Source: an uncultured Alphaproteobacteria bacterium (lineage in GTDB: Bacteria; Pseudomonadota; Alphaproteobacteria; Rickettsiales; CAIJLX01). Taken from it: a stretch of 33,001 nucleotides of DNA. Of this stretch, positions 1 through 33,001 are shown piece by piece. The DNA is taken from positions 1 through 33,001 of the forward strand of contig CAIJLX010000108.1 in NCBI GenBank assembly GCA_903821695.1, given 5' to 3'. How positions within the stretch are numbered: the stretch's first letter is position 1; each line of letters opens with the position of its first letter. Position numbers and translations under genes: made by a program. The notes beneath the pieces were generated by a model. That model saw only the letters and a program-made list of their open reading frames with translations, made no database searches and was not told the origin of the DNA.

Positions 1-1
1 C

Positions 2-106
2 CAGAAAATCAAGGAAAATAGACGGCTTGCACTGAGGGTCGACAAACTCGATTCCACTTTCATGGCATTCCTTGCCCTTGCCTTTATCAAACTTGAGGTT
101 TGTTAA
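2..106 (+). mobile_element. C-terminal end of an IS transposase (partial, probably IS5-like)
   Basis: The frame is open from the window edge to TAA at 104-106 and gives 34 residues, with a basic stretch (ENRRLALRVDKLD) followed by a hydrophobic tail (FMAFLALAFIKLEVC). That pattern, R-x-x-x-R-x-D-K then a hydrophobic helix at the extreme C-terminus, is how many IS5-type DDE transposases end. The rest of the element lies outside the window, so the catalytic residues and left inverted repeat cannot be seen. I could not place the right terminal repeat. The phoR remnant downstream suggests the element, or a deletion it caused, removed the 5' part of phoR. Family assignment is from memory of related C-termini. 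Confidence 0.55.
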
Positions 107-163
107 CAGTGCCTAGTCCTTTCCTGGACGCCGGAATGACCCACGGACTTTACGGGCCCAACC

Positions 164-197
164 ACCCGGCTGCATCATTGCAGTCGGGTCTTTTTTT
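164..197 (+). terminator. Rho-independent terminator
   Basis: An 11-bp stem (164-174 with 179-189, one G-T wobble) encloses a four-base loop and is followed by C and seven T residues (191-197). It lies 58 bases after the transposase stop and before the phoR remnant, so it would end transcription of the IS, or of an unseen small RNA in 107-163, and shield the genes downstream. Confidence 0.85.
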
Positions 198-220
198 GTA
201 TGAGATTGTCATATTTGGCG

Positions 221-367
221 GATAAGGCCCGCAGCCGCACTATCGGCGGCACAGGCCTGGGCCTTGCCATCGTCCGCCGCATTTTAGACCGCCATTTAGG
301 CACTATGACCATCGAAAGCACCGTAAATAAAGGCAGTACGTTTACGATTTATTTACCAATTAGGTGA
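221..367 (+). pseudogene. phoR: 3' remnant of a PhoR-like sensor histidine kinase
   Basis: The 48 codons before TGA (365-367) encode DKARSR, then the GTGLGLAIVRRIL motif, and end in a GSTFTIYLP segment. These are the G2 box and C-terminal strand of a HATPase_c domain; the DKARSR-x-x-GGTGLGLAIV spelling is typical of PhoR, the phosphate-starvation sensor kinase. Nothing upstream in this frame resembles the rest of a kinase: the match stops near 220, and a terminator plus a transposase end lie there instead. The dimerisation domain, phospho-accepting His and N and F boxes are missing, so this piece cannot work as a kinase. An insertion or IS-mediated deletion is the simplest explanation. It ends 12 bases before the next ATG. 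Confidence 0.75.
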
Positions 368-379
368 TAAACTGCCGCA

Positions 380-1656
380 ATGGCGGATGATAAACCCAAG
401 TTTGAATTTAAAATGCCGGATGCAGACAAGCGTAAAGCGCTGCTGGAAGAATATTTGCCTGCCTTCATCAAGCAATATCAAGATGAGCTGCCGGAAGAGT
501 TCTTAAAATCAGCATTAAAACTGGTGCAGATTACTACCGATAAACCCGCTTTTGCAGAATATGTTTTGCAGGATAAGAATCCGCATAAATTACATCAAGC
601 ATGCGAATTTATTTCAGAAAAAACGGGTGGCACTAAAACACGCGCAGCACGTGAAATTCAGGATCAACTCATCAATGGACTAATGCGGCGATGGAAAACA
701 AATGTTGCAAAATTCAGGCAAGAAAATGATCCGATGGAAGATGCCACAGAAGGTGTGGAAGGAAAATTCATTCTGGAGATGATGAGTCATCTGTTAGAAA
801 ACAATATCAGGTTATGGCTATTTCAGGCGAAACGAAAAGATGATCGCATAGAAAATATTGATGTGGAAGATTTGCGCGGCGAAGCACATCGATTGATGGT
901 GCGGCGCGTTTTTATGTATAATGATGAAAAATCACATTTAAAAACCTATCTGGAAATTGCATTTGGGCATTTCGGCCAATGGTGTGTTGATAAAAAGGAG
1001 GTAACAGAAGAAAAGCTATTTGGCTCTTTTGATATACAGAATGATAAGGGCAACACTTTGGATTTTGCAGCCCGCCTTGTAGATACGCGCGAGGCATTGC
1101 CAGAAGAAAATGCGCACCAGCAAAAAATTATTGAAGCTGTTCAAACGGTCATAGAAAACCTTGAAGTGGGAGATACAACATATAAGAACAGGAAGTACAA
1201 TGTTTCTTATAAAGACATAATGCAAATCTATATGCTGGGTGGAAAGGAGGGGGCATATGAGCTTATGGAAAGAGAATATGGTATTAAAATCCTGGTCGGC
1301 TGGAGGTATATCTTGCTGCAGCAAAAAATGCCTTTGAGAGGGCTGCAGAAAAAAATCCAGTGCTTCGCGATGCTCTACACTTAATTGACCTTAAGGATGC
1401 GAGGAAAGAGGGGCTAAGGGGAGATATCAATCAAAAAAAAGTCTCTATCATAAAAGAACTGAAAGAATTGAATCCTATACAGAAGGCCATTTTAGAAATT
1501 TTTTATACCGAAGGTAAAAAAGCAGCACGTCACTTTTTAGAAAGTGAACATGACATGAAAAGAAACTATGCAGAGCATGAGATTAATAGGGCACTTAAGG
1601 CACTAAAAAAACTTACAAGGTTTAGTGCTGTAAATTTTGATGAGAAGGATCGTTAG
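380..1656 (+). pseudogene. Divergent sigma-70-like protein, broken by a one-base frameshift
   Basis: Frame one runs from ATG 380 (AGGTGA 12 bases upstream) to a stop at 1384, but its last 30 or so codons read like noise. Adding one base to the A-run near 1287-1290 joins it to the frame ending at 1656, where sensible sequence (NPGRLEVYLAAAKNAFERAA) continues. The repaired product is about 425 residues. Its middle resembles sigma-70 region 2 (NNIRLWLFQAKRKDD, then an acidic segment and HLKTYLEIAFGHFGQW), followed by a linker (GSFDIQNDKGNTLDFAARL, then ALPEE) like the SLDAP...EDGDTLGD...PEE stretch of sigma factors. Two helical segments with region-4 character follow (about 270-320 and 360-415). 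The sigma relationship is inference from pattern; family and target are unknown. The A-run could be a true mutation, a sequencing error, or less likely programmed slippage. Confidence 0.55.
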
Positions 1657-1749
1657 TTTAGTCATCTAAGCGGCACCAGCTTTTTCAATGGTTTAGAAGA
1701 AGGTTAGCCTCAGGGAAAACTATCTGGCTAGCGTTTTGGTTAGCAAAAC

Positions 1750-1971
1750 GTGGATGAGAATGGTCTCATAACTACTTTTGGCTTTTCTCTAATCTCACTG
1801 GGAAAATTATCAATATCTAAGCTGGTGAAAATAGGTATTGCCGGGAAATTAGCAGTCAAAGCTATTGCTACGGGGATTTTTAAATTCGTTTCCCAAAAAA
1901 ATTACGTTAATGTTAAAATTTTGCGGATGCTGCCTTATGCGCTGGCATTCAAGATCATTGGGAAATTATAA
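1750..1971 (+). CDS. Possible small hydrophobic protein (73 aa)
   Basis: The frame opens with GTG and ends with TAA one base before the glutathione peroxidase ATG, so translational coupling is possible. The product is basic and hydrophobic with no acidic patch after residue 3, and could contain one or two membrane helices (about 8-25 and 33-48). I do not recognise it. There is no clear ribosome-binding site before the GTG. The 93 bases upstream (1657-1749) hold only a short inverted repeat, CGTTTT/AAAACG, at 1732-1750. It may be the remnant of a longer gene rather than a working one. Confidence 0.3.
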   Translation: MDENGLITTFGFSLISLGKLSISKLVKIGIAGKLAVKAIATGIFKFVSQKNYVNVKILRMLPYALAFKIIGKL

Positions 1972-1972
1972 C

Positions 1973-2539
1973 ATGAAATATCTACTTACACTAATTATTG
2001 GAGCATGCATTATGTGGCCTTTTTCCCCATCTGCTGCTGAAAAGAATGACCAAAACATGTATGATTTTTCTTTCAAAACTCTCATGGGTGGAAAACCGAT
2101 GCCTTTATCCAACTACAAAGGGAAGGTGTTGTTAATTGTAAACACGGCTTCTAAATGTGGTTTCACTCAGCAATATGAAGGATTGGAAAAACTCTATGCT
2201 GCTTATAAAGATAAAGGCTTGGTGATTATTGGCGTTCCAAGTAATGATTTTGGTGCACAAGAGCAGGGCTCATCCGAAGAGATCGCTCAGTTCTGCAAAC
2301 TCAATTATGGTGTTTCTTTTCCGATGGCGTCTAAAGAAATTGTATCGGGCGACGACGCGCATCCATTTTATCAATACGCCAGAAAAAAACTGGGGTTTGG
2401 TACAGCGCCCAAATGGAATTTCCACAAATATCTGGTGAACAGAAAAGGCGTGCTCATTGATTATTTCAATTCCACAACATCACCCGATTCTTCAAGAGTA
2501 AAATCTGCCATCGAGTCCGCACTTAGCGAAACAGAATAA
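1973..2539 (+). CDS. Glutathione peroxidase family protein, exported
   Basis: This is a thiol peroxidase that reduces hydrogen peroxide and organic peroxides. The 188-residue product carries the family signatures: NTASKCGFT with catalytic Cys62, the GVPSNDFGAQEQG loop with the active-site Gln near 96, and the WNFHKYLV motif (Trp148/Asn149). The ATG at 1973 gives a clean signal peptide (MKYLLTLIIGACIMWPF...SAAEK), so the mature enzyme is probably periplasmic, which is uncommon for this mostly cytosolic family. The frame stays open upstream to 1865, but that part is not peptidase-like or signal-like. GGGA lies 9 bases upstream of the ATG. The stop overlaps the photolyase ATG (TAATG), so the two are co-translated. 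Confidence 0.9.
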   Translation: MKYLLTLIIGACIMWPFSPSAAEKNDQNMYDFSFKTLMGGKPMPLSNYKGKVLLIVNTASKCGFTQQYEGLEKLYAAYKDKGLVIIGVPSNDFGAQEQGSSEEIAQFCKLNYGVSFPMASKEIVSGDDAHPFYQYARKKLGFGTAPKWNFHKYLVNRKGVLIDYFNSTTSPDSSRVKSAIESALSETE

Positions 2540-3963
2540 TGACACCCAAAACCATTGTCCTTTTTCAGCAAGATTTGAGACTCAGTGATAATCCTGCATT
2601 GATTCATGCTGCAAAACGGGGCGAGGTAATTCCTGTTTTTATATGGGATAATATTGAGAATCTCGGTGGCGCCAGCAAATGGTGGCTCCACCACAGTTTG
2701 GTTGCATTACAGGCAAGCCTGAATGAGCTGGGCGTTCATTTGATTTTGAGGCAAGGTGATACGGTTACCGTTATTTCACAACTGCTCAAGGAATGTTCGG
2801 CCGATGCAGTCTATTGGAACCGCTGCTATGAACCACGCGCGATAGAGAAAGGGCAATCCTTAAAAGCAGCTCTTGAAGCACAAAAGATTGAAGCAAAAAG
2901 CTTTAAGGCCGGGTTGCTGTTTGAACCGTGGGAGATTGCAAATAAGCAGGGAAATTTCTTCAAAGTTTTTACACCCTTCTGGAAACACTGCCTTACCCAA
3001 TCGAATAGTATTGGTGAGCCTTACGAAGTCCCAAAGTTTGTTCCATCTACTCAACGCTATAATTGTGATGAGTTGGCGCAATGGGAGTTACTACCAACGC
3101 ATCCGGATTGGGCGGGTGGCTTAAAGAAGCTGTGGCAGCCTGGTGAAGAATCAGCCCACCAAAGCCTAGAATCTTTTTTAGATCACCGGCTGAAAGCTTA
3201 CCCTGAGAAACGAGATATTCCTTCCGATGCCGGCACGTCGTATCTCTCCCCGCATTTGCATTGGGGAGAAATAAGCCCACGTCAGTTGTGGAGCGCAACC
3301 CGTTACCATGAAGCACGCACAGGCAATAGCCGCGCTGCAGAAAAATTCTTATCCGAGTTAGGGTGGAGAGAGTTCTCCTACTATTTATTATATCATGTGC
3401 CGAGCCTGCCTTCGATGCCGTTTAACCCCAAATTCCAACACTTTCCGTGGGTTTATAATGAAGCGGCACTGCGCGCATGGCAACGTGGCAAAACCGGCTA
3501 TCCGCTGGTAGATGCGGGTATGCGCGAATTATGGGAAACGGGCTACATGCATAACCGTGTGCGTATGATTGTCGCATCCTTCCTCACCAAACATTTGCAA
3601 CTGGATTGGAAACAGGGTGCTGCATGGTTTTGGGACACGTTGATCGATGCGGATTTGGCAAATAATAGCGCAAGCTGGCAATGGGTTGCAGGTTGCGGTG
3701 CCGATGCATCGCCTTATTACCGGATTTTCAATCCTATCCTTCAAGGTCAGCGGTTTGATCCATCCGGAGAGTATGTAAGGCGCTGGATTCCAGAATTATC
3801 AAAACTACCGGACGTCTATATCCACTGCCCATGGGAAGCAGATGAAAAAACACTGCGTACTGCAGGAGTGACGCTGGGTAAAAATTACCCCAATCCTATT
3901 GTGAACCATTCGATTGCCCGCGAAGCTGCCTTGCAGGCATATAAGATTTTTAAAAATGTTTAG
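2539..3963 (+). CDS. phrB: Deoxyribodipyrimidine photolyase (class I)
   Basis: This flavoenzyme splits UV-induced cyclobutane pyrimidine dimers using blue light. The 474-residue product has the N-terminal Rossmann antenna-binding domain (TIVLFQQDLRLSDNPAL at the start) and the C-terminal helical FAD domain. Visible landmarks are YLSPHLHWGEISPRQ, the GYPLVDAGMREL...GYMHNRVRM segment and the highly conserved ASWQWVAGCGADASPYYR then FNP. The aromatic electron-transfer path appears intact, with Trp in FPW, LDW and WQW. Length is normal for bacterial CPD photolyases (about 470). It is the second gene of a gpx-phr pair, which suggests a joint response to light and oxidative stress. A (6-4) photolyase is less likely because the SWQWVAGCG signature is that of the CPD class. 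Confidence 0.93.
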   Translation: MTPKTIVLFQQDLRLSDNPALIHAAKRGEVIPVFIWDNIENLGGASKWWLHHSLVALQASLNELGVHLILRQGDTVTVISQLLKECSADAVYWNRCYEPRAIEKGQSLKAALEAQKIEAKSFKAGLLFEPWEIANKQGNFFKVFTPFWKHCLTQSNSIGEPYEVPKFVPSTQRYNCDELAQWELLPTHPDWAGGLKKLWQPGEESAHQSLESFLDHRLKAYPEKRDIPSDAGTSYLSPHLHWGEISPRQLWSATRYHEARTGNSRAAEKFLSELGWREFSYYLLYHVPSLPSMPFNPKFQHFPWVYNEAALRAWQRGKTGYPLVDAGMRELWETGYMHNRVRMIVASFLTKHLQLDWKQGAAWFWDTLIDADLANNSASWQWVAGCGADASPYYRIFNPILQGQRFDPSGEYVRRWIPELSKLPDVYIHCPWEADEKTLRTAGVTLGKNYPNPIVNHSIAREAALQAYKIFKNV

Positions 3964-4072
3964 TCTTTATTCGCAATTTCAACTGAAACAAACTCATACA
4001 AACATGGCGTGTTATTTTCAATTCTGGCGTTCGAATAACTTTCTGTTATCAATATATAAGTAAAATGGATAT

Positions 4073-4783
4073 ATGCCGCTAGAGCAACGATTTAAAACTC
4101 ATATTGCCACGCATACTATTAACCGGGTGGGCTGGCTTCGTGCGGCAATTCTGGGTGCGAATGATGGTATTTTATCCGTAGCAAGTATCTTAAGCGGCAT
4201 GGCTGCTGCCAATATGCCTAAAGAAACCATTCTGTTGTCGGGTATTGCCGCTTTAGTTGCAGGAGCTGCGTCTATGGCGACAGGAGAATATGTTTCCGTT
4301 AGCTCTCAATCAGACACCGAAAGGGCAGACCTTGAGCGCGAAGCGCATTCTCTAAAAACAAATCCACAATTTGAATTGGAAGAACTCACTCAGCTTTATG
4401 TTGTGCGGGGATTAGACGAACATTTAGCCACGCAAGTGGCAACACAATTAATGAAAAAGGATGCGCTAGGCGCTCATGCTCGTGATGAGCTTGGTATTTC
4501 AGACATGCTTGTTGCAAGGCCTTTACAGGCGGCTTTTGCTTCAGCAGCAAGCTTTATTCTGGGGGCAATTCTTCCTGTATTGGTAGTATTAGCTACACCA
4601 GAAAATATGCTGCTGCCGGCCATTATTAGTATAACGCTGTTATGCCTGGCTACACTCGGTGCTGTCGGTGCAAAAATCGGTGGCGTGAAGATGCTTACGC
4701 CTACATTACGAATGCTGCTGTGGGGTAGCCTTTCGTTAGGTCTTACGACACTCGTTGGTATTTTGTTCAATGTTTCAGTGTAG
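4073..4783 (+). CDS. VIT/CCC1-family metal transporter
   Basis: The 236-residue membrane protein belongs to the VIT1/CCC1 family, which moves iron or manganese. It begins with the typical VGWLRAAILGANDGILSVASILSG helix, continues with the GAASMATGEYVSVSSQSDTERAD segment, a soluble helical part (about 80-145) rich in acidic residues that in this family binds metal, and three C-terminal membrane helices. Five helices in total match the family. In bacteria such proteins are usually linked to Fe2+ or Mn2+ export or storage. It stands alone, 109 bases after the photolyase gene, and could connect metal detoxification with the peroxidase upstream and the FTR1 operon further on, but that link is inference. 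Confidence 0.88.
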   Translation: MPLEQRFKTHIATHTINRVGWLRAAILGANDGILSVASILSGMAAANMPKETILLSGIAALVAGAASMATGEYVSVSSQSDTERADLEREAHSLKTNPQFELEELTQLYVVRGLDEHLATQVATQLMKKDALGAHARDELGISDMLVARPLQAAFASAASFILGAILPVLVVLATPENMLLPAIISITLLCLATLGAVGAKIGGVKMLTPTLRMLLWGSLSLGLTTLVGILFNVSV

Positions 4784-4843
4784 CTATCTTACTCAGAGGC
4801 AATTCCTCATATCCTCTTTATAAATTAATCCGCATAAAGACTT

Positions 4844-5545
4844 ATGCTCCAAAACTTACCCATTCTCCTCATCCCCGGTCTCGGCACTTCACCTCGGACT
4901 TATTCGGGCATTCTTCCTGAATTATGGAAACATGGTTCGGTGGCGATTGCGAATCAAACGCTGGATGATTCTATGGAGGCGATGGCTGCGCGGATATTAG
5001 CAGAGGCGCCGCGGCAGTTTGCACTGATTGGGCATTCGATGGGTGGGTATATTGCGTTTGAGATATTGCGCCAGGCGCCGGAGCGGGTGCTAAAGTTGGC
5101 GCTGCTTAATAGTTCTGCCCGGCCGGATAATGAGGAAGCAAAAGAGAAGCGCAAAAAGCAGATCGAAAAAGCCGGGCAGGGAGGATTTTCTGAGATTATC
5201 GAAGGGGCGCTGCCTATGTTTGTGCATTCGGCGCATAAGGGTGATAAACGCCTGCAGGAAATTATCACTGCTGCACATCATGATGCTGGCGCCAAAGCCT
5301 ATATCCGCCAGCAAACGGCGATTATGGGGCGCAAGGATTCCCGGTCTGATTTGAAGGTTATTAAAATCCCCACACTGATTTTGACTGGTGATGAAGATAA
5401 TCTCATCCCACGCGAACCCTCCGAGGAAATGGCAGCTGGTATCACAGGCGCCAAATTGACCATCGTGCCACAAAGCGGGCATATGGCACCATTAGAACAG
5501 CCAGAGTTGGTAAGCCGGGCTTTGGCGGAATGGCTGGATAAATAA
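4844..5545 (+). CDS. Alpha/beta hydrolase
   Basis: This 233-residue protein has the complete catalytic set of an alpha/beta-hydrolase: an oxyanion-loop motif LIPGLGTSPRTY at the start, nucleophile Ser65 in GHSMGG, an Asp in LTGDEDNLIP (about 183-185), and His213 in SGHMAPLEQP. A lid-like helical insertion (about 95-155, very rich in Lys and Glu) separates the two halves. No signal peptide, so cytoplasmic. The family covers esterases, lactonases and C-C hydrolases; substrate cannot be read from the sequence. It is followed by a lower-GC gene and has no obvious operon partner. Confidence 0.85.
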   Translation: MLQNLPILLIPGLGTSPRTYSGILPELWKHGSVAIANQTLDDSMEAMAARILAEAPRQFALIGHSMGGYIAFEILRQAPERVLKLALLNSSARPDNEEAKEKRKKQIEKAGQGGFSEIIEGALPMFVHSAHKGDKRLQEIITAAHHDAGAKAYIRQQTAIMGRKDSRSDLKVIKIPTLILTGDEDNLIPREPSEEMAAGITGAKLTIVPQSGHMAPLEQPELVSRALAEWLDK

Positions 5546-5594
5546 CCTTAGCATATGATATTGTCCGGATCGTTCTGAGTGATATGGATAAATT

Positions 5595-5984
5595 ATGCAT
5601 CCTACGAAGAAGCCAAACGAATTAAGAAATACATTAGCATATTTCGCTATTTGCGCTTTTGTGGGCTATATCGCGAGTTTAATTTATCCGCTGGATCCCA
5701 CTGTTTATTTTGATAGACCAATTTTTTTCCCTCCTAAAATTTTCAAAATATATAACGATGCATCTGCTTGGATAAAATATGCGTTAGCTGCATTCTTCAC
5801 TAGTTTTTCGGTGATCAGTGTTTACGGTAGAATTAATACGAATGTTTTTTCAAGAATTCCCCCAGATAGGGTAAGAAAAGACGTGGGTCACATCGTTAAA
5901 TATACCGTGGTGCCAATTTTTATAACCATATGCTACCTCATGCTTTTTCTAAAAGCCGAATTCGGTGTAGACTTGATACCTTAA
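5595..5984 (+). CDS. Hypothetical membrane protein (129 aa)
   Basis: I do not recognise this protein. It has three likely membrane helices (about 12-30, 62-80 and 102-122), with a Pro/Phe-rich loop between the first two (DRPIFFPPKIFKIY) and a basic loop between the last two (SRIPPDRVRKDVGH). Base composition is more AT-rich than its neighbours, which may point to acquisition by transfer. It sits between the hydrolase and the ogt promoter on the same strand. No ribosome-binding site better than a weak GGAT stands before the ATG. Confidence 0.6.
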   Translation: MHPTKKPNELRNTLAYFAICAFVGYIASLIYPLDPTVYFDRPIFFPPKIFKIYNDASAWIKYALAAFFTSFSVISVYGRINTNVFSRIPPDRVRKDVGHIVKYTVVPIFITICYLMLFLKAEFGVDLIP

Positions 5985-5993
5985 GTCGATAAC

Positions 5994-6022
5994 TTGCACT
6001 TCGCTCGCCGTAGCACTATTAT
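5994..6022 (+). promoter_or_regulatory. Likely sigma-70 promoter of ogt
   Basis: TTGCAC (5994-5999), a 17-base spacer, and TATTAT (6017-6022, five of six consensus bases) lie just ahead of the alkyltransferase gene. A start near 6030 would leave a short leader that contains GGAGAG before the ATG at 6046. The -35 hexamer is weak. Confidence 0.5.
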
Positions 6023-6045
6023 TCTATCAATAATGGAGAGCGAAA

Positions 6046-6546
6046 ATGGCATATGCATTTAAAACACTGAAATCGCCGGTTGGAGAATTGAAACTCGTTG
6101 CGAGTGAGCAAGGCTTGGCGGCTATTTTGTGGGAGAATGATGATCCGAAACGGGTGAAGTTAGACACGTTGACGGAAGATAATAATCATCCGATTTTGCT
6201 CGCCGCTGAGAAACAGCTAAAGGATTATTTTGCCGGGAAATTGCAGGCATTTTCGTTGAAGCTGGATTTTGTGGGCACGGAATTTCAGAAAAAAGTGTGG
6301 AACGCGTTGCTCACCATTCCCTTTGGTCAAACCCGAAGTTATAGCGAAATCGCGCAGCAAATTGGCAGCCCTAAAGCAGTGCGAGCGGTTGGTGCGGCGA
6401 ATGGCAAAAACCCGATTTCAATTATTGCGCCATGCCACCGGGTGATTGGCGCTAATGGGAAACTGACTGGATTTGCGGGTGGGCTTGAAGTGAAGGCGCA
6501 GCTGCTTGGCATTGAATCCAAAGGGCAGGTGAGGGCGGCTGCCTAA
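6046..6546 (+). CDS. ogt: Methylated-DNA--[protein]-cysteine S-methyltransferase
   Basis: The protein repairs O6-alkylguanine by transferring the alkyl group to its own cysteine, a one-time suicide reaction. The acceptor is Cys130 in the PCHRVIGANGKLTGFAGGL signature; the helix-turn-helix with the arginine finger lies just before it (SPKAVRAVGAANGKNP). Length (166 aa) and the absence of an Ada regulatory domain make it an Ogt-type enzyme. GGAGAG precedes the ATG at the right distance and its own promoter is visible. With the photolyase and xthA elsewhere in the window it is one of three direct-repair or excision genes here, though they are not clustered. Confidence 0.92.
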   Translation: MAYAFKTLKSPVGELKLVASEQGLAAILWENDDPKRVKLDTLTEDNNHPILLAAEKQLKDYFAGKLQAFSLKLDFVGTEFQKKVWNALLTIPFGQTRSYSEIAQQIGSPKAVRAVGAANGKNPISIIAPCHRVIGANGKLTGFAGGLEVKAQLLGIESKGQVRAAA

Positions 6547-6592
6547 TTGACCCTTGCTTCTACTTCCTTATAACTATATGATTAATAAGGAA
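6547..6592 (+). promoter_or_regulatory. Sigma-70 promoter overlapped by an inverted repeat
   Basis: TTGACC (6547-6552), a 16-base spacer and TATAAC (6569-6574) form a good promoter for the gene at 6608. A perfect 8-bp inverted repeat, TTCCTTAT (6564-6571) and ATAAGGAA (6585-6592), brackets the -10 box and expected start. It could be a repressor site or a hairpin at the 5' end of the transcript; the sequence does not say which. Confidence 0.5.
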
Positions 6593-6607
6593 ATTTGAGG
6601 GCATTAG

Positions 6608-7036
6608 ATGAAACCGGTATTTATTATAGTAGCAATCTCGGTCTTGGGAGTGCTGGGTTATTATTTTCTGAATACACCGGCCGCGCTGAGCGAAACGGAA
6701 ATGAAGCTTTATAATTCTTGTTTAACATCGAAAGCTCCTAAAGATTTGCGTACGGAGTCGATGTGCCAGTGCCAAGCAAGAAAATGGGGCGCAGGAACGT
6801 GGAGTTCTGCTGAAGGGATCGGCAATTCAATCGAAATTAAAAAAGAATATGTAGATGACCTGATTAAAAATTGGGGAAACACTACTTTGCCAAAGGGAGC
6901 GCAAGTTTCAAAGATGGCAGCGGGCGACCAAGAAAAATTAGGGCTGGTGATGGGAATTAGTTTTGAATGCATGCAAGAAACCGGGGTGATTAAACCTGGT
7001 GCGCTTGATAATTTGAAAAATGTTTCTCAGCCATAA
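6608..7036 (+). CDS. Hypothetical membrane-anchored, cysteine-containing protein (142 aa)
   Basis: Function unknown. The N-terminus is a signal anchor or uncleaved signal peptide (about 3-21, hydrophobic, ending LNTPAALSE), so the remainder should be periplasmic. That part has four cysteines: NSC, then MCQCQ, and FECMQ near residue 118. They could form disulfides or a CxC metal or redox site (MCQC). The body is helical. It has its own promoter and is followed after 12 bases by the gene at 7049, so the two probably form a transcription unit. Confidence 0.65.
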   Translation: MKPVFIIVAISVLGVLGYYFLNTPAALSETEMKLYNSCLTSKAPKDLRTESMCQCQARKWGAGTWSSAEGIGNSIEIKKEYVDDLIKNWGNTTLPKGAQVSKMAAGDQEKLGLVMGISFECMQETGVIKPGALDNLKNVSQP

Positions 7037-7048
7037 AGGGAACCTCTC

Positions 7049-7591
7049 ATGTTTTATTACATTCTGCTCTGCCTAACCTTTGCAATCTTAAATGCCCTTC
7101 GTGGTGGTGCATATATCTCTCGCCCACTAGCTGCAGCATTAATGGGGGTGGCATATGGCATTTATTTGACAGTAACCGGCATTAACATTGGCGATGTGGC
7201 GGTTTGTGCGTTGATTACAGGCGTTTTTCTTTATCTCGGCTTGCTCATTGGTTGGGGCAAAGGTTTTGCGGCGATTACGGGCATTTATGACCCAACTCAA
7301 AAGGAATTCCTGCCTTCGGATATCGTCGGCAATTGGGTTTATGCTAAAACGAACAACGGCTATCTTGCGGGCGTAGTCTGGATGACCATTCGTGGTGTGT
7401 TGTTTTACCCAACCTATGCGGTGCTTGCGTTATATACGGGTGATTCAGGTTTCTACACCTCCGGCCTGCTCGTATTCACCATGGGGCTTGCGTATGGCGT
7501 GATGCGTTATGTGCCGCAACAGCAATATGCGGTGCGTTGCGCGGAGCTGTTGTTTGGCTCAATTTTAGGGCTGGCGTTAGTGATTGGTTAG
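7049..7591 (+). CDS. Hypothetical polytopic membrane protein (180 aa)
   Basis: I do not recognise this family. The protein is almost entirely hydrophobic with about five to six predicted helices (2-17, 24-46, 50-70, 106-128, 133-150, 160-178) and a soluble loop at 75-104 (GIYDPTQKEFLPSDIVGNW). AGGGA lies 6-7 bases before the ATG. It is downstream of the cysteine protein at 6608 and upstream of the FTR1 operon promoter. A link to iron uptake is possible from position only. Confidence 0.65.
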   Translation: MFYYILLCLTFAILNALRGGAYISRPLAAALMGVAYGIYLTVTGINIGDVAVCALITGVFLYLGLLIGWGKGFAAITGIYDPTQKEFLPSDIVGNWVYAKTNNGYLAGVVWMTIRGVLFYPTYAVLALYTGDSGFYTSGLLVFTMGLAYGVMRYVPQQQYAVRCAELLFGSILGLALVIG

Positions 7592-7603
7592 TCATCTATC
7601 CGC

Positions 7604-7632
7604 TTGACAGCGCAAATGCGAGAGATTATCAA
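7604..7632 (+). promoter_or_regulatory. Sigma-70 promoter of the FTR1 operon
   Basis: A perfect -35 box TTGACA (7604-7609), a 17-base spacer and a TATCAA -10 (7627-7632, four of six) stand about 60 bases before the cupredoxin ATG. No competing promoter is apparent in the gap, so this likely drives all three genes 7691-9589. Confidence 0.6.
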
Positions 7633-7647
7633 TAGCGGCTCTTATTA

Positions 7648-7658
7648 AGAATCATTCT
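7648..7658. promoter_or_regulatory. Iron-responsive operator candidate (Irr/Fur-like palindrome)
   Basis: AGAATCATTCT is a perfect palindrome around a central C, placed 15 bases downstream of the -10 box where a bound protein would block transcription. AGAA-N3-TTCT with a T-rich left flank matches the core of the alphaproteobacterial iron-control element bound by Irr (TTTAGAA-N3-TTCTAAA), and also resembles half of a Fur box. The right flank (CGC) departs from the Irr consensus. Regulation by iron fits the operon, but which regulator acts is inference. Confidence 0.5.
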
Positions 7659-7690
7659 CGCCTTATTTTTTTACATCACGGAACTATCTC

Positions 7691-8020
7691 ATGCAAAAAA
7701 CTACGTTCTTTTCGGCCATCCTGTTTTCATGCCTATTGGTTTCTGTTTCTGCACAGGCGAAGGATTATGTGCTGACATTGAAAAATAACAAATTCGTGCC
7801 ACAGGAATTGACCATTCCGGCGAAGCAAAAAGTTAAAATCACCGTTAAAAATGAAGATGCAACTCCTGCTGAGTTTGAAAGCTTCGATCTAAACCGTGAA
7901 AAAATAATTGCGCCGCATGGCCAGGTTGTAGTGGTTGTCGGGCCGCTTGATGCAGGTACTTATACCTTCTTTGATGAATTCCATAAAGATACAGCTACCG
8001 GTACTTTAATCGTTAAGTAA
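7691..8020 (+). CDS. Periplasmic cupredoxin-like protein of an FTR1 iron-uptake operon
   Basis: A signal peptide (about residues 1-23, ending SAQAKD) is followed by a single cupredoxin fold of about 85 residues. Visible strands include YVLTLKNNKFVPQELTIPA, KVKITVKNEDATPAEFES and the closing GTYTFFDEFHKDTATGTLIV. This matches the EfeO-type cupredoxin-like proteins encoded next to FTR1 permeases, which bind Cu or Fe in the periplasm and help deliver or oxidise iron. There is no cysteine, so this is not a normal blue-copper site; Met, His and acidic residues near EFESFD and EFHKD are likely metal contacts. It is the first gene of a three-gene operon, four bases before the next ATG. Confidence 0.82.
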   Translation: MQKTTFFSAILFSCLLVSVSAQAKDYVLTLKNNKFVPQELTIPAKQKVKITVKNEDATPAEFESFDLNREKIIAPHGQVVVVVGPLDAGTYTFFDEFHKDTATGTLIVK

Positions 8021-8024
8021 GGGT

Positions 8025-8765
8025 ATGTTTATGATGAAAAGAATGAGCGTAACGGCTGCTCTTGCGTTTGTCGTTTCTTCACCTGCTTTTGCGCTGGATG
8101 AAATTTATTCTCCGAATACGGAATATCGTGAGTTATCGTTGGAATATAACGGTAGCCGCACGATTGATAATCATTCCGATAAAAACAATGCACAGGGACA
8201 TGGAATTGGCATTGAAGCAGGGGTGACGCCTCGCCTCACTTTAGCCTTAAGTGGCGGCTTTGCAAAATCACGGGGTGAGTCGACCGATCTTGAGGATGTA
8301 GAAGTAGAAGGCCGTTACCAATTTTTTGAACAGGGTGAAAACTGGGTCGATAGCGGCTTGCTGCTGGCTTATGGCTTTTCAACGCAGAGCAACGAACCCA
8401 ATACGGTTGAAGCAAAAATATTGCTACAAAAGGATATCAATAAAGTAACCAGCACGGCCAATATTGGTGTGGAGCAAACTGTTGGTAAAAACTCGGATGG
8501 CACCGGCGGGCCAGAATATGTTCTGCTGTGGAACACGCGCTATCGTTATAATGTATATTTCCAACCGGGCATTGAGCTGCAGAGTGAATTCGGCCAAGGC
8601 CATACGCTCGGGCATTTTGATGAGCAGGAGCATTATATTGGCCCAGCGGTTTATGGAAAATTGTTCAATAAAGTAAAATACCAGGCGGCGTGGCTTGCAG
8701 GCGTTAGCGATGCAGCGGCGCAAAGTGCGGCGCGTGTAACATTGGAATACGAGATGAATTTCTAA
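8025..8765 (+). CDS. Putative outer-membrane beta-barrel protein
   Basis: A signal peptide ending SSPAFA is followed by alternating polar/apolar strands and a C-terminal phenylalanine (YEMNF), the signature of proteins inserted by the BAM machinery. About ten to twelve strands can be counted (such as RLTLALSGGFAKSRG, DVEVEGRYQFF, YNVYFQPGIELQSEFG, VKYQAAWLAGVSD). Histidines and acidic residues (HTLGHFDEQEHY, DNHSDKN) could lie in loops. I do not recognise the family by name. Between a cupredoxin and FTR1, it may form the outer-membrane step of iron entry or sense it. Start codons at 8025, 8031 and 8034 are all possible; AAGGG at 8019-8023 favours the latter two. Its stop overlaps the FTR1 ATG by one base. 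Confidence 0.7.
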   Translation: MFMMKRMSVTAALAFVVSSPAFALDEIYSPNTEYRELSLEYNGSRTIDNHSDKNNAQGHGIGIEAGVTPRLTLALSGGFAKSRGESTDLEDVEVEGRYQFFEQGENWVDSGLLLAYGFSTQSNEPNTVEAKILLQKDINKVTSTANIGVEQTVGKNSDGTGGPEYVLLWNTRYRYNVYFQPGIELQSEFGQGHTLGHFDEQEHYIGPAVYGKLFNKVKYQAAWLAGVSDAAAQSAARVTLEYEMNF

Positions 8766-9589
8766 TGCTCGCAACTCTCCTCATCGTCTTTCGTGAAATG
8801 ATCGAAGCGGGCCTGATTGTAGGCGTGGTTCTCGCAGCGACGAGAGGGGTGCCTAACCGCAGCCTCTGGGTAGCTTATGGTATTTTGGGTGGCATTGCCG
8901 GGGCCTGCGTGGTTGCAGCATTCGCCAGTCAAATCAGCGCAGCCATGGAAGGTTCAGGGCAGGAATTATTCAACGTTTTTATTTTGCTGCTCGCGGTGTT
9001 GATGTTGACCTGGCACAATGTATGGATGGCTCGCCATGGGCGTGAGATGGCGTTGGAAATGAAGCATGTGGGTGAGGCGGTGAAATCTGGCCGCCGTTCG
9101 CTTACAGCGCTTGCGATTGTGGTCTGGATTGCGGTGCTGCGCGAAGGGTCAGAGGTGGTGTTGTTCCTCTATGGCATCGCACTTTCAAATAATGATTCGG
9201 CTTTGGCGATGGCCTTGGGTGGCATATGCGGCATCGTATTGGGTGGCATTATTTCGGCGTTGATGTATCTCGGTCTGTTGCGTATTCCAACCCGCCATTT
9301 ATTCCGAGTGACAAGCTGGCTGATTGCGCTGCTTGCGGCTGGCATGGCGGCACAGGCGGTATCGTTATTGCATCAAGCACAAATCATCACTTGGTGGGAT
9401 ACGACATTGTGGAACAGCTCTGCCCTTATCTCCGAAGACAGCATCCCTGGCAAAATATTGCATACGCTGATTGGCTATACAGATCGCCCAACCGGTATGC
9501 AATTGGCCGTTTATGCCATTACATTAAGTATTATTTTTGCACTTCTGCATCTGCTAGGCCATGCACCTAGGAGGCGTAGCCAAGCCTAA
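8765..9589 (+). CDS. FTR1-family high-affinity iron permease
   Basis: This inner-membrane permease (274 aa, about seven helices) carries two RExxE motifs, REMIE at 10-14 and REGSE at 126-130, the Fe3+ ligands that define the Ftr1/EfeU family. In known systems Fe2+ is oxidised in the periplasm and passed through the permease as Fe3+. Here the partner is the cupredoxin two genes upstream; no EfeO imelysin domain or EfeB peroxidase lies in the window. The ATG overlaps the last base of the barrel-protein stop (TAATG). Iron control is suggested by the palindrome at 7648. No terminator follows; the next ORF starts after 22 bases. Confidence 0.9.
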   Translation: MLATLLIVFREMIEAGLIVGVVLAATRGVPNRSLWVAYGILGGIAGACVVAAFASQISAAMEGSGQELFNVFILLLAVLMLTWHNVWMARHGREMALEMKHVGEAVKSGRRSLTALAIVVWIAVLREGSEVVLFLYGIALSNNDSALAMALGGICGIVLGGIISALMYLGLLRIPTRHLFRVTSWLIALLAAGMAAQAVSLLHQAQIITWWDTTLWNSSALISEDSIPGKILHTLIGYTDRPTGMQLAVYAITLSIIFALLHLLGHAPRRRSQA

Positions 9590-9611
9590 TCAATTATAGT
9601 AAAATCGCCCT

Positions 9612-9950
9612 ATGGGCGAGTATATCTGCACAATCTGCCATTATGTCGGGATGCCGAAAACCGCGAAGCGTGGCAGCGGTAAAATCGAGAAATTCGGTTG
9701 GATGATTTTTCCGTTAGGGCTGCCCTATACACTCTGGCGCATCGTCAGTAAAATCAGAACCTGCCGCCATTGTGGCTGCCCTGTAGTGCCCGTGAATAGT
9801 AATGAAGGCAGAAGGTTGGAAGCAATGGAAATGGCTGCACTTGGCCCTATCGCCCCCATCAAACCAAAAGCACCACCTCCACCGAAAGCGGAGCCTGTAA
9901 AGCCAGCTCCTAAACCGGAAGTATCAAATCAAGATCCGACTGAGTGGTGA
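9612..9950 (+). CDS. Zinc-ribbon protein with a short hydrophobic segment and Pro/Lys tail (112 aa)
   Basis: Two knuckles, CTIC near the start and CRHCGC near residue 53-58, could bind one zinc ion. Between them is a basic stretch and a hydrophobic segment (FGWMIFPLGLPYTLWRIV, about 33-50) that may be a membrane helix. The C-terminal third is low-complexity Pro/Lys/Ala (PKAPPPPKAEPVKPAPKP). Function unknown. The ATG lies in the loop of a perfect 6-bp hairpin (TCGCCC/GGGCGA, 9605-9619) and no ribosome-binding site is visible; a later start at residue 11 would lose the first zinc knuckle, so I keep 9612. Confidence 0.6.
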   Translation: MGEYICTICHYVGMPKTAKRGSGKIEKFGWMIFPLGLPYTLWRIVSKIRTCRHCGCPVVPVNSNEGRRLEAMEMAALGPIAPIKPKAPPPPKAEPVKPAPKPEVSNQDPTEW

Positions 9951-9971
9951 CTCACTTCGCCGGCATGTCAG

Positions 9972-10184
9972 TTATTTAATCTTCAGAAACAACCGCTCAA
10001 CCTTCGTCCGTGCCCAGGGCGTTTTGCGCAGGAAGGTGAGGCTGGATTTGATGCTGGGGTCAACTTTAAAGCAGCGCACATTGATGCGGTCGCCGAGTTC
10101 TTCCCAGCCATAATGCTCCACCACACGGGTGAGGATCACTTCTAGCGAAAGCCCGTGCAGCGGATTATTGGGCTGGTCCGTCAT
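9972..10184 (-). CDS. VF530/DUF2132 family DNA-binding-like protein (70 aa)
   Basis: The protein matches the VF530 (DUF2132) pattern nearly end to end: [44 protein letters not shown]. Members are about 70-80 residues and have a fold suggested from structure to bind DNA, but their role is not established. Its start overlaps the end of the RRM gene by 20 bases, so the two are translationally coupled. The last gene in a four-gene minus-strand set. Confidence 0.88.
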
Positions 10185-10413
10185 GCATTTTTACCCGGAT
10201 TTTCTTCTCGCCGACTGTGGAGCCGTTGAGCGCTTGAATCGCCGCATTGCCATGGTGCATATCTGGCATTTCAACAAAGCCGAAACCCTTCGATTCGCCG
10301 GTCGCTTTATCCATCACAATCACGCAGGATTTAATGCTGCCGTGTGATTTGAACAAATTAAACAGCTGATCCTGCGTTGTTGTGCGCGGCAGGTTTAATA
10401 CGATTATTTTCAT
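10165..10413 (-). CDS. RNA recognition motif (RRM) protein (82 aa)
   Basis: A single RRM makes up the whole protein. RNP2 is IIVLNLP (residues 3-9), RNP1 is KGFGFVEM (42-49), with the helix-one segment [15 protein letters not shown] and the closing AAIQALNGS...KKIRV between and after. Small stand-alone RRM proteins bind single-stranded RNA; those in cyanobacteria respond to cold or localise mRNAs, while in alphaproteobacteria they are little studied. The ATG directly follows the stop of the 57-residue gene and the 3' end overlaps the VF530 gene, so all are co-translated. Confidence 0.92.
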
Positions 10414-10587
10414 TTACGCCACGTCTCCATCATCAAATTCAAACGCATCCTGCATAAACCAGGCGAGAATGAAAGCGGCAATGATCACAACCACGCAATA
10501 ACCCATCGTAAACAGCCCAATTCCGCGCACGGTGAGGCGCGAAACCTCCGCCATGGCCATAAAATCATTATGCGTGATGCCAAACAT
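10414..10587 (-). CDS. Small membrane protein (57 aa)
   Basis: The frame reads MFGITHNDFMAMAEVSRL..., a single long hydrophobic helix (about 23-45, GIGLFTMGYCVVVIIAAF then ILAWF) and an acidic end (DAFEFDDGDVA). Its stop codon touches the RRM start codon and its start is six bases after the peptidase stop, so spacing supports a real gene. The charge distribution predicts N-in, C-out or a hairpin-free single-pass protein. Function unknown; it may partner the membrane peptidase upstream. Confidence 0.7.
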   Translation of the reverse strand: MFGITHNDFMAMAEVSRLTVRGIGLFTMGYCVVVIIAAFILAWFMQDAFEFDDGDVA

Positions 10588-10593
10588 CACATG

Positions 10594-11184
10594 TTACATA
10601 TAATCCCCGCGGCGATATTCGTCATAGGCCAGCCCATAGCCAAAATGGAAATTCGACAAGGTCATAAAAAACCCGAACAGCGCATTCAGCCAATGCTCTA
10701 CCCGGCTGCGCCAATCGACATACACCCACGCCCGAAACAACAAATATCCGCCAAGAAAAATAGAGCTGCCATGCCCCATATAAGCAATGATCAGTTCCGG
10801 ATAACTCGTAAACGACAGCAACAAAATCAGCAGGCTAAAACACACCGCCGGAATCCAGAAAAACGAGCCATTTTCTCGCAGCCGATAACAAAAATATCCC
10901 AACCCCAAAAACACCAGAATCTGCACAAACCAACTATGCCCAATGGTCAGCGACATTCCGCCGGCCTGATCCGCCCCAAACATTGTAAAAATCATCGGAA
11001 TCGCGGGTTGGCCGAATAGCCAATAAAAGAAAGTATGCCCCATCTCATGCGCCATCGTATCCGCCATATGCAGCCCAGCCGCCGCGATATAGAACGGGAA
11101 AACAACGCTCGTCGTCGGCGAAATCGCGAGCAGCGCCACGATTAGCGCACTACTCATCACGATTAATGTTGCCCGGTTAAACAT
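10594..11184 (-). CDS. Membrane M50-like zinc metallopeptidase
   Basis: The 196-residue product has about five to six membrane helices and an HEMGH zinc-binding motif (46-50) at the start of a helix, in the context MADTMAHEMGHTFFYWLFG, as in M50-type intramembrane or membrane-embedded peptidases. The second conserved motif of M50 enzymes (NPDG-like) is not clear; GADQAGG is the nearest candidate, so the family call is tentative. The frame is open to 11244, but ATG 11184 has GGAGA 8 bases upstream and starts the hydrophobic N-terminus. First gene of the four-gene set; diverges from the sigma-54-type promoter at 11238. Confidence 0.65.
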   Translation of the reverse strand: MFNRATLIVMSSALIVALLAISPTTSVVFPFYIAAAGLHMADTMAHEMGHTFFYWLFGQPAIPMIFTMFGADQAGGMSLTIGHSWFVQILVFLGLGYFCYRLRENGSFFWIPAVCFSLLILLLSFTSYPELIIAYMGHGSSIFLGGYLLFRAWVYVDWRSRVEHWLNALFGFFMTLSNFHFGYGLAYDEYRRGDYM

Positions 11185-11237
11185 ATAAATTCTCCGCGAA
11201 AAACAGCGTATCGCGCTTCGCAGAAAATGTCCAATTT

Positions 11238-11254
11238 TTGGCATATTTCTTGCT
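11238..11254 (+). promoter_or_regulatory. Sigma-54 (RpoN) -24/-12 promoter candidate
   Basis: TTGGCA-T-A-TTTC-TTGCT gives the GG (11240-11241) and GC (11252-11253) dinucleotides with the exact 10-base separation of sigma-54 promoters, and matches the TTGGCA and TTGCW cores. Transcription would start near 11265, leaving AGGAG (11274-11278) ahead of the ATG at 11284. A matching enhancer site was not sought in detail. Confidence 0.6.
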
Positions 11255-11283
11255 TATTACTCTGCACAGAAAAAGGAGAGAGT

Positions 11284-11625
11284 ATGGATATTTCAAGCAT
11301 TAGCAGCATCAACTGGTCTGCACTAGGCAGCACTAAAACCCAAAATCGGCAAAATTTACCCGGCAATGTTGCCCCCGCAACCAACATCACTGCGGCACCC
11401 AAAGCGCAAGACAGCGCCATGCAGGAATTCAAAGATTACATGAGCCAAACCACGGCTGAGCGCATGATGTATAGCTGGCTAGCCGAACACGGCATCACCA
11501 AACAACAATTCGACGCCATGAGCGACCCCGAAAAACAAAAACTCCTCGCCCAAATGAAGCAGGAGATTGAGCAGAAGATTAAACAGAATGTCGAGAAGGC
11601 GGTTACGACGAATATTCTGGTTTAG
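11284..11625 (+). CDS. Small unknown protein, probably sigma-54 controlled (113 aa)
   Basis: I do not recognise this protein. The N-terminal half is low in charge and Ser/Thr/Asn-rich (MDISSISSINWSALGSTKTQ), the C-terminal half is helical and charged, with a motif TTAERMMYSWLAEHGIT, then DAMSDPEKQKLLAQMKQEIEQK, which may form a coiled coil. No signal peptide or membrane helix. AGGAGAG lies 6 bases before this ATG; the open frame continues 57 bases upstream, but across the promoter. In alphaproteobacteria sigma-54 often drives flagellar, nitrogen and envelope genes, so a role in one of these is possible but unproven. Confidence 0.65.
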   Translation: MDISSISSINWSALGSTKTQNRQNLPGNVAPATNITAAPKAQDSAMQEFKDYMSQTTAERMMYSWLAEHGITKQQFDAMSDPEKQKLLAQMKQEIEQKIKQNVEKAVTTNILV

Positions 11626-11652
11626 GAATATTTTCCTTAAAAAGAATAGTAT

Positions 11653-11686
11653 AAATTGGCCCTACTCATTTCTTTAGAGCCAATTT
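11653..11686. repeat. Inverted repeat just before the DUF2971 gene
   Basis: AAATTGGC (11653-11660) and GCCAATTT (11679-11686) form a perfect 8-bp inverted repeat with an 18-base gap, ending three bases before the ATG at 11690. No ribosome-binding site is visible there. It may be an operator or a stem over the start region. A TATAAA (11650-11655) overlaps the left arm. Confidence 0.5.
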
Positions 11687-11689
11687 AAA

Positions 11690-12583
11690 ATGGACCTACC
11701 ACCACTCTATAAATATCTGGACATTGCAGGGGCTGAAAAAACCCTTGTGAATAGAACATTTAAATATGCAAAACCTTCAGATTTTTATTTGAATAATGAC
11801 AAAACGGATATGACTATTGAACAGTTATTTCCTGTAAATGAACTAGAAGTTCTACAAATTATAAATCAAAATTTAATTGATGTTTTGATCAAAAATTTAA
11901 ACAGAGATCCAACAAGTTTGAATCCTCAGTTGTCATTTATACATCAAGCATTTCGTAATGATCCGGAGATTGCAAAAAGAATAAAAGAAAAAGTGTCTAG
12001 AGATTCTATTTTAGACATCTGGGATGTAGATAAATATACGAAATTTTGTAGAGAAACAGTTAGTTGGATAAATGATTTTTTACAGGGCTATAGAGTCTTG
12101 TGTGTAAGCGATAGTGTGAATTCACTAAAAATGTGGAATTTATATTCACAAAATGGAGAAGGCATTTCTCTAAGAATAACACCAAGTTCTGATCTTAAAA
12201 AAGATTCGGCGTTTAAGTTATTTAGAAAAGTTGAATATGCAGCTGTAAGACCTCCATTATTTAATGATGTACTAAGTTTTATAGAGGAGAGTTTGTTTGG
12301 TGATCTTAGAAAAAGGGAAAAAAGGATTTTAGAAAATATAATTTATACAAAAACCAAAGAGTGGGAACACGAGAGAGAATATAGGCTTGTTATTCCTATG
12401 CATGAGAATACTCTGCCTTATCATTCAGAATAGTTGTCTGGGCTATATCTCGGCGAAAAAATAAGCGCATCTAATCGCGAAAGATTTATAGATCTTGCAA
12501 AAAATATAAACCCACAGATCACTATTTTTCAGGCTATTTCTTGTGCAAATGGTCGCTTAGATTTTCTTCCCATAGAGAAGTAA
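11690..12583 (+). pseudogene. DUF2971-family protein with an in-frame amber stop
   Basis: Reading from ATG 11690 gives 247 codons to TAG at 12431-12433; the same frame continues with sensible sequence (SGLYLGEKISASNRERFIDLAKN and TIFQAISCANGRLDFLPIEK) to TAA at 12581-12583. The whole, about 297 residues, shows the DUF2971 pattern: LYKYLDIAGAE...FKYAKPSDFYLNND at the start, GYRVLCVSD...SLKMWNLYSQNGEGISLRI in the middle, and TKTKEWEHEREYRLVI, then the YLGEK segment, where family members usually carry a similar block. DUF2971 proteins are unknown in function and are common in accessory regions. AT-rich composition suggests acquisition. Either the stop is a recent nonsense mutation, a sequencing error, or (unlikely without a suppressor tRNA) read through. 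The 247-residue product alone would lack the last conserved block. Confidence 0.7.
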
Positions 12584-12586
12584 AAC

Positions 12587-13612
12587 TCACCCAGGCAATT
12601 TATCGAAATAAATCAAATAGCCGCCCACAAGTACTACCCACAGCAGTGAGAAGGGCAGCAAGACTTTCCAGCCTAGGCGCATGAGTTGGTCGTAGCGGTA
12701 GCGGGGGAAGGTGGCGCGGATCCAGAGGAAGCAGAAGAGGAGGAAGAAGATTTTGCCGATGAACCAGATGGGGCCTGGGATGGCGTATAAAATTGGCAGA
12801 TCGAGCGGAGGCAGCCAGCCGCCGAGGAACAAAATGGTCATCATGCTGCAGATCAAAATCATGTTCGCATATTCGCCGAGGAAGAACAGCGCAAACGTCA
12901 TCGACGAATATTCGACGTTAAAGCCCGCCACGAGCTCCGCTTCCGCTTCCGGCAGATCAAACGGGTGACGGTTGGTTTCCGCCAGCGCTGAAATGAAAAA
13001 CACGACGAACATCGGGAACAAAATGCCAAACACATGCCAGCCGCCTTTTTGCGCCAGCACAATATCCGACAGATTCATCGAGCCGACAACCATCAGCACC
13101 GTCACCACCACCAGGCCGATCGACACTTCATACGACACCATCTGCGCCGCAGAGCGGATCGCGCCCAGGAACGCATATTTCGAATTGCTCGCCCAGCCGG
13201 CAATGATAATTCCATAAACGCCGAGCGACGAAATCGCGAACAGATACAGCACGCCGACATTAATATTGGCAAGCACCATGCCCTCACCAAACGGCACCAC
13301 CGCCCAGCCGATCAGCGCCAACACAAACGTGATCATTGGCGCCAAAATAAACAGCGCCTTGTTCGCACCGCTCGGGATAATCACTTCCTTAAACATCAAT
13401 TTCAGCGCATCCGCCCAAGGCTGGCCAAGGCCAAGCCACCCTGTCATATTCGGGCCTTTGCGCATCTGCATCCAGCCAATCACTTTGCGTTCGGCGAGCG
13501 TGAGATAGGCCACTGTCACCAACAGCGGCACCACAATCAGCAAAATTTTGCCGAGGGTCATTAATACAAACAGCACCTGCGGCTGATCGAGAAACGCGAG
13601 AATATCATCCAT
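12587..13612 (-). CDS. nuoH: NADH-quinone oxidoreductase subunit H
   Basis: NuoH is the membrane subunit of complex I that contacts the quinone-binding site. The 341-residue product has eight helices and conserved stretches such as [18 protein letters not shown] near the N-terminus, [24 protein letters not shown], and [21 protein letters not shown]. Start ATG 13612 (MDDIL...); an upstream extension to 13669 does not look coding. In most alphaproteobacteria it sits between nuoG and nuoI, but here argF lies upstream with a palindromic repeat between, and no other nuo gene is in the window. Protein itself looks intact and functional. Confidence 0.95.
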
Positions 13613-13663
13613 GCATTTGGTATAGCAGAATAAATTGGTGTGTAAATAACTCCATACCAATAG

Positions 13664-13738
13664 TGTCATTCTCGGCCTTGAGCCGAGAATCCATCGACAT
13701 AAAAAAGATGGATCCTCTGGTCAAGCCAGAGGATGACA
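13664..13738. repeat. Palindromic intergenic repeat, copy 1
   Basis: A 75-base element with two hairpins: TTCTCGGC/GCCGAGAA around CTTGA (left), and CCTCTGG/CCAGAGG around TCAAG-like loop (right). The outer ends TGTCAT and ATGACA also pair. Between the hairpins, CCATC and GATGG pair. It lies between argF and nuoH on the minus strand. Copy 2 is at 29728-29801 in the same orientation. It looks like a dispersed repetitive extragenic palindrome; it could attenuate transcription into nuoH. Confidence 0.85.
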
Positions 13739-13746
13739 GTTATTTT

Positions 13747-14655
13747 TTATAGTAACCCGAAGCAATACAACATAATCGCCTTCTGCACATGCAGGCGGTT
13801 TTCGGCTTCGTCCCACACGACGGATTGTGGGCCATCGATGACGCTCGCCGACACTTCTTCGTCGCGGTGAGCGGGCAGGCAGTGCATGAAGAGCGCATCT
13901 GGTTTTGCTTTTTTCATGAGAGCGTCATTCACAGTGTAATCGCGCAGCAGTTTCATCCGCATTTCTTTATTGGTTTCGCCCATGGAAACCCACGTATCGG
14001 TCACCACCAAATCGGCATTCTTAACCGCTTCATCGGCATTTTCGCTCAATGTAATATCGGCTCCGAGTGCACGTACTTCTTCCATCACATCGGCCGGCGG
14101 GCAAAGTTTGCCGGGGCTTGCGATATGCATTTTGAATTTGAATAGGCCGGAAGCTTGCATCCAGGAAGTGAGCACGTTGTTGCAATCACCCACCCACGCC
14201 ACTTTTTTGCCAGCGATATCGCCGCGATGTTCCTGATACGTCAGCAAATCCGCCATAATCTGGCAAGGGTGACTGAAATTGGAGAGGCCGTTAATAACCG
14301 GAATTGTACCACATTCAGCCATCTCGACTAAGGTTTCATGCTCATAACAACGGATCATGACCATATCGATATAACGCGAAATAACTCGCGCAGTATCCGC
14401 CACGGTTTCACCACGGCCGAGTTGCAAATCATTGCGCAGCAAAGTGATGACGTTGCCGCCGAGTTGGCGTACGCCAACCTCGAAAGAAACACGTGTTCTG
14501 GTCGATGGTTTTTCGAAAATCAGGGCGACGGATTTACCTTTGATTTTGTCAGTATAGTTTGCCGGATTTTTTTTGATGTCAGCCGCCACGACAAGCAGCT
14601 TTTTCAGCATGTCTGGTTTTAGGTCATCCAAATCTAAGAAGTGATGGGTGGTCAT
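13747..14655 (-). CDS. argF: Ornithine carbamoyltransferase
   Basis: It makes citrulline from ornithine and carbamoyl phosphate in arginine synthesis. The 302-residue product has the carbamoyl-phosphate site EKPSTRTRVSFE (STRTR at 51-55), the HPCQIMADLLT motif, the DTWVSMG ornithine loop, and HCLPAHRDEEV near residue 260. Length is typical (about 305). Its ATG overlaps the argD stop by four bases (ATGA), so the two are one operon, the common argD-argF arrangement of alphaproteobacteria. The usual next gene in many relatives, hslO, is absent; a palindromic repeat and nuoH follow. Confidence 0.96.
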   Translation of the reverse strand: MTTHHFLDLDDLKPDMLKKLLVVAADIKKNPANYTDKIKGKSVALIFEKPSTRTRVSFEVGVRQLGGNVITLLRNDLQLGRGETVADTARVISRYIDMVMIRCYEHETLVEMAECGTIPVINGLSNFSHPCQIMADLLTYQEHRGDIAGKKVAWVGDCNNVLTSWMQASGLFKFKMHIASPGKLCPPADVMEEVRALGADITLSENADEAVKNADLVVTDTWVSMGETNKEMRMKLLRDYTVNDALMKKAKPDALFMHCLPAHRDEEVSASVIDGPQSVVWDEAENRLHVQKAIMLYCFGLL

Positions 14656-15818
14656 GCAAATTTCTCACACGCTGCTTCGAACTTTGGCAGGGCCTCATCG
14701 ATATGTTCTTTCTGCAAAATCAACGGCGGCATTACACGCAAGACATTATCGGATGCCTGTACGGTCAGCAATTTTTCTGCCCGCAGCGCATTCACAAAAT
14801 CTAAATTTGGTACCCGCATTTTAACGCCGATCATGAGGCCCACGCCGCGGATTTCTTCGATCACTTCGGGGAAGCGTTGGTGTAATGCTTTGAGCCGCTC
14901 GCGCAAATATATTCCCTGCGTCACGACATTATCCAAAAAGCCTTTTGACAGCAATTCATCAACCACGGCATTGCCCACCGCCATCGCGAGTGGGTTCGAA
15001 CCATAAGTCGAGCCATGGCTGCCTGGTTTCATGCCTTGCGCGGCTTTATCAGTTGCCAAACATGCGCCCATCGGGAAGCCGCCGCCGATGCCTTTGGCGG
15101 AAGAAGCGATATCGGGGTTCACACCCACCCATTCGTGGCTGAAGAGTTTGCCGGTTCTGCCCATGCCGCATTGTACAGCGTCATACATTAGCAATAACCC
15201 ATGTTTATCGCAGAGTTCTCGCAGGGCTTTGAGGAAGCCTTCGGGCGCTGGTTTGATGCCGCCTTCGCCCTGGATCGGCTCGATTAAGATGCCGCCGGTT
15301 TGTGGGGTGATGGCTTTTTTGACGGCTTCTAAATCGCCGTAATCGACATGGTCAAAACCATCGACCAATGGCTCGAAACCTTTGGTGTTTTTGCCGGGTT
15401 CGCCGGCGGAAATGGTGGCCAAGGTGCGGCCGTGGAAGGCGCCCATGAAGCAGACGATGCGGTATTTATCGGGGTTGCCGGTTTCGTCGTGATATTTGCG
15501 GATCATTTTTATGCCGCATTCGACGGCCTCAGCACCGGAATTACAGAAAAATACCTTATCCGCAAAGCTATTGGCGACGAGTTTTTCGGCCAACGGCTCC
15601 AGGCCCTGGATTTGATAGAGGTTTGACACATGCCAGAGTTTTTTAGCTTGCTCGGTGAGGGCTTTGACGAGTTTCGGATGGCTGTGGCCCAAGGAATTCA
15701 CCGCAATTCCCGCCGCAAAATCCAAATATTTCTCGCCTTCGGGCGTAAAAAGATACACCCCTTCGCCATGGCTAAAAGTCAGGTTTGTGCGGTTATAAAC
15801 TGGTAAAACAGCAGACAT
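14652..15818 (-). CDS. argD: Acetylornithine aminotransferase
   Basis: A PLP-dependent class-III aminotransferase that turns N-acetylglutamate semialdehyde into N-acetylornithine. Landmarks are FCNSGAEAVECGIKMIRKYH, FHGRTLATISAG, YDAVQCGMGRTGKLF, and SSAKGIGGGFPMGA, whose Lys binds PLP; STYGSNPLA follows. From ATG 15818 it is 388 residues, the usual size; GTG 15851 would add 11 residues with no better ribosome site. MSAVLPVYNRTNLTF is a normal start for this family in the class. May also act on succinyl-diaminopimelate in lysine synthesis, as in E. coli. It overlaps argF by four bases. Confidence 0.95.
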   Translation of the reverse strand: MSAVLPVYNRTNLTFSHGEGVYLFTPEGEKYLDFAAGIAVNSLGHSHPKLVKALTEQAKKLWHVSNLYQIQGLEPLAEKLVANSFADKVFFCNSGAEAVECGIKMIRKYHDETGNPDKYRIVCFMGAFHGRTLATISAGEPGKNTKGFEPLVDGFDHVDYGDLEAVKKAITPQTGGILIEPIQGEGGIKPAPEGFLKALRELCDKHGLLLMYDAVQCGMGRTGKLFSHEWVGVNPDIASSAKGIGGGFPMGACLATDKAAQGMKPGSHGSTYGSNPLAMAVGNAVVDELLSKGFLDNVVTQGIYLRERLKALHQRFPEVIEEIRGVGLMIGVKMRVPNLDFVNALRAEKLLTVQASDNVLRVMPPLILQKEHIDEALPKFEAACEKFA

Positions 15819-15869
15819 AAGAAGCGAGGGATTATGGCTGTTTTCCGCCACAAGTCAAATTGTTCCGTG

Positions 15870-16748
15870 TTATTTTCCCGGCTTTGCCGCCTGCAATTTG
15901 CGGTCAGGGGATTCGCCGGTGAGTTTCATTTCGACATTGGAGAAGGGGATGCGGATGTTGGCGGCGGTAAGGGCGTGGAGCACGCGTTTGCGTATATCGC
16001 TGCTGTATTTGACGGTGTTACTGACGTCTTCGATAAAGAAGCGTAATTCAACCAGCAAGCCAGTGGGGCTAAAATCGCGGAAATTGACGCTAGGCGCTGG
16101 GTTTTTGAGGGCGCCGGGATAGTCTTTTGCGCAAGCAAGAAGGGCTTCTTCGAGCTGTTCGATATTGCTCGTATAATCCACAGTTACAGGAATATCGATG
16201 CGGGCCATGCGGTCATGGTGCGACCAGTTTTTGACGGCGTTTTGCAGCAGATCCGAGTTCGGGATGATAACGGTTGCGCGGTGAAAAGTTTCAATCTCGG
16301 TTGAGCGCACACGGATGCTGGTTATGATGCCTTCGTTAAGGCCAACAACGACCCAATCGCCCACTTTTACGGGGCGTTCGATGAGCAAGATGATGCCGGA
16401 AACGAAATTATTTACGATATTTTGTAAGCCAAAACCGATACCAACCGAAAGTGCACCGGCGATCAAAGCGATGCTTGAAAGGTTGATGCCTAAAATCGAC
16501 ATCGCGATCAGTAAACCTAACAGGGTGCTGATATACCCAGTAAAAGTGATGATGGAATCTTTTAAGCCCGAATCTAAATGCGTGCGGGGGAAGATTTTTG
16601 TATGCAACAAACTTTGGCAAAGCCTTGCAAACACGCGGAAGGCGATGAAAGTAATGAGTGCAATAACCACATCCACCGGCTGAATTTTAAAGCTACCGAT
16701 GGTGATGCTATAATGCAGCCATTCTTTCATTTCAGGGGTGAGTGTCAT
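15870..16748 (-). CDS. MscS-family mechanosensitive ion channel
   Basis: This 292-residue inner-membrane channel opens under membrane tension to relieve osmotic shock. It has N-terminal helices (about 22-42, 62-82, 90-110), then the pore-lining pattern ALSVGIGFGLQNIVNNFVSGIILL with the Gly/Ala-rich packing surface, followed by the beta domain motif IERPVKVGDWVVVGLNEGIITSIRVRSTEIETF and PNSDLLQNAVKNWSH. The C-terminal alpha/beta part ends with a Lys-rich tail. Length suits a small MscS. Its ATG overlaps the stop of the ABC permease by four bases, so the two are co-expressed. Confidence 0.92.
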   Translation of the reverse strand: MTLTPEMKEWLHYSITIGSFKIQPVDVVIALITFIAFRVFARLCQSLLHTKIFPRTHLDSGLKDSIITFTGYISTLLGLLIAMSILGINLSSIALIAGALSVGIGFGLQNIVNNFVSGIILLIERPVKVGDWVVVGLNEGIITSIRVRSTEIETFHRATVIIPNSDLLQNAVKNWSHHDRMARIDIPVTVDYTSNIEQLEEALLACAKDYPGALKNPAPSVNFRDFSPTGLLVELRFFIEDVSNTVKYSSDIRKRVLHALTAANIRIPFSNVEMKLTGESPDRKLQAAKPGK

Positions 16749-17524
16749 GTTTTAATCTTATAGCCTTTTTTCAAGATCATATACGCCACCACCCACAATA
16801 TAATATTGCCAGCAGTGATAAAGATGGCGCCCAATAGCATGTTGCCATCGCTGTAGCCGGTCATGCCGTAGCGGAAACCGTCGATCATGTAGAAGAAGGG
16901 GTTGAAGTGGGTGATGATATACCAAACTTCGGGCAGGCGGTGGACGGAATAAAACGTGCCAGCGAGGAAGGAGAGGGGGGTGATGATATAGCTGGTAATC
17001 GCCGCCATTTGGTCGAACGAATCAGCGATGATGCCGCTGATCATGCCCAGCAACGAGAGCAGCAAGCAAGCGCTGACGGAGTAAAAGAGAACCACCCAAA
17101 AATGTTCGATATAAATAGCCGAAAATGCCCATACCGAGATCCATACCATCACGCCGACCATCAGGCCACGGGTCACTCCGGCCATCACCATCGCGAACAA
17201 CATTTCTCCCGCTGAGATTGGGGGAATCAGGTAATCCACAACCGTACCGAGCACTTTTCCCATGATGAGGGAGGAGGAGGTATTGGCAAACGATTGCTGA
17301 ATCATGGTCATCATAATGAGCCCTGCGCCCATGAATTGGCCGAAGGGAACGCCCTGTATTTCGCCGATGTTTTGGCCGAACGCCAACAGGAAAATCGCTA
17401 GGAATAACATGGCGTTAACCATGGGCGCGATGAGGGTTTGGTTATAAACTTTAAGGAAACGGCCAATTTCCTTCTTATAGAGGGTCCAGAGACCCGGCCA
17501 ATTGATGGTGCTGAAATAGGTCAT
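16745..17524 (-). CDS. ABC-2 type transporter permease
   Basis: A 259-residue inner-membrane protein with six helices and the ABC-2 layout: an N-terminal amphipathic segment (WTLYKKEIGRFLKVYNQTLIAPMVNAMLFLAIF), GAGLIMMTMIQQSFANTSSSLIMGKVLGT, and LSFLAGTFYSVHRLPEVW...INPFFYMIDGFRYG near the end. Close to the family of YadH/NodJ-type permeases. It should need an ATPase subunit, but none is adjacent, so the partner is coded elsewhere or beyond. Start is ATG 17524; GTG 17530 would add two residues. Overlaps mscS by four bases. Confidence 0.88.
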   Translation of the reverse strand: MTYFSTINWPGLWTLYKKEIGRFLKVYNQTLIAPMVNAMLFLAIFLLAFGQNIGEIQGVPFGQFMGAGLIMMTMIQQSFANTSSSLIMGKVLGTVVDYLIPPISAGEMLFAMVMAGVTRGLMVGVMVWISVWAFSAIYIEHFWVVLFYSVSACLLLSLLGMISGIIADSFDQMAAITSYIITPLSFLAGTFYSVHRLPEVWYIITHFNPFFYMIDGFRYGMTGYSDGNMLLGAIFITAGNIILWVVAYMILKKGYKIKT

Positions 17525-17570
17525 GGGCACGCTCTAACAGTTTTGATAAAAGAATGCATTAAGATGTTTG

Positions 17571-17597
17571 TAATTATGTGATAATTAAGCGATAATT
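17571..17597. repeat. Three TAATT units phased by 11 bp before the EAL gene
   Basis: TAATT recurs at 17571, 17582 and 17593, each one helical turn apart, and two of the copies are preceded by GA to give GATAATT. The array overlaps the expected promoter/leader of the gene at 17602. It could be a binding site read on one face of the helix, or a bend. Confidence 0.4.
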
Positions 17598-17601
17598 GGG
17601 A

Positions 17602-18876
17602 ATGGCGGGGCTCATGCAGAAAATTCCCAAGACGGAATGTAACCTACTCAATTATACGGAATTTCTGGTGGCCTTGCAAAACACCTTGGCCGCCGGTTTT
17701 GCTCCTAAAAGCACACAAGCAACCTTCCTTGAAGTCTGCATCAATAACTATCCGAATATCATCAGCTGGTATGATTATGTGAGGGCGAATGAGATCGTCG
17801 CTGAGCTTGTTGGTCGTTTTGCGGAAATTTTGGATGGAGAGGATAGTCTCTCTCGCATGCATCTCGATCGCGTCTGGTTTTTGCTCAAAGGTTATACCGC
17901 GAAGGAACTCGAGAAAGCGGTCAAAAAAATTCATGATGTGGTGGAGAATTTCGAAAATAAACTCTTCCGCAAACCGATGCATATCGTTGCCAGCATCGGT
18001 AGTGTGAACCTGCCGAAATCAAACGGCACGGTGGATGAAATTCTGCACAAAGCCTATATCGCCCGCACCTCCGCCAATGGCACTAACTCGCTTTATTATG
18101 CGCGGTTTGAGGATATGGAAAGCGGCCTCATCGCCAGCCGCAACGAAGCGCAGGTGATGTATGACGTGCAGCAAATCATCGATAATGAACGTTTCCAAGC
18201 CGCCTATCAGCCCATTATCTGCGCCAAAACCGGCGAGACCGAATATTACGAATGCTTGCTGCGCATCACCAGCCCCGGCGAAGCTCCGGTTTCCGCTGGT
18301 GGCTTAATCCCAATCGCCGAGAAAATGAATTTCATTAAAGTGATCGATCGGATCATGCTGCAAAAAGTAGTCGAGCAACTCCGCCAAAACCCGAAATTAA
18401 AGCTGACCTTCAATATTTCAAACGCCACCACCGATGATGCCGAGTGGCTCAAAATGTGTAGCAAGCTTCTCAAAAACACCAGCATCAGCAGCCGTATCTT
18501 AATCGAAATTACCGAAACCGCCGCCCACAGAGACTTACGCGGCACGGCTTATTTCGTCGCCTCGCTTCAAGGCCTAGGTTGCCAAGTAGCGCTTGATGAT
18601 TTCGGCGCCGGCTACACCTCATTCCGCCAATTAAAAGCGCTATCAGTCGATATGGTCAAAATCGACGGTGCTTATATCAAAGACATCACCTCTAACCGCG
18701 ATAACCAAACCTTCGTCAAAACCCTCATCGATTTCACCAGCAACTACGGCCTTAAAACCGTGGCCGAATTCGTCGAAACCGGCGACGTCGCCAAAATGCT
18801 ACTCGATATGAACGTCGATTATTTGCAAGGTTACTATTTCGGCAAACCCCAAATGGATGCGCCTTGGAAGGAATAG
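17602..18876 (+). CDS. Degenerate-GGDEF/EAL protein, probable cyclic-di-GMP phosphodiesterase
   Basis: The C-terminal half (about 190-420) is an EAL domain with most of the catalytic set: YYECLLRI in place of EALLR, NISN, EITETAA, ALDDFGAGYTSFRQL, VKIDGAYI, VAEFVET, and QGYYFGKP. The Ala to Cys change in ECL is seen in functional EAL domains and need not abolish activity. The N-terminal part (about 60-170) looks like a decayed GGDEF domain: HLDRVWFLLKG where the GGDEF loop should be, then ASIGSVNLPKSNGTVDEILHKAYIARTSANG, so no cyclase activity. No membrane helix or sensor domain is apparent, so cytosolic. The start could be ATG 17602 or 17614. Convergent with the gene at 18878; the stops are one base apart. 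Confidence 0.85.
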   Translation: MAGLMQKIPKTECNLLNYTEFLVALQNTLAAGFAPKSTQATFLEVCINNYPNIISWYDYVRANEIVAELVGRFAEILDGEDSLSRMHLDRVWFLLKGYTAKELEKAVKKIHDVVENFENKLFRKPMHIVASIGSVNLPKSNGTVDEILHKAYIARTSANGTNSLYYARFEDMESGLIASRNEAQVMYDVQQIIDNERFQAAYQPIICAKTGETEYYECLLRITSPGEAPVSAGGLIPIAEKMNFIKVIDRIMLQKVVEQLRQNPKLKLTFNISNATTDDAEWLKMCSKLLKNTSISSRILIEITETAAHRDLRGTAYFVASLQGLGCQVALDDFGAGYTSFRQLKALSVDMVKIDGAYIKDITSNRDNQTFVKTLIDFTSNYGLKTVAEFVETGDVAKMLLDMNVDYLQGYYFGKPQMDAPWKE

Positions 18877-18877
18877 A

Positions 18878-19828
18878 TTAGCGGGATCTTTCTTCTTCAC
18901 CGCCGCGTTGAACTTTTTCCTTAAATGTTGGGCGGGTGTGAAGTGCCTCATGGAGTATAATCATCTCAGAAGATGGATCGGTTGCTAAATAACGGGTAGC
19001 AGTGATACGTCCTGGTTCATCCGGTAAAGAGCCTTCAATTGTTGCTTTGAAGGTAATAAAATCGCCATTGGCATCGGTTGCTGGAGGTAAAGTTAGAAAT
19101 TGGGGCCAAAATTCTTCCGGATTTAAATCAAACATTTTTTTTAATGCTGCTAATTCCCCTGAAATTTCTTGTGTAGGTTCTAGGCTTATTAATTGAATAG
19201 GCCGGCCTGCATTGCTGGCACCCGCTAACAGAAGGTAATATTTTGCCATTTCATATTGTTGGTTGAGAACTTCTAGTTCCTGTGGGCTTGGCTTTTTGCT
19301 ATTTAAGAGTGCTGCAAGAACGGGCCTGATACGGCCCTCATCCTCAACCGCATGCTCAAGTTCATGCCTGCCATCGGCAATTTTTTGCAGGTTCTCTTGG
19401 ATAGCTTTAGGATCCAATTCTGCGAAAGGTGCGTTGAGGGCATTCACTGTCTCATTCCATAAAACAAATGGTGAGTTACTCAAATCGGCAATTTCAAGTA
19501 CACCCATACGCCTGCTTTTCTGAGCCAGCTGGATATCGATACTTTTGAGCAATTCTTGTGCCTTTTCTAACGGAAATCTCTCCTGCATAAGATCGTCTAG
19601 CATTTTGCCATAGAAGTAAGACTCCAGTATCTCCGGAGAAATATGCCCTGCATCTAGCAATGCCTGGTAAGGCTCAATATTTGCTGTAGCCATGATGGGA
19701 GAAGTAAGGTCTGGCAAAGGGCCTTTTGCCACCTGGTTGCTCCAGAATAATCCGAGCCCCGCTATAATAGAAGCAGCAAGAGTAAGTGGACCTCTCAAGG
19801 GAATTTTTTTATTGTTTTGGTCGCTCAT
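18878..19828 (-). CDS. Unknown membrane-anchored protein with two HExxH motifs (316 aa)
   Basis: A single helix near residues 12-30 anchors the protein; the rest should be periplasmic. HELEH (155-159) and HEALH (293-297, in MIILHEALHTRPTF) are both HExxH zinc-peptidase patterns, the second close to the C-terminus, where the typical downstream third ligand has little room (about 19 residues). Either the peptidase is unusual or one or both motifs are chance. Family unknown. GGAAGG precedes ATG 19828. The gene diverges from 19935 and shares with it an intergenic region carrying two CtrA-type boxes, so cell-cycle control is possible. Confidence 0.65.
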   Translation of the reverse strand: MSDQNNKKIPLRGPLTLAASIIAGLGLFWSNQVAKGPLPDLTSPIMATANIEPYQALLDAGHISPEILESYFYGKMLDDLMQERFPLEKAQELLKSIDIQLAQKSRRMGVLEIADLSNSPFVLWNETVNALNAPFAELDPKAIQENLQKIADGRHELEHAVEDEGRIRPVLAALLNSKKPSPQELEVLNQQYEMAKYYLLLAGASNAGRPIQLISLEPTQEISGELAALKKMFDLNPEEFWPQFLTLPPATDANGDFITFKATIEGSLPDEPGRITATRYLATDPSSEMIILHEALHTRPTFKEKVQRGGEEERSR

Positions 19829-19860
19829 AAATGGCCTTCCACCATTTTAACGATGATAAC

Positions 19861-19911
19861 TTAAGAAAACGTTAAGTGCCTTAATAAGTTGGCTTGTTAA
19901 GAAAATATTAA
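19861..19911. promoter_or_regulatory. Two CtrA-type boxes (TTAA-N7-TTAA)
   Basis: TTAA-GAAAACG-TTAA at 19861-19875 and TTAA-GAAAATA-TTAA at 19897-19911 both have the 7-base spacing of the CtrA recognition site, and share GAAAA in the spacer. They lie 36 bases apart in the gap between two divergent unknown genes. The second box would cover the -35 region of a promoter with TATAAT at 19923, a position typical of CtrA-activated promoters. CtrA is the alphaproteobacterial cell-cycle regulator. AT-rich DNA makes single matches common, but two correct ones within 51 bases are less expected. Confidence 0.55.
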
Positions 19912-19922
19912 CTTAATTTCCT

Positions 19923-19928
19923 TATAAT
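19923..19928 (+). promoter_or_regulatory. -10 box TATAAT just before the 19935 gene
   Basis: TATAAT ends six bases before the GTG at 19935. No normal -35 box is at the right distance, but the second CtrA-type box occupies that place. If used, the transcript would start at or near the GTG itself, giving a leaderless or nearly leaderless mRNA. Alternatively the real start codon lies further in. Confidence 0.4.
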
Positions 19929-19934
19929 AAGAGG

Positions 19935-21059
19935 GTGCACGATAAACCACAGATCATATTTAACCCTATTTATTACCGGCTAGAGGCGGAGCAGATTGCG
20001 CCCTTTTTAGGTGCTGGAATGGAGCTTATTGTCGTTCCTGGGAGCGCAGTATTACTAGGAAAGAAGAGTGCTTTGCATCGCGCATGCGCACGTTTGAACG
20101 TAGATGTTCTGGTAGATCACCTTATTCACTTGCCGGGCGATGCGAAACATCTCTACCGCAATGCAACCAGTGACCCGCTGTTGAATGTGTTAGAGATGGC
20201 GACGGATAATGTCCCTTTTCGAATGGGGTTATCAGATACAATCTCGCGGCTGGTTGAGGCGATTGATAAGAATAAAGAAGGCTATTTTAAGCAATGTTCG
20301 GATGTACTGACCCATTATTTAAACATCGAATTAGCGCATGCACCTCGAAATTCGCCAGAAGCTATCGTTAGACTTCGAATGTATCCCCAATATTATATCG
20401 ATAACCAGCAGGATGGTTTGCCTGCTCGCTCTATCCAGAAAATAGAGCAAGAAATAGAGAAGTTACCTCCGTTGCTTCGCCGCTATCATGAGAAAGAACT
20501 GATCGATATTGCAATACAGCCAAGTTATGCCTCCTCACAATTACTTCCGGCAATTCGCACTGTTGTCATCGGCACTTTGGCCTTGGATCTGGAAACACCA
20601 AAACACAAAAGCAGTCTTCCGCAATCCATGTTGCGGGAAGGATTGCGCCGTAGTGGTGATGTTGCAATCGGTTTTTCAAAATCCCCAGAATGGATCGCTG
20701 CCTGCGAAGAACAGATGAGGCACGGCCTTACCGATGCAGAAAATTTTCTGAAGGCAACACGGTCTGCCCCTAAAGCAACCCTCGAAGAGTATAAAGAGAG
20801 TGGCTGGCCTATTGCAGCTGAAATGCTAGCCAATTATTTTTATGCAAAAGACGAATTAGAATCCATGCACTCGCGAGCCGGCTGCGGGAATCCATTATCC
20901 TGGGTAATGATGGTGAAAGGCAAAGAAACACATATAGATTCAAACCTTGCCAAACTCTTTCCCGAAGTGCACCACCTCGCTAAAGACTTCGAACCACAAT
21001 TAGAGGCATACCTAAACCAAAAACATGGCCGGCCCAAAAGCGTTAAGGGCAGGGGTTAG
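19935..21059 (+). CDS. Unknown cytoplasmic protein (374 aa)
   Basis: I recognise no family. There is no signal peptide or membrane helix. The opening resembles an alpha/beta nucleotide-binding-like strand-loop (MELIVVPGSAVLLGKKSALHRACARLNVDVLVDHLIHLPG), but no P-loop. The rest is mainly helical with few cysteines (RACARL, KQCSD, AACEEQ, AGCGNP). The frame begins with GTG, and AAGAGG lies too close for a standard ribosome site. It ends with a basic tail (HGRPKSVKGRG), overlapping the convergent aldo-keto reductase gene by 17 bases. CtrA-type boxes upstream suggest expression at a cell-cycle stage; that is inference. Confidence 0.7.
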   Translation: MHDKPQIIFNPIYYRLEAEQIAPFLGAGMELIVVPGSAVLLGKKSALHRACARLNVDVLVDHLIHLPGDAKHLYRNATSDPLLNVLEMATDNVPFRMGLSDTISRLVEAIDKNKEGYFKQCSDVLTHYLNIELAHAPRNSPEAIVRLRMYPQYYIDNQQDGLPARSIQKIEQEIEKLPPLLRRYHEKELIDIAIQPSYASSQLLPAIRTVVIGTLALDLETPKHKSSLPQSMLREGLRRSGDVAIGFSKSPEWIAACEEQMRHGLTDAENFLKATRSAPKATLEEYKESGWPIAAEMLANYFYAKDELESMHSRAGCGNPLSWVMMVKGKETHIDSNLAKLFPEVHHLAKDFEPQLEAYLNQKHGRPKSVKGRG

Positions 21060-22068
21060 AAAACTCTTTCTGAATTGCTTCCAGTTCCTGCAATATTTCT
21101 GGCGATAACGTAAGTTTTGTACTTTCGATATTACTCTTCAACTGTTCCATCGTCGTAGCGCCAATAATGTTGCTGGTGACAAACGGGCGGGTGGTTACGA
21201 ATTGTAGGGCGAGTTGAGAAAGCTGCAGGTTATGCTTTTTCGCAAGCTCTATATATTTATCCGTCGCCGCGAAACCATAGGGGTTGTTATAGCGCTGGAA
21301 GCGGGAATAGAGGGTTAGGCGGGAACCTTTGGGCATTTCGCCGCCCGCGTATTTGCCGGTGAGCATGCCAAAGGCCAGCGGCGAATAGGCGAGTAGGCCG
21401 ACTTTTTCTTTGATTGCCATTTCGGCGAGGCCGATTTCGAAGCTGCGGTTGAGCAAGTTATATGGGTTTTGGATGCTGACGGGGCGGGTTTTGTGCATGA
21501 GGGCACGATGCACGCCGTAGGGCGTTTCGTTGGAGAGGCCTATATGGCGGATTTTTCCGGCCTTCACAAAATCGGTTAATACATCAAGCGTTTCTTCGAG
21601 TGGAATGCTGATATCGTCCGGCTTGTGGGTATAGCCCAAAATGCCGAAGCAATTGGTGCTGCGGTCGGGCCAGTGGAGTTGGTAGAGGTCGATGTAATCC
21701 GTGCGTAGACGCTTTAAGCTTTTTTCGAGAGCGATGGCGATGTGTTCGCGGCTGAGGCGGGTTTCGCCACGGCCGAGATAATCAAATGCGCTGGAGCGGC
21801 CAGTGACTTTGGTGGCGATGATGAGCTTGTCGCGATCTTTGCGTTTCTCTAGCCATGTGCCGATATATTCCTCAGTTTTGCCTTGGGTTTCGGCTTTGGG
21901 TGGCACGGGATACATTTCGGCGGTGTCGATGAAGTTGATGCCTTGGCTGACGGCGTAATCTAACTGCTCATGCGCTTCAAGCTCGGTATTTTGTTCGCCA
22001 TAGGTCATGGTGCCGAGGCACAGGGCGCTCACTTTGAGATTGGTGTTTCCGAGTTGTCTATATTCCAT
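21043..22068 (-). CDS. NADPH-dependent aldo/keto reductase (Tas-like)
   Basis: A 341-residue member of the aldo/keto reductase superfamily that reduces carbonyl compounds with NADPH. Visible are the start MEYRQLGNTNLKVSALCLGTM, INFIDTAEMYP (catalytic Asp and Tyr), LIIATKV (Lys), and DYIDLYQLHWPDR (His), so the catalytic tetrad is complete; the C-terminal part carries the NADPH-binding region with TSNIIGATTMEQLKSNI. The AEMYPVPPKAETQGKTEEYIG stretch is diagnostic of the Tas subgroup. The ATG overlaps the putA end by 11 bases with GGAG nine bases upstream, so it forms an operon with putA. Confidence 0.93.
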   Translation of the reverse strand: MEYRQLGNTNLKVSALCLGTMTYGEQNTELEAHEQLDYAVSQGINFIDTAEMYPVPPKAETQGKTEEYIGTWLEKRKDRDKLIIATKVTGRSSAFDYLGRGETRLSREHIAIALEKSLKRLRTDYIDLYQLHWPDRSTNCFGILGYTHKPDDISIPLEETLDVLTDFVKAGKIRHIGLSNETPYGVHRALMHKTRPVSIQNPYNLLNRSFEIGLAEMAIKEKVGLLAYSPLAFGMLTGKYAGGEMPKGSRLTLYSRFQRYNNPYGFAATDKYIELAKKHNLQLSQLALQFVTTRPFVTSNIIGATTMEQLKSNIESTKLTLSPEILQELEAIQKEFSNPCP

Positions 22069-25000
22069 CTTCGACTCCTGATAATAAGGTGACGTTGCCG
22101 CCCATGGCGGTGGTGTTGGTGGTGGTCGCGATTTCAGTGATGAAGCGCATGAGATAATTTGGCCCGCCCGCTTTGAAGCCCGTGCCGGAAAGTTTGTGTC
22201 CGCCGAATGGTTGTTGGCCGACGACGGCGCCTGTCATGCTGCGGTTGACGTAAATATTTCCGACATCGACATTATTCACGATGTGATTGATGCGTGAATC
22301 AAGCCGGCTGTGGAAGCCGAAGGTGAGGGCGTAATCGGTAGCGTTGATTTCCTTAATCACCGCATCGATGTTTTTCCAATCATAACGAATGATATGCAGC
22401 ACCGGGCCGAACACTTCGCCCTGCAATTCCTTGATCGAATGCAGCTCAATCACTGTCGGCGAAACATAACAGCCTTTGCGTGCGGCAAGCGACGGCACCG
22501 GCACTTGGAACACCACTTGCACACGATGTTTCTCGATATGGTCATTAATTTTTTTCTGCGCTTCGGGGTTGATGACGCTCGCGATATCCGTATCCAAATC
22601 TTCCGGGAAACCGATATGCAATTGTTCCGCCGCACCTTTGAGCAGCAGCAAAATATCGGTCGCAATAACATGCGGAATATAAAGCACTCGCAATGCGGAA
22701 CAACGTTGTCCACTTGAGCCAAAAGCAGAAAGCAAAATATCATCGACGGCTTGTTCGGGCAGTGCACTGCTGTCGATAATCATCGCATTCTGACCACCGG
22801 TTTCGGCGATGAATGGGATGATGCCGTTGGTACGTTTACTTAAATCCATATTGATACGGAGTGCGGTTTCGGAGGAGCCGGTGAATACGATGCCGGAGAT
22901 TTTTGGCTCGTTCACCAAACGCTGACCAACCGTGCGGCCGGAGCCGGGAAGAAGCTGCAGCGCATAAGGCGGAATGCCGGCTTGCAGCAAAATTTTGGTC
23001 ATGAACCCGGCGATGAGTGGTGTTTGCTCGGCGGGTTTGGCAACGACCGTGTTGCCAGCAACTAATGCGGCGGCGATTTGGCCGGTGAAAATCGCGAGTG
23101 GGAAATTCCATGGGCTGATGCAGAGGAAAATGCCACGGCCACGTAAGATGAGTTTGTTTTTTTCGCCGGCGATGCTGGGCAATGTTATTGGCTCTAATGT
23201 ACGGCGGGCGAGGGCGGCGTAATAACGCAGGAAATCGACTGTTTCGCGGATTTCGGAGATGGCATCTTTGAGTGTTTTGCCGGCTTCATAGACTAATAAC
23301 GCAATCGCTTCGGATTGTTTTTGCTCGAGCAAATAGGCCGCTCGTTCGAGCGCAAGCGCACGCATTTTAACGTCGCTTTGGCTCCAAGGTTTGAAACCAT
23401 TTTCGGCAAGGGTGATCGCTTTCATCACTTCCATTTCCGTCGCATAATGGCAGGTGCCGCTAGTCGAATGAATGTTCGAAGGCGAGGAAATATGCGCCGT
23501 TTCGCCGGTTGGCGTTGCTTGGCCATTGATGATCGGCATTGCCTGCCAATGAACGGTGCTGAATGGTGCCAGTTCTTTTTTTAATTCGTTGAGTTGGTAT
23601 AAATTTCCAATCTCTGGGCCGGAAGAATTTTGTCGCTCTTGGCCATAAATATGAGCGGGCAATGGTAATGCATGGTGCGTTTGCGCAACGGGGAAGCGCA
23701 GCAATTCTTGATCGCTCACATCGCTCGCTAGTTGTTTGAGGAACGAGCTGTTGGCGCCATTTTCTAACAGACGGCGGATGAGGTATGGCAGCAATGTGGA
23801 GTGCGTTCCGACGGGTGCATAAATGCGGCAGAGATAATCTTCTTTAAGCACTGCAAAAAGCCTGTCGCCCATGCCGTGGAGTTTTTGGAATTCGAAACGG
23901 TTTCGAGGTGTCGCGTATCGCAAAATCGCTGCGATGCTGTGCGCATTATGGGTAGCGAATTGTGGGTAAATATAATCCGAGCTATCCAACATTTTAATGG
24001 CGCAGGCGAGATAGGAAATATCGGTGTTCGATTTATGCGTGAATACCGGATAATCGCTTAAACCCGCCGCCTGTGCATGTTTAATTTCGCTGTCCCAATA
24101 AGCGCCTTTAACGAGACGAATTGGGAATCGCCGCCCCGTTTCTTTGGCAAGTTCGACGAGGTAATCAAGCGCATAATAGGCACGTTTTTGATAGGCTTGC
24201 AGGGCAAGGCCAATGCCATCAAAACCGGCCAATGCAGGTTCGGTGACTAATAATTCGAAAAGTTCAAAAGTGAGATCGAAGCGGTTTGATTCTTCTGCAT
24301 CAATGGTCAGCAGAATATTATTTTCCTTCGCCGTGATCGCGAGTTTGCGTAGGCGTGGAAACAGTTGTGCCATTACTTGCTTGCGGTGGGTGAGTTCGAA
24401 ACGTGGATGCAATGCGGAAAGTTTGATCGAGACGCTATTGCGATAACCAAACCAATTATCCGGTCGTTTTGGTTCTTCGGCGGCGGAGGTCTGAATTATT
24501 TTTAAATAACGTGTGTAATAATTATCTGCCTGGGCTGATGTTTTCGCCGCTTCGCCCAGCATATCGAACGAATAGAGATATTGGTTTTTGCTTTTGGCGA
24601 CCAGCATTGCTTTCGGAATATTTTCGCCGATCACGAAACCATTGCCTAATAACACGCCCATATTTTTTAGCGTTTTATGCACGACTGGTGTGCCGAGTTC
24701 TTTCATCTTCCGCTGAATCGCATTGGGTGTTGAGGCGCCGATAATTTGATGCGCAAATTTCAACCCGGCATCCGCCATATGGTTAATGATGTGGGATTTG
24801 GCGGTGCTTTCTTCCTGCCAGCACGGGTTCGATAAAATTTCTTCGATCAACGCCGCCGCCGTTTCATCATCCGGAATGCGTGGCAATGCTTCCATCATCC
24901 GCATGAGTTCCAGCCCCTGCGCCGAATCGAGCGAGAAATGTTGCATCAATTGTTCTAATGCGGAGGGCTTCGTCGCTTTCGCACGTTGCAGCAAGAAGGC

Positions 25001-25138
25001 GGCATCTGAAAAAATCGTGGGCTGGCGGTTTTGGAGTACTTGGGTTGCCTCAACCAACGGCACCATGGCTTCCGCTTCGGGCAGCATCGCTTTTCCGCTT
25101 AACCAGACTCGCAACTCTTTCAGGCTTTGCATACGCAT
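22058..25138 (-). CDS. putA: Bifunctional proline dehydrogenase / P5C dehydrogenase
   Basis: PutA oxidises proline to pyrroline-5-carboxylate (FAD) and then to glutamate (NAD), sending electrons to the quinone pool. The PRODH barrel lies about 150-470, with NSVSIKLSALHPRFE, DAEESNRFDLTFELFE, RLVKGAYWDSEIKHAQ, FEFQKLHGMGDRLF and APVGTHSTLLPYLIRRLLENGANSSF. The aldehyde dehydrogenase domain (about 540-1010) has SPWNFPLAIFTGQIAAALVAGN, FTGSSETA, the Glu in ETGGQNAMI and catalytic Cys in GQRCSALR, and ends VVGQQPFGGHKLSGTGFKAGGP. At about 1026 residues it lacks the N-terminal ribbon-helix-helix repressor domain, as is usual in this class. Start ATG 25138 or 25132. Divergent from xthA with only 24 bases between, so promoters must overlap coding sequence. 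Confidence 0.95.
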   Translation of the reverse strand: MRMQSLKELRVWLSGKAMLPEAEAMVPLVEATQVLQNRQPTIFSDAAFLLQRAKATKPSALEQLMQHFSLDSAQGLELMRMMEALPRIPDDETAAALIEEILSNPCWQEESTAKSHIINHMADAGLKFAHQIIGASTPNAIQRKMKELGTPVVHKTLKNMGVLLGNGFVIGENIPKAMLVAKSKNQYLYSFDMLGEAAKTSAQADNYYTRYLKIIQTSAAEEPKRPDNWFGYRNSVSIKLSALHPRFELTHRKQVMAQLFPRLRKLAITAKENNILLTIDAEESNRFDLTFELFELLVTEPALAGFDGIGLALQAYQKRAYYALDYLVELAKETGRRFPIRLVKGAYWDSEIKHAQAAGLSDYPVFTHKSNTDISYLACAIKMLDSSDYIYPQFATHNAHSIAAILRYATPRNRFEFQKLHGMGDRLFAVLKEDYLCRIYAPVGTHSTLLPYLIRRLLENGANSSFLKQLASDVSDQELLRFPVAQTHHALPLPAHIYGQERQNSSGPEIGNLYQLNELKKELAPFSTVHWQAMPIINGQATPTGETAHISSPSNIHSTSGTCHYATEMEVMKAITLAENGFKPWSQSDVKMRALALERAAYLLEQKQSEAIALLVYEAGKTLKDAISEIRETVDFLRYYAALARRTLEPITLPSIAGEKNKLILRGRGIFLCISPWNFPLAIFTGQIAAALVAGNTVVAKPAEQTPLIAGFMTKILLQAGIPPYALQLLPGSGRTVGQRLVNEPKISGIVFTGSSETALRINMDLSKRTNGIIPFIAETGGQNAMIIDSSALPEQAVDDILLSAFGSSGQRCSALRVLYIPHVIATDILLLLKGAAEQLHIGFPEDLDTDIASVINPEAQKKINDHIEKHRVQVVFQVPVPSLAARKGCYVSPTVIELHSIKELQGEVFGPVLHIIRYDWKNIDAVIKEINATDYALTFGFHSRLDSRINHIVNNVDVGNIYVNRSMTGAVVGQQPFGGHKLSGTGFKAGGPNYLMRFITEIATTTNTTAMGGNVTLLSGVEDGI

Positions 25139-25162
25139 GGGATCAGTGTATGTCGTATTTTT

Positions 25163-25954
25163 ATGAAAATCGCCACATGGAATATCAATTCGGTACGGTT
25201 GCGGATTAACAATGTCGTGCGGTTTCTGGAGGTGGAGCAGCCGGATGTACTGTGCTTGCAGGAAACCAAGGCGCAGGATCATGATTTCCCGATCACGGCT
25301 CTGCATGCGGCAGGCTATACGCATACGATTTTTAGTGGCGAAAAATCCTATAACGGTGTCGCACTGATTTCGCGGGTGCCGTTAAAAAACGTGCAGAAAA
25401 ACGAATTTGCGGGCAAGCAGGATAAACGCCACATCTCGGCGGAATTGCCGGGCGGGGCGGTGTTGCATAATTTTTATGTGCCGGCGGGTGGTGATATTCC
25501 TGATCGCAACCAAAATGAGAAATTCGGTCATAAATTGGATTTTGTCGATGGGATGCGGGGGTGGTTTGGCAAGCATGCCAGCAAAAAGGCACCGATGATT
25601 TTGGTGGGCGATTTGAATATTGCGCCGTTGGAGCATGATGTCTGGTCGCATAAGCAATTGCTCGATGTGGTGAGCCACACGCCAATTGAGGTCGAAAAAC
25701 TGACCAGTTTGCAGGAACATTTGGGCTGGGTAGATGCCAGCCGCCATTTCGTGCCACACAGCGAAAAACTCTATAGTTGGTGGAGCTATCGCAACCAGGA
25801 TTGGAAAAAATCCGATCGTGGGCGGCGGCTCGATCATATTTGGGTAACAGAACCCTTGCAAAAAGGCCTCAGCAAAAGCACAATACTTAAGGAAATGCGT
25901 GATTGGGAGCAGCCTTCCGATCACGTGCCTGTCGTATTGGAGATTGCTGTTTGA
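25163..25954 (+). CDS. xthA: Exodeoxyribonuclease III
   Basis: An AP endonuclease and 3' exonuclease of base-excision repair. MKIATWNINSVRLR starts the protein, with metal ligand Asn in WNINS, Glu in LCLQETKA, the HNFYVPAGGD block, GDLNIAP (catalytic Asp/Asn), and SDHVPVVLEI (His). The RRLDHIWVT segment before the end is also typical. Length is 263 residues, as expected. Reading could begin further upstream at 25127, but this overlaps putA and adds nothing family-like. Its TGA overlaps the TTG start of the next gene by two bases. Confidence 0.94.
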   Translation: MKIATWNINSVRLRINNVVRFLEVEQPDVLCLQETKAQDHDFPITALHAAGYTHTIFSGEKSYNGVALISRVPLKNVQKNEFAGKQDKRHISAELPGGAVLHNFYVPAGGDIPDRNQNEKFGHKLDFVDGMRGWFGKHASKKAPMILVGDLNIAPLEHDVWSHKQLLDVVSHTPIEVEKLTSLQEHLGWVDASRHFVPHSEKLYSWWSYRNQDWKKSDRGRRLDHIWVTEPLQKGLSKSTILKEMRDWEQPSDHVPVVLEIAV

Positions 25955-26922
25955 AGTTAGTATCGTTCATCGCCTCATTATTCTTTGCATCCTCGGCTTT
26001 CGCTTTCCAAGTAGCGTTCCCATTGGATTGCCAATTGGGCGTGAATTGCTTCGTGCAGAATTATGTCGATGTGGACCCAACGCCAGAGTGGAAAGATTTC
26101 GCCTGTGGCAAAATGGCCTATGACAAACATGATGGCACCGATATCCGCCTGCGTAATTTTGTGGATATGGAAAACGGAGTCGGTGTGCTGGCCGCGGCTG
26201 ATGGTACCATTCGCGGAGTGCGGGATGAAATTCAAGATATTGGCATGGAAAAGCCCGATCTCATTAAGAATAAAGAATGCGGCAATGGCGTGATTATTGA
26301 TCACGAGGGCGGCTGGCAAACGCAATATTGCCACATGAAAAAAGGCTCGCTCAGGGTGTTTAAGGGCCAGCAAGTTAAAGTTGGCGATGTGCTAGGGCAG
26401 GTGGGTTATTCCGGGCAAAGCGTATTCCCACATCTGCACCTCACCGTGCGCCATAATGGCAAAGTGGTTGATCCGTTCACGAATGAGCCAGTGGGCAATG
26501 GCGTGTGCAATGCAAATGCACAAGGCAGCATTTGGGATCCGAAAGCTGGTATGCGTTATATCCCCACTGCGTTGCTCGGTGCCGGTTTTACCACCCAAAC
26601 GCCGGATGCGGATGGCGTTCGCCGCGGCAAATTTAATGAAACCACCATGGCCAAAGATGCACCATTTCTCATTGTCTGGACCGATATCATGGGCATTCAG
26701 GAAGGCGACATGCTGCAATTCCGTATGACCACCCCAACCGGCGCAACCTTCGTTTCCAAAGACGAAGCCTTCGCTAACCAAAAAGTGCTGCAATTCAATT
26801 TCGTCGGCAGCAAACGCATAGGCGCCAACTGGCTCCCCGGCACCTACACCGGCAGCGTAGCCCTCATCCGCAACGGCCAAGAACTCTTTAGGCAGGCATT
26901 GGGGATTAAGGTGAATCCGTAA
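25951..26922 (+). CDS. Secreted M23-family metallopeptidase (TTG start)
   Basis: An LytM/M23 peptidase of the kind that cuts peptidoglycan cross-links. TTG 25951 has GGAGA 7-11 bases upstream and begins a textbook signal peptide (KLVSFIASLFFASSAFAF); its frame overlaps the xthA stop as TTGA. The zinc set is present: H-x-x-x-D in KHDGTDIRL (about residue 55), and HLHLTVRHNG (about 155-164); between them lie GNGVIIDHEGGWQTQYCHM and QVKVGDVLGQVGYSGQS. After about 190 comes a C-terminal domain of beta character (TTPTGATFVSKDEAF...GSVALIRNGQELFRQALGIKV) of unknown role. Cysteines in the N-terminal region (DCQLGVNC, FACGK, KECGNG) may be disulfides. Confidence 0.87.
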   Translation: MKLVSFIASLFFASSAFAFQVAFPLDCQLGVNCFVQNYVDVDPTPEWKDFACGKMAYDKHDGTDIRLRNFVDMENGVGVLAAADGTIRGVRDEIQDIGMEKPDLIKNKECGNGVIIDHEGGWQTQYCHMKKGSLRVFKGQQVKVGDVLGQVGYSGQSVFPHLHLTVRHNGKVVDPFTNEPVGNGVCNANAQGSIWDPKAGMRYIPTALLGAGFTTQTPDADGVRRGKFNETTMAKDAPFLIVWTDIMGIQEGDMLQFRMTTPTGATFVSKDEAFANQKVLQFNFVGSKRIGANWLPGTYTGSVALIRNGQELFRQALGIKVNP

Positions 26923-26930
26923 ATCCACCC

Positions 26931-26997
26931 CGTCATTTCGAACGCAGTGAGAAATCTGAAGCACATCCACAGATTTCGCACTGCGTTCGAAATGACG
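26931..26997. repeat. 28-bp inverted repeat between the M23 gene and the 105-aa gene
   Basis: Arms 26931-26958 and 26970-26997 are inverted copies with one mismatch and an 11-base loop. The outer core is CGTCATTTCGAACGCAGTG. The stem is long enough to be a MITE-like or REP-like mobile palindrome, and in RNA it would be a very stable hairpin, working as a terminator or processing site although no T-run follows. It differs from the 13664/29728 family. The remaining bases to 27183 show weak promoter-like boxes only (for example TAAAAT at 27089). Confidence 0.8.
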
Positions 26998-27183
26998 GCT
27001 TATTTAAGATGTTGAAATAAAAGACTTTTATTGAAGATTGTCATAAAAAATTCACAAATCTCTAGTTCGTTTAGCCGCTAATTCATTGTAAAATCAAAGA
27101 GTCGATTCGTGCACCTGTCTCATGTTGAGCAGGGCATTTTGTGGGTAGGTATGGAAGCCTGCCTGTATTTCCTAGGTGCCGCA

Positions 27184-27198
27184 GATCAATGATTGATC
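27184..27198. promoter_or_regulatory. Perfect palindrome ahead of the 105-aa gene
   Basis: GATCAAT-G-ATTGATC is a perfect 15-base palindrome ending nine bases before the AGGAGGT ribosome site. Position in the leader and symmetry suggest an operator for a dimeric repressor; in mRNA it could be a small hairpin close to the ribosome site. No regulator is implied by the sequence. Confidence 0.5.
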
Positions 27199-27218
27199 GG
27201 GTGGGGCAGGAGGTAATG

Positions 27219-27536
27219 ATGAAGCAAGAAATTGTGCAGAAGATTAAGGGTGTGAAGTTGCAGATGCTTGTAGTTCTGTTTGAACAGAGAAAAAAAAGAT
27301 GCAATGGACAAGAAGAGCAGCGTAAATTCTTTCAGGCGCTCGGCATGATCACTGGGTTCTGTTACAGCCGGTGCACCAGCAGCGAAGACGTCGATGAGCT
27401 GGCAAAATTGGTGATGAACGAAAAAATTACGGTATCAGAGCTGGCTGAGATGATGGAAAAAAGTCAACATTTAGGCTTCGTAAATCTTTTCAACCTAACA
27501 ACCCAGGTCAAAAAATTCTTACGTGAGAAGGTCTAA
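27219..27536 (+). CDS. Hypothetical helical protein (105 aa)
   Basis: I do not recognise this protein. It is basic in the first half (MKQEIVQKIKGVKLQM...FEQRKKRC) and mainly helical throughout, ending in a Lys-rich segment (TTQVKKFLREKV). Three cysteines lie near the middle (KRC, FCYSRC). ATG 27219 stands four bases after AGGAGGT, and ATG 27216 only one base after it, so 27219 is preferred. The gene is a single transcription unit: palindrome at 27184, gene, then a terminator at 27566. Confidence 0.6.
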   Translation: MKQEIVQKIKGVKLQMLVVLFEQRKKRCNGQEEQRKFFQALGMITGFCYSRCTSSEDVDELAKLVMNEKITVSELAEMMEKSQHLGFVNLFNLTTQVKKFLREKV

Positions 27537-27565
27537 TCCTCGAAAAGATTTTTCTAGGAAGTCGA

Positions 27566-27601
27566 GCCCCGCACCATTTGGTGACGGGGTTCTTCTTTTT
27601 T
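27566..27601 (+). terminator. Rho-independent terminator
   Basis: CCCCG-CACC pairs with GGTG-A-CGGGG around an ATTT loop (27567-27589), one bulged A, followed by TTCTTCTTTTTT. It ends the unit carrying the 105-residue gene. The DUF4167 gene, on the other strand, ends at 27613, so its transcription would run into the reverse copy. Confidence 0.85.
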
Positions 27602-27612
27602 GTGGCTAATGA

Positions 27613-28113
27613 TTAATTACTAGCAGCCGCCTGATACGACTCTTCCGGAGCAGAAGGTGCTGCTGGTGCAGCTTGGTTTGCAGCGTTTTCAGTTTGTTCT
27701 GAACCGGCCTGAGCATCGGCGTTGTTTTCGTTATTCTCGACCGGGCGGGGCTGTGGTACTGGGCGGGATTCGTTATAGGCATTTAGGATGCGGTTATAAT
27801 GTTCGGTGTGTTGTAGGCAATATTCGGCATATACCCGATCACCGCCCGTTTGCGCATCGCGAGCCATGGATTGATATTTATCGCGCATGGTGCTCGCACG
27901 TTGTGCCGCACGTGAATCAATCACGATATCGAGTTCCGGGTGGCGGGCGTGGCTATTATTGCTGCCGCCGGTGTTAAAGGAATGATTGCTACCGCTATTG
28001 TTGTTGGAACCGCGACGGAAATCCTGACGGCCACCTCCACCATTATTGTTCTTTTTATAGTTATTATTGTTGCGGCGTGGGCGGAAAGGTTGGCCGGAAG
28101 TAACGTTGTTCAT
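27613..28113 (-). CDS. DUF4167 domain protein
   Basis: The 166-residue protein matches the DUF4167 family: an Asn/Arg/Gly-rich low-complexity N-terminus (PRRNNNNYKKNNNGGGG then RRGSNNNSG) followed by the conserved core RAAQRASTMRDKYQSMARDAQTGGDRVYAEYCLQHTEHYNRI, and a Pro/Ala/Glu-rich tail. Members are found in alphaproteobacteria next to prmC; the arginine-rich, disordered N-terminus suggests RNA or ribosome binding, but function is unproven. It follows prmC by 20 bases on the same strand and probably shares its transcript. Confidence 0.9.
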   Translation of the reverse strand: MNNVTSGQPFRPRRNNNNYKKNNNGGGGRQDFRRGSNNNSGSNHSFNTGGSNNSHARHPELDIVIDSRAAQRASTMRDKYQSMARDAQTGGDRVYAEYCLQHTEHYNRILNAYNESRPVPQPRPVENNENNADAQAGSEQTENAANQAAPAAPSAPEESYQAAASN

Positions 28114-28133
28114 GAAATCCTCTTGGTTAAAAC

Positions 28134-28961
28134 TTACGACCGTTGCGCGATGACGCAGCGGTCAATTCCCTGGTAATCTTTTGCGATGGAAAAATTCTCT
28201 AATTTCTGTTCACTCATTAACTGTTGAACGGCGAGCGCCTGTGCTTCACCTACCTCGAAAACGACCCACCCGCCTGACCGCAGAAACAAAGGCACCTGCG
28301 AAGCCAAAAGCCGGTAAGCATCCAACCCATCAACCCCGCCATCGAGAGCCAGTTTTGGCTCAAACATCGCAACTTCAGGCTCCAGGCCGGAAATCACCGA
28401 TGATTCGATATAAGGAGGGTTGGAAACAATCAGGTCAAACTGACCCAAAAGCCCGTCACACCAAGAGCCTAGCAGGAATTCAGCCCTGCTGGCAAGCCCT
28501 AAATTTCGAGCATTTTCCGTTGCAATTTCAATAGTTTGCGGTGAAATATCGACCCCTATACCCGTCGCATGGGGCAGTTCCGACAATAAACTGAGCAGAA
28601 TCGCCCCGCTGCCCGTGCCCAAATCCAGAATTTTAAGCGGCCCTGAGCGATGCATCACCCGCAACGCCGCCTGTACCAGAATTTCCGTATCCGGTCGTGG
28701 GCACAACACCGCTGAAGAAACCTTGAAATCCAAGCTCCAAAACTCCTTCGAGCCCACGATATAAGCCATCGGCTCGCGCTTTAAACGGCGCGAAAGCAAC
28801 GCCTGAAACTCCCGTTCCTGCGCCTCATTTAAGCCATTATCATGGCTCGTCAGCAATTTAACCCGCGTAATCCCCAACACATGCGCCAACAACAACTCCG
28901 CATCCAGTTTAGGCGACTCACTACCAGCATTCTCCAACGCCGAGATGGCTTCTTTTAGCAT
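28134..28961 (-). CDS. prmC: Peptide chain release factor N5-glutamine methyltransferase
   Basis: PrmC methylates the glutamine of the GGQ motif in release factors 1 and 2 using SAM, and its target prfA is nearby. The 275-residue protein shows LCPRPDTEILV (about 87-97), ILDLGTGSGAILLSLL (SAM motif I, 111-126), VDIS and NPPYIES (181-187), all typical of HemK/PrmC. ATG 28961 is chosen; TTG 28982 would add seven residues (LYTPPP-like) without better signals. Upstream toward prfA a toxin-antitoxin pair on the opposite strand interrupts the usual prfA-prmC contact, so prmC probably has its own promoter now. Confidence 0.95.
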   Translation of the reverse strand: MLKEAISALENAGSESPKLDAELLLAHVLGITRVKLLTSHDNGLNEAQEREFQALLSRRLKREPMAYIVGSKEFWSLDFKVSSAVLCPRPDTEILVQAALRVMHRSGPLKILDLGTGSGAILLSLLSELPHATGIGVDISPQTIEIATENARNLGLASRAEFLLGSWCDGLLGQFDLIVSNPPYIESSVISGLEPEVAMFEPKLALDGGVDGLDAYRLLASQVPLFLRSGGWVVFEVGEAQALAVQQLMSEQKLENFSIAKDYQGIDRCVIAQRS

Positions 28962-29004
28962 AGGGGGAGGGGTATACAGCAACCGGGCAGGGCTGTCATT
29001 AAAT

Positions 29005-29057
29005 TGTCAGCTATGATGGGCTGGTTGAATAATTGACATAAGAGATAGTTTGTGTCA
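29005..29057. promoter_or_regulatory. Repeated TGTCA/TGACA sites upstream of the toxin-antitoxin genes
   Basis: TGTCA occurs at 29005-29009 and 29053-29057, TGACA at 29034-29038, and another TGTCA at 28994. TGACA-N14-TGTCA (29034-29057) is an inverted pair right before the antitoxin ATG. TTGACA at 29033 could also serve as a -35 box. AbrB-type antitoxins usually bind such repeats at their own promoters, so autoregulation is likely but inferred. Confidence 0.4.
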
Positions 29058-29067
29058 CATTAAATTT

Positions 29068-29331
29068 ATGAACCATAATGAAATAAATGTCACGATTGCA
29101 AAAAATGGCAGAATGGTTATTCCTGCCAAATTCCGTAAAGCGCTAGGGTTGGAAGAAGGGGGCAATGTCACGGTTTCTTTAAAAGGTGACACCATCGCCA
29201 TTCAGAGCAAAATGGCCCGCCTCAAAGCAGCGCAGGAATATGTTGCGAAGCATTTCGGTCATAAAAAAGACTCAATAGTAGATGATTTCCTGGCCGACAA
29301 AAGGGCCGAGGCAAAGCGCGAATGGAAGTAA
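29068..29331 (+). CDS. AbrB/SpoVT-type antitoxin
   Basis: The 87-residue protein has the swapped-hairpin DNA-binding fold of AbrB: NVTIAKNGRMVIPAKFRKALGLEEGGNVTVSLKGDTIAIQS in its first half. The C-terminal part (about 48-87, KAAQEYVAKHFGHKKDSIVDDFLADKR) is helical and charged and would wrap the toxin. ATG 29068 is preferred; TTG 29050 adds six residues. It overlaps the PIN-domain toxin by ten bases. Together they form a VapBC-like module (type II toxin-antitoxin). Confidence 0.85.
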   Translation: MNHNEINVTIAKNGRMVIPAKFRKALGLEEGGNVTVSLKGDTIAIQSKMARLKAAQEYVAKHFGHKKDSIVDDFLADKRAEAKREWK

Positions 29332-29717
29332 AAGAACAGCGCTATGTTCTTGATAGCTCGGCCATCATTGCGTTATTGAAGGGTGAGTCTGGCATCGCTA
29401 CTATTACCAAATATCGAGGCGACTATCTCATTTCGAGTGTTATTTTTGCTGAAGCAGCGGCATGGTTTGTGTTTTCCGGTGTTTCAAGATTAGAAGCGGA
29501 ACGTCTGGTTCGCTCAGCAGTAGATGAAATAGCTCCTTTTGAGGAAGAAGATGTAGCATCACTGCTGAAATTTGCCGCTGCTGCTAGAGAGCACGGCCTA
29601 TCCCTAGCCGATATGGTCTGTCTGTCCCTTGCTATCAAAGAAAAAATCCCGGTGATTACGAGCGATAAAGCTTGGAAAAAACTGAAATTACCCGTTGAGG
29701 TTATAGTTTTCCGTTAG
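29322..29717 (+). CDS. PIN-domain toxin (VapC-like)
   Basis: A 131-residue PIN-domain ribonuclease with all four acidic residues in place: Asp11 (VLDSSAII), Glu44 (IFAEAAAW), Asp97 (LADMVC) and Asp115 (ITSDKAW). VapC toxins cut RNA such as initiator tRNA or the sarcin-ricin loop to stop growth when their antitoxin is lost; the actual target here is unknown. It overlaps the AbrB-type gene by ten bases, and its stop lies 94 bases from the convergent prfA stop, with a palindromic repeat between. Confidence 0.88.
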   Translation: MEVKEQRYVLDSSAIIALLKGESGIATITKYRGDYLISSVIFAEAAAWFVFSGVSRLEAERLVRSAVDEIAPFEEEDVASLLKFAAAAREHGLSLADMVCLSLAIKEKIPVITSDKAWKKLKLPVEVIVFR

Positions 29718-29727
29718 AGTTTTAATT

Positions 29728-29801
29728 TGTCATCCTCGGCCTTGAGCCGAGGATCCATCTCGTTTTATAGATGGATCCTCTGGTCAAGCCAGAGAATGAC
29801 A
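29728..29801. repeat. Palindromic intergenic repeat, copy 2
   Basis: This 74-base element has the same order as 13664-13738: TCCTCGGC/GCCGAGGA hairpin, CCATC...GATGG pairing and CCTCTGG/CCAGAG hairpin, with outer TGTCAT/ATGACA. Compared with copy 1, the left stem changes TC pairs on both sides together (TTCTCGG/CCGAGAA to TCCTCGG/CCGAGGA), while the right stem here has an unmatched GAAT for GGAT. It lies between the convergent vapC-like and prfA genes and could end both transcripts. Confidence 0.85.
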
Positions 29802-29810
29802 AGTTTGGAG

Positions 29811-30893
29811 TTAAGCGTCACTATCTTCTGACAACCGTTCGGCTTCATCATTCGTGATGAGGGCTTCTATGATGGGGTCTAGGTCGCCGCCGTTTACGAT
29901 GCCATCGATGTTGTGGGAGGTGAGGTAGATGCGGTGGTCGCTGACTCGGCTTTGCGGGAAGTTATAGGTGCGGATGCGCTCAGAGCGGTCGCCGGAACCT
30001 ACTTGTGATTTGCGGCTTTCGGAACGAGTGGCATGTTGGCGTTCGCGTTCGGCTTCGTATACGCGTGCGCGGATAATTTTCATCGCCTTCGCTTTGTTTT
30101 TATGCTGCGAGCGTTCGTCCTGGCAGCTAACCACAACGCCCGTTGGCATGTGTGTAATCCGTATCGCGCTATCCGTCGTGTTCACGGATTGCCCGCCTGC
30201 GCCGCTGCTCCGGAATGTATCGATCTTCAAATCATTTTCGTTTATCTGGATATCAACCTCTTCTGCCTCCGGCAATACGGCAACGGTTGCAGCGGAAGTG
30301 TGAATGCGTCCGCTAGATTCCGTTGCAGGCACACGTTGCACACGGTGCACACCCGATTCGAATTTAAGGCGGGCGAATACGTTGTTACCGCTGATGCTGG
30401 CTTGCGCTTCTTTGTAACCGCCGATGCCGGTATCATCGAGCGAGAGAATTTCAAATTTCCAACCGCGACGCTCAGCATAACGCTGATACATGTTGAACAA
30501 AACGGCAGCGAACAATGCGGCTTCTTCACCGCCCGTTCCTGCACGCACCTCAAGAATAGCGTTTTTCTCATCCGCTTTATCTTTCGGCAGCAGCGATAAT
30601 TTCAGCGTGCGTTCGATAGTGGGGAGCTGTTCTTTCAGCTCGTGATATTCCATTTCCGCCAGCTCGCGCATTTCTTTGTCGCTGGTTTTATCATCCATCA
30701 TCGCCTTCAAATCGATTAGTAATTTTTTGGCGTTTTCATAAGTATGAATGCGTTCGACAATCGGCGTAAGGTCAGAATATTCCTTCGACAGACGGCCGAA
30801 TTCCTTGCCGCCCAACCCATCCGGATCAGCCAGTTTTTCGCCGAGTTCTTTATGCTTGGAGATTAATCCAGCGAGTTTATCATCAAAGCTCAT
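29811..30893 (-). CDS. prfA: Peptide chain release factor 1
   Basis: RF1 ends translation at UAA and UAG. The 360-residue protein has the codon-recognition motif PAT (189-191, in [10 protein letters not shown]) and the catalytic GGQ (233-235, in [13 protein letters not shown]) whose Gln is the PrmC target. Length is as expected. ATG 30893 is the normal RF1 start ([10 protein letters not shown]); reading on to 30944 falls inside hisS. It overlaps the hisS stop by 11 bases, so it is translated with hisS. An in-frame UAG in the DUF2971 gene (12431) would be read by this factor as a stop. Confidence 0.97.
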
Positions 30894-32157
30894 ACGTCTC
30901 TTCTTTGGTCGCGAGGAGGTAATTGACGATGGCCTCTTTTGCAACCGTTTCCTGCTCGCCGGTGGTTAAATTTTTGACGACGAACTGGCCGCTTTTCAAT
31001 TCATTCTCACCCAGCAACACCGCATAAGCCGCTTTAATTTTGTCCGCTTTTTTGAGTGCCTTGCCGGGGTTATTATGCGTCACCATCTCTGCAATCCGCT
31101 CTCGTGAGCGAATGGCCTGGGTCAATTTAAATGCATCATTCACTGCACTTTCGCCCATTGCCACAATCGCGATTGGTTTAATGCGATATGCAATTTTCGG
31201 TGCAAGCAGTAACAATCGCTCAACACCCGCCGCGAAACCAACTGCAGGCGTTGCCGGGCCACCCATTTGTTCGATCAACCCATCATATCGCCCGCCCGCA
31301 AGCACGGTGTTTTGCGCGCCAACTTCTTCGGAGAATGCGGTGAATTCAAAAACGGTATGCGAATAATAATCCAATCCGCGAACGATGGCGGGGTTGATTG
31401 TGAGAATGGAGCCAACCGGAGAATCTTTTAATCCACTCACTACGGTTTCATAAAATTGTTTGGCGGCTGGGGTGAGATATTCCTGAATTTTTGGTGCATC
31501 GGCAACGAGCGTTTTATCCCCCGCATCTTTCGAATCCAAAATCCGCAGTGGATTTTTTTCGAGGCGGGTTTTGCTGTCTTCGGAAAGCTTATCTTTGTGC
31601 GAAGTGAAATAATCAACTAGCGCTTTGGTATAAGCGGTGCGTGATTCTTTATCGCCCAATGTATTAATCTCAAGTTTGCATTTCGGGAGGATTTGCAGAT
31701 AGCTCAAAATATGCGCACCGAGCAGAATCATTTCGATATCGGCATAAGGCGATGCCTCACCGAGATATTCAAAATTTATCTGATGGAATTGGCGTTGGCG
31801 ACCTTTCTGCGGGCGCTCATAACGAAACAGCGGCCCCGTCGAAAAAAGTTTCAGCGGAAGATTTTGCTGCCAGCCATTGCTAATAAACGCCCGCGCAATC
31901 CCCGCCGTAAATTCCGGCCGCAACGTCAGCGATTCGCCGCCGCGATCTTCCAGCGTATACATTTCTTTGGAAACGACATCCGACGTATCGCCCAATGTAC
32001 GCTTGAACACTTCGGTGAATTCAAAGATGGGCGTGCTGGCATCTTCAAACCCATAAAGCTGCCCGACTGAACGCACGAGCGCGATCAGCTCTGCGAATTG
32101 CTGCGCTTCTTTACCGAATAAATCATGGGTGCCGCGAACGGGCTGCAATTTGGACAT
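30883..32157 (-). CDS. hisS: Histidyl-tRNA synthetase
   Basis: A class II synthetase that charges tRNA-His. The 424-residue protein starts [15 protein letters not shown], has motif 2 ([15 protein letters not shown], then [23 protein letters not shown]), the histidine-specific [12 protein letters not shown] block, motif 3 ([13 protein letters not shown]...[13 protein letters not shown]) and a C-terminal anticodon domain. TTG 32163 is possible but ATG 32157 fits the family. The gene heads the hisS-prfA(-prmC-DUF4167) block. Confidence 0.96.
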
Positions 32158-32201
32158 GGGCAAGGGATATAGCGTGGAATTAAGGGCTTCGCAGTAATAA
32201 T

Positions 32202-33001
32202 TTACTCTTTATTTGCCCCTTGGCGTAGGTGTTCGCGAAGTTCCTGGTAATTGAGGCCTATTTCTTTGCCGACCGAAGTGAGTATGCCGATTAGTTTATT
32301 ATGTTGTTGTAGGCCAGTCAGATTTTGGGGTGGAGCATCTTCAATGCGTCTTTGTAATGCATGTAAATTGAGTTGATGAAGGTAAAGGGGAATTGGCTCT
32401 AACATCGTGCCGCGCAATGGGCTCTCTGCATAGCTTTCCAAGTTCTCTAGATACCTTGCAGCCCGATATCTTAACTCTCGCGGAGAGCGGTCGTAATTTT
32501 TTTCTGGTGTAAACCATTTTGCAGTAAGTTCTGCATTAAACATGCCGTTTTGATATAAATCGGCAGGAGGATTACTGATTTCCTCATTTAATAATGTCTC
32601 GCGGATAAATTCATTCATTCGATTTTGTTGTGCCGCCCATAACCCAAGGAAATAATGTTCGAATCGTGAAGATTGACTAATAAGCATGATGCCAATGGCA
32701 CTCAGAGGATCTTTGCTATCTACCAAATGTGTCCTCCGGCCTTCTGGGGCAACATTTGCTATCGTAGTGGCGATACCATCAGATGAATTATCTGGGTTTC
32801 CAGGTTCTATATGTGTGAGTGAGCGCGCAGCACCTTTATAGGAAAAAATAAGAGCGCCCAGTGATTCAAGGCTAAGACTATAGTATTTCCTAATTAAATT
32901 GGTATTTATGATAATTCATATTTTGGAAAGCAATTTGTATTGCTTGTGAGAGATTTCTGGTTTCTTTTAACGCCGTTCGGATGTGCGTTTTGAGTATTGC
33001 C
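32202..33001 (-). pseudogene. Unknown protein, partial and probably frameshifted
   Basis: From TTG 32726 (GGAGG six bases upstream) to 32204 the frame gives 174 helical residues (VDSKDPLSAIGIMLISQSSRFEH...), unknown in family. But the same frame is open far upstream to about 32920 with plausible sequence (LGALIFSYKGAARSL, then THIEPGNPDNSSDGIATT), without a good start codon. Beyond a TGA, a second frame (THIRTALKETRNLSQAIQIAF) runs to the window edge and ends in TAG near 32890. Removing one base in CAATTTAATTAGG (about 32895) would join them. So the gene most likely continues off the window and carries a frameshift. Short tracts rich in A and T make sequencing error possible. The product of the 32726 start may still be made. 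Confidence 0.45.

Follow-up and report, generated by a model that had tools for sequence, protein, structure and literature searches.

Organization of the operon

Three co-directional genes on the + strand of the window (the whole stretch of 33,001 nucleotides that was analyzed) span positions 7691-9589 and probably form a Fur-controlled FTR1 iron-uptake operon that places a component in each layer of the envelope, including an acidic outer-membrane channel of its own, often made as a polyprotein in relatives. Gene order, gene fusion, signal-peptide features, the predicted fold, conservation of acidic residues, and Fur-type sites were observed directly; the cutting of the polyprotein, the outer-membrane location, the iron substrate, and the direction of flow are inferred, there are no expression or iron-response data, and evidence for passage of iron through the barrel is lacking. 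The features of the region are as follows:

7618..7636, no strand: second Fur-type site (GCGAGAGATTATCAATAGC), matrix score 11.5, rank 3 of 32,983 window positions
7641..7659, no strand: main Fur-type site (CTTATTAAGAATCATTCTC), matrix score 14.3, rank 2 in the window
7691..8020, + strand: FtrB-type periplasmic cupredoxin with signal peptide, 109 aa (Pfam Cupredoxin_1 2.8e-29; 8vuk E = 6.2e-16)
8025..8093, + strand: signal peptide of the barrel (MFMMKRMSVTAALAFVVSSPAFA), from the sequence; A23 nearly invariant among 92 homologues
8094..8765, + strand: predicted 12-stranded outer-membrane beta-barrel with acidic lumen and C-terminal Phe (AlphaFold, fold match, lumen charge)
8765..9589, + strand: FTR1/EfeU-type inner-membrane iron permease, 274 aa (Pfam FTR1 1.3e-39; REXXE motifs)

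The whole barrel gene occupies 8025-8765 and its product, signal peptide included, has 246 aa. Because the cupredoxin stop codon and the barrel start are separated by 4 bp and the barrel stop overlaps the FTR1 ATG (TAATG), the three genes are very likely carried on a single transcript, a judgment that rests on sequence alone; in the explanation that we favor, the barrel and FTR1 of the window are separate genes that would be translationally coupled. A hairpin 3′ of FTR1 was no better than those of shuffled sequences (z = -0.96). The products named by the first-pass annotation were all borne out, with the Pfam matches to the cupredoxin and the FTR1 permease falling at the positions listed above and the barrel protein having a signal peptide that ends in SPAFA, a C-terminal Phe, and 12 predicted strands. 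About 3 kb upstream of the operon, on the same strand, a VIT1-family gene was found at 4073-4783 (Pfam 3.8e-63; an iron/manganese transporter family).

In the proposed mechanism, the barrel would serve as an acid-lined outer-membrane channel that admits iron, most likely Fe2+, to the periplasm, where the FtrB-type cupredoxin would bind it at an acidic E-x-E/REK site and may oxidize it, and FTR1 would then move it across the inner membrane by means of two REXXE motifs.

Cupredoxin and permease are of known kinds

The permease and cupredoxin belong to kinds that are already known. The cupredoxin was matched by Brucella FtrB (8vuk), whose metal residues are E84/E86/E93 and D118/H121 (PMC11966278); these align with E61/E63/E70 and D95/H98 of the window protein at identical spacing. 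Residues E61, E63, and E70 were 97-100% conserved over 92 rows, and the same alignment had no conserved Cys or Met column, so that a type-1 copper site is absent. The permease scored 136.6 bits with PF03239 against a cut-off of 25.3, which places it in the FTR1/EfeU family, and its two REXXE motifs, REMIE (residues 10-14) and REGSE (126-130), were retained across relatives, with R10/E11/E14 and R126/E127/E130 conserved in 95-100% of 85 rows. The EfeU equivalog NF041756 gave 146 bits, below its cut-off of 255, and no EfeO- or EfeB-type gene was detected by Pfam among the operon neighbors scanned, so the locus does not qualify as an EfeUOB system.

A close parallel is FtrABCD of Brucella and Bordetella, an iron-regulated operon with an FTR1-type permease (FtrC) and an FtrB cupredoxin that carries the acidic E-x-E ... 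REK site (PMC11966278). FtrA (P19; PF10634) is absent from the window's genome and no FtrD polyferredoxin adjoins the operon (Pfam, neighbors only); the window system adds an outer-membrane barrel that in relatives is often fused to the permease. The FtrP component of the five-component FtrAPBCD system (Rubrivivax) might overlap with this barrel; a literature search on the identity of FtrP or on a permease-barrel fusion, with subscription journals mostly outside its scope, found nothing.

The barrel is predicted to be a 12-stranded channel with an acidic lumen

The barrel, of which the 2.1-Mb genome of the window has one copy, was modeled by AlphaFold from a 92-homologue profile with 12 strands and a mean pLDDT of 91.8; this model superseded a prediction from the lone sequence that reached a pLDDT of only 27. 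Fold comparison by VIA-align returned FapF (5o65, Z 21.8) and the COG4313 channel (4rl8, Z 21.5), and superposition on 4rl8 (rmsd 2.8 over 217 residues) qualifies the model as having a 12-stranded channel fold. The likeness to the COG4313/Phenol_MetA_deg channel and FapF extends over 213-217 residues at a Z of about 21.5; however, the sequence identity is 7-9%, the genomic setting is another one, and a fold held in common with FapF and COG4313 shows no function. By sequence, the barrel was below every Pfam cut-off (OMP_b-brl E = 0.002), PF13557 did not match it and matched 4 of 92 homologues at E <= 0.01, and no solved structure was related to it at E <= 1.

The inner face of each strand was assigned by alternating hydropathy, which is a parity argument and not a pore calculation. 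By this assignment, inward positions carry on average 19.2 D/E versus 7.7 K/R per barrel. At five positions (E40, E95, E184, E241, and E243), at least 90% of the residues are acidic, and each of the five is 2-5 residues away from the periplasmic end of its strand. The total charge of the barrel was more negative than that of PF13557 barrels (n = 13, p = 0.012) by a modest margin, and its acidity did not differ from that of relatives that stand alone (p = 0.23); the acidic lumen by itself therefore does not prove an iron channel.

The first-pass annotation had suggested a dedicated porin or receptor and a structural prediction of the pore as a check. The prediction yielded a barrel of the outer-membrane type, its lumen known by strand parity only, and the modeled structure fits better with a small acidic channel. 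The receptor half of the suggestion was dropped: a TonB-dependent receptor, with 22 strands and an N-terminal plug, is ruled out by the 246 residues and far too few strands of this protein.

The barrel recurs beside FTR1

In many unrelated Proteobacteria the barrel is again found next to FTR1 and cupredoxin genes; in the window's taxonomic order this holds for a minority of the FTR1 loci. One isolate that has all three genes, with the REXXE motifs intact, is Guyparkeria sp. SCN-R1 (L099). When the window barrel sequence alone was used to query 289 genomes of the class, the barrel was found in 18, and in 7 of these it was beside FTR1. Among 175 genomes of the order, 43 had the barrel and 80 had FTR1, and by coordinates the two were adjacent or fused in 14 of the 80. 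Absence of the barrel from FTR1 loci in related genomes would have refuted the first-pass proposal; the barrel proved to be present, yet in the order in only these 14 genomes.

A larger set of 119 distinct barrels comprised 39 fused to FTR1, 35 separate and beside FTR1, 9 beside cupredoxin only, and 36 alone, with 83 on the same strand as FTR1 and/or cupredoxin. The linked share of this set is biased upward, since its 80 named loci were gathered with a pattern that derived mainly from FTR1-linked members, and the class and order surveys give the fairer figures. Since 36 members stand alone, the family is not exclusively a partner of FTR1. The gene orders seen included (i) cupredoxin-barrel-FTR1, as in the window, L022, and L132; (ii) cupredoxin-FTR1-barrel; (iii) FTR1-cupredoxin-barrel; and (iv) barrel-cupredoxin-FTR1 (L065). 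Loci of P19 were also considered as a source of the barrel, and the profile found none within about 1.5 kb on either side of 16 P19 matches.

Permease and barrel are fused in one frame in relatives

The FTR1 and barrel genes of the window are unfused, while in 39 relatives the two are encoded as one open frame of about 515-550 aa with the order FTR1, basic stretch, hydrophobic segment, AxA-type site, and barrel; i.e., the linker has the makeup of an internal signal peptide. A net charge of +1 to +5 and a hydrophobic core were present in 35 of 35 linkers examined, and an AxA was found within the searched span of 32 of these, with TxA, SxA, or VxA in the other three. The basic stretch had no ATG in 17 of 35 fused genes and no ATG, GTG, or TTG in 7 of 35, so that internal initiation cannot supply it in those seven. 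From the putative cut site to the barrel motif the median distance was 5 residues both in fused (n = 39) and in separate (n = 74) proteins, and the hydrophobic stretch was slightly longer when fused (median 17 versus 14). Of the 39 fused proteins, 30 have kept a C-terminal Phe or Tyr, which is what a barrel that still assembles in the outer membrane should show.

The fused state has changed repeatedly. On the barrel tree, where the split barrel of the window nests with fused L130, L135, L138, and L134, mapping the fused label takes 19 changes, of which at least 13 fall on starred branches; on a quick FTR1 tree it takes 15, with at least 7 on such branches. As far as sequence comparison can tell, this recurrent fusion says that channel and permease serve one task. 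Sequencing or assembly error can be excluded as its source because the same in-frame join occurs in dozens of unrelated genomes. All fused examples come from metagenome assemblies or from genomes without a species name, and a tblastn search of plasmids did not turn up an intact fused gene in a named isolate. Fused genes are also present in L075 and L080, from metagenome bins labeled Bordetella parapertussis and Klebsiella pneumoniae; these genes cluster with environmental Gammaproteobacteria or with other bins, and the organism labels are probably wrong.

In the fused relatives, the C-terminus of FTR1 would be cytoplasmic and the next hydrophobic segment would act as a signal peptide; signal peptidase would then cut at the AxA, and the freed barrel would pass to the outer membrane. 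On balance, we lean slightly toward the view that an FTR1 permease and an outer-membrane channel are made as a polyprotein split by signal peptidase, which would fix their supply at 1:1, with the fused and split states interconverting often. In the cytochrome b/c1 precursor FbcH of Bradyrhizobium japonicum, too, a single chain comprises a membrane protein and an exported one, which signal peptidase separates by cutting at an internal signal peptide; the two FbcH products both remain at the inner membrane, unlike the barrel, which would reach the outer membrane. No published inner-/outer-membrane polyprotein was found in the literature searched, with subscription journals mostly outside its scope. 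If true, such a polyprotein would be an unusual route to supply two membranes with matched parts.

Fur-type sites in the promoter region

A Fur matrix was built from 33 sites of related operons with the window left out. The sites at 7641-7659 and 7618-7636 ranked second and third by this matrix, a ranking that holds within the 33-kb window only, and on the 99-bp promoter the matrix gave a Markov p of 0.0004. The plain 19-base Fur consensus alone matched at 13 of 19 positions (p = 0.055). Upstream of 33 of 86 related operons a Fur-type 19-mer was detected at p <= 0.01 against first-order Markov shuffles. Control by Irr was considered and set aside, its ICE motif being matched at 10 of 14 positions (p = 0.058), a weaker fit than that of Fur; thus, the Irr/Fur-like palindrome of the first-pass annotation is real by the Fur matrix but is not assigned to Irr. 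The window's genome has two FUR-family genes. One FUR-family homologue (L119) carries HHDHLIDI, which we take to be typical of alphaproteobacterial Fur. The top Fur-type match of the whole window (8160-8178, score 14.4) falls within the barrel gene, outside the promoter, and is possibly an internal Fur site or a chance match.

Weighing of alternative explanations

The genomic linkage, the repeated fusion, the structure, and the Fur sites support an FTR1 system that has an outer-membrane part of its own, as the first-pass annotation had proposed, and the sequence favors an outer-to-inner path for iron, with transport and iron response remaining inferred. The barrel could instead be a small, general porin akin to FapF and the COG4313 channel, one that merely travels along with FTR1 genes and takes another substrate, while iron enters by ordinary porins. 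Its nearest folds are not known for iron, 36 of the 119 family members stand alone, and its acidity does not differ significantly from that of these solo members, all of which such a porin would accommodate; however, the recurrent fusion to FTR1 (at least 13 state changes on the barrel tree) and the co-regulation by Fur-type sites are difficult to account for unless the two share a task, and we regard a general porin as unlikely, though still a reading to be reckoned with.

We attach little weight to the idea that the fused protein stays uncut, its barrel domain tied to the permease and working in the periplasm or inner membrane. The continuous frames and the slightly longer hydrophobic stretch of fused proteins would suit an uncut chain, but the segment has signal-peptide features, its AxA-type site is as far from the barrel motif as it is in separate proteins, the C-terminal outer-membrane aromatic is retained, the roughly 5 residues from site to barrel motif are too few to span the periplasm, and the closest relatives include the same barrel as a normally secreted protein. 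Scarcely any weight is given to an operon that exports or oxidizes iron, in detoxification or lithotrophy, instead of importing it. Although the direction of FTR1 transport is inferred only and some members come from iron-rich or sulfur-oxidizing lineages (e.g., Gallionella, Halothiobacillus, and Guyparkeria), the Fur-type sites overlap the promoter region, which points to expression under iron shortage, and FTR1 proteins with two REXXE motifs import in characterized cases (PMC11966278; established knowledge).

A porin within a ferrous-iron operon already has a precedent in FeoP of Acidithiobacillus, where FeoPABC is a Fur-regulated ferrous-iron permease operon with a porin gene (PMC2631029). 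It differs from the window operon in that FeoP is described as an OprB-family porin-like protein, the permease is FeoB, and there is no fusion. According to a paper on the P19/FTR1 system of Campylobacter, its outer-membrane step has not been identified (PMC6083913). How iron crosses the outer membrane in FTR1-type systems is open, and the window operon offers a specific channel candidate.

Variant loci

The FTR1 closest to that of the window in the search of relatives (L021 in genome G309, 1501-2310, 74% identical) has no cupredoxin or barrel within 1.5 kb, and no barrel is found in that genome; the trio can therefore lose members. In one family of the order (f168, 1.2-2.3-Mb genomes), all had FTR1 and no barrel was matched, and the cupredoxin adjoins FTR1 in both loci read. 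Three solo barrels (L013, L016, and L018) are only 1-2 genes away from what seems, by its sequence, to be a proteorhodopsin gene. On a Hydrogenophaga plasmid (L194, 3456-4205), the annotation splits the barrel next to FTR1 into two short genes, and the barrel may be broken or mis-sequenced. On Pseudoalteromonas and Alteromonas macleodii plasmids (L192, 2767-3507; L193, 2740-3504), a cupredoxin-permease-barrel set follows a response regulator and sensor kinase; the FTR1-like protein of these sets is missing the REXXE motif at its start and may have turned sensor or altered its function.
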